From: Paramarasmius palmivorus
Lineage: Eukaryota > Basidiomycota > Agaricomycetes > Agaricales > Marasmiaceae
DNA length: 64,000 nt
Reading direction: 5' to 3'
Assembly: GCA_037176845.1 (NCBI GenBank)
Contig: JAYKXP010000114.1
Location: 62,001-126,000, forward strand
Below, piece by piece: positions 1 through 64,000 of the stretch. The translations under genes were made by a program, and so were the position numbers. Within the stretch, counting starts at the first letter, position 1. Every line of letters begins with the position of its first letter. The notes below the pieces were generated by a model that saw only the letters and a list, made by a program, of their open reading frames with translations, was not told the origin of the DNA and made no database searches.

Positions 1-1378
1 GTGAATCAATACTCCACGTCAGAGAAACAACGACGACCACCGCACCACTGCTGTAGATGGATGCTCGGAAAAACGTGAAGCCCAAAATAAGCTCTGGTGA
101 AAGAGGTGGGGTCGTTTCGATGGGTGAGGGTACAAGGGCGATTGAGGAAAGAAAAGGATCGCTCTCTGCGTGAAGCCAAACACCGTCTGAACAATTCAGC
201 GGTGCAAATGAGGGGTATCCGAACAAGTAGTGCGACTTCTTGCACATCACGGCGACATCGGGACATTGGTAAAGCCAGCGCTCCAGTAAACGGCTGTAAC
301 AGTTGTTGTGATGGAAGATGGGAGGTTGATGATGTGAAAGAACGAGAGCGTGTGAAGAACGGGAGTTGGCCTTTCCTGAACATCGCATGAGCAAGCCTAC
401 GATAAGCCAAAATCAATACCTTATTCACGGGTAATGGTAACGAAGAGACAGTGAGACACATACCTCGGGAGAAGTAGCTAACGATCTACGTCTAAGATGA
501 ATTTGTCCTATGAGGTACACCATAATCTTGAGAATCCGTATACGCTGACAGTTGCTCCAAGAAACCGAGAGCACAGAATAGTATTAGATGCTCCTATCCT
601 GATGATGATGTGGATCCTTTGGTGAGGGTCGATGAACACTTGTGATTGATATATCCGTAACTGATGAAAGTTATTTTGGATTTTGGAGTGAAGAAAACTT
701 GTGTCACCAAAGGCTCCGAAAGGTCCGATTTTTCCGACACACCTAGAGGTTCAAAAAGTTGAAGTCATCGGCTCTTCGGGAGGCTGATACAAGAATCGTT
801 TGTTTGAGACCAACAACTTAAAAGGTATGCTCGTGTGATGTAGAGCCCGAGTAGACAAGGCGGGAATCTATTGTGAATCCACCTCTTCAAATATGTGTGG
901 ATGTATATTGGGAAGCCATCATGCACAAGCTGTCATTTGGGATGATAAAGAGGTGTTAGTATATCTACACTATTCACAAACAGTTACGAATACCACGCAC
1001 CCCCAGATTGAACTTTGCGTTCTCGTCTTGATCAGATGAACATTCTTTCTCCGAAGGCGTAGGCGATCTACTTGCAATACTGGAGCATTGAAGCGCGACA
1101 AGGTCACTTGGAGGAATCATGGGTTTCAAAGGTGTGCAAAAGATTGCGAGCGACTCGGAAGTTCAAGATTTTTGTGATTACATAATAACCACAAACGACA
1201 AGCGCTAGCAGTCACGGTAGGGACATGCACTACTATTCATTAAGAAAGAAATATACTACACAAGTAGAGGTACCCCGAGCATTCCAGACGAACTGGGTGC
1301 AGCAAAGCAGCTAGAAAGAACCAAAAAATTCGGGTCCGACATGCGAGATGAGTACCTCGGTCGACTAGTCGCATCTCT
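1..1378. other. No supportable gene
   Basis: No family motif is recognisable on either strand. The longest open frame is a 151-codon minus-strand stretch at 6-461, rich in Arg, Ser and Leu, with no domain I can name and no convincing partner exons. The segment 480-1378 is AT-richer with frequent stops and probably holds the 3' flank of the RIC8 gene. Confidence 0.5.
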
Positions 1379-3250
1379 TCAGTTTTGCATACTCTTCTGG
1401 ATCGCTTTCCTGACAGGGTTCTGTTCAGGTGGTAATGATCCCGTCTTCTCGAGTCTATCAAACAAGACAAACAATTTCTCCATTTCCCTCTCCTTTTCCT
1501 CTTCGCTCATGTCATCCGCAGGATTACTCTTCCTATCGGGTACATAAGTCCCAGTAATCGGATTGATCTGCCTCGTTTCTGGATTGGCGAACGACATTTC
1601 CTCGTTATCCATAGATTCCCCCTCGCCATCCGGTTCCTTTCCTTTACCCTTCTCATCAGCGCTTCCGCCAGTATCCGGCGCACTCATGACACCTTTCTCG
1701 AACAAAAATCCAGCAACGTGTCCATACCCGACTTTGTTGCACAATAGGCCTGCATCTTGTCCACACATCGCATACAGCATCTCTCCAACGGCGTCCTTCA
1801 ATCGTCTGTGGTAGACCGACCCCATAAGCCTCAGGCACCTCCCAAGGAAGGTTGGACGCTCGTCTAATGGACGTTCGGAATCTCGGTCAAGATCCGGTGG
1901 TACCATCCAGTCGAGTATACGCTGACGAGTGGAGGCGTCTCCAAGGCATAAGCGGGTCATGAGGATGACGAGCGGTGAGAGAATGTCATCCAGATCATCG
2001 TCAGGATGAAGTGAGCTAGCATGGTCGCGAACGGAGGTGTCATCGGGGGACTTTGTTCCCGGAAAGTATAAGGCGAAGCATTCATCGATAAGATCTCTCG
2101 TCCGTTCCACAGCATCTGGTACTGGTGACTCGTCGGTTCCGAACCAGTCATCCAGCACTGACTCGTTGACAGGTATGGTGATTAGACAATGTATCACATT
2201 CGTGAGCGGGGAAGCGAGTGGTGTTGGTTTGGCGCTGGGGAGACCGTGGTATACGCGCAGAAGAGGTGAGATAAATCCATTGAGTTTGGAACTCCAGAAG
2301 TCACCCATGACTTGAGACGAACTGTCGGACATTGAGGTTTGTGGTTCGCATTCTACGAGCTAGGTCTTCCATAAGAACGCTGTTGAAAACTCAGCAAGGA
2401 GAAACATGCCTTGGGGTAATGCAGTAAAAGATTGAACGAAAGCTTCAGTAAGTCTGCTATGGCTTCCTTAGACATGTTCGTGCCTTTCCGGTGCTCACTG
2501 AGCATGAGATCTAGCTTCGAGCCAATGACCTCGCTGATATTTTGTCCTTCATGTTCGTCTTCGACAAGAGAAATGACGAAGGGCGATGCTGACACAGTTG
2601 CAAAGAATAATATGCGAGCTAGAACAAACATCTGGTCTGGATGTGTGCATTCCTACGTGGGTGTTGATGAGAACCATGAGACATAAATGATACCAAGCAC
2701 TCACGATCAGGCTCTTGACGCAAATCTCTCCTCCATTAACCTCCTTCACGGTGAATATCTTTCGAGATTTATCAATGAGGAGCATCGTATTCGCTATGCA
2801 TCGAAGCGCTTCAGATGAAGCTTCAACATCATCCTTCAAATCGACAGAGAGGGTAAGAAGCGTTGACAATCCAGCAGGAGTAGCGAGTTGTTCTGCGCCT
2901 TCGGGTTTTTTCCCCAACGTCTTGACTGCAAGTAAGGCCTTGGCCGCATCTATTTAAATTAAGTCACTTTGAGAAAGACTGCACAAAAGCAGACACGAGC
3001 GATGCGTACCTTGGCTGGTTAACCTCGAATCTGGACCTCTGCTCTTCAGATCAGACAATAGAACCTCAATTAGCTTCACGCGAGTTGTATCGTCGACTGT
3101 CCATGGAAGAGCTAAGGAAGACATATGAACTCCCGTTCTTCTGAGCAAAGAAGCTAGCCTACCGTTGATGATCAACGTCAACACTTTGGATACATCGGAT
3201 CTGCTTGACGATGGGGAAAGAGCGGTGTAAGAGGCTAGCAAATCGCCCAT
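1379..3250 (-). CDS. RIC8: RIC8/synembryn-type G-alpha chaperone and exchange factor
   Basis: RIC8 proteins fold nascent G-alpha subunits and act as non-receptor exchange factors for them in the cytosol and at the plasma membrane. Four exons (3250-3010, 2949-2705, 2631-2410, 2359-1379) encode about 562 residues, normal for fungal RIC8. The N-terminal exons give armadillo-like helices. The C-terminal exon carries the hallmark segments VMGDFWSSKL, NPITGTYVPD and, near the end, EKEREMEKLFVLFDRLEKTG. The third intron (2360-2409) begins with GC: the donor reads AAG|GCATGT, and only this choice joins HYPK to LVECEPQ in frame. The two exons before it use GT donors. The start at 3250 is the first ATG of exon 1 and fits the family N-terminus. 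Identification is strong; in fungi the protein supports cAMP signalling, growth and mating through heterotrimeric G proteins. Confidence 0.93.
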
Positions 3251-3621
3251 TTCGGTTCAAGGTTCTGGATCTTCAATATTGAAGGAATATTGGGTATAGT
3301 TGAGAGGTATATGAAATGAGGTGGTAGTTCAATGTCAAGCTATGATTGCGTGGTCAAATCCCGTTGCAGCTATGAGAAGAAACAGACTTTGATACCCCCA
3401 AGTAGATGAAGGGTGACGAGAAAAAATGTTGGGTGATGGAAGTTCGCGCATTTATTTTTTGACTCTACCATGTCAAGCACGGAAGAGGTCGAGGGATAGT
3501 AACGTTCAGGCCCAGGTTTAGCTACTGATAATTTGTTCCTCGGCAATCAGGCAACGCCATGAATGTAGGTCCAGTTTCTATCTTGTTACATACACAAAAA
3601 GCTATATAACCTGTACAGTCG

Positions 3622-4560
3622 TTAATCGTAGAATACGAGAGCTCTGAGTTCAATCGATTCTCTGAAGGGCGTGCCTTCCGGGGTAGTCGGATCCTGGAAG
3701 GCGGTATGAGGTGTGAGCACGGCAACACTGCCATCCTCGATCGAATCGTAACTGCAGCGACAGAGAGCAATTAGGACAGTGGTTTGGTGAGGACACGGCA
3801 CGACGTACCACTTAATGAGGACAACTTCTTCTGGTGTCATTCCCTTCTTGTATTTCCAGCGGTGATTTGGGCTAAACTTGACACCAAATGTTTCGCCCTC
3901 TCTATCAGGGTAGATGAGGGCCACAGGGACAAGGTCCGCCTTCCTGTCTATGGTGCTGAAATCGCATAAAGCGAGAGGCCAGTCATTGGCAGGATGGGAA
4001 ATGGGTCGCCAAAGGTTGATAATTTGGAATCGGTGCTTGAGACGTTCATTAGCTTCATCTTCAGGAAGGTGTCGTCGAACTCGGGCCGCAGCCGATTCTG
4101 AGGTTTGGTCTACATGGACCTGAGCAACTGGCTGTCGCTTGTCGACGCTGTCATCAAGCTGACTAGGGCGTCGGCGACGAATAGCTGTGCAAATGCAATC
4201 TCCTTCAGAAACAAAGATAACTGGGCCCAACTGAGCACACTCACTATGATCAAACAATACCACTTTGCTTGCACCAGTGAGTCTCTTAATCAGATCGATA
4301 CTCTCCGGATAGTATTCCTTCTCGACTTCTGCATCGTTCGCGAACGAAGTATGTTTGGCAGGTTCGGTATGGAAATGGAATCCCGTCTTGTCCAGTGAGT
4401 AGGATGACTCCTTGCCCCGGACATTTTCGATGTCGATAATATGCTCTTCAGGGATCCAATTGTTGCGAGGACCGTCGGCGGACTCATTGATACGCGTGTA
4501 GGGGCGAGAACCGTCTGCTGGAAGGCTGAAGTAGAGGAGGGAAGCTTGTACAGAAGACAT
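3622..4560 (-). CDS. CmcJ/AsaB-like Fe(II)/2OG-type oxygenase, copy 1
   Basis: The product belongs to the fungal family annotated as 7-alpha-cephem-methoxylase P8 chain-related, GA4 desaturase-like or AsaB-like hydroxylase/desaturase, a group common in secondary metabolism. Three exons (4560-4245, 4184-3809, 3751-3622) give 273 residues. The first intron (4185-4244) is 60 nt and the second (3752-3808) is 57 nt; both are multiples of three and would read through without a stop, but removing them restores family spacing (FDHTIRRRRP and IKCYDSIEDG). Candidate iron ligands are the H and D of QVHVDQT and the H of LTPHTAF, with the Arg of ESIELRALVFYD a candidate 2OG-binding residue. Substrate is unknown. 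The start at 4560 fits the short conserved N-terminus. A second copy lies 887 bp upstream of it in transcription direction. Confidence 0.86.
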   Translation of the reverse strand: MSSVQASLLYFSLPADGSRPYTRINESADGPRNNWIPEEHIIDIENVRGKESSYSLDKTGFHFHTEPAKHTSFANDAEVEKEYYPESIDLIKRLTGASKVVLFDHSECAQLGPVIFVSEGDCICTAIRRRRPSQLDDSVDKRQPVAQVHVDQTSESAAARVRRHLPEDEANERLKHRFQIINLWRPISHPANDWPLALCDFSTIDRKADLVPVALIYPDREGETFGVKFSPNHRWKYKKGMTPEEVVLIKWYVVPCPHQTTVLIALCRCSYDSIEDGSVAVLTPHTAFQDPTTPEGTPFRESIELRALVFYD

Positions 4561-5447
4561 GGCAGATGAGGTGAACGATATAGGTCAAGTATGGTGAAGT
4601 GAAACGGTGTTAGGCCCTTTTATACCCACTACCCGCGATATTGTTCTTCAAAAGAATTTTATCGTTCTCGACGAGTCCAGCAGCACAAGAAGACACCTGA
4701 GTAAGACTCTGTAAGCCTCAATACAAGTCAAGGCCGGAAACCGGGAGAAGCTGCAGACTGACGTTCTCTTTTGTCATCATGTCTCCCACTTGCAAAAAGA
4801 AGGCCCGTTAAGGCCGTTATGGATTCAGCGGGAAATTCGGATTCAAGGCGCGAAGAATCTCGTATCGATGAGTTCGAAAGTTTTGGGTCAAGATTCTAGA
4901 AAATGACGAAGTTAGGTTTTCCTCCCAAATTCAAGACGAAGTAGACCACATACCCAGGCGCCAGAAAAATCAGCCTTTTTGATGCATTCCTGGTGATATC
5001 GTGATGGTGTGCAGAGACCCCACAGGACAGACGCAGTACCGGACAAGTATAAGCTCAAGCGCTCTCTGCCATTGGCATTTGGTGGTGTGAGGTGTTGGAG
5101 GAGGGGCGTGAGAAAGCATCCGTCTTCTGGAACCCAAAGGGCCACTATACAAAATCGACTCTCGCAGGATTTAGGAAACTAGCGGAATCGAATCATAATG
5201 CATAACCTGTGTCGCTAATCTCAAATCTGATCCAGTGGGTAAGTAAACCTTGCACTCAAAAGCTACATCGTCAAATTTCTCTTGCATGCTGTTTACGTTT
5301 AGATGTTTAACGTTTAACTACGGCTTGATACGACCCGAATCGTTTAGATACGGGCCCCTTGTCTGTCACTCGGTAATCGTCCAAAGCCACGAATACAGTC
5401 CAGTTTCTAGCACGGTACATACACAAAAAGGATAAGTCATGAAGCCG

Positions 5448-6387
5448 TTAATCGTAGAATACAAGGGCCCTGAGCTCAATCGATTCTCTGAAAGGCGCGC
5501 CTTCCGGGGTAGTCGGATCTTGGAAGGCGGTATGAGGTGTGAGCACGGCAACACTGCCATCTTCAATCGAGTCGTAACTGTAGCGACAGGGAGCAGTCAG
5601 GAATAATGGTTTGGTGAGGACACGGCACGACGTACCACTTAATGAGGACAACTTCTTCTGGTGTCATTCCCTTCTTGTATTTCCAACGGTGATCTGGGCT
5701 AAACTTGACACCAAATGTTTCGCCCTCTCTGTCAGGATAGATGAGGGCCACAGGGACAAGGTCCGCCTTCCTGTCTATGGTACTGAAATCGCATAAAGCG
5801 AGAGGCCAGTCATTGGCAGGATGGGAAATGGGTCGCCAAAGGTTGATAATTTGGAATCGGTGCTTGAGACGTTCATTAGCTTCATCTTCAGGAAGGTGTC
5901 GTCGAACTCGGGCCGCAGCCGATTCTGAGGTTTGGTCTACATGGACCTGAGCAACTGGCTGCCGTTTGTCGACGCTGTCATCAAGCTGTCCAGGGCGTCG
6001 GCGACGAATAGCTGTGCAAATGCAATCTCCTTCAGAAATCAAGATGACTGGACACAACTGAGCCCACTCACTATGATCAAACAATACCACTTTGCTTGCA
6101 CCAGTGAGTCTCTTAATAAGATCTATACTCTCCGGATAGTATTCCTTCTCGACTTCTGCATCGTTCGCGAACGAAGTATGTTTGGCGGGCTCGGTATGGA
6201 AATGGAATCCCGTCTTGTCCAGTGAGTAGGACGACTCCTTGCCCCGGACATTTTCGATGTCGACGATATGCTCTTCAGGGATCCAGTTGTTGCGAGGACC
6301 GTCAGCGGACTCGTTGATACGCGTGTGGGGACGAGAGCCGTCTGCTGGAGGGCTGAAGTAGAGGAGGGAAGCTTGTACAGAAGACAT
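5448..6387 (-). CDS. CmcJ/AsaB-like Fe(II)/2OG-type oxygenase, copy 2
   Basis: This is the tandem partner of the gene at 3622-4560, with identical exon lengths (6387-6072, 6011-5636, 5577-5448) and 273 residues. After splicing I count six amino-acid differences between the copies, about 98 percent identity; none touches the HVDQT, TPHTAF or ELRALVFYD motifs. The second intron here (5578-5635) is 58 nt, so unlike copy 1 it must be removed to keep the frame. This supports both introns being real. Both copies appear intact and have their own upstream region, so both may be expressed. Function beyond the family level cannot be read from the sequence. Confidence 0.86.
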
Positions 6388-8031
6388 GTTGGTGATGAAG
6401 TCAGGTGTTGGTGAAGTGGAACGATGATAGGCCTTTTTATATCCGCGATATTAAATGCCAAAGGGATGTCGCCATTCTTAACGAATCCAGTACAAGAACA
6501 CACCTGAGTAAGGCTCTGTAAGCCTTCATACAAGTCAAGCGACCGGAAACCGGGAAAAGCTGGAGACTGACCTTCTTTTGTCATCAGGTTTCCCACTTGC
6601 AAAAAGAACACCCGGAAGGCCGTGACATTGACGAGAGGTTGGAGGTTGCCTTCAAGCTTCAGGCCTTCAGGCTCGAAACATGAATAAATACCGGTGGTAG
6701 GAAATCCGAATTCTGAGCCTCGATTCTAGAGAATGATGTTTTTCTTCCAATTTCAAGACGACGTAGATCACATACTCATCAATCGGATTCCACAGCACAT
6801 CAACTATTTCTTCGCAGTCCAAGAGCGTGATGATGGCGAGATGGCAAGCAGAGAACCCGCGGGACAGAATCGCAGTACTGTGCAAGTGCTTGACACGAAG
6901 ACGCTCAAGCGCCAGCGCTCTTCGGCGAAGCTGGGGCCGCTGGAGTTCAAGCGTGAGAACTTGAAAGCTTTTTCTGATCCGTCAACAATTAACTGCAACT
7001 ACAACATCGATAATCGTCAGTCAATCACAGTTCACTATTTACCAACAGCAATGGTAAGAATCTTATCCGATGAATAGTTTCAGCTCTTCTTCACTCAACG
7101 ATCCCCTTGTAGCAAGCTCGCAGCGTCTGTTTCCACCAATAATGACTCGGTCTTTGATTTTTAGGGCTGTTGCACTTGGGGGACTCAATACAGCCTTGTC
7201 ATCGGACCTTAATCGATGCGAGGGTCGCTTTGCTGGGTTGTGAACCGCTGATTGTTCTGAATTCAATGGCTGTGATCTTCACAACTCCTCGACAAAAAAA
7301 TTTCCATATTAGGCTTGCTATTTTCCTTTCCCGGCACAAAATCTGCGCAACTCTTCGGTCTTACCGGCGAATTTCCACTACTCTCGCTTGCTCGCAGCCC
7401 TGCTGCATGTATATATAGTTATACAGAGGTAAAGCGTCGGTTGGGACTAGAGAATGCACAGTGAAACAGCAAGACGCCCAAAAACCCTTCGGAATTGTCA
7501 ATGACTCGATTCGCCTCGTGTTGAACGAATTGGAGGAGTAGCTGTCCCGTTGCTACGGGTGTTGTTGCAATTGCTCCATTAGCAGCTCTCGCTCTCGCAA
7601 GCCGATGCACAGACTCGGGCTAACCAGATAACTGGCGCCGTCTAAACAACCTGTCAGCGATAGCCTTTTTATCTTGTGCTGCTTTTCCGAGGCTTATTTG
7701 ACGACGATTTGAAGCGATAAAATGCGGAATTCTATTGACTACTGGGAGTGACTGAAGATGGCCTCTTCGCTCAAGATATCAGAGCGAAGAAGTTACTCGG
7801 CAGGATCTTGAGATGTGACTCTGGCTTCTGTGTTTCTCTCCCGCGGATGGATAGCTCTGCTATCCTGCGCTGGCTGGCTGTTGACTCGGAATCTGGACCT
7901 CTAGAATATTGCTATTGAGAAGAAAAAAAACTATAGCTCCGAGGAATACCTGTAACGTCGTGACGCTCTCACCTCAAGATGCATATATAAGATTATGAGA
8001 TTTTTCTCCGGCCACCTACAACTCGTTCACT
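6388..8031. other. Duplicated upstream flank, then no recognised gene
   Basis: The part 6388-6990 is the promoter-side flank of oxygenase copy 2 and aligns patchily with 4561-5145. A plus-strand open frame at 6733-7077 (114 codons) lies in it but has no family features and is interrupted in the duplicate, so I do not call it. From about 7080 to 7980 I see only short open frames. A TATA-like ATATATAAG at 7983 sits about 50 bp before the dsRBD gene. Confidence 0.5.
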
Positions 8032-8365
8032 ATGGCTCATCGTAGGTTACCCGCCTGCTTCCTCTTTCTCAAACTTACTCACTCTTGACAGGACAACCTG
8101 ACCAGAAAATGCATTTGAACAATTACTGCCAAGGAGCAGGGCGCCGATATCAGTTCGTTACTACACCCCATGGTCCTCGACACGCACCGACTTGGAGTTC
8201 CATTGTTTATGGTGCGTTTTCTGCTAGACTGTACACTACGAGCATCTTACTCACAATACGCCAGTTGACGAACAACAATTTGGTACCGGGCAAGGTCCTT
8301 CAGCTATAGCGGCAGAGAATATGGCCGCCGCTCAAGCGCTGAACTTGATCAATCAAGGCTACTAG
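8032..8365 (+). CDS. Small single double-stranded-RNA-binding-domain protein
   Basis: Three exons (8032-8041, 8092-8211, 8265-8365) encode only 76 residues, almost exactly one dsRBD. The fold pattern is visible: an N-terminal helix MHLNNYCQGAG, a strand region RRYQFVTTPHGP, then HAPTWSSIVYVDEQQFGTGQ matching strands 2 and 3, and a C-terminal helix AENMAAAQALNLIN. The APTW and FGTGQG stretches match the family APxF and yGxGxg positions. The usual KK(E)A basic motif before helix 2 is replaced by PSAIAAEN, so RNA affinity may be reduced. Intron donors are GTAGGT and GTGCGT, and both acceptors end in AG. The first exon codes only MAH plus one base. An ATATATAAG element lies about 50 bp upstream. 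No other domain is present, so it might act as an RNA-binding adaptor or competitor; that role is inferred. Confidence 0.8.
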
Positions 8366-8695
8366 TCCAGCCAGTGCTCATGGTCCATATCCTAGTTCAC
8401 GGCTCCATAGTCATTGCCTTCTGCTTTCATCTCTACTCTGTTGTTTTCTCGTCCCAATCATGATACCCGATACCCCACTCATCTGCCCATCATATCCTAT
8501 ACATCCTTGGCATAATCACAGTACTGTAGCTCGGCGTATCAGTATCATAATCTGTATTATCATAGGGAAATCAATTCGAGTCTCGCTGCATATCTACGTT
8601 CACGGATCATGGAACAGTCTATCGAAAACTACATTACGTCGGAACCTGAACCACAGCACTTGGCTCTCTTGACTCGCTCTACTCAATACTCTTAC
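8366..8695. other. Intergenic, convergent 3' flanks
   Basis: This 330-bp stretch lies between the 3' ends of the convergent dsRBD and amidase genes. I see no open frame or structured element that I can support. Confidence 0.5.
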
Positions 8696-11164
8696 TTACC
8701 GAGGGCAACCGGTCTTCCAATCCCAACCGGCCTCCCAAGCAGCGCCAACTTTCAGACAAAGCGCTTCGCCCCACCAAGGACCAACTATCTGCATGCCGAT
8801 GGGAAGTTTAATATCTTTATCACTGGATTGTAGAATATCTTCGGGAGCTGGACCTCCAAATCCGACCGGTATCGTCAGCGCTGGATGTCCTGTACCGTTA
8901 AAGATCCCGGTGTTGTCGGTCAAGCCTGCTGTATTTTTTTCCCTTGGGTCAGTGAAAGCTCTACAACATACCGGGAAACGGGAAATGTAGATACCGGTCT
9001 TCGCCACTGCCATCAGAGGTCCTGCATCCTTAGGTGGGTGTCGACGAGCCGTGACCGGAACCGTAGGCATGACAATCACGTCGACCTCTTTGAAAACAGC
9101 GTCGTAGTCGTCCTTGAGCTTGCGTACAATGTTCACGGCACGTCCGTACACAGATGGACAGTTAACAAAAGCGTACTCTCTGTCAATACGTCAAAGGGCA
9201 TTGTTCCGAGGAACAGATTGCTGGCTTACCCGCTGATTGCAGTACTGTATAATGACTGCATTCAGCATGTGGGTCCAACAGAACCGGAAAGTCGCTTACC
9301 CCTTCACAAAAGAATGTACCTGCGCAATTGTGTCGGACCATTAGAAATCGCTATGATGAGCTGTTAACAAAATGTACCTTATCCCACTTCTCTTGGCTCC
9401 ACGGCAGTAATTCGTCATAAAAATCATTAATATAAAGTCCTCGCCTTGCATTGGCTCTTCCCAGCCTCGCTTGACTACTTCCCATTTTGTTTATTATGTG
9501 CATGAGTGACCCGCTCCGTAAATGACCCGACACCGAAACATCGACCACGCTTGCACCGAGGGCCCCAAAATTCTTGATTGCCGATTTCACCACTTCTTCT
9601 ACATCAGGTGTTAGGTGGCGTGAGGCAAACCCTTCTTGCAGTACACCTATCTTCACTCCAGACAGCGCATCTCCGCGACTATCGGGTAGGCATACAGCGT
9701 AGTAATCGGGATTGGACTTCACATTGGGCGTCCCGAGTTGTCTGTCATCTATTCCATCAGGACCAGTAATAGCCTGAAGAAGCCGAGCAACATCAGCTAC
9801 AGTACGACCCATAGGCCCTGCATCGAATCGGTTAGTGAGGTACTGCACATCTACAGAATCCAGCACGGACCAACGTGATCAAGGGAAGCCTCCGATGATA
9901 AAACACCGGTGTATGGTATCAAGCCAAATGTGGCTTTGAGTCCAACAATACCGCAGAGAGATGCTGGCTAAAATAACAGGTAAAGTGACTGCATGTCGGG
10001 AACGGATGGGTGTTCGTACAATCCGAATACTACCCCCTTGATCACCACCTAGCCCCATCTCGACTTCTCCGCTGCCTATAAGCGCTCCACACCCTGACGA
10101 TGATCCACCAGCAGAGAAACCGTGAGCGAATGGATTCTGAACTGGCCCGTTATACGATGTAAACGAGCCAGCACCATGCGACATGTCCTTTGTTCGATTA
10201 TCTCAAAATGAGAATGAGCGAAAGGAAAGGGACGAGAGGTGTACCTCGCAGGTTGCCTTGCCTATGATCACAGCTCCTGCTTCCAGAGTACGGGTTACTA
10301 CTGTAGCATCGGTCTCAGCTATTATTCGATCAACCGGACGTCCTTGGAAAGGCAACAAGGACGTACGAACGAATCCTTCGAATACTGCCGTGCCGAATCT
10401 GCACGGAACACCGGCTAGACATATACTATCCTTGAGACATACTCTTCGACCTTCCAGAATCCCGCCCTGTGCTCCACGGACGGTGGCTTTGCAAGCCCAG
10501 CCACGTAGTTCGTTTTCAGTATCCGGAGGAACGTGAACATTCGTGCGCGGGAATCGTTCTAAGTCGACGGGTGGCAGATAGTCTACAAATCAAAGAAACG
10601 AACAGAAAGTCATAAACTGGTCGTAACGCAGCACAAGAATGGGAAAGGCTTACCATTCATACCCAGCACTTCTTGGGCAGCTGCATCTGTTGCTGCAAGG
10701 AGTTGAAGATAGTCTTCACGCTCCTGTGGTGCAACATGCAAATCCAAACGCTGCTCTATTCCGATAAGGTCATCTAAAGTGGGCGCCATCTCTGCGGGAG
10801 GAATGTGAACTGCCTGAAGATAAGATTTCCATGCTCATGGCTTTTAGAGAAGAAGCAGAATGCCGTGGGGAAACGGTGACTCAAGTCTTCTTGCACCGGG
10901 CCGGTCAGTCGGCAGGCAATTTGTCCAAGGTGATAGCATTTTTAAATCCTCCAGAGGAACGAGATTACGAGTTCCTCTTTAGGCAGACTCGATATCGCCT
11001 CGACGACTCGTAGTGACGAGTGAGTACTCACCTTTCTTCGAACTACAAGGATAAATTTCGATGAGGGGCTTCCCTGGGATTTCTGGTACTCCGTTCACTC
11101 TATTCATCTTATCCACGTCAACGCAACGGTATGGAGATTCACTAGGGTACTCCATTAGTGGCAA
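8696..11164 (-). CDS. Amidase-signature family hydrolase (acetamidase-like)
   Basis: Amidase-signature enzymes hydrolyse carboxamides using a Ser-cisSer-Lys triad. The Lys is in [16 protein letters not shown]. The Gly/Ser-rich signature reads [15 protein letters not shown] followed by [12 protein letters not shown], supplying both serines, and continues after an intron with [15 protein letters not shown]. Further family blocks are [51 protein letters not shown] and the C-terminal [20 protein letters not shown]. The gene is multi-exon. I place the start at 11164 because exon 11164-11032 (phase 1 donor AAAG|GTGAGT) joins in frame to 10833, giving [20 protein letters not shown]; this first intron would be 198 nt, long for the window, so a small hidden exon or a start at 10789 is possible. 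The physiological amide is unknown; nearby ureide genes make nitrogen scavenging plausible. Confidence 0.88.
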
Positions 11165-12619
11165 GTGAGATCTCGAAACTTAGGAAGAGAGTAGGTACCT
11201 ACAGGGGTCGAGGAACCGAATAGAGCATTATGCCCAACTTAAGGTTCGAACCAAGTTCGAATAAGGTGTCTGTTCTGCGAGCGATCCGAGTCTGGCAGTG
11301 GCAGGGCGGAGGAGACGATATACCTGTGTATAATACGCACTATTACCGACACTGTTTAACTTCAACTTCCCATTCCGTGATACTAGATGGTGCATGTGAT
11401 AGCTGAGATCAGAACGACACACGTAAATTAGGGTCACCAGGAAGACAACCCCAGCTAGTGTGAAGGATTGGTGCGCAACCGGCGGTTCAGCTACCTTAGC
11501 GACGCGTCACGCCAGCAGTGGATAGAGGACTGTCCCTAAGGATGCAGCAAGCACGCCAAGTCAGGGACGTCGACGTCACTGTCAAAGCGTCAACATTCTG
11601 TTTCAGACCATAGCTCCTTGAACTTACAGCACCGAGAAACGCGGAAAGCTGGACTCGATCTTGGATGATTTCTGGGTAGAGGCGGTACAGAACAAGGGGA
11701 ATGAAAGGGTTTTGAAGTGTAGGAAAGCGTGGCAAATCGCATATTCTCGAGGGTTCCAACAAGGTTCTGACTTGGTACGATAATGTCGCCCGACGTTACC
11801 TCCATAATGCACCAACGACGAAAGCCTAAAAAGCCTGCAGGACGTGATGTACACCGCCTCTCTGCCAGTGCTGACTTGTTTAAGTTATTTCCACGCATGT
11901 AACCGAACCGGAACGACGAGGTGACTGCCCGCGGTCTATATTGAGATAATTCTCCGTATTGCGTCGCAAAATAGTTCATAGCACGAGCACTGGGACAAGA
12001 TGAAGTGGCGGTATCCCACATGGTGCCAATGAATTGGTTGAGGAACGCAACATGGACCTACAACATCGCCCAGGATCAAGAAGTCCGCCGATCAAGGGTC
12101 AATCAGTGTTACGAAACTTTGCGGTGAAGTGTCGAGTTTTGGTCAAGTAAGGAATATCTTCTTGGAGAGCGTTGCTTCTCCGAAGGCGCGACGAGAGCTG
12201 GAAAGGCTTTCTTTCGAAGCCATGACTCGGAGTATACACTGGCAGAAGAGCGACCAGTAGCTTAAGTCACGATGAGATAATAGGATAATAGTACGATTTC
12301 ATGACAAGAAACCTAGATCTCACCAGGGTCTATATAAATGTTGGTATGGGAATGTTGATTGAATTGTCGAACATTAATGAACGGTTCCATTCATCGAAAT
12401 GGTCGTTCGAGCCGGAGGAAAAGAAAGAGTGGGAAAATTTTTTCAACCTTCGGCCAATTGATTACCGGCGCCTATAGATTAGATAACCTTTTTTCCCCGA
12501 ACGTTGTCTTGAATTCATCAGGGTCTCTTTGTCACGACTGAGCCTGTCACATTATTTCTTTACCTGACTCGCTGAACATGATAAAGCGAGGAGGGTGAAG
12601 CGATTCAACCTTCAAGATA
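11165..12619. other. No confident gene; NCS1 promoter at its right end
   Basis: Minus-strand frames at 11228-11437, 11496-11762 and 11590-12021 are open and could be exons of one gene (for example LQNPFIPLVLYRLYPEIIQD near 11720), but I cannot name a family or build a consistent splice chain. The part 12240-12619 is promoter sequence for the permease that follows. Confidence 0.4.
12275..12288 (+). promoter_or_regulatory. Paired GATA-factor motifs upstream of the permease
   Basis: AGATAA (12275-12280) and GGATAA (12283-12288) lie side by side about 340 bp before the NCS1 permease start, and a TGATAA occurs again at about 12579. In fungi, closely spaced HGATAR sites are the usual targets of AreA/Nit2-type nitrogen regulators. 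The first is a perfect match and the second deviates at one base. Function is inferred from motif and context only. Confidence 0.35.
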
Positions 12620-15145
12620 ATGGCCCCTACCACTGTCGAGGATCGCAAGAGAAATATCTGGAGCAAGTTGATCACTATCCTACAGGTTCCTCAAGAGCAA
12701 TTTGTCTCTGTTGAAGGTGCGTTGTGCAACTCATCGTTAACAAGTCCCAAGGATGCTCAATGTCGTCCTTGCGTTCAAGGTCACCAATGGAGTAATCATG
12801 AGTGAGTTTTGTCCTGGCGGATCTCAATCAACTCCTCACACCTTCACCAAACATCTTCATTCAGTCTCGATCCGACCCCCCCAGAAGAGCGCAAATGGAC
12901 CGCATGGGTTTTCGCATCCTTTTGGGCAGCGCACGCGGCAAATGCGGTCAGACACTCTTTCGGTCGATGCGAGCTTCAGTACTCATTGCAAATTCAGAGC
13001 GCTTGGACAGCCGGTAGCGCAACCGTCGCCCTCGGCTTGACCTGGTGGGAAGCTTGGACCGCACTGAACGTTTCCCATGTCATTGGGGTAAAACTCTGAC
13101 CATTACACTCAGTATTATTCTTATTCACGTTCGTCCCAGACATTCCTGGTGGTTGCAAATGGGCGGGTTGCTTCTCGGTATCACATTGGCTTTCCTGTTG
13201 TCGCTAGAGCGGCTTGGGGTATGTGGGGCAGTTACATGGCTGTCATTATGAGGTGAGTTGACCTACTTATTCCCTTTTACGCTTTCTGAATATTGTACAG
13301 GGCCGTTGTCTGCGTAAGTTTGGTTCAGGTAGTGGCCCACAGATCTGTTATACCTTCTCTATAGGTAATCTGGAATGGGGTGAATACGTTCTACGCTGGA
13401 AGGCTCGTCGATGTGTGTCTCCAGTGTATATGGCCTTCCTGGGTCGACGTTACGAACACGTTACCCGAATCGGCGGGTATTACTACGAGGCAATTGGCGT
13501 CATGTAAGCTGGTTTTTCTTCTATGCTTGGACAGTGCGAAAAGCTGACACTCCCTAGTCCTCATAGCATGGTTTGTGTGTACGTCTATATACATGTGTTT
13601 CGAGTTCTTCGCCTCAACATCTATTTCAGTCCAATGTCTAACACTTTTTCACCCTCGCGATCTGAAGTGGTTCTATATTATCAAATCGGTCATAGTGGTT
13701 CGGGAAATTCCTCCTGTGTCCGTCAAGTCCTTTTACTAATGCTCTACTAATAGTTTGTTGCAATGCATGGAATCCTTGGCTGGTGGATACACAAAAATGG
13801 CGGTGTTAACTTCCCTTCTCAGTCCACTATCCATCTCCCCAGCTCAGTACGCGGCTGGTTATGGATGCAAGCCTTCAATAGTGGTTTCGGGACCATCTCT
13901 TCCTTGACCGTGAATCAAGCCGACATAGCCCGATACTCAAGGAGACCGAACGACCAGCTATGGGGCCAAGTTTTTATGTTTCCCGTCGCCTCCGCAATTC
14001 CGGGACTCTATGGAATATTAGTCGCCTCAGCATCGAGAGAGCTTTACGGCAAGCCTCTTTGGAATCTCTGGGATGTCACGCAGACAATGCTTGACCAATA
14101 CCCTAACAATTCAGGTGCAAGGTTCGGAGTGTTCCTCGCTGCAGGGAGCATGGCCCTTGCCTTGATTGCGGTTAATCTATCGACGAATGTGAGTGAGATA
14201 TCTCTCCTGGATGCTGTGTCACTCAGGTTCCTTTCAGTGTCTACCATTTGGATCTGACCTCGCCGCCCTATTTCCCAAATACATGACAATCAAGCGAGGT
14301 CAGTTCATTTGTTGTCTAGCTGGCCTTGCTATTGTCCCTTGGAAGATTCTCAAAGACGGAAAGACCTTCTTGGCATTCCTATCGTGAGTAACGTTCCAAG
14401 AAGAATCTTTTATACTATACTGACCGGAACATCTTGCCTAGTGGCTATGGGTACTGGCTAGCACCAGGTGCCTCTATCCTCTTTATCGATTACTTGTAAG
14501 CCTTTTTGATCCCAGGTGCTGTAAGGTGTTTATTGACGTTTCTTGAAGTTTTATCCAGAAGGGCAACATCGTAACGAAGGAGCTATACAACGGTACACCT
14601 GGTGCATTGTATTGGTACAACCGAGTAAGCCCTGTCTAATGTCATCGAGGAACTTGTGACAGGTCTCATACTACGCGTCCAGGGGTGGAACATACGCGCT
14701 CCAATCATCACGGTCCTCGCACTGATTCCTTGTATGCCTGGGTACAGTCCTTTTTCACGGTCGCCAATTCGGAATCGATACTCAATACGTAACCCCAGGT
14801 TTGCATATAGCATAGCTCCCAGTGTTCGCATTTCGGACGATGCGAAACATATGTCCCATCTATCGTAAGTTCTGGATTAGCCGTCTCCTCAGCATTTCTA
14901 ATCTCGTGCTCACTAGTTTCCTTTTGACATACGTCATCGCGTGCATGCTGTATTACGGCTCCTACAAGATATGGCCTATAATATCTCCGTTGAAGGAGAT
15001 CCTTGAAGGACGGAGATTCGAGGCATTTGCGGATGAATTGGACATTTCAGAACGAGAACACAGCCTAGGGAGGCAACTAGGTCGCGAAGAGACCAAAAGC
15101 ACTACCGAAATTTTTGACAAGAGCGAATCATACATCGTTCCATAA
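12620..15145 (+). CDS. NCS1-family nucleobase/ureide permease (uracil-allantoin type)
   Basis: NCS1 carriers import nucleobases, nucleosides or allantoin across the plasma membrane with protons. About thirteen exons can be chained. Conserved NCS1 segments appear in order: WSNHDLDPTPPEERKWTAW (the N-terminal signature), AAHAANASAWTAGSATVALG, GLTWWEAWTALNVSHVIG, RYHIGFPVVARAAWGMWGSY, VIWNGVNTFYAGRLVD, LTLFHPRDLKWFYIIKS, SLTVNQADIARYSRRPNDQL, GARFGVFLAAGSMALALIAV, FGSDLAALFPKYMTIKRGQF and FIDYFFIQKGNI. The C-terminal tail is acidic and ends ESYIVP. Roughly twelve membrane segments fit the family. Substrate cannot be fixed from sequence, but two PuuE-type allantoinases follow immediately, which favours allantoin or a purine. 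GATA motifs upstream suggest nitrogen control. Confidence 0.9.
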
Positions 15146-15335
15146 AGGAACTTTGGAATCTAGGTTTCCGTACTCGTAAGTAGTACCGGCGATTATGGCA
15201 TTGAATGTATATATAGAATTGACTTATGAATAATCCATCGAAGATACACGCAGTATTTCACCTCCTTCGCTTCTTTTGAATAAGTCAAATGCTATCGTGG
15301 CTCAGCTGGTGCGATATTTCCAGAATAAGATGGTA

Positions 15336-16674
15336 TCATACGACTCTGCCTTGACACCTCTCTGGAGTATAGGGAAACTTCTCCCGCCAGTGTCGCGCAA
15401 TCTCGTCTCGTCGCGCCACCCAAACACCGTCTTTCTGAGAGATATAGTTCATGAATTTCTCCACGGCGGCCAATCGACCCGGGCGCCCGATACACCTATT
15501 GTGCAAGCCCACGGACATCATCTTGGCTTGGCCACCTAATCCTTTTTCATAAAGGACATCAAAGGTATCGACCTGGAGGAAAGATCCGTTCAGAATGACA
15601 AGAAGGGGGAAAGGAAAAGAAGTACAAGGTGCTTGTAAAAGTCTTCTCCTGAAGACCACCCTGAACCAGGCACAACAAAACGGAAATCGTTGCAGTCTCT
15701 ATATGGAAAGTACAATGTAAGACATAAGGGAGGCAAGTTGACCAAAGATACGTACAAAGTATATGGAATGACGAGCATCCCCTCGTCAGGCTCGCCTTCC
15801 GAAGCCAAAGGGCTTTCTAACCAATACTGGAAAGAAAGTCAGAAAATGAAGAGCGCATTATTAGGGTGACGAACAGGAAGATCATCACCGTAGCTGTCAG
15901 AACTGTACAAAAATTCTAGCCCCCTTTCCTTAGCTGCACGAGCGTATATCCTAGGACTCGCATTACTGCGCCTGCCAATCATCCATCCTCTGGGGATATC
16001 TGGGTCTCCTGTGTATTTCTGTAGGATATCGATAGCCTGGTGCATATGTTTTTCCTCTTGCTCGGGGGGTACTGCCATGAAGTTTATCCAGCGATTGCCA
16101 TGGCAAGCAATCTCGAACCCTTGCTCGAGAAGCATGGGTCCCAGATATGATGCACGCTCTAAAGCTGCGGCAACGGTGTATACAGTTGCTTTCATGTTGT
16201 ACCTGATTGGAGCGAGATGAGCAAACAGAGTACTTGTGACTGGAAACAGTGCAGCTTCTACTTTTTGAACAGACGCATCAGCCGGGGTAAACCAACACGA
16301 GAGCCATACTCGAATTGCGACTCAACGAGTTCATCACGTTCGCCGATGCGAGAAGGCTGAGCAAGGGTCTCGATAATAAATGTCTCTGAGTTAATTTCGT
16401 TGAGAAAGGCGTGTCGTCACCCCTTCGTGAATGAATATTAAACATACCTGAGCCGTCATCTCCCTCAAGAATGTTCCTTTCCCCGCCTTCCTCCCAGTTT
16501 ATTACCTACGCGTCCCATCAATCAGCAATTAAATGCGTTGGTCGAGATGGGACGGCTCACAAATGATACGGCGACTTTTGCATTGTTGGGCCACTGAGGA
16601 TCAGGCTGCTCCATTCCATAGCCGATGAGAGGTCTTTCGGGAAGGTATTCGGAATAGCGATGGCACCTTGCCAT
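15336..16674 (-). CDS. PuuE-type allantoinase / polysaccharide-deacetylase-fold protein, copy A
   Basis: PuuE-type enzymes use the NodB-like deacetylase fold and open the allantoin ring to allantoate. The first exon begins MARCHRYSEYLPERPLIGYG at 16674 and ends AVSF; the next opens VINWEEGGERNILEGDDGSE, the family hallmark. Later blocks are MKATVYTVAAALE, GFEIACHGNRWINF (compare the usual ASHGYRW), GWMIGRRSN, LEFLYSSDSYGDDLP, the segment around DCNDFRFVVPGSGWS, AKMMSVGLHNRCIGRPGR and VWVARRDEIARHWREKFP. The exon-exon pattern matches copy B. It is transcribed away from copy B across a short shared promoter. Fungal members are often annotated simply as chitin deacetylase-like; the FVINWEEGGE and GLHNRxIGRPGR motifs favour the PuuE branch. 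Confidence 0.85.
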
Positions 16675-16868
16675 GACTATAGTCAAGAGAAGTTCTGGAA
16701 AGGATCGAAGAAATGTGCGGCCTAATGTACTGAGGTGTCTTATCAGCCTGCCGGATGCACTTTGATTGTTTAGATTGCCGGTTCCCATAATAGGTAGATC
16801 GAGAACTTGGACAATAATACGCTTTGGAAGCCACTGAGTTGGGATACGAAAATTGCCTAGCTCACCTG

Positions 16869-16892
16869 GGACTGCCGCCAAAACGGCAGTCC
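16869..16892. promoter_or_regulatory. Perfect 9-bp palindrome with CCG-N6-CGG core between divergent PuuE genes
   Basis: GGACTGCCG is followed by six bases (CCAAAA) and its exact complement CGGCAGTCC. The core is an everted CCG-N6-CGG, a spacing and arrangement used by fungal Zn2Cys6 regulators, which bind paired CGG triplets. It lies in the 295-bp region shared by the two divergent PuuE-type genes. A TGATAA motif follows at 16915-16920. The palindrome is seen directly; its use as an operator is inferred. Confidence 0.45.
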
Positions 16893-16969
16893 ACTTTCGT
16901 CATGGTCTGTGGCATGATAAGGCAGAAGGGTACTGTGATGTGAAGTGCGTTTGCTTCGCCTTGTCCCCG

Positions 16970-18221
16970 ATGATGGACTGCCCACCTTTTCTTCCCCAAA
17001 GAGATTTCATCGGATATGGATTGGATACGCCTAGAAACTGTTGGCCGAACGGAGCGAAGATTGCGATCAGCTTTGTCGTAAACTTTGAGGAGTGAGTCCA
17101 GGAAATCTCACGTACACCGTGGTGTTGATAGCGGACTGGCCAGAGGCGGCGAAAGCACTTTGGCCAATGGTGACGAACACTCTGAAGGATACCTTCACGA
17201 GGCCTTCCACAAGACACCATACAGGGGCAAACGCGATCAACAGCTGGAGACGATGGTCAGTGCTTAAGCCTTCGAGCGCTTCTTCAAAGCTTCACTCACC
17301 ACATATCCAGTTCGAATATGGTACTCGCCAAGGACTACCACGCATTATTCGCCTATTCGAGAGATACGGATACAAGTTCACCACATTTGCCGTCGCTCGA
17401 GCTCTCGAGCTTGCTCCCCAATATGCCACACTGCTTCCAGAACTCGGCCATGAAATCGCTTCTCATGGATATCGCTACAGGTCCTACACCGATATGTCAC
17501 CCGAAGAGGAAGTGAAGCATATCTCGGACGCAATAGATACCCTTCGGCGGCTAACAAACGACCCAAAAGCTCCCGCTGGGTGGTACTTTGGACGGGGTAG
17601 CAGTCAGGCTAAGCGACTTATTGCCCGCGAACATCACAAACGCGGCCTTCCCCTCTTATACAGCTCTGATAGTTTTGCTGATGAGCTTCCGGTAAGTTCA
17701 ACTGCACGGAGTGTTGGATAAGTACGACTGACTTAAAATAGTTCTGGGTCGAAAGCCCCCTTGTCGATGAGGGCGAGAAAGACGATGGTCTCCTCATAAT
17801 CCCGTATAGTCTCGACTGTGATGATCATCGCTTCTTGTGTCAGGGATCGGGGTGGTCCACGTCCGACGACTTCTATTGGCACTTGAAGGAGACGTTCGAT
17901 TATTTGTATCAGGAAGGGTCCGAAGGACGACCAAAGATGATGACAATTGGGTAAAGGGTACCGAGGTTCTGATAAGATTAGCACGCTAATGCCTCCATTC
18001 AGATTACACAATCGAATCATTGGGCGGCCTGGAAGGTTCAAAAGCCTCCAAAAGCGCGTATTTCTCCGAGAAACACACGCCATTCGCTGATAACTCTTCT
18101 CTTTAGATTCGCGGAGTACATTTCACAAAAGCCTGACGTTTGGATTGCACGCAGAGACGAGATTGCCAAGCACTGGAAAGAGAAGTATCCTTATAACGCG
18201 CCGCTAAGAGAACACAGATGA
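16970..18221 (+). CDS. PuuE-type allantoinase / polysaccharide-deacetylase-fold protein, copy B
   Basis: This paralogue of copy A encodes about 300 residues from the double ATG at 16970. Exon 1 ends in AISFVVNFEE; after a GTGAGT intron it continues GGESTLANGDEHSEGYLHEA, then MFEYGTRQGLPRIIRLFERY, HEIASHGYRYRSYTDMSPEE, GWYFGRGSSQ, LLYSSDSFADELP|FWVES, LIIPYSLDCDDHRFLCQGSG, PKMMTIGLHNRIIGRPGR and VWIARRDEIAKHWKEKYP. The final intron (18054-18106) needs a GC donor (CAAAA|GCGCGT) to keep frame and give QKFAEYISQ, matching EKFMNYISQ of copy A. Alternatively one extra A in the A-run before it hides a normal GT donor. Its retained ASHGYR motif is closer to bacterial PuuE than copy A. It likely acts with the adjacent permease in allantoin use. 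Confidence 0.84.
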
Positions 18222-18383
18222 AGAACGTACCAGTAAGCGTACAGGATTGAGGAAGCCAGAGCTACTCGAGTTACTTCTTTATTACTCCATACATGTCTAT
18301 TCGCACCGTAGTTCCGAAACACTCTGCTTATACCGCACGTCATCCACCCTTCCGAATACAATGGCCATTGAATTCCAGTATGA

Positions 18384-19726
18384 CTATAACTTTCCCGATG
18401 CGCATCGTACACCGGTCAGAACTTCATAAACCGCACGAGCTACCCCTGGAGGATTTGTTTGCACAGCCTACAGGTCGTTCAGAAAGAGAAGCGTCACAAC
18501 TCTACCCAGATTCACTTACAAGGTGTCCAGCGTTAGCTACTCGAGAGAAAGAGGCAAGGTTTTTCACGCCACCCAGAGCATTATTGACAACATCCTCCTT
18601 TACGTCCCCTGGACTGAAAATCGAGTCAATATTTTGGCTTGGAGATTCATTGCAGAGTCATAGCTTACACGTAGTCATCTATAGCACCGTATGCCAGGTG
18701 AATTGGAACACGTTTGGCATATGTTGAGAGATCCTTGTATATCGATGAAACACCGTGCCTATCGAGGTATGCTGCCTGATGTCGTTCAGGCTGAATGCAC
18801 AACAATAGTCTCGCAAAATTTATACCGTTTCCTGTTTTCTTGTGCACTTGAGTGTCACACCCTCCTTATCTGGGTATTCCATGGTTGGTAGTGGCCTTAG
18901 TCCATGTCTCTGAGAAGGATATCTGCTCATGACAACTTTCAGCAACGAAAGAAAGTGCGCACCACGTAAAGCCTAAGAACTCTGTCGTCCCAAGCCTTCC
19001 ATGACTTCCTACTTTTAAACGACGAGTAAGCGTCTTCTTGAGAAGCCCAGATATCTCTACGGTTCAATGAACCACTGGCAAGAAAATTGGTCTCTACTGA
19101 GAATTCCACGGTCGGGTCGAGCTTCATTATCATGGGTTCGAGGAGGATCATGGACTCAAATCTAATCAGAGGAAAGAAATTCATGGAGAATAGCCTATTA
19201 GATGCCAATGAGTAAAGAGAAATCAGCGTGTTATTGAGATCTTACAAAGATGCAGCACCCATTGAGTGGCCTATACCAACCAGTCTGTGGTCGCGAAAGT
19301 CGGTATCAATCCCTTTGCCCAGTCCCATTAAAACAGAGTGTATGGCGCGACCATATTCTTCCCATTTGACTCGGAAGAGAACTCGTCAGTTTTGGTAAGG
19401 TATCGAAGAGACTGAGACACACATATTGGCTCGTATCCAATGGAAAGCCTCTCTTCGTTTAAGACAGCAGCATCCCCGTGGTTTGGCGCATCTATTGCCC
19501 ACATTTCACGAATACGCAAACTATCACCCTCCAAATCTATCAATGCCCACAAGCCCTCTATTGTAGGTTCCCATTGCTCCTTGTGAAAGCCAGTACCATG
19601 GGCGAAAATCAGCGTGAATGCTGTTGGATCATTAAAGTGTTTTGATTCGGATTTCCAGTAACGCTTGACAGTCGTCAGAAGAGGATAATATGGGCGAGGG
19701 TCGAAGATAAAGCTTTGGGATTGCAT
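18384..19726 (-). CDS. Alpha/beta-hydrolase fold protein
   Basis: Starts MQSQSFIFDPRPYYPLL at 19726 and contains the early block TLIFAHGTGFHKEQWEPTIE (oxyanion HG motif), MWAIDAPNHGDAAVLN, and the nucleophile elbow VGIGHSMGAASL with Ser in GxSxG. Later exons give ESMILLEPMIMK, a cap helix rich in Arg/Ser (SRKSWKAWDDRVLRLYV|RHGLRPLP), then HLAYGAIDDYV|PGDVKED, and SRVANAGHLAVQTNPPGVA, which supplies the catalytic His after the VxGAGHL-type loop. It ends RCASGKL at the TAG at 18384. The upstream in-frame ATG at 19858 adds 44 poorly conserved residues and is not preferred. This expanded fungal hydrolase family is annotated only as AB-hydrolase; the substrate is unknown. Confidence 0.82.
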
Positions 19727-20924
19727 TGGCGATGACAGGAAGAATTCGAGTGGAGAGTCGGTAACATTTTTCCCGGTGAAGGGTACGGCAGGGCATGTGA
19801 AAAATTTGTCGGCAACTTGACCTTGAACCACCACGAGAAAAATAACCGGCTTCTCCACTCAATGATTTTTGACGTTCATAAATTCACAGATTTTCTGGTC
19901 CAAATCATATTCTATCAATGGTATTCAAATATACCCATTGCAGCTATCCTGATTGGCTGTACTATCTTGTGGCAGACTCGGATTGGTTTCGTTTCGGCTT
20001 CAGACACTTAAACGTCATACCTTGCGCCCCACTGGCAATCATTGTGCTGATCAGAGCGAGCGAGAAGCCCATAGTCATTTGATTTCGGTAAGTAGAACAT
20101 TTACACTCGAATTCTTCTTCAAATTTGAACTTGAAGTCTAGTACAGAGTCAATATTTTCCATCTCTTCACCTCAGCTCCTTTGACATCAGGTCAGCCGGC
20201 TGCGCGTATCCTCTGCTCGGTCTTGGTGCACTGGTGCATGGTTTGCTATCACTTTGCGTCTCTGGGTCAACTGACGAGGAGCGTGCAGTAGGATGCACAT
20301 GAACGCCGTTCTTTTGCCCTGAAATCAGACGGAATGACTTCCAGGAACGATTTCGAAGATTCTCAGCATGAATTATGCCTAATTGAACATTATGAACAAG
20401 TTCAAAATCGGCTCAGAAAGAAGCATACCATCAAGGATTTGCCCACCAATCCGTTCATCACCGAGCATTCATCGATCCGAAGATAGGCCAGACCTTGACA
20501 GACCTTGACTGGGAGGAAAATTCCACGCCTTCGGCCTAATGGGTAATGTCGCTGCAAACGGCCCCTGAGGCCTGATAGTTTAAATGGCGAAGCCTTATAT
20601 CGCCCACTTTCTCGCCTATCCCGTTTTTCTTGTATTACCGGCGATGATGTTGGGTCGACACAGCTGCAAGCTCATTGCAACTGGCTACCGAGGCATGGCC
20701 AGTGTCCACACGTCTCACCGGTCGACCACCCGGCAAAGGATTCAGACCGCGGACACCAACCAACACCATCCCGTTCTCTTCGCGTTGGTCGAGGATAGTG
20801 TATTGAAAGCTTCTCCTCATCTACCAAAGCGAACTGCAGAGATCGTCACGAGAGCAGCAGCACCAATGTCGGTGTATATGATTCAGAAGAAGGGAGTTGA
20901 AGAACGCGATAGGTACCGTGATTC
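19727..20924. other. Intergenic between divergent hydrolase and methyltransferase
   Basis: Contains promoter sequence for both flanking genes. A plus-strand open frame at 20584-20976 (130 codons, starting MAKPYIAHFLAYPVF) overlaps the methyltransferase start in another frame. It has no domain signal, and I treat it as probably non-coding or an upstream exon of uncertain status. I recognise nothing else here. Confidence 0.4.
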
Positions 20925-21820
20925 ATGGACTCCGCTGCGTCTTTTCTGGAGACTGATACCGGGCGTTTTAGATTAGATATGCAATTTTGGTATTATAAAA
21001 ACCATCACAAACGCAACCTGATATATGATCCACAAGTCATAATTCCAACGGATGGGGTTGTGATGGACTCAGCAACAGGATCTGGTCAGCTTCAGAAGAG
21101 GGACAATGGTTACTTGACTCACCTACAACATTTCAGGTGCATGGATTTTAAATCTCTTCCAAGGACCTTCCGCCTACCGTCGAGATGCATGCAATAGATT
21201 TATCATCTGTTCATTTTCGCTTTGGCACGGCTCCACGCAACGTCCACTTCACTCAAAGCTCCGTCACCTCTTTACCAAGAAACTGGACTCACAAATTCGA
21301 CTTCATCCAACAGTCGTTCCTCATCAGCTCACTGTCCACCACAGACTGGCCCTTCGCTATCGCCGAGCTACATCGAGTGCTTAAATCAGGCGGATATCTC
21401 CAAATTCAAGAGCTTACTTCGTTCCTTGGTGTTGCGCAGTTGGATGGTGTACGACCAGGCTGTGCTGCCTCGAAAGTCCGCGATATGATGGTTGCAATCA
21501 GGGAGCGATATGACTATCTTGTACACCCGCCGAGACAGATTGTGAAGATGCTGAAAAAGGCTGGGTTTAGGGACATTAAGTGCGACGTGAAGGAGGCTCC
21601 CAGGTTGGGTGCGCGGTTTGGTGGCGAAACGGGGGCTGCTGGGCTGGACTTGCATGTCAGTGCGTTAAGAACGATGAAAGACGTCGTCCTTGTGAATGAA
21701 GGGTTCGGCATCGTTCGTGACGGGGCAGAGTTTGACTCTGTGATGACGGGCTACGCTACGGAGTGTGAGGAGGACGGTTTGCCAGCGTACGAATGTTGTA
21801 TAATTTGTGCCCAGAAATAA
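20925..21820 (+). CDS. Class I SAM-dependent methyltransferase with an apparent +1 frameshift
   Basis: This is a UMTA/TAM-type fungal methyltransferase, a group often found near secondary-metabolism genes. The first exon, from ATG 20925, reads MDSAASFLETDTGRF through LDMQFWYYKNHHKRNLIYDP to VVMDSATGSG, which is motif I. The intron 21085-21136 is canonical (G|GTCAGC...TTTCAG). The next exon starts GAWIL, but an AAA run at 21150-21152 then shifts the frame; one base fewer would connect to KDLPPTVEMHAIDLSS and the rest. Downstream motifs are HKFDFIQQSFLISSLS, AIAELHRVLKSGGYLQIQEL (post-motif II/III) and a C-terminal ECCIICAQK. As given, the gene is broken. It could be a recent pseudogene or a homopolymer error; the rest of the frame is intact, favouring the latter. 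Confidence 0.75.
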
Positions 21821-22923
21821 GGTTAATAGACGTCCTTTCGATGTGCGACTTCAGTTAACATCCCGCTACCTTAAAGGAGACACCTACAGGACCACTATGA
21901 AGATTTGACTGGGCCCGGTGTGGCTGCCTACTACTTCTGGTGGGTTGCGTCTGTGTACAGGGATTCTTTCCGGGCGCTATACTTCCTTCACCTCTGACCT
22001 TTCCTGTGCTTACGCCGAATCCTCGCCCGGAGTCACGCCAGCGGTTCCGTGCTTGTCTGGCTCCGATATATACGGTTGCTAATACTCTTGGTCATACTAT
22101 TACGAAGCGCACTGACTCGCCTTTATCAGCGTTCAGAACATTCATATCTATGATCATCACGGACCTAGTGCCTCCAAGTTCTTCTGTAGTCTGGGCATTA
22201 CAAAAGTGTACATCCATTTCTTCCGTATAACCGTACTAGACCGTACTCCGCTGATCCCAATCTTCGCTTCGCGCCTCACAACGAAACATCCCCGAGAAAC
22301 GCCCTATACCCCGCTCAGGATCCCCAACCTGTACTTACCCTGCGCCCTGGATCCTAAATGTAGATCTCAAGGTGAACAGAGCCCATGGATGCTCCTCTCC
22401 GTTGACCATTCTACGTTCAACGTTAATCATCTCGAGGGCAGTGACGAATCCCGCTGAGCTTGTCAAGGCGACCTGATTGTTGCGTTGTCGAAGAAGACAC
22501 CGAATATGGCCGACGACAGTATACCTGAGATTGTGCTCCGCCGTTCCGCTGACATTCTGAAGATTACTCTGCGTGAGTGGTCTGGGTAGGACCCAACGTG
22601 GGGCTATGATAATGAAGGGCTATCATTAGCACAATGCAAGTCTTGTGCCATGTCGCATTTTGCATGCTTCCTTCAGGGTGCACTTTGATGCGAAGTTCGG
22701 TTCCCATATCTAGATCGTTAATATTCAGTCTTTGTGTATAGTTGTGCGCACGTCTCGGCCGCGATCATTCCACTAAAGTGATAGTTCTGTCTGGGGGTCA
22801 AGAATGATGTATACAAGCAGACCACAAGATAAAATATGTGAATTACATGCACCTATGACATGAAAGTAAGTCCCACTCCAGATCCGCGCATGAGAAATGC
22901 CCACATGAGATGTAGCACACGAC
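21821..22923. other. No supportable gene
   Basis: Convergent 3' flanks of the methyltransferase and the EF-hand gene. Plus-strand frames at 21940-22230 and 22206-22457 are proline- and serine-rich and lack recognisable features. A short MADDSIPEIVLRRSADILKI frame at 22507 stops within 24 codons. Confidence 0.45.
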
Positions 22924-24301
22924 CTAAAAGTCGCCCCAGCTCCGACGGAATTTATACTGTATACGCTCCTTGTTAGCATCCTTTAGTTCGTTGACAATTT
23001 AACGTGAAAGGGTAGTACCTTGTAAGGTAGGTTCTTCCTGCAATATGGAAAGTTAACACCCAAATGAGAGGCCAACGTCAGCAAATCAACGCACCTCATC
23101 TTGTCTTCTGGCTTTGTTGGGCGTTGGTAACCATCACTACCCGCGCCCCATTCACCTTTCTTATCTGCTTCAGATTTCGCGTTTCTGAATCTCTGGGCTG
23201 GATCTTGCTTCTCAGGAGGAGTTACTCGTGTGACTCGCGGGTTTGGGGCTGATGGGGGTTGATTGGGTTCTACCTGTTCGCCGTGGGGATGCTCGGCGGC
23301 AGCTAGAGGTTCTTGGTCGGCGTCCGGATGAGCGGCGGCGGCAGCTGCTGCTGCCTCGGCATCAGCGTGTTGCTTGAGTACTTCTTCAACAGAGATTCCT
23401 TGGTATTTAGCCTCCTTTTCGGCTTCCCTTCTCTCAATGTCCTCGTGTTGAGCGAAGTGCTCAATATCTTCAGGATGGATATAAGATTCGTCGGTCTGAG
23501 TTTCGGGCGTGGAGTGGAATTCCTCTGACTTTAAGGTGAGATAGTTGTGACATAGGGTAACCATTTATTCGCACCTTCGTGGTGTAAGAAGAATTCTAAA
23601 ATCGGAAATTATTGCATGTCTAGGTTCGACGTTAAACCGGAAACGTACCACTCTCAACGTCGTAATGATGACCTTCTGCTCCCAAATGGTCAAAGTTTGG
23701 CAACCCATCCAGTCCAACCTTTTCGAACTCGTCCGCCGTCACTTTGCCATTCTTATTCGCATCCAAAATCCTCAAGACCTCATTGACAATCTTGTCAGCT
23801 TTCTGCTGGTGCTCGATGTCATCCTAGAAAGGTTGTCAGGGGAGGACACGTTCCATCAAATAGTATTAACGTACCTTGGACTTTTTCTGTGAATAGACAT
23901 GGTGTACGCCGTATATCGCTTCAATTTCTTCCCTATCCCAGTTCCCGTCCCTTTGGTGATCCACTTAGCGTGATTCGGAACTACTCCTGCGGTAACGTAC
24001 CGATTCAGGTCATGCAGCTGGAAGAAACTCCGGAGGTCAAACGAATCTCTGAGGAAATATCCAAGATTAAACAACACGAGGCATGTAGGCATGTTCCTTG
24101 GGCTCACATGTGGTGCTCCTTTGCCATCTAGAAATGCTATTCAGAACACCGAGTCAAGTATTGAACATGAACTGAACCTACGTGTCTGCGTGCATACTGC
24201 TGGATAGTTTCACCCTTCTCTGGCCCTGTACCAGCGTGCCCTCCATGCGCCAGAACCGCTGAAATAAATGAGATGAACGAGAGGGAATTCAAGGCCTTCA
24301 T
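22924..24301 (-). CDS. Secreted/ER EF-hand protein (nucleobindin-like)
   Basis: Starts MKALNSLSFISFISAVLAHG, a clear signal peptide, at 24301. Two EF-hand loops are visible after splicing: DLNRDGNWDREE followed by IEAIYGVHHVY, and DANKNGKVTADE followed by FEKVGLDGLPNF; both keep acidic or oxygen-donating residues at loop positions 1, 3, 5 and 12. The C-terminal half is a charged, alanine-rich low-complexity tail with IHPEDIEHFAQHEDIE, a run of eight Ala, and EPLAAAEHPHGEQVEP, ending KNLPYKYKFRRSWGDF at a TAG (22924-22926). It has at least six exons. Fungal proteins of this layout are annotated as nucleobindin-type or EF-hand proteins of the secretory pathway, probably binding calcium in the ER/Golgi lumen. 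I see no KDEL/HDEL signal. Confidence 0.82.
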
Positions 24302-25277
24302 GGTGACAGTATGAGCTAGAGTTTGCAGGTCACCGTGGCCAGCGATGTCAAGCTATGATTTGGCCTTGTTTGTTAACGACCAAGCGATCACAGAATTTCA
24401 AGGTTCCCTGCCAACAACATTCATGGATCACTGACGTTCACTGTATAGTCCAGCTTTCACCGATTCTCGGACTGTTTCCGCTGGGCTCTTTAATGATTCT
24501 GTATTCTGACAACACGTCAACAGCTTCAATGTGTCCCAGTTCTGCTACAGCTGCTTTTAGAAGGACGGCCCGATTACGAGCTCGGTCATTATGCGTGTAC
24601 GTTGTGTTGCTGAGTAAAAGTCTCAAGATCAATATTATTACTGTGATGGCGGCAAGAACAACTAAACAACAGTCTACCACACTGTTGTGGCAACCTCCGG
24701 ATCCCATACGAAACACTTCTCAAAGCTTCTGCGCTAATACCGAGCGAGTATCGATTGCGGTAGGAATTACTAGATTTGCGCCATAAAGAAGCCCGACAAT
24801 CATGTCATGCTATACGCCTTCCCGACGACCTTTTATGTACACAATTTAAGCGTACTAGCCAAGACAACAACACGGAGGGAATCCGAAAACCTGTTATCCT
24901 CTCGAAACACCGAGAAGTAGGCCGGCGGCCATTTGCCTGCCACTGCCGTCCCGGTATCTAGATTGGACAGGCTGCCTTCGGATGTATACCGAGATCATGT
25001 TTGTTTGAAAATACCTCTAGAATCTCAGAGAATAAGTGGGAACATACCGAGTAAAGGAAGAAACATGCTCTGAACTTCAGGTAAAAGCTCGAGTCAGCAG
25101 AGGTTCGGGAGCGTTGATGGGATTTTTTCGCCAAGCATTGAGTCATCAAAACATTTGTACAGTTATACACCGATGACAAAGCCCATCCCACCGGAAATCC
25201 CTCAGCGTATTTATAATTGATCCTTCGGTGTTAAAAATGCTTGCTTTCGCCCCCCTTCCCCTTCTCCTCCACCAGCT
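24302..25277. other. Intergenic with one possible small membrane ORF
   Basis: A minus-strand frame at 24438-24716 (92 codons) contains one plausible membrane helix (LVVLAAITVIILILRLLL) preceded by a Cys/Ser-rich start, but there is no homology I can name and no flanking exons. The part 24960-25277 is the promoter of the ABC transporter gene. Confidence 0.3.
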
Positions 25278-28200
25278 ATGGCTGATACCCCAGGCGACGG
25301 TGCCACTCTATACGAAAAGAGGTCGCATGAGGATATCGAAGTTCAAGCTACTCGAGTCGACATCATGGACGAGGATGCAGATCAAGGCGGAGTCGACATC
25401 CAACGCGCCGAACGCCAGTTTGAAGAGCTTTCGCGTCAACTCAGTATCAAATCTGGGTTAGGAAAAAAGGGCGACAAGGAGCAATGGCATCAATCAACTC
25501 ACTCTGTTGCCACTGTCAACTCGACCGATCTGGAGAAAGGCTCGGGCGGCGATGACGCCAGTGTCTTTGACCTTCGCGAATACCTCACGTCTTCTAACGA
25601 TGCTAATCAACAAGCTGGTATCAAACACAAGGCATGTGTTACTCGAAATGTTTTCCGTAGTTTGCTTTGTTAATTATTTTACAGCACGTCGGAGTTACAT
25701 GGGATGGGCTACAAGTCGATGTGATTGGAGGTGCAGATACTAAATTCTATGTCAAGACTTTCGGAAGTACGTCCTTAATCACCGTCGTCTTTCAATGATA
25801 TTGACATGTCAATTTCGCGTAGATGCTATTCTCGCTTTCATTCTATCCCCAATTACTCTCATATGGGGCCTCATCCAACCTCTTCTTCCTCTCAAAAAAC
25901 CGCCCATGAGAACCATCTTGCACAAGTAAGTCATTCAATGTCTGTATTTTCGCAACGTCCTAACCGTCATGACAGAAATGACGGTTACCTCAAGAGTGGT
26001 GAAATGTGCCTTGTACTCGGCTGTCCCGGCGCTGGTTGTTCCACGTTCCTTAAAACGATCGCAAACCGGAGAGAGGATTACGCCGCGGTCTCCGGCGAGG
26101 TTTTGTACGCTGGTATGGATGCTCAGGAAATGGCCAAGTTTTACAAAGGCGAGGTCGTTTATAATGAAGAAGGTTTGTTTCAATCTATTGCACCGGTGAT
26201 CGTTGTGCTGAGTTTTATGAAGATGATCGACATATCGCTACGCTTACTGTTGCTCAGACCCTTGGGTTTGCTCTCGCTACTAAAACCCCCGGTCCCAAAG
26301 GACGATTGCCTGGTATCTCAAGAAAGGATTTCAACGAAGAAGTTTTAAATACTTTGTTACGCATGCTCAACATCGCCCACACAAAGAACACCCTTGTCGG
26401 CGACGAGTTTGTTCGCGGTGTGTCAGGTGGCGAGCGTAAACGTGTCAGTATCGCCGAGATGATGGCTACACGTGCACGTGTGCAGTGCTGGGACAACTCT
26501 ACTCGTGGATTGGACGCTTCAACCGCTCTTGACTTTGCTAAAAGTCTCCGGATTATGACCGACATTCTCGGACAAACTACTTTCGTTACTTTGTAAGTAC
26601 CGATCGCTCATAGCCGAACAGGCCGTGTTCTGACTGAGTTATTACGTCCAGGTACCAGGCAGGAGAGGGTATCTACGATCTCTTTGACAAGGTTATCGTT
26701 CTCGATCAAGGCCGTCAAGTCTTTTACGGTCCTCCTACCGAGGCGCGTGCATACTTTGAGGGTCTCGGTTTCAAACCCCTGCCTCGTCAGAGCACTGCCG
26801 ACTACCTCACCGGATGCACGGATCCCAATGAACGTCAGTTTGCACCAGGCCGCTCCGAGAGCGATGTGCCCCATACTCCGGAGGGGCTTGAAAAGGCTTT
26901 CAAGGCTTCCAAGTATCACCAGGAAATGCAGCGCGAGCGTGCGTCATACAAGAAATACATGGAGACCGACAGGACCGACCAGGAGAATTTCCGCACTGCT
27001 GTTGCTGCCGACAAGAAGAAAGGGCGTGTCGAAGAAGAGCCCATACACTCAGGGTTTCACTGGTCAGGTTAGGGCATTGGTCAAAAGACAATTCACGCAG
27101 AAGATGCAGGACAAATTCCAGCTCTACACGAGTATGTGTCTGTCGACTGCCTTGGCTCTTGTTATTGGTGGCGCCTTCTTCAACCTTCCTCCGACCTCGG
27201 CTGGAGCCTTCACCAGAGGAGGGTGAGTGCATTCCTTGATCTGTATTATGCCTTGAGTCTCACATTGTCGTTTAACAGTGTTATCTTCGCTGCCCTTTTG
27301 ACCACCTGTCTTGATGCCTTCCAGGAAATGCCAATGCAAATGATGGGACGACCAATTCTTCACAAGCAGGTCTGTCATTTTAGCTTAAGCATAAGTTTCA
27401 TGCTTAGTCGCTGACGTGCGCCACAGACCAACTACGGCATGTACAGACCTTCCGCCATTGCTATTGCCAACACGCTCGCGGATATCCCGTTCTCCGCTGT
27501 CAGAGTTTTCATTTTCAACGTTTGCGTGTACTTCATGGCCAACCTTGACCGATCGGCTGGAGGATTCTTCACATTCCATATCTTCAACTGGATCGCGTTC
27601 TTGTCAATGCAAGGATTCTTCCGGACGTTTGGTCTGTTCTGCACCAACTTTGACTCGGCTTTCCGATTGGCGACTTTCTTCATTCCTAACTTGTAAGCTT
27701 TCTGTTTTCTCATAGGGGCGCCACTAATCGCTTGATCGGTACTCTAGCATCCAATACAGTGGTTACACAATTCCTGTGCCCAGTATGAAGAGGTGGTTGT
27801 TCTGGATCGTATGTCTCTCCTCTTCTGTATAATCCTCGGAAACTCAATTCTTGCGCAGTACTATATCAATCCCATCTCGTATGCATGGCAGGGAGCTATG
27901 GAGAATGAATTCATGCGTATTAGCGTATGTCTGCGTTATTTGACCGGCTTGGACGTTACTCATGATTGGACTCACAGCTGAGCTGTGATGGTAGCTCTGT
28001 CGTCCCGCGAAACATCGGAGATGTTGTTACCCAATACCCGGATCAGCTTGGTCCCAACCAGGCGTGTACCCTCTTTGGTGCTACTGGTGGTGACGAGTTT
28101 ATTCCAGGGAGTTCGTACGTCACTGCTGGCTACGGAATTTATGTTTCCGACCTTTGGAGGCGCTGCTTCCTTGTTCTCGTCGGATTCTTCTTCGCTTTCC

Positions 28201-30661
28201 AACTCACCCAGGTTATCGCATTGGAGTTCTTCCCTGTGAGTGTAGCTTTATTTCGACTTCGAATTGACGCTTAGGTTTCCTGTCCAGCAATACAACGTCA
28301 ACTTTGGTGCGGGTATCTTCGCCAAGGAGAACGAAGAGACGAAGAGGTTGAACCAGCTGCAACAAGAGAAGAAGGCTGCTAAGAGGCTCCAAAAGAATGG
28401 CGACAAGGAAGTCGAACGTGTCGCAGTCACCTCTAACGAGAAGGAAAGACCGTACAGGAAGACCTTCACCTGGGAGAAGTTGAACTACACTGTCCCAGTC
28501 CCTGGTGGTGAACGTCGCCTGCTTCATGACGTTTACGGATATGTCAAGCCCGGTACTCTCACTGCCCTCATGGGTGCTAGTGGTGCTGGTAAGACTACTT
28601 GTCTGGATGTCCTCGCTCAGAGGAAAGAACATTGGTGTCATCTCGGGTGATATTCTTGTTGACGGACGTCCTTTGTCTTCTGATTTCGCCAGAGGTACTG
28701 CTTACGGTACGTCTAACCACATTTGCCAATGGAATTCGAGTTGACATTTTCATATAGCCGAACAGATGGATGTTCATGAAGGTTCCGCCACGGTTAGAGA
28801 AGCCATCCGTTTCTCGGCCTACCTACGGCAGCCAGCCTCGGTCCCTGAGCAAGAGAAGAATGACTACGTCGAAGAGATCATTGAGCTGCTCGAGCTCCAG
28901 GATTTATCCGAGGCCATGGTCTTCAGTCTAGGTGTCGAAGCACGCAAACGTCTCACAATTGGTGTTGAACTCGCCAGCAAGCCCGAACTTCTCTTGTTTT
29001 TGGACGAACCCACTTCCGGCCTTGACGCTCAGAGTGCATGGAACTTGGTCCGCTTCCTTCGCAAACTCGCTGACCAAGGTCAAGCCATTTTGTGTACCAT
29101 TCACCAACCTTCTTCCCTGCTCTTCGAAAGCTTCGATCGTCTATTACTTCTCGAACGTGGTGGAGAGACTGTTTACTTTGGTGATATTGGTGAGGATTCT
29201 CACATTCTACGTGGGTACTTCGCCGCCATGGTGCACCTTGCCCGTCCAACGTCAATCCCCGCCGAGTTCATGCTCGAAGCGATTGGTGCTGGTGTTACGC
29301 CTAGGATTGGAAAACGCGACTGGAAAGACATTTGGTTGGACTCCCCAGAGTACCAGGATGTTAGGCAGGAAATCGATTTGATCAAGCAACGAGGTCTTGC
29401 TAGACCTGAAGACAAAAATACGAAGGTCTCTACCTGTGAGTAACAATTCGCTTATTTTTTTTTCTCCAGTTGTATTAAACACGCGTTAGATGCGACATCG
29501 TTCCTTTATCAGTTGAAGACAGTCGTCCAGAGGAACAACTTGGCGTTGTGGCGCATGCCTGATTACATTTTCACACGTCTTTTCGTCTGCATGTTCATCT
29601 CTCTGTGGATTTCCTTGTCGTTCTTGAACCTGGGAAATAGTGTGCGTGAACTGCAATTCCGTATTTTCGCAATGTGAGTCCCCTTCACTCCTTCTGTCTC
29701 ATTCAGCTACTAATAGTTTAATACAGCTTCTGGGTTTCCGTATTGCCTGCGATTATCATGTCCCAGATTGAGCCAATGTTCATCAATAACAGACGAATCT
29801 TTATTCGGGAGGCATCCAGTCGTATCTACTCGCCTTACGTTTTCGCTGTCGGTCAGCTGGTCGGTGAAATACCATACAATATTTTGTGTGGCATTGTTTA
29901 CTGGGTTCTCATGGTAAGAGGGCTGCGTACATTCTTTAGGATAAGGATTGATCAATCGTGGTAGGTCTACCCCATGGACTTCGGCCAAGGTTACGCAGGT
30001 CAGGGTGGCAATGCCTTCCAGTTGCTCGTCATCATCTTCGTCATCCTGTTCGGTATATCCCTCGGTCAACTCATTGCGGCAATCAGTCCTAGTATCCAAG
30101 TTGCTGTCTTGTTCAACCCCTTCATCGGAGTAGTCTTATCCACCTTCGCCGGTGTCACTATTCCTTACCCGACGATGGACTCATTCTGGAGAAGCTGGTT
30201 GTACCAACTCAACCCATACACTCGGCTACTGTCTGCCATGTTGTCCACTGAGTTATAGTAAGTGGCAGAATTGTAATGTTGCGTGGTCTATATTAATCCC
30301 GTTCTAGTGGTTTAACGATACAATGCAAGAACGATGAGTTCGCCGTATTCAGTCCTCCAGCGGGTCAAACCTGTTATCAATGGGCACAACCATTCGTCGA
30401 AGTCGCTGGCGGATACCTCAACAATGCGAATGCAACCTCCGACTGCCAGTATTGTCAATACAGGACCGGCGACGAATTCATCACACCGCTGAACATCAAA
30501 TATAGTACTCGGTGGAGGGATGCCTTCATCATTTTCTCTTTCTTTGGTACGTCTCGTCGACCTTTGCATAATAGTAGCACTCACTGATCCCTCCCTCCCT
30601 AGTGTTTAACCTACTTGCAACTGTTGTCGCATCTCGCTTACTTCGTTTCGCAAAGCGGTAA
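25278..30661 (+). CDS. PDR-type (ABCG) full-size ABC transporter, frame disturbed at several points
   Basis: Full (NBD-TMD)x2 pleiotropic-drug-resistance exporter of the plasma membrane, starting [23 protein letters not shown]1 has Walker [12 protein letters not shown], signature [10 protein letters not shown] and a degenerate Walker [11 protein letters not shown], the asymmetry normal for PDR proteins. TMD1 runs from about 27060 to 28240. NBD2 has [14 protein letters not shown], signature-region [12 protein letters not shown] and Walker [17 protein letters not shown]2 includes [20 protein letters not shown] and ends LLRFAKR at the TAA at 30659. The frame breaks at 27022-27024 (GGG, one base extra before [11 protein letters not shown]) and at 28624-28626 (AAA, before [13 protein letters not shown]). 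A compensating pair spans 29221-29260. Removing or adding single bases restores every family block, so the coding potential is otherwise complete. Confidence 0.9.
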
Positions 30662-31286
30662 TGGTCTCGTCTTTCTATTTCTTGTTTCTTGGTCCGGGAA
30701 CCTCGCGCCTCTTTTCGCAAGTCGACCTATGGCAATCTAGATAGATAAACCTTCATGATTCTACGACGTGGATTTGATGTATTTTTGGCCAGGATATCGT
30801 TGCACTACCTAAGGCAATATTTATGGACATTCACAGTACTATAGACTATACTACCATCCTAAATATGGATTACAATTACATTTACCGCTAGCTACACCGA
30901 TCGATATCAACGAGAGTGTTTTGGAACATTATGTGCATGAGTGATTGCGTGTCTAATCGAAGGGCAAACAATTTTCAAGCCCGGGAGATTTTCATGGACG
31001 GATTGCAGAACCTGAGGCCTGATGGTGTATCGAATGGAGAGCTCGCATGACAGAGAGATTTGCACGCAACGACTTCGTACTTGCAGGATGCTTTTCTAGC
31101 ACAATATGGCTTTCCAAGCTAAGACCCATCAATTAATATCGGAACCGAATTTTTTCAACGTTGATCATTATTATTCTTTCCACTCTTCAGATCACCATTT
31201 ACAAGTTCTACATAATGTGACACTAGGTCTGAACATTCCACATTCGCCAGGGCCTATCCTTTCATGACGTATAGACGTTTAAGCTT
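30662..31286. other. Intergenic, no gene seen
   Basis: AT-rich 3' flank shared by the convergent ABC transporter and the tandem-module secreted protein. I find no open frame of note and no repeat. Confidence 0.5.
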
Positions 31287-31970
31287 TTAAGCTTGGCCGC
31301 GAAGCTTCCTAGCGGCGTTGTCGTTGGGCTGCGCGTCACCGAAACCGCAACCGCCATCACGCTCAAGGGCGATAATAGCACCAGCGCACTTGCCAGTGTT
31401 GAATCCACAGCATCCAGAAGCGCATTCACCGTCGTTGGCACACGGGCCAGTGATGAACTGAGTGCCAGGAGGCTTGCCACTTCCGGCAGCGGCGCCACCT
31501 GCACCATTGTTAGCAGGAGGGGGTGTCCCAGGGGCAGCTGGCGCTTGGCCACGGAGCTTCCTAGCAGCGTTATCGTTGGGTTGTGCGTCACCGAAACCAC
31601 ATCCACCGTCACGTTCGAGGGCTACAATAGCACCGGCACACTTGCCAGTGTTGAATCCACAGCATCCGGAGGCGCACTCGCCATCGTTAGCGCAAGGACC
31701 GGTGATGAATTGGGTACCAGGGGGTTTGCCACTTCCGGCAGCAGCACCACCAGCACCGTTGTTAGCGGGTGGAGGAGTGGCGGGGGCAGCGGGGGCCTCG
31801 CCTCGGAAGACTCTGGCAGCCCTGTCGTTGGGTTGAGGGTCACCGAAACCACATCCACCGTCACGCTCTTGAGCAATGACGGGGCCGGCGCATTTGCCAC
31901 TGTTGAAACCACAGCAGTCGGAGGCGCAGTCTTTGTCACTTTGGCATGGGCCAGTGATGAATTGGGTACC
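31287..31970 (-). repeat. Three in-frame tandem coding repeats, period 252 bp
   Basis: The GTQFITG codons of successive modules lie at 31970, 31718 and 31466, a constant 252-bp (84-codon) period. Modules 2 and 3 are closer to each other (identical ANDGECASGCCGFNTGKCAG) than to module 1 (QSDKDCASDCCGFNSGKCAG), so the latest duplication was of module 2 or 3. The third unit stops after LRGQA, before the linker. Confidence 0.85.
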
Positions 31971-32102
31971 AGGTGCTTGGCGAGGAATGTAGGTAGCAAC
32001 GGCAACTAAAAAGGTGTCAGCGATGAGATCGATCCTCGAACAGAACCATCACTTACGGTTGACGGAGAGGAGAGCAAGGAGGACGGAGAATTTGACCATC
32101 AT
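31287..32102 (-). CDS. Secreted protein of three tandem BAS2-like cysteine-rich modules
   Basis: Two exons (32102-32057 and 32005-31287) encode 254 residues. The N-terminus MMVKFSVLLALLSVNLAVAT is a signal peptide. The mature part is three modules. Each begins PGTQFITGPC, has C..DC/EC.S.CCGFN(S/T)GKC, then ERDGGCGFGD.QPND.AAR, with eight-residue-spaced cysteines conserved across all three; they are joined by Pro/Ala/Gly linkers (PAAPxTPPPANNGAGGAAAG). The motif order QFITG...C...CC...C...GCGF resembles biotrophy-associated secreted protein 2 (BAS2) of Magnaporthe, which has a single such domain. The modules give no lectin or enzyme signature. The long open frames on the opposite strand (31293-32009) are shadows of this repeat. 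A role in host or environmental interaction is inferred only from secretion and BAS2 similarity. Confidence 0.8.
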
Positions 32103-33413
32103 GATGAGAATGAGTGTGGGGTTTAAGACGAAAGGTCGTTGAGAAGCTTGTAAACAAAGTTGGTGATCAAGAAGATGCACAAAGGCTCAGCCTCGTGAAG
32201 TCGAATGAAAGGTGATGGAAAGAATAGACGATACAATCGCTGAGGAGAAGAGGAAATGTGTTGGAGGCTTTTATATCTATACGCGTAGTTTGTGCCTTGC
32301 TGACCGTGATGGGGCGCGTACGGTTCTAACCGAGTACAGCCAGCTCATGATTGCGACAGGATCCATCTGGTTCCCATCATGATGGACAGCATGAAACGAG
32401 GAAGATGACCGCGAAATTGCCAGATATTGCCGGGGATCTTTTGCGCTGGCACTGCCTCCAAACATTGAACACATGATGGCGGAAGCCTAAGGATCCTGTG
32501 GGTAGTAATAAAGCTCATCAGTACATGCTTCACAGACAGAATATATGATTATTCAGGTGTGTTAATTCCTCGATACCTGTCTATAGGCTTAAGGAGTCTG
32601 AGATTTAGCCGCAACTTCTAAGTAAACACCGCAATGTGGTCGAATTCATCGTCATGACGAAAGCGTAGTGAAACCTACGTTGTTGGCTTGGCGCTGGCTG
32701 TGGCATGGCGCATGGGTTTCAATTGCATCGTCAAAGTGCCTTGATTCTAGAGGATTCTAGCTTCTGAAGGATCTGCTTGATCATAACGTAGAACAAGTCA
32801 TCTACAAGGCGGTACTATATGAATCCATTTCAATGCAATAGTCCGAGAAAAAGTACATCAAGCTGCTTACCGTGCTGCGTGTGATCCTGCCAGTGCTCAG
32901 GGCCTTCGTCATCGTCGTTGGGCAGTACGGCCTCATAGTCTCCTCGTATTTCGCAGCGAGAGTTGGAGAAGAAGTATTTTCCGGTCAGATGCCTGTACCT
33001 GTTAAAGTTTGGATAATACCGCCTCAGGGCCGATTTTTCCTAAACGTGACCTTTTCCACGATCAGCATGATGTGGCGTCTATATCATCTATCTATCTATG
33101 TCGACAGTTCAACATATACAGTTCTACATTTGGATGCTAAGCCACAGGGCCTTCTCGTAGAGCCATACTTAAGGGAGGATGTGTGCATTGTATCTTTTTG
33201 ATTTACTTCAAACTCTCATGCTTTCTCCCTAATAATCACCCGATGAATTATCACTATGTAGCCTGATACATTCAATGACATGTGAACATGTGAACGGTAA
33301 CTCGCTTGCATCCCCCCATGTTCATTATCAGCTCTCATCTGTTTAATACTAAGCACCAAGTATTCTGTCGCATAGCAGAAATAAACGTACGGTTCGAGTC
33401 TTTGGAAAGCTGA
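32103..33413. other. Intergenic between two secreted-protein genes
   Basis: The left part is the promoter of the three-module gene. An open plus-strand frame at 32872-33201 (109 codons, hydrophobic N-terminal third) has no family signal and no splice partners I can support. Nothing else is recognised. Confidence 0.4.
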
Positions 33414-33668
33414 TCAGGGCCACTCGTCACATTTCTCTGTACAGGGCTGGCCAACTATAACGGTAGGATAAGCAGTGCCAACCACAACAACGCCTTGATA
33501 CTTACTGCACTGTTCTGGGAAGCAACAAGTGGGACATGTATCCGCAGTAAAAGGGTTACACTGCCCGTTGGGGAGGTGACAGCGAGCCTGTGGAAGAGAC
33601 ATGGCGCTGACAGAAGCCGAAGCGAAGAAGGCGAGAAGTACAACGAAGAGAGATTTGTTGGTGAACAT
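33414..33668 (-). CDS. Small secreted cysteine-rich protein (84 aa)
   Basis: Single-exon frame starting MFTNKSLFVVLLAFFASASV, a signal peptide predicted to be cleaved near SVSA/MSLPQA. The mature ~60 residues hold eight cysteines in the order RCHLP, GQCNPF, DTCPTCCF, EQCSK and QPCTEKCDEWP, enough for four disulfides. The small size, secretion and even cysteine number are typical of fungal effector-like or defence-type peptides; no specific family is recognised. It shares orientation with the other secreted cysteine-rich gene 1.3 kb away, but the cysteine patterns differ. Confidence 0.65.
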   Translation of the reverse strand: MFTNKSLFVVLLAFFASASVSAMSLPQARCHLPNGQCNPFTADTCPTCCFPEQCSKYQGVVVVGTAYPTVIVGQPCTEKCDEWP

Positions 33669-35300
33669 AGTGCGAGTTCTGAGGATAAGGTGAGTAAACT
33701 TGAGGCTTTTATATGACGGCGGGACATTGGCCCTTACCTTGGCTTTCAGGGCAGTGGGCTGAGGTCGCGGGAGACAGAAAGATGAAATGCATCTGGCTTC
33801 CTGTTTGGTACTCGCATGGCTAGGTCTTCTTCAAGCCTAGTTGATGGCGCTTCCCTAGTTTGATATCGAACGGGATCCCTGGCCAAGTGTCCGTATAATC
33901 GCTATATAGGTACCAGCAATTAACCAATTATAATGATGTGTTGCACCGTTATAAAGCGATTTAATCTTCAATTGGCGCATAGAGACGATGTGTTCACTTG
34001 AAAGTAGAACCCAAGGCAAGAACTAAGGGCCAACGGGAAGATTTGTATCGTTGAGCACATTTAGTCGGGTTAAACAGTTTCTTGGCTAGATGATCCGAAT
34101 GAATACATATTTGAATTCGAATACGGCCAGGGCTCAAGTTGTTTGAGGCTGATCCGCACAATTGTGGTGGATACGTCCAAGCGCCACAATACCTTTTGGT
34201 GTCAGTTCTGAGGCCACAGCTGCGCAACACCAGATGCTGCTCGAGACGTTGGAAAGAACCGTCCGGAATGAAATAAAGCACAAAGCTGCCGAACACATTG
34301 GATATCGCAACAGACAGGTTTTCCCGAAATTCAAGTCTTCGGTCGTGTGCAAGCCTGAGGTAGATCATATCATATCAATCCCGTTATCATATCTCTTTAT
34401 CTGATAATTTCATCAAGCCAAGTCGATGTCCCTTCAAAGTATGCATCGTACCTTTAGCCTTGTGTGCATTCCAGAGACGGCAAGACAAGATGTGGTCTGC
34501 TTCTGGGAAGCCATATAGCAATATAGAGCCAATGACGCGGACCATCCGAGCTCTTCATCTTGACACGATGCCAATTTTCCTTTCGAACGAAGTCTAGGTT
34601 CTCAGACATCCATGCATCGTCTATCAATGTCCGTAAGGCCCTCCTTCTTAGAGATGAAAGTACTTTTGGGCGACCAGGAGCACGGGCAGTACGGTGCAGC
34701 TTCACCATCCGAATTCACTGACCGAGGCCGATTGACGAGGCTAATGACGGGCGAACGATCACTGAAACCAACGACGAAGTGTAAACGCAACATGGAAAGT
34801 ATTCCTGAGGTCTGAATGTCACGATAGAGGTGTATTATTTGCAAATACGACAAGTACGCACCATTTCAAAGGGCCGGAAAGTCTGCAGGTTCAATTTGTG
34901 GATCGATGATATGTACCCGGAAGTGCTTGAACTGAGGTATTCAGGCCGTAGTCCATCTTTTGGGGGTTTGGCGGTCGGTGGGCCCCTTCAGCTCAGAGCA
35001 TTGAGGCAGTTGTTCACCGGCAGTGGAAGTGATGATGTGTCCCAAGTTGGCTCTATTATTATAGCAGACGCGTAACTGCGCACGTATATCGTATCTCCTC
35101 TTCATTAACTTCAGCCATTCCTCGAAAAGACAATATTTTTTCTTTTCAACTCACCTTTCTCGACATAGGCGTCAGTGACGAGCCTCAGCAAGCTCGCTGA
35201 TCAACGAAAATGGAATCAAGAGAAGCTGCCAAGCGAATCATCAGTGAACGTGGTCAGTGACCTCCACTTCGCTACCTCACACTGCCGACTCACTTTCTCA
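33669..35300. other. No confident gene; DOP1 promoter at right end
   Basis: Minus-strand frames at 33994-34368 and 34454-34853, and a plus-strand frame at 34830-35075, are open, but none carries a motif I recognise, and they do not chain with convincing splice sites. The last ~200 bp is the 5' flank of the Dopey gene. The 42 codons in frame before ATG 35301 are not conserved in character and are left out. Confidence 0.4.
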
Positions 35301-38300
35301 ATGCTACCGTCTGCGAAAGCAGCGGCAGCCCAGCAAGCTTTTGCTTCCGATCCAAAATACAAAAAGTACACGCAACAGGTCGAGAAATGTCTGAACTCGT
35401 TCGACAATGTTCATGAGTGGGCGGATTGTATAGCGTTCTTAAAGCAATTGTTGAAGGTGAGTAATGGTATTCTCTGTGGTGTGGTATTAGACTTCTAATC
35501 TATGTTCTTTTTTTTGCATAGACATTTCAGTCCTACATGCAATTCAAAGAGATACCTCGGAAGTTGATTGTCGCGAAACGTCTATCTCAGTGCCTCAATC
35601 CTGCCCTACCGACGGGTGTACATCAGCGTGCGTTAGATGTTTATGCTCATATACTAGCGGTGCTTGGAGTGCGTAGTCAAAACTTTGTATTTCCGACGTG
35701 TTTAGCTAACCTGGTTTTCAGTCGGAAGGTCTGAAGCGCGATCTGGCAATCTGGTCTTCAGGCTTGTTTCCCTTTTTCGAGTATGCAGCAACATCTGTCA
35801 AGGCGAGCCCTGCACGCAATGGAATGATACATCTACTGACACATTACAAACAGCCAACACTACTGAACCTGTACGATACACACTACCTTCCATTACAATC
35901 CGGTCTTCGCCCTGTAATGAAGTCGTTCATACTTGCGTTATTGCCTGGACTTGAGGAGGAAACTGGGGAATTCTTCGAAAAGGTACGTTGCCCTGTTTTA
36001 GTTCGACCGCCTGTTCTTACCGATAATGCTAGGTGTTATCCCTATTAGATCGTTTATCCGGAACAGTATCACCCTCATTTTTCTTCCAAAACATATGGCT
36101 CGTCATGCTGACAACTCCCTCCGCTCGCGGAACCTCTCTCAATTTCCTCTCCCGGCGTTTACCACAACTACACGGACTGGAAGGTATTTTCTCCTCAGCA
36201 CTCGTAACTTCACCTTAATGAACGATAAATGCATAGACATTACAGCTATTGTCGGTCAGGATATTGGCCTTATGATTCGAGCATTCTCAGCTGCTCTGGA
36301 GGATGAAAACCTACTTGTTCGCCGTAGCGCCCTCGACCTACTCCTCCAGTCCCTACGAGTCGACAGCAACGCCATTCGGAAGGCTTCGCCTGAAGATCGC
36401 GCTATCATCATGCGAGCCGCGGTATGCGTCGTGCTTCGTCGGGATCTTTCTCTGAACCGCCGATTGTATTCCTGGCTGCTGGGCCCAGAGGAGAAAAGTG
36501 ACCGTCAAATCGAATATCTCAAATCCAATGCACTGGATCTCTTGAGCGGAACGCTCAAGGAGGATATGTTCTCCCCATCAGATGACTACAGCGAGTCCAG
36601 GCCTTTTAAGATATTGATCTCGTTGCTGGACAAATGGGAAATAGGGTCTGTGTTGACTGAGGTTTTGATATACGATTCCTTCAAAGCTATAAAACATCTC
36701 ATTGAAAAGTCACCTGATGGGAGCGAGGATGTATGTTCTAAAAGCCTTTTGCCAGTGTTGTTGCTCATTTCGCCTCTGCAGGTGGTCATGACTGCTAGCA
36801 CCCTTTATGAAGCCGCTGAGCCTCAGATCGTTTGGAAGGAACTACTTTCTGCTGCGTTCAGCAACATTACGGGAAATGGAGACCAGTATGAAGTCAGTCT
36901 GCTTCCAAGTCATCTCCGCGTCTTTGACTAACTAAATTTTTTACAGGCGATAGACATGGTTCTATTTGTTCTGAAAACCTTTTCCCAAGACGAGGAAATT
37001 CAGACGATCCATCTACCTTTAATTTTCACTGCGGTATTGGATTTGGTGTTGGTAAGCTTTCAATTCATTCTGGAATGGGTTTGGAATTGATCTCCTCTTA
37101 GCACGAAATTAGGAACGACAATAGCAAAGCGACATCTCCCTTGGTGCAAAGGACCCTAGCACTGCTAGGTGTCATGCTCCGTCAGATTCCCCATACCGCC
37201 CTGTTACATCGGCCCGAAGTAACGAGTGGAATCCAAGAAGCAAGCGAGTCTGAGCGCCCTTACAAGTTTGCCTGCACGTTTTACGGCTTGAAGCCAAACG
37301 TTGAGATGCCAGAACCTACAGGCTCATTCACCAAACCGTTCGGTTCTGCTTTCGAATCCTTGATTGGTCTAAGCCTCAAACTATCGCAGATATTGCTCAC
37401 AAGTCCGAAGGAAGTTAACCTCGCCCGGGAACACTTCGCACAATCTCTTTTGCTGATTGACAGATTGGTCGGTCGGCTGAACTCGCGTTTGGATTTGGAG
37501 TGGGACCCAGAAAAGTGGCTTTCTGTTGTTCTTGAAACTCTAGGTCATAATGTGAGTCGCGTCTTTCTTCCCCAAATCGCGTAAAGTCTTACTAGATGCT
37601 TTAGTCCGTAAATTTTACCGTCGTGGATCGGATAGTGTCTCTCATCGTTGCGCTCTATCAAACGAAAGCGCTAGAACCCAACATTGCCATCGACAATCGG
37701 ACGACTATATTCAAGATGGTTACCCGGCTCCTCTCATATCTAAGACCTCATTGTGCCGTGTATCATGCTCGAGCTGTTAGCTTGATTTGGTCACTGGTTG
37801 CCGCTACCGACAGACCGCATGTCGAATCAATTCTGGCTCAAACAATGGCGTCTTCAGAGTCGGCGAGTGTCCAAGAGGCTTACGAGGCTTTTGGAGTTCT
37901 GTGGAGACTAACGGGTAAGCAAATTCCTGACTGCCTGAGGTATCACTAATGGACGTTATGCAGAGGATAACCTCTCCCCTGGCTTCAAGTTCAAAGTCCC
38001 AATGATGATTGTGCTTGATGCCTTGAAGGATGACGATCCTAGGCTGCGTCGTGTTGGGGAAACCTGGATGCGCTGTAACCTTAAGTCCTACATACGGTGA
38101 GTGACCCAATGATATCGTTGTCGGAATCAAGTCTAAGGATAACCACCTCAGTGTGCTTGATCCAATACTATTCGAACTCCTGGATCCGTCCATTCACCGA
38201 ACCCTTACGAGCATGAAAGTTTCAGGCAGAGAAATTACAAGCTACTCGTACGAGCGACCCTTTGATCAACGATATATATACCATCTCTTGGAGATGCTCC

Positions 38301-41300
38301 TTTCTATCGTTCGGTTCGGAGGACAAGGCTTCGCTAAGACCGCCAGAACAGCTTCAATAAAGAGATCTTATCATGCTCCGCTTGTTCAGAGAGTTGAGGC
38401 TGGTGAGTGCTTTAGATTATCACGGAAACATGTTTCTAACCGAATATAATAGCAGGTTTTCTGGAATCAGATATCAATTACCTGGACGTATTGGTAGAGC
38501 TTACTCTACGGTGAGTTTCCTTCGTGGTCTTTCACTATGTCCGCTAAACCACTCAAAGGTTCCTCCAGTCAGAACCGAGATCGGCCTTGGAACCAACAAT
38601 GCAACCCCAGAATATATCAATACACTCGACAAGTTTAGATCTGTTGCAAGTAATCGTTTCACGGGGTGAAATAAGCCCAATCTCAGTGGAAGCTATCGAG
38701 GCTGTAATCATAGGGAAGCTCTATTTCTTCGTTCACTCCGGAAGGATTGACCTGCAAAACAAACTCCTTCACCTTCTGCATTCTGTCATAACAGCATCTC
38801 TGGCCTTCGACGACTCTGCTCGAGGAGGTAGGCAACGTCTGGCTGATGCCTCAATCGGAAAACTCAGGCAACGGAGAACTGGGCATTGATGCGACGGCAC
38901 GGAGTTATTTTGTGAACCCCCTGCTCGTCCAGACACTAATGGACGGAATTGCGATGCAATCGAATCGCCCTGTTCTACAGCACTGGCTCGATTTTGTGTT
39001 AATGGCGGTGCCTCAGTTCCAACCAACGCTGCAAATAGTGGTTCCACCGCTCAATGATTGTGTGTGCCGGCAGCTTCTTATTTCCTTGAAGGGACTCCTG
39101 GCTTTGTCTTCCCATGATCAGGAGTACGTCGAGGATGCTAAGTCGACGGTCACGGACGCAGAGTTCATTATGTTACTTAACGCTCTCGAGCGGCTCATTC
39201 TCTTGGGGCTCACCTACACCACGGAGGAAGTTGCTCCTGACGAAGATCCCCTTGCCTCGGAGAAACCTTTGGAGAATACGAGCCTTCTTGGGTATATGTC
39301 CAACGTGTTCAGCTCGGACAGACAAAATAGCGACGAACAGCTCACGGTAAGTGCTGTAACTGTCGGATGTCGAAACGTCTAAATCGCTCTGTAGCCCCGG
39401 TCCCCGGCGTACCGTGCACTGCATGATGGCGTGAGAGTTCTTTATCTGATTTGGTGTACCCTCTCCTGGTCCAATCCTGGAACACCGTCGGCAAGGGACG
39501 AAGCGCTATCTCTAATCTATAACAGGACGCGACAGAGATGCAGAAGGGTCCTGGAGCACATATTCCGTGTCCAGTCTGGAGAAGTGTTTGAGTCAATGGT
39601 CGAGTGTTGGAATGCCGAAGTACCCGTAAGTTTTTCTATTCATTAAACTTCTTTCTGTCTAACTTCTTCCTCAGGAGTTCAGTTTTGCAGCTGATGCCCC
39701 CTTTGAGCTTATAGATGGCTTGATCGCTAGTGCACAGAATGCCGTTCACATGGTTTGTGAAAGCATTTCTTTGCGAGTGACTGGGGGGTCGGAAAAGAAG
39801 AAGCAGATGGTTAATCCTGATCTGTGGGTAATTATTTCCTCTTTTGGGAAATTGTTCTGACTCGTCACAGTACTGATGCGGTCCTCTTTCAATTTCTGGA
39901 GCAATACCTTCAGCGGCTTGAAGGTCCTCTCGCCATCCAAGTTTGGGGCCGATTCCATCAGCTTGCGAAAGAGATTGTCGGTAGTACCAAAGACCTCAAA
40001 CCTCAAACTTTCCCGACATTACGATGTGTGACCGTCCTTGCGGAAAAGGTTTCACAGACCACTGCCATGGAAGACAGGCGAATACGGAAGGAACTTCAGG
40101 TAAGCAGTCTAGCTTTGCTTTTGTTCGAAAGTGTTCGATGATTTCGCCCAGGAAATTTATGGGAAGCTATTAGACTCGTGTATTACCTTTGTTGGTCGAT
40201 CTTACGATTCTGGATCTTGGATACGCCGTACTGCGAAGGAGGCACTCACTACCAACGGTCGAGATTCGCCAGCTCCCAGAGGTGCGAAAAGTTCAACATA
40301 TTTACAAACCAGTGACGCTAACGGCATGGTAGATGTGAAAGTCGACGAAAAGCTCAACTCTAGCTCGGCATCGCTCCCAGGCGACATTTCAAAGCCAGGA
40401 TCATCCGTTGATCTTGTAACACAGGTTTGTTCTTTGCCGTTTATGACTAAGCTTGGTATGAACAGCCCTTAGGTCACCGACTATCTTGCCACTAGCGCTC
40501 TTCCCAATCTCCGTCGATTCCTAGTCGACAGCGATAAGGTAACAAGCGCATGCAGCAACATTGCTTATTATATCATCGGTCCAGCCTTGAAGGGCAGAGC
40601 GAAGTAAGCCTCTATTCATCTAACTGTGCTTATTGCTTACTTACCTATACATAGGCCACTGGACGTAGATTCAACAATCGTGACTATAATCCAAGAGATG
40701 TCACGCATACCGTCCGCTTTCAAAGCTTGGCGTTCTCCTGTAGCAGAGTTATTGAACGACAACAGATTATTTAACGGTTCACCTGACACCGCAGAGATGT
40801 GGAAACCCGTAATCAAATCGTTGTTTGATTCCGATAAAACTGCGTTCCCGGAACTGCTAGGTATGTTTTAAGTGCCTCGGACAGGACCACGTTAATGACC
40901 GTTATATAGGCAAAATATCTTCGGCCCCGTCCGCCAACATCTTCACGAATAAGGAATATGAGATGCTCCTTCGATCTCTCAATCTTCGTCGACTGTCGCT
41001 CGTTCTACTAGCAGGCGAAAAAAACCACTACCTGACCCAGCTGCCTTCGATACAGGAGAAGCTCGTCGACGTTTTGCGGAATGTCAGTGCGCCTGTAGTA
41101 CAGAGTGAAGTCTATCTATGCATCCGAGTTCTCCTTTGCCGACTCTCTCCCCACAATCTCACAAGTTTCTGGCCAGTACTTTTAACCGAACTGGTAAGGG
41201 CCTTGTTTACGTAACATATTTAGTACTGACATTTGCTATATCAGTACCGTGTTTTCGAGCAGACGATGACAACTCTGCCTGGAGATGGGTCGGAAGAACT

Positions 41301-41840
41301 CCCGTTGATACTATCCGCTAGCAAGTGTCTGGACTTGTTGCTGGCATTACAGACCGAAGAATTTCAGATGTAGGTTGCACTGCTTGTCTGAAAGGCTATT
41401 GCTGATAGATAGTTCATTTACGTAGACACCAGTGGATCTTCATTACCGACACCGTCGACGCCATATACCGGCCCAACGAATGGTTCCCCGAAGCTATGAT
41501 GGATCAATTAGCAGAGATCGCAGGAAGTTTACCTAGAGTGCGTCGTCTAGAAGGGAAACAGCTAACGTACCATCCCGCTGATCCGTGTCTCACCTAGACA
41601 TCCGCCTCCACTACGGCAGGTCCAAGCCCTGCACCCAATCTCTCAACGTTTGGCAGTCATCGACCCGCTCGCAAACCGTTCTTAAGCTCCGTGCGCCAGA
41701 TAGACAGCATCAGGGAACTAATACCATTCTTCTCCAGCGTCAGTATATCAACATACGAGAGTGTTTACGCAAGCTATGCTAACGTGGACTGGGACACTGT
41801 GGAAAGAGGTCTTTTGGATGACATGTTTGATGGACGATAA
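35301..41840 (+). CDS. DOP1: Dopey/DOP1 family protein
   Basis: Dopey proteins are large cytosolic scaffolds that act with Mon2 at the trans-Golgi/endosome and influence cell polarity (Aspergillus dopA, yeast DOP1). The N-terminal domain is clear: MLPSAKAAAAQQAFASDPKY, then YTQQVEKCLNSFDNVHEWAD, FLKQLLKTFQ, IPRKLIVAKRLSQCLNPALP, GVHQRALDVYAHILAVLG, DLAIWSSGLFPFFEYA, and RPVMKSFILALLPGLEEETG. About twenty exons follow with leucine-zipper-like helical repeats, ending VDWDTVERGLLDDMFDGR at TAA 41838. The length of roughly 1700-1800 residues suits fungal Dopey. One short intron of about 40 nt near 38828-38867 is needed to join SARGG to NGELGIDATARS. It appears functional throughout. Confidence 0.9.
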
Positions 41841-42074
41841 TCTGGATTCTATTTTGTTATCCTATGCTACAATTGATACCTCGCTGTCTTCGGACACGCT
41901 CGGATACCTCATCTTCACCCTCAAGTCGGACAATGGCCATCTAATCATCATGCATCGTGTACTATAGCTCCTTTTACTTACATAGCCAGTTCTTATTGTC
42001 GCCGTCGGGTCACACATCGCGTACGCGAGCTGTCACAACCATGTCACACTCAAGCATCTTTGTTCCTAACGTCC

Positions 42075-45000
42075 ATGGAGTCAACTGAGGAGATTCTCAG
42101 AATCGAAGATTGGGACCATTATAGAGGGCTGAATATTGAAGATGAGAAACCCCTCGTCTCTCCTCTAGCTGATATCCGAGTATGTGTCTCAAATTCTTGC
42201 ATATTAATTCGACCGTGGGCCATCACCCTGACTTTGATACGCACAGGATGGTTTGGACAGCGCTTTGGCTGGGGAGTTTCAGTTCGATGGTACTTTTGCT
42301 CACTCTACCACGTATTTTGACGCACCAAATCCGTGTCTTCACCTCGAGGGACTCGGACCCATTGGATTACCACTAAATGATGTGCAAATACGGATGATTA
42401 TTGAGTCTTCGACGCCCGGTATCATTGCAGAGGCGGAGCAGGGTGTTTGGAAATTTCCAGGTGATAAGGTCAGCTTAACTCTTGTGCATTGTTTGTATCC
42501 TGAACCTTGCTACAGATCACCTTTGAACACGCTCCCTGGAATGACTGGTTCAAGAAAACTGCAGTCGCCTCCCTTCACACCTCCTTGGACGCCTCTGTTT
42601 CCCCCAATGTTGCAGAGCAGCACTTGAAGTATCTAGTCATACGAGGACCGCATACTGGGTGTGTCTAAACTCCTTGTTCGTGGGAGTTTCGGTCTGATGA
42701 ATTCTGCCTCATCTCCAGCAGTCAGTCTTATACAGACAAGTAACGTCTCTTTCTGGCATCAACACCTCAGCTCTCTCATGTCTTTCTTTACAGCGTCACC
42801 GAAGGTGGTCGTCAATATGGATACTTATCGATCATTTTACCTTCTCGTCATTCCGGGGGAGACATACACTTCACTTACCAGGGAAAGGAAAAAGCCTTCA
42901 CAACAACAGGGCAAAATGTGCTGTCTACTATTGCTATTGGCGCGTACTCTACGGTGAAACAGAGTCTTGACCCTGTCCAATCCGGATATGTCGTATATCT
43001 GTACTACGAACTCTCCTGTCTCAGCGAAGCACATGTCATCCCCCGACTCCCAGAATTGGTCGTCGGAAATACACAGCTTCACCACGTCTTTCGATCATGG
43101 AGACAAATACTGGACAGCCGGAAGGGCACTTCACCGGAAGGTGCGATCGACATCGATGGAGAGGAAGGGGAGGGGGAAGAGCAGGTTCCTGATCTTCTCA
43201 TCTGTCTTTTGGAACGTGAATATTCCACTGTCACTTTCAAAGCTGCTTCCCTACAAGGCGCCGACCGTCTCATGTTGACCCAGATCGCACCCTTTGCCAA
43301 ATCCTATGGGTTCGATCTCCACTTGGCAAAAGTTGTCTATACGGAATCGGGAGGCGCAAGCCTTGGCAAATATGGGAGATCCAGACATCACGGCTACGGA
43401 TGTGGATATGGATGTTGTGGATGCGATGACTCGGATGACTATTCGGATGAAGACATTGACGCTGACGATCTCGAGATGGAAGACACAGACGAGTATTCGA
43501 TCGAGATCAACAACGTTGTTGCGCTAGATGGTATGCCCTTGATCATCAGTGGCTCCGTCGTAGATGACCTGGTAGAACGCAACGACAACGGGCAGCTGTT
43601 CGTGAATGGCTGTATAACTGACCGAACACGCAGTTCGGACTTCGAACGGTATGATAGGGAGGTACGTGTCTGGAATCCTTTCAGCGGTCGATTTCTCACC
43701 CATTATTGGTGAAGTCGGGTACGCTCACCCACAGTGAGTGATTCTACACTTGGTTTGAGGCCATTATGTGCTAACTGTACCGGTCATATAGCCTATTCTA
43801 GCAAAGTGTTTCTTATAACACCTACGCAATCTCCTCGAGTACGATTCTCCATTGGAGCTATTGGCTCTTTCGCAAGCCAAGCTCTCGTCAGTTCACTGTC
43901 CGAAACCCCCACCTTGCGGGAACACAGACTGGTCGAGGCTTTATTGGAGTGGGTGAAGACGAATACTTTGGATGCCGTGGGCTTGACGCGTGCCTGCTCT
44001 TGTTTGCGCGAAAGCGCCGATCGTTGGAATGATGTCGGTCTTTTCCTTCGCCTCCTCGAGAGTTGTGGGTCAAAGCGGATCTTGAGCTTGATCGGGGTTG
44101 ATGGCCTTTGTTCAGCCTACCAAGCTTTTGATTGGGGCCAGCTACAAGAGAAGTACGCACTTGGGCTCTGAACCTGGGCTTTCATTAACTTGAAGGCCTC
44201 TAGGTATACTGAAGCGTTTGTCAACGAATCCTCGAATGATTTGAGGATGAAAATAGTTGATCGATTACTCGCCACTGCCACAAGCAACGAAGACAGCGTC
44301 GTGATAGAATGGTGTAATACACAGCGGGAGGAATCGCTCAGAACTTTACAAAAACTAGACATTCGCGAAGTTGATTCCGTCGCCTCACTATTGTTGTCAA
44401 AGAAGAACTCGACTCAATATCTGCGTGATACGTATGTGCTCTTATCCTTCCTTACTGTGTCACCATGAGTCCTCACTCTCTGCTAGGTTCTTACCTCATC
44501 TCCGGACCATTCAGCCGTCTGATGTGACCGTGTGGACGGCTCTACTGGCTCGTCTGCAAGAAGCTACCGAAGGCTTTTGTCAGGTTGACAAAGATGAAAT
44601 GTTACAGATCATCCAAGACTGCGTCCGTCATCTAGCTTCCACAGCGGAACCTTTCCCGACTTGCAAGAAAGGAACAGGATATGGCTACTATTTTGGCGAG
44701 GCGGATACGGTTGAACCTATCCTAGACATCCTCCGGCTTTGCATTAGGTTCAATACACTGGATACGATCAATGGCTTCTTCACTCGTATGTGGAATGGGC
44801 GTGCAGCACAGGATGCCGCTCATCCTCAGCGGCTCGCCCTGTGTCACTATACGTCATTGGTGAATCGAGTTCCCGCTATCCTCAAGGACCAACATCCACA
44901 CGTGAAGAGAAGCTGCGCCATCCTTTTCGAGCAGGCTTTCCAGCTCCTGCTTCCCAACTATCAATCCAACGTCATGACTACTCGAGCAGCACTACAAAAC

Positions 45001-46085
45001 ATGGAAGACCCTATTAGTGCCCTCAAACAATGGTATATCTCATTCTATGAGCTTGGCTTTGAATGCTGAATTCTGCTCATCAGGCTGACGGCTGATTGTC
45101 TGAAGAAAATGGACCGACGCTCTGTCGAGGATTTGGCGAAGTGGGTGTCCAACACTCTTCGAAGCAAGGCCACGACACAGGAATCACAAACCCAAGTTCG
45201 AGAAGCACTTGAACTGTGCTTACGCCGGGCAGTAGGAGCATTTGACGTCCTGACGCTCGGTGGCTATTCCCCTTATAGCACCTCCTCTGGGATTGATCTA
45301 CTCGAGTTCTGCTTTACGATTCAACTGCCCTCCCGTGTCAATATCGTATTAGCCAAGTTTTTGCAGCCCCCCAAAGCACGGGAGCCTGACTACATCAAGA
45401 AGGGATTGGTTTCGGTACTCAAGGGTCTGCCGGGATTCCTTGACAAGCACAAGCACTCTCTCAGACAGCCACCCTTTTCAATCTTTGCGGCAGAGGTTAC
45501 AAGAGGGTTTATCCGGCATGTACTCGGACAGAAGCCAGCTGAGGCAGTACCCATCAACGAGCTAAAGGCGGTTGGCTGCGGGTGCATTGTCTGTAATCGT
45601 CATCTCATTCCATTCTTGATTGGACAGGATAAAATATTATCTGTACGCGAAAAGCAGAGTGTTCGGACACATATCGAACAGCGGGTACGGCAAAAAGCTA
45701 TGAGGTGGGGCAATTTTACCTTCAGTACCCACCGATATGGTAGTCCACATACCTTACAGGTGAACTTTGGTTTTTGCCTAATTCACCAGGTCAGCCTAAT
45801 GCTTCTGTATAGATCGAGAAGCCACAACGACTTGTCGCCATGGGACAATGGCCTAGCCACCAGATCGAGGCCCAGGCTATTCTCAAGATTCTTGGATCAA
45901 CTGAAGATCAGCAGCAAATCCTGGGCAAGGATTATCATTGGGTCGTGGGTGTTGTTTCAGGTACTGCTGCGCTACCACCAATGGCAGAGGCCTCGGTGTC
46001 ATCCACCGCAAGTAACAGGATGTCAAAGCGTCCCCTGACTTCACAAAATGGGGGCAACGATCCAAAGAAGCCTCGAACTGGCTGA
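42075..46085 (+). CDS. Large Fe2OG-dioxygenase-like protein with apparently degenerate metal site
   Basis: Starts MESTEEILRIEDWDHYRGLN and has many exons, about 1000 residues. The N-terminal part matches a basidiomycete family annotated as 2OG-Fe(II) oxygenase/prolyl-4-hydroxylase-like: FQFDGTFAHSTTYFDAPNPC, LEGLGPIGLPLND, ITFEHAPWNDWFKK, YGYLSIILPSRHSGGDIHF and SLDPVQSGYVVYLYYELS. Where active members carry HxD after the substrate strand, this protein reads SYTDN; where they carry the distal His before the SGYR motif, it reads STVKQSLDPVQSGYV, with the Arg also replaced. A Gly/Cys cluster (GYGCGYGCCGCDDSDDYSDED) leads into a highly acidic stretch. The C-terminal two-thirds is alpha-helical with a GCGCIVCNRH cysteine pair-type motif near residue 870, and ends DPKKPRTG, a possible nuclear signal. 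Function is unknown; a non-catalytic scaffold is plausible. Confidence 0.75.
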
Positions 46086-46526
46086 CTTTCTTCGGGGGCC
46101 GTATTCCATCTTTGTATCCTACTACGCTTAATATATTAATGTAAGTAACGCATGATTATTCAAGTTACTGTCTGAGGGGTCGAATGCTAGCAGGTTCCCC
46201 TTTTGATCCTTTGATCTTGCTTTTCCAGACCAGGCTCGTATGTTTTCTCAGAAGAGAAAAACTCATCTTGCGTTCTCCCGTTACGACCACCAGTATTTGA
46301 CAGAATTCGAGCTCGTAGAACAATAGCAATTCAGGCGAGAAGTGCAAACGCGCGAGCCCAGAACACGATCGATCTAATTGTAGGCAAGGCTTCTATCCGA
46401 TCTCATCGACGTCGAACATATACTCGCTTGCATTTGCATATATAAGGACACGAGACAGACCACACCAAACAGGATATCCTCTTCCGTCGCAGTTCAGCTT
46501 TCTTTTCAATACGCGTACGGCAAAGC

Positions 46527-48154
46527 ATGGTCCCGACCGTTCCAACTACCCTGAATGTTGTTGCCCGTGCCGCAGGAAGTTCAAGTACGATTCCACCCCC
46601 AACGGCTGACCAGATTGCAGTCGCACGAGTAGTAGAATCCATGTGAGTATGAAGTTCTTGAAATCTCTCTGTCAATTCGAACATAGTTATATAGATATGG
46701 ACCGTCTATCGTTGGGATTCTCTTCGCCATGATCCTTTATGGTGTTTCGATTACTCAGGTTCGGAATTTCCTAGCATTATATCCCTTTTGGACTGAAAGA
46801 TGGAACTGTGTAGATGTATTTCTATTTCAGAACGTTCAAGGAGGACAAATGGTGGATGAGGTACCTTGTTCGTGGACTTTAGAAGGCTAACGCAACTTCC
46901 TTGCAACCTACTCAATGCGGCTTTCTGCAGCTATTCCTCTTGCTCTTTCTCGACACGTGTATTGTCATATTCGACTTTCAATTCCTGTACGAAACGCTCG
47001 TGAAGAATTTTGGTGTGTCCACCTTTCTCGTCCAATGGAGATATTTATAACGTTGATGTGACTTTCCCTTTATTCAGGCTTCCCTTCAACAGCTGCGAAA
47101 GCGGGCTGGGGTGAGTACTCTTGTGCGGAATGAAGTGTTATTCATATAACTTACAACACGGTTTTAGCCTTTGGTGTTAGTGAGTGGTAATCTACTTGGC
47201 CAGAAGAATTGTCACCAATGACCGGGTTCCGCTATGATATAGACCGAGGCTTGACTGTACGTGATATCCTATACAACTCCCGAATTTCGTCATTGAAATG
47301 GCCGTGTAATCAGGGTCTTGTTGGAGCCTTCGTGCAATGCTTTTTCGCGTGGCGCGTTCAGAGGCTTACAGGTATCAAAGTAATGACAGGCCTAATTGTC
47401 GTCTTGTCACTCGTCGGTCTCGGTGCATATCCTAGATCTACATTTCAGACACCTCGATTACTTATGAAGGCCTTAGGTGGTTCTATTGCCTTATCTATCA
47501 CATTGGCACAGGTCACTTTTGCCGATTTCGATGCATTCAAGATCAGTGCAATCGTTTGGCTCATTGCCACTGCAATTGCCGACATTACTATCACGTTCTG
47601 CCTCGTTTGGTTCTTGGTGAGTCGCTGCGTTATTGATGATTAGAACTGGCCCTGAAGAACTCGCTTGTAGAGAAGCAAGAAAGGAGGTATCAAACAAAGC
47701 AACGAAGTCATCGACCGAATCATCCGATGTGAGCTCTAATGTTCGTTTCCCCCAGAATCTGACCCCGCTTTCAGTGACAATGGAGACTGGTGCATTAACC
47801 TCAATTTTCGCCATTATGGATCTCGTCTGTTATCTGACCATGGGTAAAGTCAGTGCCCTTTTGTTGGCTATATCCTAGTTTTGTGACAATCTTATCCAGA
47901 TCAACGGTGCTCATATCACTTTCCAAGTTATTCTCTCGAAACTGTACATCAATTCTCTTTTATCGACACTCAATTCCCGTACGAGGCCTGACGGTGCTAG
48001 CACTGGTGGCAATACGAAGACGCCGGATGCATATGCACTGTCAAACAGAATTGACGCTACACAGGTGTTTGTTACGGTTGACCGTGAGGTTGAAGGCGGT
48101 AGTAAGGGCAGCTGTGAAATCCAAGATAGGAAGATGATGAATGTTTCTGTATAA
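46527..48154 (+). CDS. DUF6534-type seven-helix integral membrane protein
   Basis: Encodes the common agaricomycete multi-pass family. The start MVPTVPTTLNVVARAAGSSS is soluble, followed by IYGPSIVGILFAMILYGVSI, TQMYFYFRTFKEDKWWMRLF, LLFLDTCIVIFDFQFLYETL, then GLVGAFVQCFFAWRVQRLTG, VMTGLIVVLSLVGLGAYPRS, ISAIVWLIATAIADITITFC, TGALTSIFAIMDLVCYLTM and SKLYINSLLSTLNSRTRPDG, the usual C-terminal domain end. The cytosolic tail is polar and ends RKMMNVSV. The exon 1 acceptor is the second of two close AGs (TATATAG|ATATGG). It sits between two paralogues of the Fe2OG-like family on the same strand. Function is not known for the family; transport or sensing has only been suggested. Confidence 0.85.
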
Positions 48155-48396
48155 GATCTGGGGTTACAACATACTTACCTATTTTCTATGATGATACATC
48201 ACTGGTCTCTGTCTACTGTAGTCTCGCTTGTTTTTCTCTTCCTCTGGAATGTACTTGTGGAGATTCATTTTGCGGCGTCTATGTGGCAAGCTTTTCGTAA
48301 CCCGAGGCCCTGAGCGCTCACGCCACACGTCGCGTGATGATTTACATACGCGATATGTCACACTACTGTCACACACGTACTTCATCAACAGCACGC

Positions 48397-50733
48397 ATGG
48401 GCGCCAGTGAGGAGAAACCCAGTATCGAGGAATGGGGCGACTACGAGGGCCAAAATGCTGAAGATGAGAAGCCCCTATTGTGTCCCGTGGAGAATCTCAA
48501 GGTATGTTAGTTCTACTTGCGGAATGATTCATTATATTGAGTCATATTTAACGCAGGAAGGTTTCAACAGCGCGCTGTCAGGAGAAGAGTTCGGTTTCAA
48601 GGGTACATTCGCTCATTCAATCACATACAAGGACGCGCCGAACCCGTTCCTTAACCTTCAGGGAATTGGTCCCATTGGAATTCCTCTAAACGAAGTGCAG
48701 TCATCCATGATTATTGAGTCATCGGCACCTGGTATCATTGTAGACACGGATCAGGGTATTTGGAAATTCCCTGGAGAGAGGTTGGTTATTCGTGATTCTC
48801 AGTAGTAAAGAACGCCACTAATGGCAAACATCGTTAGGTATACCGATGCATTTGCTAACGAGTCCTCGAACCACTGGAGATCAAGATGGCTGGATCAAAT
48901 GCTCGTTGCTGCCACAAGTTCGGGAGACTCTACTGTGGTGGAATGGTGTATCATCCAGCGGGAGGCAATGCTTGACATCTTGCAGACACTGAAGACCAAG
49001 GACGTTGAATTAGTGGTCTCGCTACTACGGTCCAAGAACGATCCGACTCATTATTTACGTCACACGTTCGTGCGCGTTGCTATCTCCATATCCAAGCTCA
49101 CCGCTTTGCTAGATTTATACCCCGCCTCTGGGAAATGCGGGTATTTGATTTAGCTGTATGGACGACTTTGCTCGCCCAATTGCAAGAAATCACTCAACTG
49201 CCTTCATGCCCATTCAACAGAGACGACTTATCCCAGTGCCTCAAAGATTGTGTCTGCCGCCTAGCCTCTATAGTAGACCCTTTTCCCTGCACGGACGACC
49301 GCAAAAAACATCTATGAATGAACCTGTCATAGATGTAATTCATCTCTGCATCCGATATGATGCATCGGACATGATCAAGACGCAATTCCTCCGCATGTGG
49401 GAAGGACGGACAGCGCAAGATGCTACTTATCCTCAGCAGCCTGCTGTATCTTATGTGCGCCTCTTGGATCGGCTACCTGCCATCATCGAAGATAAAACGC
49501 CTCAAGTGAAGGACAGCTGCGCTGTCTTCTTTGAGCATGCCCTTCAGCTAATGCTGCCAAAGTACTCATCTTATCTCAATAGTGCCGAAACGGCACTGCA
49601 GAACATCCAAGATCCTATCGGTGTACTCAAGCGATGGTACGATCCCACTCTCTGGCAGGGCGCTTACTATCCACATTGATCTGATGTCTTCGTATTATAA
49701 GTTGACAGCCGAGTATCTCAAAACGATGGATCAAGGTACTGTGGAAGACTTGGCAAAGTCATTATCCAACACCCTCCGGAGCAAAGTAACAACTCAAGAG
49801 TCACGGGCCCAGCTCGAAGAGATACTCGAGCTATGCTTGCGTCGTGCGGTTGAATCCCTGTACGTGAGCTCCAGTAGCTCCGAGTCCCAAGGAGCTTCAT
49901 ACCAGTATCGACTCAGTCCCTCTGCTGTGATCGATCTACTTGAACTCTGTCTTACAATCCAACTTTCGTCTCGCATCGACATTGTTTTGGCCAATTTCTT
50001 GCAACCTCCAAAAGCGGACGACACCGGATACATCGAAAACGGACTGGCCTTGGTACTCCAGGCATTGCCAAAGTTCCTCACCGAACATGACCTTTCTCTT
50101 ACACAAGCACCGTTTTCGGCTTTTGCGGCAGAGGTGACGAGGAAATTCACTCAACGTGTCCTGGGACAAAAGCCAGCGGACATGATACCTATTGACGAAC
50201 TCAAAACCGTCGGGTGTGGATGCAAGAACTGCAGTCGTTATATTGTCCCGTTTTTACCGGGACAAGACGCGCGTCTTTTTATTAGCGAGAAGCAGAGCAT
50301 TCGAACACACATTGAAGGACAGGTACGGGAGAAGGCAATGACTCGGAAGTGGGGCACATTCACCTTTACCACTCATCCTCGGCCTGGTCACCCATATACC
50401 TTGGAGGTGAGCTACTTCTTGTCTGGTCCGTTATAGCTAAACAGATGGTGTGTGTAGATTGAGAAGCCACAGCGACTCGCAGCTATGGGACAGTGGCGCC
50501 ACAACCAAACCAAGGCCCAGACTCTTCTCGAGGTCCTCGGAGCCGTCCAAGATCAGCAGCGTATTTTGGGAGAGGATTATCATTGGGTCGTAGGCGTTAT
50601 TTTGGGTACTGCTGCGCCGCCGCCTGCTGCAGCGGTCCTGGCGTCATTCTCCACAAGGGACGGCGCAGTGCTCAAACGGTCGCTGAGCTGTGAGAGTGAA
50701 GTCCATGAGCCCAAGAAACCTCGGCTTGCTTGA
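48397..50733 (+). CDS. Core-deleted paralogue of the Fe2OG-like protein
   Basis: The N-terminus MGASEEKPSIEEWGDYEGQN and exon 2 (GFKGTFAHSITYKDAPNPFL, GIGPIGIPLNEVQ) match the gene at 42075. The product then passes from WKFPGE directly to RYTDAFANESSN, skipping everything equivalent to about 42470-44200 of the longer gene: the oxygenase core, the Cys cluster and the acidic stretch. The join lies inside an intron (donor GAGAG|GTTGGT, acceptor GTTAG|GTATACC), so the remaining C-terminal region continues in frame: TFIPRLWEMRVFDLAVWTTL, LEEILELCLRRAVE, VGCGCKNCSRYIVPFLPG, IEKPQRLAAMGQW. One base appears missing in the A-run at 49303-49308, since frame changes there before MNEPVIDVIHLC. Retention of the long C-terminal region suggests that part has its own function. 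Confidence 0.72.
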
Positions 50734-51157
50734 CCTCATAACGCTATCTTCTGACATTGCATGTACAACTGTCGCGCCTACAGGTTCTGTATTCCACGAT
50801 CCTTTGTAACCTTTGTAACCATAATTTCTTGATAATCGAGGATCTAGATGCAAATTTGCGAAGGCGGGCCCAGTGACAGAGAGAAACTGACGCGAACAGG
50901 CGCTACTAGTCCATGTCTTCCACCAAAACACACGCTTCTTCAGATTCTCCTCTTTCATGATCACAAGGCCTCAGCCTTTCCTTTGTGTGTTGGTATTTAC
51001 GCCTCAAAAGACAATGGATCCGTTTATCAGTCATCATTTCAATGCCTTTGTCCTTTGTCTACAGTGCAAGGTCGTGTTGAGTATAAAAGGCCTCTTTTCG
51101 ATATCTCGACGGCAAACCTCTACTTCTTTCATGCTGTACGCTTAGGAGCTATCTTAA
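50734..51157. other. Short intergenic region
   Basis: 3' flank of the core-deleted paralogue and 5' flank of the relic that follows. It holds open but featureless plus-strand frames (50848-51162). No start codon usable by the relic is in frame. Confidence 0.45.
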
Positions 51158-51299
51158 ATTGAAGACTGGGAGAATTTCGGGGGACACAATGTGCTGCTTA
51201 TGGACAACGAACCGGAGTATACCTGTTATCACGGTGAGTGTCCATATGGTGTTGCGTTTCTGGAGAATTCACCAACGACCACCACTGCAGAACATTTTT

Positions 51300-51512
51300 A
51301 TGGAGGTCAATGTGCACAAAAATTAATACGGTGTTCCCGGTAATGTTTCACCGTAGAATTTTTTTCACCGTGAAATTGCCCCGGTAATCTTTCACCGTAA
51401 AGTATTTTCACCGTGAAATTGTCCCGGTAATGATATTTCACCGTAGATTTTTTCACCGTAAAATCGCCCCGGTAATGTTTTACGGTTACGGTACATAATG
51501 CCCCGGTAATGT
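51300..51512 (+). repeat. Left inverted arm with five CCCGGTAAT subrepeats
   Basis: The arm is a string of about 30-45-bp units alternating CCCGGTAAT with TTTCACCGTAGAATTTTT- and TTCACCGTGAAATTGCC-like segments. Five CCCGGTAAT copies occur, at about 51336, 51379, 51425, 51469 and 51501. Short palindromes such as TTTCACGGTGAAA arise within the units, so each arm can itself form hairpins. Confidence 0.8.
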
Positions 51513-52270
51513 TGATAGCCCTCTTTTAGCGCTCGTGGGCCTAAGTACGGCACATTCCCACGGCTTTTGGGCAGTGTTTCCCGTGTTCTAGATGACTTTG
51601 GATGAGCGCTGTACTATTTTCGAAGGTACTGACTATCAAAGGAGAGCTATAAGTACTCATTAGATCTGATAGCAAGCATAGCACTGTCAGATCAGCCAAT
51701 GCATTACAGTTTCGGCGCTTTTCCTGTTTTGGCATCTCGGCGATACTTCCAAATGCGTAACTCAGAGTGTTGCATATGCACTGAGCAAACATAAAGGGCA
51801 TCCAAATGAGCACGATACATGTCATTAGTGAGCTTGAGTCTCTGTTAACTCCTTGAGATAGGTATTATCTCTCTAGCATTGATTCCTGAGGCCTGAGACG
51901 TTGATGTCTGCACAGACTGCGCTCGGGTATCTCGGCGAAAGATAAACACTTTATCAAGTCCCTTTTGCCTTGCGCGACTTCGAAATCTCTGCTGAACGGA
52001 GTCACAACAGCAATTCTGGGATACTATCGGCAGGTGATGGGGCTCAGACAGGGCCCGTGGGTACTATTTTTGCATGTACTAGTACTCTAGAAGTACCTAA
52101 GTGGTAAGCGCCAAGCGCTCAAGCTCTTGTGCTCGATGCTCAGTGATGCCATACTCGCCGACGCATTTCTCCGGCCGAGTGATTGCCAGAGTCTTCGGCA
52201 CCTTGGCACGCACGGCTGACGCGAAGCGCCGATCAGCACATGACCTGTAAGCGCTCACGTCACCATCGAA

Positions 52271-52475
52271 TTATTACCGGGGCAGAATCTTTACGGTCAC
52301 GTAACCGTGGATTACCGGGAACAAATTTTGCGTTCACCGTAAAACATTACCGGGGCGATTTCACGGTGAAAAATTTTACGGTGAAAAATTACCGGGACAA
52401 TTCCATGGTGAAAAAAATTCTACGGTGAAACATTACCGGGACACCGTATGAATTTTTGTGCACTTTGACCAGCAT
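52271..52475 (-). repeat. Right inverted arm with five CCCGGTAAT subrepeats
   Basis: On this strand the same unit reads ATTACCGGG, again five times (about 52273, 52311, 52344, 52387 and 52431), interleaved with TTTCACGGTGAAAAATT-like segments. The match to the left arm is best in the outer ~60 bp and drifts toward the interior through unit-length differences. Confidence 0.8.
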
Positions 52476-53247
52476 ACATTTTCAAGAAGACATTGCAAAC
52501 TCTGATTTCTTATCCCGATGTACCCGATCCCCGTCTTCGACTCGATAGAATTGGCCGTTACCACCTCTAAACAACATGCCATCCAAGAGAAAATCTTCGA
52601 TATCCCAGGAGTCGACGAGGAATAGTGTGTCCGGACCTGGGGAACAAGCGAGTGTCCATTAGCTTTTCTTCAGTCAGCAAGTTCTAACGTTCACTAATAG
52701 ATTATCACTGGAAACCCTCGCTGAAACAGCTGGCTGGAGCAGACTGTGATTTCATAGCTTCGCAGCACGTTTGATATATCTATTCCATTCAGACCGACTC
52801 GATCCATGCAAAGTAATGCGTCTAGGGCTTCTGCTACTCATAAGGACTCCTTTTACAGATGTCGGACTCATACCAGACAGGTACAGCGTCGGCCGTAACT
52901 CTTGGCGAGCAGATCACGACGGTCCTATTCAAGCTCTCATACTGTGTGGATCTGTAAGCAACTGGAGGCGGCGGAAATTCTTGCTTGGGACGATCCAGGA
53001 CTAAGTAGCAGCGAAGTCTAGTTGGCGACTATTCCTGAATTACTGGGATGATAGAATGCAGGCCAGTTTCCGCCGAATCTTCCTCGAGTGGTTCCCATAA
53101 ACGCGAGCCAGTGTAGATGGTCTGGACGCTGAGAAAAGACCACGCTATGCTTTGTCTGGTGGAGTGGCCAAGGAACGTGTACTGCTGAGGAAAACCCATT
53201 GGATAACGATTACAACCAGATGGAAACGACTAGAATACAGAGGATAT

Positions 53248-53856
53248 CTATGCAGTGTATGGGTAACATGGTGTGTAAATGCAATGTGGCGAAAAGAAAT
53301 GCGATGTAGTAGTGAGAATGATGTGGTCAACACGGTCATGATGATACATGAAGAATACAATAGCTTCAAACCTTCCGCCTCTGCCTGATATCTCCAAGGC
53401 CTGCGTACAGAACTCCCCAAACTGTCCTTCTACTCCTTCCGTACTCCGATACCCCGCAGGCAAATTCATAATGTCCATAATTCCGGGCATGAAGGTGTCA
53501 TAATTCGATGGCGTAAGCGAGCGAAAGCTTCCGCGATGCATAGGTCCATAGCCTGCAAGTTGGTCGGTATACACGGAAGAGGTGGCGGACATGTTTTCGG
53601 AGCCCTAAACTGCCGCCATCAAACAGGAAGTTCACTTCCTCGTCGAAAACTTCTTTTGGGATCCATGCGACTGCTGCGCCTGCATTCCCGGATGCGAGGA
53701 GCCTGAGTGTGATGATGGTGTAAATGCTGCGGCATACATCGCATGTGTCTCGCGGGGCGTGTGATGGAAGGAAGGGAACGCGTTCGGGGAAGTGATTCCG
53801 GCGGGGAAGAAGCCGTAGGTTGGGGAAGTGGGTGGTTGGTAGGTGTAAGAAGACAT
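53248..53856 (-). CDS. Unidentified protein, frame apparently disturbed twice
   Basis: Starts MSSYTYQPPTSPTYGFFPAG and continues PNAFPSFHHTPRETHAMYAA, a Pro/Ser/His-rich disordered start. Two single-base changes (near 53687-53693 and in CCC at 53603-53605) would join three open frames into one: ...SSHPG, GAAVAWIPKEVFDEEVNFLF and SENMSATSSVYTDQLAGYGP, continuing SNYDTFMPGIMDIMNLPAGY. Codon choice and the absence of stops in these pieces support a single protein of about 150-200 residues. No family is recognised. The 3' end is uncertain; 53248 is the stop of the last frame. It may instead be spliced. Confidence 0.4.
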
Positions 53857-55104
53857 GGAGATGATTATTAGATGGATATTTGAGGGATAGGATAGGCGTA
53901 TAGGTATAGATACGAAAGCGTCGTTGACTGACGAGATGGAACGAGTTGAGAAGGAAAGGCGTCACTGAGGAGGCCTTTTGATCGTGAAATGGGGGGAAAG
54001 AGCCAGCTGAGGTGTCAAAGTGGGTCTTCCCGGGTTATATGGCCGATTGTAGGCGCGTGTATGTACACCAAATGACAATAAAGTCGGATAGGCGTGGAAA
54101 TGTGTGAGGGATCACGAGAGGGCGCCTATTGTTCTTGAGATAACAATGGCAGCGTCGGTTTATTGTTTAGCGGAGCGTCGAAACAATACGCTTCGAGGTA
54201 TTGATAGGAGATGTCACTGTACGTGAGCAGAGAAAAGCAGATGGTCAAGAAGAACGAAATTGTTCTGGTCTTCTGGATGTTCTGAGCTGGTTGCGCACCC
54301 CGAAGCTGCTCTGCTCGATACCTTTCCCAAAGTATTTATACTGGCTTAAGCGTCCTCAGCATATCACTACTTTTTCTGGCGAGTATAAGGTACTTACCTT
54401 GTTAGGAAGCGCCCTTGTCCAGGAATGGTGTGCTTCACGTCGGGTCTCTGTTCACGAGACCCATCAATATACCCTGGGCACATCTAAAGCGGATTAAGAT
54501 AGAGTCAATCCTGAAAATTATACAACATTCGACTTACAGAGGCTCTGTTTTAATTTTCGTTTTGATGGTATGTGAAATGGATACGGCGATCGCGCTTTAC
54601 CATCGGTCCGATTCCTGTTCAAAGCGGTATGCCTTGTCTTCATTGACTGCCACTGTCGGAAATCAGATCCACCATCAGGTAGTTTATCACCACTTGTGCT
54701 GTGGGCGAGCTCAATCGACACTCTCGTTACAAATAAGAAGGTTTGCTATTCCGATTCCAGGACAAGACCGTTGATTATACGCTCGCATTGACAGCGGGAG
54801 AATCCAACAGCTTGAGTCAAATTTGAGGAGCTATGTTTCTACCTCAGATTGGTGAGCAACAATCTCAAAGGTTCACTTCGAAAGGCCGCATGGTAAGAGC
54901 AGCTGAACCGGAATTTCGCTGGAGAATTCTGAGAACATGGTGGTAGAGGAAGAGCCGGATAAGATTAGATAAACCGGATTTAGGCACAGACCCTCGACGT
55001 GTCGCGTTCCACATTGCCACGTTAGCCCTGAAATCTCTATTTTACCTTCAACTCTCATCTGCTTGCATACACACTCGCTCCTTACCCTCCTTACCGTACT
55101 TAAA
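53857..55104. other. Intergenic, no supported gene
   Basis: Divergent promoter region between the unidentified minus-strand gene and RAMP4. Plus-strand frames at 54201-54497 and 54415-54774 are featureless. Confidence 0.45.
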
Positions 55105-55416
55105 ATGGTAAGATCGTAATTTCTTCTCGAAGACAAGATAAAGCTAACGAAAAATACTTTGAAAACAGCCTACCGAATTCGAGATGCGACAGCGTAACGC
55201 AAAGTTCGCTAAAGATGCAAGGGAAGGAAAGAAACCCACACACATGTCGCGGCAGGAGAAGCTTTCAAAGCGAAGTCCAGTAGGCGTATGGGCACTAGGG
55301 GTTGTTCTATTCGTCGTGTGCGGAGGAGGTATGTGTCGGTGAATTCGAGACACTTTGCTTGAGCTGACTGAATATCTCCAGTTCTATTCGAACTCGCCAG
55401 ACTGATATTCCTGTGA
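55105..55416 (+). CDS. YSY6: RAMP4/SERP1 (Ysy6) ribosome-associated ER membrane protein
   Basis: Tail-anchored 65-residue protein that stabilises nascent membrane proteins at the Sec61 translocon under ER stress. Exon 1 is only the ATG (55105-55107), followed by a 61-nt intron; exon 2 is 55169-55328 and exon 3 is 55382-55416. The sequence begins MPTEFEMRQRNAKFAKDARE, continues GKKPTHMSRQEKLSKRSPVG, and has one C-terminal membrane helix (WALGVVLFVVCGGVLFELA) ending RLIFL, all typical of the RAMP4 family in order and length. The initiator-only first exon means splicing is required for any product, a feature easily missed by gene finders. Confidence 0.93.
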
Positions 55417-55641
55417 AACTTTCAAAATTGAGCGTGCTATGCTCGCGATTTGGCCAGCGCATGGCTGGCATTCGATACGACGTGTTGGAAGGGCATTGTT
55501 ATTATTGACCAGGGGTCACACTTGTACATCAGTTTTTATTGCGCATCTCATCTCAATCCAGTCCATATTTCCATTGGTTTATAGGAACACAAAAGATGAT
55601 TGAACAGTTGAGCACAGGCACAGGGACAAGGTATATACACA

Positions 55642-57552
55642 CTACTCTTCCATTACACCGTCCTCTTTCTCTTCGCCTTCCTTCTCCTTCTGTTTACCCT
55701 TGGACGAGTCTTCTGCATTAGCATTGGAACTGGTAGCCTCGACACCTTCCATAGCATCCACTTCCAATTCAGTCACGTCGACTTTAACCTCGGGGCCTGC
55801 CCAGACCCGCATCGTAGGTTGCCAGATCATAACAACATTATCTTCAGAGGTACTAGCTGCAGTCCAGTTTTCTCCTGTGCCAGGAGCCCAGCAGAAATCT
55901 GTCGGGCGAGAAGTGTGTCCTAGACATATATTTGTTTAGTCACGGTCTCGAACTGAAAACGAAGCTGAAAGCACCTCCGTGAACAAATAACAGCTCGGGC
56001 GGCCCATCTTCCTGGTCATCCGGGGTCTGTTCTTGACCAATCAGAGAGAGATCCCATATATTTACTCTCCTGTCACTCGACGCCGAGGCGAAGATGGTTG
56101 GGTTGTGAGGAGACCAAGCTAGGTGAAGTACTTCATCTTGATGACCCTCAAAAACATGAAGCTTCTTGTGGGGAGAGCGAGTGTCGTGTAGAATGGCCGT
56201 CTGTTGTCCAGCGCGTAGCCGTTAGTACAGAAAACAGCGTCTGAAAGACGTAAAACGTACATGATCACCGCTGCCTGTGACGATGAGATGTTCAGAGGCA
56301 GGGCTGTATGCGACAGCCAAGATCTCTCGGTCATGGGCTTGTATCTTGGTCACTGGCTCTCCGGGCGTTCTGGTATCCCAGCTGGATGAAGTAGATCGTA
56401 TCTCAGTAAATAGGAGTCCACGTATGGGTTTGCAACACGCACATCATGAGCATTTTATCGTCACCGACGCTAGCAAAAATGTTCTCTTTGGTTGCGTGCC
56501 AGTCAACATCCTGTACAGATGTTGAGTATGGGTAGTCTGGGGATTAGTCTTGAGTACTTACCCCGACGACTGAGGCATGTCCTTTAAAGACATTGGTAGG
56601 TTCAATGGAAGTCTTTGCTTTGGTGTACGAATTGACATCCCTGCAGGACGTTGAGAACATCACCACAAGCATCAAGATATACCAAAAACGTACCAATGAC
56701 AGACTGTCATATCCTCCGACGCGCCCAAAATGTGTCCAGCCTTATTCGGGTTCCAAGCAAGTCCATAACTATTCCCAGCTCTGAGCAAACTAACCAGAAC
56801 ATGAACGAACCTTATACTCACCCTTCACGACTCTGCCCAACCAACCTGATATCAGGCCTACACACTCCATCTCTCTCAGGCTCACTCGGGTGCTTCGTCC
56901 TGTCAAACACCAACACCTCCCCACTAACTGCCTTTGTCGCAATTAAATCCGGATTCTGAGGCATATACCTCGCGCGATTGACTTCTCCCGCATGATTGAT
57001 CTTTTGTGTAACCTGAATCCTAGGCGCAGGTGGAATAGTATGCCCACCGAGTTCTCCACGCTCATCGTCATAGTCGTTCCTGGATAGTTTTTGTGATGAA
57101 GCAGAGTTGTCGCGTTTGGGAATGGAAACTGTGGCAATTTGGAGGTAGTCTTGGGCTTGTCCAGAAGTATGGGTACCTAGGAGGAGACGGTGGACTGTGT
57201 ACGACTTGTTGGCTGGTCTGCGAAAGAGGTTTGGTTGAATTTTTCCCGCGAGATGAGGTAGGACATACGATTCTTTGTCTGGGAACCACTGGCAGGTCAA
57301 TGAAGGCCAGTCAAGGGCATGCGTGATTACTAGGTCATAGAGATAAGGTGCATTCTTCTTCCTGTATTCTTGGTGAGATTTCCTCTGGTGACTCGGTCAT
57401 GTTTGGAGAATTTTTACCAGACTTTGTATTCCTGGTTCTCGACCGTCAGTCTGCTAATACAGCTTCTTAGATATTATACATACCTCATTAATGAGCTTGT
57501 TCTCTTCCTCAGCAGCTAGATCATCCTCAACTTCTTCAACTTGGGGTTTCAT
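55642..57552 (-). CDS. RBBP4/7-type WD40 histone-binding protein (Msi1/Hat2/Mis16)
   Basis: WD40 chaperone of histone H3-H4 shared by CAF-1, HAT1 and deacetylase complexes in the nucleus. The N-terminal helix MKPQVEEVEDDLAAEEENKL leads to INE-YKVWKK, the family histone H4-binding start. Repeats then follow: LTGLHWPSLTCQWFPDK, QDYLQIATVSIPKRD, GEVNRARYMPQNPDLIATKA, YGLAWNPNKAGHILGASED, DVDWHATKENIFASVGDDKM, WDTRTPGEPVTKIQAHDREI, VLHLAWSPHNPTIFASASSD, RRVNIWDLSLIGQEQTPDD, GGHTSRPTDFCWAPGTGENW and NVVMIWQPTMRVWAGPE. The C-terminus is acidic and Glu/Lys-rich, ending EEKEDGVMEE. It has about ten exons. Sequence does not separate the Msi1 and Hat2 roles; many fungi have one gene for both. Confidence 0.92.
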
Positions 57553-57888
57553 GGTATACGAGATGTAGCGAACGTGGCGGTCAAGAGCAAGAAAAGACGC
57601 GACAACGACGCGTTCACCGTCAATCCTAGATTCTCACGTTCAAAGAAAGACCTTTTTTCTCTCAACAATAATAGCATAAATTCTATCTACATTTCATGCG
57701 ACAAAGTCACAGGAGCATTATGCAGTACTTTGGGAAGATTCCCTAAAGGTGAAGATGAGATGAAGCCAAGCTCTGTGGACTTGATACGAATAGAGTCCAA
57801 TTGCCAATCTATATGCCTAGTGACGACGACGACCGACGAGTGCATGCATGCAAGAGGTGATAAGGGGTACACAAATGAATATTATTGA

Positions 57889-58276
57889 TTATGCGGCGGT
57901 CTCCCATTTCACTAGTAACTTCTCCAAGTCGAATCGAGGGTCTTCCGGGTCTGTTATGACTGTAACCGTGTCCATGTCAATGAACATGACATACGCCTGG
58001 GATTCTCGAAAGACTCACCACCATCATTCGAAGGTTTTCCTGAAGCCTGCTTCTTTTTCCATGCCTCCTTGGCCTGTGCAATCAACTGTTCTCGCTCATG
58101 CTTCGCGTGCTCCAGTTTCTTCTCGTCATGGGCTGCTTGAAGCGTCCGTCTGTGGTAGAACCCGTAGATAACACCGGTGAAAAGAGCCGTGTAACGGGCG
58201 ACCTGGTAGACTGTCAGTAAACTCGTTCGTACTGCATTAGAATTTTACAGCTCACGTTTAATGTTTGCGAGACCAT
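57889..58276 (-). CDS. ATP21: Mitochondrial F1Fo ATP synthase subunit e (Atp21/Tim11)
   Basis: Small inner-membrane subunit needed for ATP synthase dimers and cristae shape. Three exons (58276-58256, 58202-58019, 57950-57889) give 88 residues. The start MVSQTLNVARYTALFTGVIY carries the single membrane helix, and FTGVIYGFYHRRTL includes the GxxxY/G-type packing face. A coiled-coil follows (EKKLEHAKHEREQLIAQAKE), then the C-terminus DPEDPRFDLEKLLVKWETAA. The last intron splits codon GAC after GDG, and removing it gives the canonical acidic C-terminus, which supports the model. Confidence 0.92.
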
Positions 58277-58619
58277 TGAGTAGAAATTAGATTAATAACT
58301 GGTCGCGAGACTCAAGGAGAGTGAGAGTTAGACCTATAAAAAGCAGATACACCAGCAGTTAATACTCCAAATGACAGGAATGTGAGGACGACTTGCCAGT
58401 ATTTTGAGGAAAGAGGACACAGTTGGACGTCGGGGACGGGAAATTTCGGTCGAGAGTTTACGTCAGCACTTCATGTCAAGCTTCGAGTACTCTTCCCCGT
58501 CAGACATTTTCAGGCTGCAAGTTCGTCCATATTTTTTTTTGCGAAGTTCCGAATCTCTGTTACAAAGGAGGTAAGAAAAGACAGTTGACAATGTAAGTAA
58601 AAGAAATAAACCAAAACAT
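58277..58619. other. Intergenic
   Basis: Promoter of the ATP synthase subunit e gene and 3' flank of the tRNA. A plus-strand open frame at 58382-58588 is not supported. Confidence 0.45.
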
Positions 58620-58701
58620 CTCCCTGGCTGGGAGTCGAACCCAGCTTTCGCGCGTCAGCAGTAGTGACAGGCGCGTGTACTAACCGATATACTACCAGGG
58701 A
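58620..58701 (-). tRNA. tRNA-Asp (GTC) with a 10-nt intron
   Basis: The minus strand starts TCCCTGGTAGTATATCGGTT (acceptor TCCCTGG pairing with CCAGGGA). The anticodon stem CGCGC pairs with GCGCG around loop CTGTCA/C, with anticodon GTC at positions 34-36. A 10-nt intron (CTACTGCTGA) lies one base 3' of the anticodon, the canonical position. The T arm is CTGGG-TTCGACT-CCCAG, and the discriminator base is G. It carries no encoded CCA. A and B box promoter elements are internal (TAGTATATCGG and GGTTCGACTCC). Confidence 0.93.
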
Positions 58702-59075
58702 CCTGACTTAAATAAAAACGTGGGGTACACAATCTCATGTATTTCAGTGATTGAAATCCAATAACCTACTTTAATACATACAATCCAATCCTCAACAAAC
58801 ATCTTGTAGTACTATGCTCCTAACTAAAGCATGCCAAAGCGTTACATGGTCGTGTATGCCCAGAAGAACCGCTATCGCGTTCCTGGGTCAAATGGCAAGC
58901 AAAACAGCTACATCTTGGGAATCATTGCGTAGTCGATATCATATCCTCGTTACGAGGTAGGTAGATCCCATAAGTATCGTGAGTTAATCCTGCGAAAAAC
59001 TATCAGGACATGAGAGGAAGCACGGGATAGAGAGTCTTACCTTCCAATACTAGATAGTGGTGCCACACAAATCAC
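58702..59075. other. Intergenic
   Basis: Between the tRNA 5' end and the AMPK beta stop codon. I see no open frame or structured element that I can support. Confidence 0.5.
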
Positions 59076-60967
59076 TTATGTGGGCTTGTAATAGATAGTT
59101 GTTAAATACTAGACGCGGAGAGATCAGTCTTTGAACAATTACCCAGGCCAATGAGACGAACCTTCTTCCTATACCTCACGGTCTCTCCTACAGCAAGCAC
59201 ACCATTCTTAATCGCACTAGTACACAAGTGGTGCAGCACGACGTGGCTTGGGACAGGTAGCACTGACGTATCGTCAGCAATCGTCCTATTATCCACCACA
59301 GTCGGTATGGCAGGAGGTCCTCTGGCTCTGGGAGGCGACATAGGTCTCTCACTAAGACTGACTCTTGGTGGAGACATCGGTCGACTGCTCCCTGAAGGCC
59401 CAGCGCTATCAGTCGAACTCCTCGACGCAGAAACGTCCGTTCCAGAAGCCGTCGTCACCGGTAATGGCCTCTCTGGACGCTCCCTCTCTTCTCTCTCCTC
59501 AGCGGCATGCGTAGTCATCCCCAAATTCCTCTTATCTCTCTCTCTTCTCCTCTCACGTTCACCGACTTTCCCGGTCCCAGGTACCAAATTCGCACCAGCC
59601 AACGCTACGCCCTGACTCACGCCAACCTTAATCGGCTGATTCAATATCAGCTTGTCCAAGATCCTAGGTAACCTCGGCGCAGGTGGGATATTTGGGAGGG
59701 GTACGAAACCGTTCACATGTTGTGTCCGGCCTCGACCTGGCTGTTCATAGCCTTGATACGACTGTTGATGTGCCAAGAAGGCTTCTTCCTGCTGAGCAGC
59801 CTCTATCAACTCGAGCGGTATCTCCGAAGTCCACTGAGGGGTATAAGGTGCAAACTTGACTGACGCGTTAGGTTTCTCGGCAAAGTCATTATCGTCATCG
59901 TCTGTCCAGAAGGAGTAGCCCTGCCTCTGAGGTGGTGGCGATGGCGGCGAAGCTGCGGCGATTTTAGATAGTGACGTAGCGGTAGGTGGAGCACTGCCGT
60001 CGAACCCAGGACCAACTGCGACGTAATTTGCCAGCCCACCTTCCTTGGTCGACGGTGGTCGGCAAGTCGTCCGCTACGCGCCATTGGTCGTCGACTAGGA
60101 AACGAAGATGATGTGTACCAGAACGTAGGAATATGGTTGTGCTGAATGTGTTCGAGTCTGGTGATCTAAAATGAAAGTTTATGGTGTTAGCACGGTGCAA
60201 GCGAAAGGGGGCACGAAAAAAACGGCTTACTCCCTGTCCATACGCCGTCTTCCTCTCCATTCATCATCCCCTTGCCTGGCCAGGAATACATTGGTGCCTC
60301 CTCCATGCCATGATATCTTGACCATAACTTCATCGCCATCCAAGCTCTCTCTTTCCTTTTTCTCGAGGACTTCCTTATCTACCAGCTCTCCTGAAATCGC
60401 TGGCGATATTGTCTTCTTCACCGGAAGAGCCTCTCGTAAAGAAGTAAAGGGGTTATATTGTCCAGAATTCACCACATTCTCCTTCTCTTCGTCGCGCGCA
60501 GCGCCATCCTCAGTTGAAGATAGTAGTGGTGTCGTCAACGGAGACTCCTGGGTTCGATACGAGTGCGGTCGCGATTGTGTATGTTGTGACGAGACGAAAC
60601 TCGATTGCGTTGAAGGTTGCCTGGAGCTGTTATTCGAAGTCCTCTTTCGGCTTCTGTAGTCCGGATCTACAGGCTGTCCCTCGTTCCAAAATAACGATCC
60701 CTGTCGTACCTGAGGGGGAATAGGTACAGGAATACTTCGATAGGGTGTTGTAGGTTGACTGTTCTGGTATGGATTCAAAGAAAGCGGCGCAAGATCTGGC
60801 AATTCGAGCGACTTTTTCTTTGCTCTGAGCGAACGGTGAGGTCGAGGGGTATGTAAATGAGATGTTCGTTCTCGTTCACGGTCCGAATATGATTTGGGAT
60901 TGGGGTTTGGAGAAGAGAATCGTCGAAGACCGCCTCCGCCGTTCTGGGTCGATGAAGAGTTACCCAT
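59076..60967 (-). CDS. AMPK/SNF1 complex beta subunit (Sip2/Gal83-like)
   Basis: Scaffold of the SNF1/AMPK energy-sensing kinase. Starts MGNSSSTQNGGGGLRRFSSP with an N-myristoylation-type MGNxxS. After a disordered Ser/Pro/Arg-rich region comes the CBM48 glycogen-binding domain: EVMVKISWHGGGTNVFLARQ, GDDEWRGRRRMDRESPDSNT, FLRSGTHHLRFLVDDQWRVA, DDLPTTVDQG. The C-terminal ASC domain holds YTPQWTSEIP, FVPLPNIPPAPRLPRILDKL, ILN, HVVLHHLCTSAIKNGVLAVG and, after a last intron, the invariant end YLTTIYYKPT (TAA at 59076-59078). Between VDQG and ANYVAVGPGFDG the frame needs one base fewer around 60039-60046 (GGAAGG on this strand). An apparent frameshift in such a conserved regulator points to a base-calling error. 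A long linker with Arg/Glu-rich and PMSPPR repeats separates the ASC parts. Confidence 0.9.
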
Positions 60968-62093
60968 GATAGGTTATAAAAAAAGAAGAGAAAGAAGAAA
61001 GAAGTGCCAAAAAATAGGCGTAGACGGGTGTTCAACTCGTGGTGGTGGTAGCGGTTCAAGAGAGGTCCAGAACTTGGTATACGAAATCGATAAAAGCAGC
61101 GATGGTAAGCGTAAGCTCCGAAGTCCGAAATCGGTCCGGTTTTCGGATTTTCTTTTTGTCTCGACTTCCGCAAATTCCGTGTGGATCGACAGTTTGGCCC
61201 TGGCAGCGTACGCCACAGAATGACAATGGCTCCACTGCAAGAATGTTTGAGCAATCTGGAAAGGGGCGATACTTGGGACTGGGGCGAACCTGAAGACGCT
61301 CGAAGACCTTCGAAGAGCCAGAAACGTTATGCGCTCAAGGTTTATCGATATCATTTTCAATGAAGCATTCAAATAACTCTGCTAGTAACGGCAACATGAA
61401 CAAGAACGTTGTCAACGTTTGTATCTTGGGTTCCGGATCTTCATACCTTCCTCACACTCCGGATTGACAGGGACAACGGTCCACTGAGGAATGGAGCAAG
61501 GTAAACCGAGACTCGGATTCGACTACTACGAGAAATGGTGGCAACAGGTGTACAAGAGCCAATGTCAAGGTTCATACCTGTTAATTCGAATATATTTGAC
61601 CTGCATCGAACAATGTGGGCGAGCGAAGTGAAGGCAAACACCCGAGACCACATCTACCAGTGATTTCAAGGACGAGCTGCGTCCTGGGTTATCGGCAAAT
61701 ACATATACAATGCGCTACACGAACCAAGAATGCACTGGATTTCTTTCATCGATTTCGACAGCATAATTGGAAGCACAACGGCAACGAGGCTTAGAAGTAA
61801 GCTGCTAAACCCGACGAAGTGTCTAAATCGCCGACTATGATCGATATATGAAGCTGTGATTACTAGAACGGGTATGGTTACACCCAAGCAAAGATGATGA
61901 GAGTTGTGACCAAGTCGCGTCGGAGTTTCCCGAAGCCATGTAAACCCAACTCCTCCCGAGCACTACAAAGCAGAAAGGTTCATTGATACAGTATGTATGT
62001 GCGGTATTCCATATTACATCGTGTATTCTACAAGAAGAATCTAAAGGTTATGTTATAAAACCTCCCATATACAAAACAATGACACAACAGGCG
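60968..62093. other. No supported gene
   Basis: 5' flank of the AMPK beta gene and 3' flank of the membrane-protein gene, which points left. Minus-strand frames at 60974-61372 and 60775-61254 overlap the AMPK beta 5' end in other frames and lack features. Confidence 0.45.
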
Positions 62094-63327
62094 CTACGCC
62101 GATACCTTCTCGATCTGATTTTGACGTGCTTCCCACCAAACCTTCTCCCTTGCAAGGCCCCATTTAGAGATGAAATAAGATATGACTCCACTGAACAGCG
62201 CCCAAATAAAGAATTGTCCCAGAACCCATCCAAACGCCCATGCCAGATTAGTCGTCCATGTCACCGCAGCTGTGATTCCGCAATAGACAGCAGCCATGAA
62301 TGTCCAATATACGGTTTGTATATACATTAATGAGCGGAAAGGCGGTGAGATGTTGTATCTTTCATAGGAATTAGTATCGAACCATGACGGAAAGATGAGA
62401 AGGGCAATTACCTAGCTTGTACATTCTTCCTCCATTCTCTGCCTCCTTCAAAATCTACCGCTCCGACATCCTCTAACGTGTAATATGCCGCGGGCTTCAT
62501 TGTTTCACCTTTCGGATCTGAAGACACTAGGAAGGGTAGTTTCGGCGCGAACAGGGATACTAAAAATACGACTCCGACTGGTCCGACGAGCATCATGGTA
62601 GACATGAGGAAGAAATCGTAGAATGCAATGGCAGGTGCAATGGCTAACGGGAATGCAAAGACGAGAAGGCCTAGTGTGTATGTCCACATCACGAAGTCAA
62701 GGTGCCACCATGTGTCGGTTATGAGAGGGCCGTACTTGGTTCGGTGCCGTGTTACTGACGAGTAAAGTGGGTTAAACGGTGCTGCGGAGAGACGAAGTAG
62801 AAGGGGACGTACGACGATAGAGCCTAAATGGAGCGTCGAAACAGCTTGATACTCCTAGAGCGGCTGAGCCGATACCGATAAGTTCTTTGTCAGATATTCG
62901 GGTGTCTATTCGATGCATCAAAGTCAGTGAACGTTGCGGGTAGCTTGAACGAGATAAAGAACTCACAAACATGTAAGGGATAGAACAATACACATGGAAC
63001 GACCACGTTACAAAATATAAGGAAGGTAATGTAGAGTGCCACAGCCCACCAGCGATAGCTGAAGTGGAGCGGAGGCAATTCTGCTAGCGTCGAATTTCGG
63101 TGTTCTGGAGGTTCGACCGCGGTCATTTGGGATAAATCTGATTCTCTCTTCTCGTTTGCGCTCATATTAAAGTCTGAGAATGAAGGTGAGGAAACAATGG
63201 AAGGGAAAAGTGAACTACAACTTTACGCACCTGAACTAGACTCGTTTTTTCTTCGTCCTTTGGCAAAACTTGTTGCGTCGTCGCTCCCAGCAGCTGTACT
63301 TGAGGTTGCAGTATTCGTGGTCGTCAT
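62094..63327 (-). CDS. Multi-pass membrane protein of unknown function
   Basis: Starts MTTTNTATSSTAAGSDDATS at 63327, with a polar cytosolic-type start; a 57-nt intron follows SSS and the second exon continues DFNMSANEKRESDLSQMTAV. About seven to nine membrane helices follow, including RWWAVALYITFLIFCNVVVP, FVMWTYTLGLLVFAFPLAIA, DFFLMSTMMLVGPVGVVFLV, YIQTVYWTFMAAVYCGITAA and VLGQFFIWALFSGVISYFIS. A soluble loop DPKGETMKPAAYYTLEDVGA sits between. The C-terminus is amphipathic (WWEARQNQIEKVSA). It is a fungal membrane-protein type that I have no name for; no transporter or enzyme motif is visible. It has five to six exons. Confidence 0.7.
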
Positions 63328-64000
63328 TTTAGAGGTCATAGAGGAGGTCGGAGAAGAAATTCAATTCTAAAATATGTTTGGAGCGAGAGCAACTTCACTG
63401 AACAGGAAACATGATGGGAGTGGGAAGCAATCCGAGAATGACGTCGACCATCCACAGCTCCCAAATAACCGTCGGATGATTACAGAAACGGCAGTTGTAA
63501 GCTTCTGATGTATTTTTAGATAACCTGTTTGTCAATAAATTGAGGGGATCAAGAGAGGATCCTTAACAATGGGGTAGTATTGAGTTATGTAGCTGGTGGA
63601 CGTCAAGTGAATCATTGTTTTCTTGGCAAGTTTGTTTTGACCTTACGTACCGGTCGCGTACTGTACTTGGGAAATGCACACGAAGAACGATTTTAGTAGA
63701 CAGCCAACGTGGTCTTGCTAATCATACAAGAGATACAAATATATCACCTAAATAGTCCTAGTACAATACACCATTCACCAAAGCCCTTCAGAACCAAGAA
63801 AATTCAATCCATGCGAGGTTTCTTCGGATTCGGTACGCTGAAACCGGAAACACCGAACCTCACCTCGTCCAAAGAGCGTTTGAGCGACCCACCGGATGTG
63901 CTGGTTGTTGAGGGTTCCCAAACTGTCGACGGATACGGTCGAGTAACTGTGCCTTCTATCATCCCGGTGATCCATGCGTAATCCTCACCGAGAATTAGCA
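63328..64000. other. Window end, no supported gene
   Basis: 5' flank of the membrane-protein gene. A plus-strand frame at 63709-63981 ends inside the window; from an internal ATG at 63811 it reads MRGFFGFGTLKPETPNLTSS, is polar, and could be coding, but I recognise nothing in it. Confidence 0.35.

Follow-up and report, generated by a model that had tools for sequence, protein, structure and literature searches.

Lost active sites and missing oxygenase cores in a fused Fe/2OG oxygenase and alpha-solenoid family of the mushroom Paramarasmius palmivorus

The genes described here seem to form a lineage-specific branch of a family in which an Fe/2OG oxygenase is fused to an alpha-solenoid, and the explanation that we somewhat favour, with the function proposed from sequence, is that this branch has been turned from an enzyme into a scaffold. 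The window, the whole 64,000-nucleotide stretch that was analysed (contig JAYKXP010000114.1, here C114, positions 62,001 to 126,000 of the forward strand), carries a full-length gene (A), a core-deleted copy (B) and a dead copy (C). The initial annotation had recognised these three states and they were confirmed, A being open over 1153 aa, B lacking the equivalent of A residues ~110-580 and C being a split relic with stops. Its view of a three-member array held in part: the three are homologous, and its reservation that A and B might share no similarity fell away as their C-terminal piece is 63% identical (E 1.1e-78), but three members are too few, since genes D and E follow on the same contig and seven further members are present on contig C25.

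Results

Gene A (42075..46085, forward strand) encodes a full-length pseudo-oxygenase/alpha-solenoid protein of 1153 aa in 11 exons (42075-42179, 42247-42468, 42516-42658, 42719-42739, 42794-43661, 43715-43733, 43792-44152, 44204-44431, 44487-45032, 45084-45759 and 45813-46085, the last including the stop); the frame is open throughout and all introns are GT-AG, of 47-67 bp. Protein-to-genome alignment with the Moniliophthora roreri protein P0002 reproduced the exon borders from 42909 on, the earlier part of the locus lying outside the coverage of P0002. The public record (VNI00_015994; P0001, 1104 aa) lacks two other stretches and the 21-bp exon at 42719..42739 (forward), which reads SQSYTDN and occupies the site at which C27, an intact paralogue in the same genome, has an 18-bp exon encoding the iron-binding HxD (FLPHVD). 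The exon at 42794..43661 (forward) supplies the remainder of the degenerate core, with Q for the distal His of C27 and V for its 2OG-binding Arg, and then runs into the middle region. Between A and B, reading frames at 46527..48154 (forward) delimit a non-family gene for a protein with hydrophobic segments (VNI00_015995 by its neighbours' numbering), in which the ORF at 47191-47640 found no match in a Pfam search.

The homology of the family to Fe/2OG oxygenases, asserted in the initial annotation, was borne out by the match between the A core and catalytically intact C27 (BLASTP 2e-31, 30% over 208 aa). Smith-Waterman core scores were 110, 113 and 84 for A, D and E, against 46, 67 and 49 for the best of 500 shuffles, while J scored only 50 against 49 (500 shuffles). 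C27 and the metagenome protein P0004 score 27.2 and 31.7 bits with PF13640, for which the cut-off is 27; gene A matched no Pfam family at E <= 1 and so falls below the curated cut-off. Because all three matches of the PF13640 profile in the P. palmivorus genome are on other contigs, the family profile misses the gene A branch. None of the four matches to PF20515 (2OG-FeII_Oxy_6) in this genome was on the family's contigs, and NCBIfam gave no match for P0001, P0002, P0003 or P0009.

The HxD motif is intact in C27 (HVD) and P0004 (HRD), both of which also have the distal His and the Arg, and is missing in all four core-bearing genes read, with YTD in A, HKQ in D and no counterpart in E or J. A, P0002, D and E carry Q in place of the distal iron-binding His; the alignment of J is uncertain here and puts a His one position away from this site. 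The 2OG-binding Arg of C27 and P0004 is replaced in five of five proteins, by alanine in J and by V in the other four. On this sequence evidence A is a pseudo-oxygenase that has lost the His of HxD as well as the distal one, together with the 2OG-binding Arg, and loss of the active site appears to have preceded that of the core, a point that the initial annotation had missed. In two AlphaFold models nearly the whole oxygenase part of A is under pLDDT 50, which leaves its double-stranded beta-helix fold a putative one.

Gene B (48397..50733, forward; public record VNI00_015996, P0005) has exons at 48397-48501, 48557-48780, 48838-49065 and from 49113 to a frame break, after which it continues in another frame from ~49314 to 49636 and through 49702-50406 and 50458-50733 (including the stop). 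A 57-bp junction intron (48781..48837, forward) joins A-equivalent residue 109 to residue ~581, to which position 48838 corresponds; A exons 3 to 7 are gone and the reading frame is maintained across the junction. The frame break (49280..49320, forward), which the initial annotation had overlooked, lies in a variable loop with conserved flanks where B is 22 bp shorter than A, and the public model sidesteps it by calling an intron, leaving out conserved sequence. The branch of B in the tree is about twice that of A (0.57 vs 0.27), and changes by codon position are 58:42:97 for those specific to B and 54:41:92 for those specific to A (difference p 0.99). B is a core-deleted copy which was constrained for most of its past and whose frame is now broken; as the break accompanies the deletion, B is weak evidence that the core is dispensable.

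Relic C (51158-52787, forward), which is a dead copy, is interrupted by a 1.2-kb inverted-repeat element. Its exon-1 remnant (IEDWENFGGHNV; 51158..51235, forward) is a 12-residue piece that is weak alone (E 0.06-0.14), the exon-2 remnant adjoining the element was matched by eye only, and the exon-3 remnant (52701..52787, forward), closest to gene D (E 8.8e-6), contains two in-frame stops. The element (51305..52470, 1166 bp) has inverted ends that are 90-91% identical, and a copy on contig C40 was matched over 890 bp at 97%; a target-site duplication was sought at its ends in relic C and none was definable.

Gene D (C114:125807-129537, reverse strand) reaches into the window with its 3' end (63807..64000; the window ends at C114:126000) and is followed by gene E (C114:135329-138394, reverse strand). 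The core is missing in 7 of the 11 non-relic branch genes found in the P. palmivorus genome; core-less cases besides B are F, H, K and M on C25, together with P0006/P0008 of Cylindrobasidium. A core hidden in an unread exon of F, H or M was considered and rejected, as the introns of ~50-60 bp that separate the first exon from the post-core exon leave no room for it. Genes F, H, K, M and I are stop-free over 931, 931, 951, 921 and 685 codons, respectively, and G has one in-frame stop. The CGCxxC segment is absent from D and E, a 16-22-bp exon is retained in eight gene models (A, D, E, F, H, J, K and M), and gene C35 keeps a degenerate core and a basic C-terminus, its helical part having been lost. 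The three protein searches do not bound the distribution of the family, because only about 8000 word-sharing candidates were scored in each, and no description of the gene A family was recognised among the titles and abstract starts of openly licensed PMC literature.

Based on post-core columns, the AU test rejected a single clade of core-less genes (p 2e-64; p 8e-6 without B), a clade of the C25 core-less genes and K that leaves out J (p 6e-59) and a clade of F, G, H, M and I with Cylindrobasidium (p 3e-4), and a separate test run concurred for the sets covered by both. If loss is irreversible, the core would thus have been lost at least four times, in B, in K, in F/G/H/M and in Cylindrobasidium, the last taken from annotation; unordered parsimony needs only three changes if regain is permitted.

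Codon-position counts were used in place of dN/dS. The comparison of dN/dS by region that had been proposed for A and B gave no usable value, nor was it usable for A-D, because synonymous sites are saturated. They are saturated also between F and H (pS 0.76-0.80, pN 0.38-0.41). Changes show a third-position excess in F-H, F-G and H-G (p <= 8e-16), and the core-less genes with open frames appear to have diverged under constraint. Changes specific to K at conserved sites (18:26:14) show no such excess (J 22:13:18), and this codon-position test of K against J, made with four agreeing references, is uninformative and slightly against constraint on K.

The suggestion that selection keeps the C-terminal helical part and not the oxygenase part was upheld only in part. 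The core does seem dispensable, judging from the tree and from the core-less C25 genes (F, H, K, M) and the Cylindrobasidium proteins P0006/P0008, but where it is present its conservation roughly equals that of the helical part (core and helical identity 52% and 43% for A-D, 40% and 34% for A-E, 24% and 26% for A-J), and C35 has lost the helical part while retaining a degenerate core.

The more constant feature, which the initial annotation had missed, is a bipartite NLS motif, defined as two basic clusters 7-22 residues apart, which 13 of the 16 proteins compared have within their C-terminal 45 residues. None of 308 45-aa windows taken elsewhere in these proteins contained it, and 4 of 2000 shuffled tails did; its K, K and R are three of the 37 invariant columns in an eight-protein alignment. 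In A the motif (KRPLTSQNGGNDPKKPR; 46026..46076, forward) ends two codons before the stop, and in B (KRSLSCESEVHEPKKPR; 50674..50724, forward) it lies downstream of the frame break. The exceptions are I, without the motif, P0008, with a weaker form, and C27, with only a short basic stretch, its terminus KRKADDVIDLT combining an NLS-like basic tail with a SUMO-interaction-like end. The proteins of the family are probably nuclear. The motif is preceded by an alpha-solenoid in the AlphaFold predictions, its helices having block pLDDT values of mostly 70-94 in both models. Fold searches matched only generic solenoids (TM <= 0.22), and a sequence search of solved structures returned one weak, unrelated match for the family alignment and none for P0004.

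Discussion

We suppose that the ancestor would have been a nuclear hydroxylase whose partner was bound by its solenoid, and that duplication would have been followed by decay of the active site. The resulting protein would be imported by means of its C-terminal NLS and would act by binding, whether as a scaffold, as a competitor or as a regulator of the target of the intact enzyme; the beta-barrel would stay in A, D, E and J, where it may still be part of the interface, and would have been shed in F, G, H, K and M. A more specific version can be put forward tentatively, namely that one genome holds a near-complete series from enzyme to scaffold, running from C27, an intact nuclear hydroxylase with a solenoid, through the dead full-length A, D, E and J, to the core-free B, K, F/G/H/M and their Cylindrobasidium counterparts (at least four losses), with the solenoid-free C35 in addition. 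The core-free proteins might then be nuclear, non-catalytic binders of the original enzyme's partners.

Core loss, frame breaks and relics could also be successive stages of pseudogenisation in a plain process of birth and death, the core-less copies having no new function. The two stops of relic C, the frame break of B and the in-frame stop of G accord with this, as do the loss of the CGCxxC segment in D and E, that of the NLS in I and the slight second-position excess in K. However, F, H, K, M and I have remained open over 685-951 codons despite saturated synonymous sites between F and H, the third-position excess among F, G and H is strong, and intron places, including that of the 16-22-bp exon in eight gene models, have been kept together with the NLS, all of which makes mere decay unlikely.

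Two further alternatives concern single elements of this picture. B may still work, if its break is an assembly error or is bridged by rare splicing or programmed frameshifting to give a core-less protein of ~670 aa, and the frame is indeed intact across the junction, the remaining C-terminal part is open and the codon-position profile resembles that of A (p 0.99 for a difference); this is nonetheless quite improbable, for the lengths differ by 22 bp and not by one base in a homopolymer, no splice retaining the conserved residues was found and the public model drops these residues. It is very doubtful that the members with a core have stayed enzymes through a changed metal or cofactor site, the core being catalytic in a new way: core identity is 52% for A-D and 73% for A-P0002 (27/37 residues) although its motif is dead for 2OG chemistry, but the HxD, the distal His and the Arg are lost or differently replaced among members and no substitute for the HxD is shared.

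The name "2OG-Fe oxygenase" carried by the M. roreri relative is misleading for the A branch, whose tiny exons are moreover dropped by public gene models. The preferred reading, that of an enzyme turned scaffold, provides a hypothesis that can be tested in a mushroom family still to be characterised, directing attention to the nucleus and to partners rather than to a reaction. Pseudoenzymes usually retain the dead catalytic domain; here this domain seems dispensable and has apparently gone several times in parallel, so that the genome provides replicated natural deletions in which the functions of a fused enzyme can be told apart, its forms being intact, dead, core-free and solenoid-free.

The closest known proteins are those of PF13640 (2OG-FeII_Oxy_3, fungal prolyl-4-hydroxylase-like), such as C27 and P0004, which share with the A branch a homologous core, the gene structure around the HxD exon and a long fused C-terminal part; unlike them, the A branch has lost the iron ligands and the 2OG Arg, and most of its genes found lack the core. 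Stacked helix pairs are also seen in HEAT, TPR and HAT alpha-solenoids, a generic structural likeness only at TM <= 0.22, and the sequence search of solved structures found no relation to them; among the matched chains are what we take to be CRM1, Ctr9, spliceosomal Clf1/Syf1-like proteins and importins, some of these identities being assumed.

Three further systems offer parallels. The uS12 prolyl hydroxylases OGFOD1, Tpa1 and Ofd1 have a second, non-catalytic double-stranded beta-helix domain, proposed to bind partners after catalytic loss (PMC4396695); there an active domain accompanies the dead one within a single protein, whereas the A branch has just one oxygenase domain, dead or missing, and would bind partners through an alpha-solenoid. 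A fungal 2OG protein that is nuclear and has protein partners is already known in S. pombe Ofd2, a dioxygenase interacting with histones (PMC3175000); the likeness is by description, and Ofd2 differs from the A family in being an active, single-domain member of the AlkB subfamily. The fungal pseudonucleases Ssd1/Dis3L2 have lost the active site on at least four occasions but conserve other regions and, in most homologues, an NLS (PMC8097288); these proteins keep the inactive catalytic domain, whereas the A family appears to have removed it repeatedly, within the tandem arrays of one genome.

Family members in the genome

Searches of the genome of the palm-associated mushroom Paramarasmius palmivorus (source assembly of 68.3 Mb), with three parts of gene A and one of gene F as queries, placed the branch formed by A and its kin, dead at the oxygenase site, in two clusters: A, B, relic C, D and E on contig JAYKXP010000114.1 (C114) and J, K, I, F, G, H and M on contig C25. 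These searches score the best candidates only, so gene counts are lower bounds. The Fe/2OG oxygenase core (A residues ~110-580) is present in A, D, E and J and absent from B, F, G, H, I, K and M, giving at least 11 non-relic genes. In F, H and M a short first exon, of IEDW type in F, is followed by an intron of ~50-60 bp and directly by the post-core exon; K retains a remnant of a J-like exon 2, its frame being open with or without splicing of the first intron, I starts at A-equivalent ~509, and the first exon of G was not found. The public protein P0009 (VNI00_007681) is F, at 95% identity over its whole length. In Cylindrobasidium torrendii, P0006 and P0008 join an IEDW start to the post-core region, as annotated, and P0007 starts later. 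G (C25:387405-390441), itself core-less, has one in-frame TAG just before its CGCxxC motif and is otherwise open; the CGCxxC segment (near A residues 1010-1030) is missing from D and E, by different endings.

Proteins encoded in the window, which spans C114:62001-126000, are public records of this species, and neighbouring genes carry Pfam matches to Ric8 (1382-2359, minus strand), Dopey_N (36002-36928, plus) and AMPKBI (59105-60073, minus). Gene A comprises 1153 codons in 11 exons with introns of 47-67 bp, and its exon borders are matched by protein-to-DNA alignment of its Moniliophthora roreri relative P0002, over the range of the latter. The public model has 49 residues fewer, missing in three places, among them a 21-bp exon at 42719-42739. 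This tiny exon matters because its counterpart in C27, a catalytically intact paralogue in the same genome, is an 18-bp exon (FLPHVD) encoding the iron-binding HxD, where A reads SQSYTDN; C49 also has an 18-bp exon at this place. Two TGTCAC boxes 11 bp apart lie upstream of both A (42030-42047, -44/-33) and B (48355-48372, -41/-30) and are absent from the 220 bp upstream of D and E. On C25, the coding strand of all five genes considered (F, H, K, J and M, without G) carries GGGTCTC 50-107 bp upstream of the start, with eight occurrences in their 220-bp upstream regions against seven in the whole 64-kb window, both strands.

Catalytic state and loss of the core

The core of A matches that of C27 (2e-31), which itself barely reaches the PF13640 cut-off (27.2 bits against 27). 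The HxD, distal His and Arg are all intact in C27 and in the metagenome protein P0004. Within the branch, none of the four readable members (A, D, E, J) has the HxD, Q replaces the distal His in A, P0002, D and E, the reading of J being uncertain, and the Arg has given way to V or A in five of five; the match of the J core to active cores is marginal (score 50, best shuffled 49). The degenerate paralogue C35 (C35:66623-64984; loci L035, L049) is a mirror image of the core-less genes: its core lacks the HxD, has F for the distal His and keeps the Arg, and is followed by a middle region, a shared 19-bp exon and a basic C-terminus (AAKRRRIN), with no solenoid. E (L016/L048, C114:135.2-135.4 kb) and C27 (L047) share a terminal VIDLT preceded by a basic stretch, which resembles a SUMO-interaction motif.

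Trees of 16 proteins, one on all columns and one on post-core columns only, grouped A, B, D and P0002 (92/98 and 85/96, respectively) and all C25 genes (100/99 and 100/100), paired J with K (100/100 in both) and set the Cylindrobasidium proteins apart (100/100); the long rows C27 and I were placed unsurely. A single clade of core-less genes was rejected by AU tests on post-core columns for the sets tested (p 2e-64, 8e-6, 3e-4 and 6e-59), as were core-less-clade constraints in a further series of tests (p 0.001, 7e-8, 1e-4 and 2e-4). In that series a clade of F, G, H, M and I without J and K was not rejected (p 0.36), as expected of genes that descend from a single loss. Were loss irreversible, the core would have gone at least four times, in B, in K, in F/G/H/M (perhaps with I) and in Cylindrobasidium, or three times when the Cylindrobasidium records are left out. 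Unordered parsimony instead needs three changes with the core regained in J, for which gene conversion is a possible route.

Gene B and relic C

The initial annotation described a second homologue lacking the oxygenase core and a third split by a transposon, and both descriptions held. Exon 2 of B stops at A-equivalent residue 109 and, after a 57-bp intron, the gene resumes in frame at ~581; the intron after residue 109 is read as phase 0 in A and the B junction as phase 2, so exon 2 of B is one base shorter there. In a variable loop B is 22 bp shorter than A and its frame is broken. Where A and D agree, B-specific changes fall 58:42:97 at codon positions 1, 2 and 3 (p 5e-6 against equality), a profile that does not differ from the 54:41:92 of A-specific changes (p 0.99); the remainder of the C-terminal part of B has thus been under constraint, and this constraint may predate or follow the core deletion. 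Counting against constraint, B has a branch roughly double that of A in the protein tree (0.57 against 0.27). We take B to be a recently broken gene, a peculiarity of assembly or splicing being the less likely source of the frame break.

Remnants of exons 1 and 3 of C flank an inverted-repeat element of 1166 bp (51305-52470); the remnant of exon 3 has two stops and matches D (E 8.8e-6), and the exon-2 remnant (YPDVPDP) was matched by eye only. The element is low-copy, its ends made of repeated CCGGTAAT/TTTCACCGT-like units, with a 97% copy at C40:215027-215943 and a partial one at C160:56913-57077.

What selection keeps

It had also been suggested that selection keeps the C-terminal helical part (here predicted to be an alpha-solenoid) and not the oxygenase part, which is partly supported. 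Differences by codon position are 355:318:544 over 831 codons for F-H, 350:307:528 for F-G and 337:259:496 for H-G, a third-position excess (p <= 8e-16) from which it follows that core-less proteins were constrained after core loss. For J-K, dN/dS is 0.19-0.24 past residue 256 (dS 1.3-1.6); at conserved sites, changes specific to K are not enriched at third positions (18:26:14; J 22:13:18). The contrast with the oxygenase part was not supported as put, since core-bearing members conserve the core about as strongly as the remainder: identity in core and helical part is 27/37 against 172/300 for A-P0002, 47/91 against 127/295 for A-D, 35/87 against 96/286 for A-E and 22/91 against 73/283 for A-J. 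C27 and P0004, the intact pair, have retained the core far better (35/90 against 26/169 in the C-terminal part), suggesting, from a very distant pair, that the branch has relaxed its core relative to the rest.

Interpretation

The best explanation of the branch is an enzyme that turned into a nuclear binding protein, its beta-barrel later being lost in parallel; nuclear location and binding are suggested by the C-terminal bipartite motif and the predicted fold. A literature search of partial coverage found no paper on the gene A family, which is weak evidence. Precedents are the fungal Ssd1 pseudonucleases, whose active site was lost on at least four occasions and most of which retain a nuclear localization signal (PMC8097288), and the OGFOD1 kin, whose dead second barrel has been proposed to bind partners (PMC4396695).
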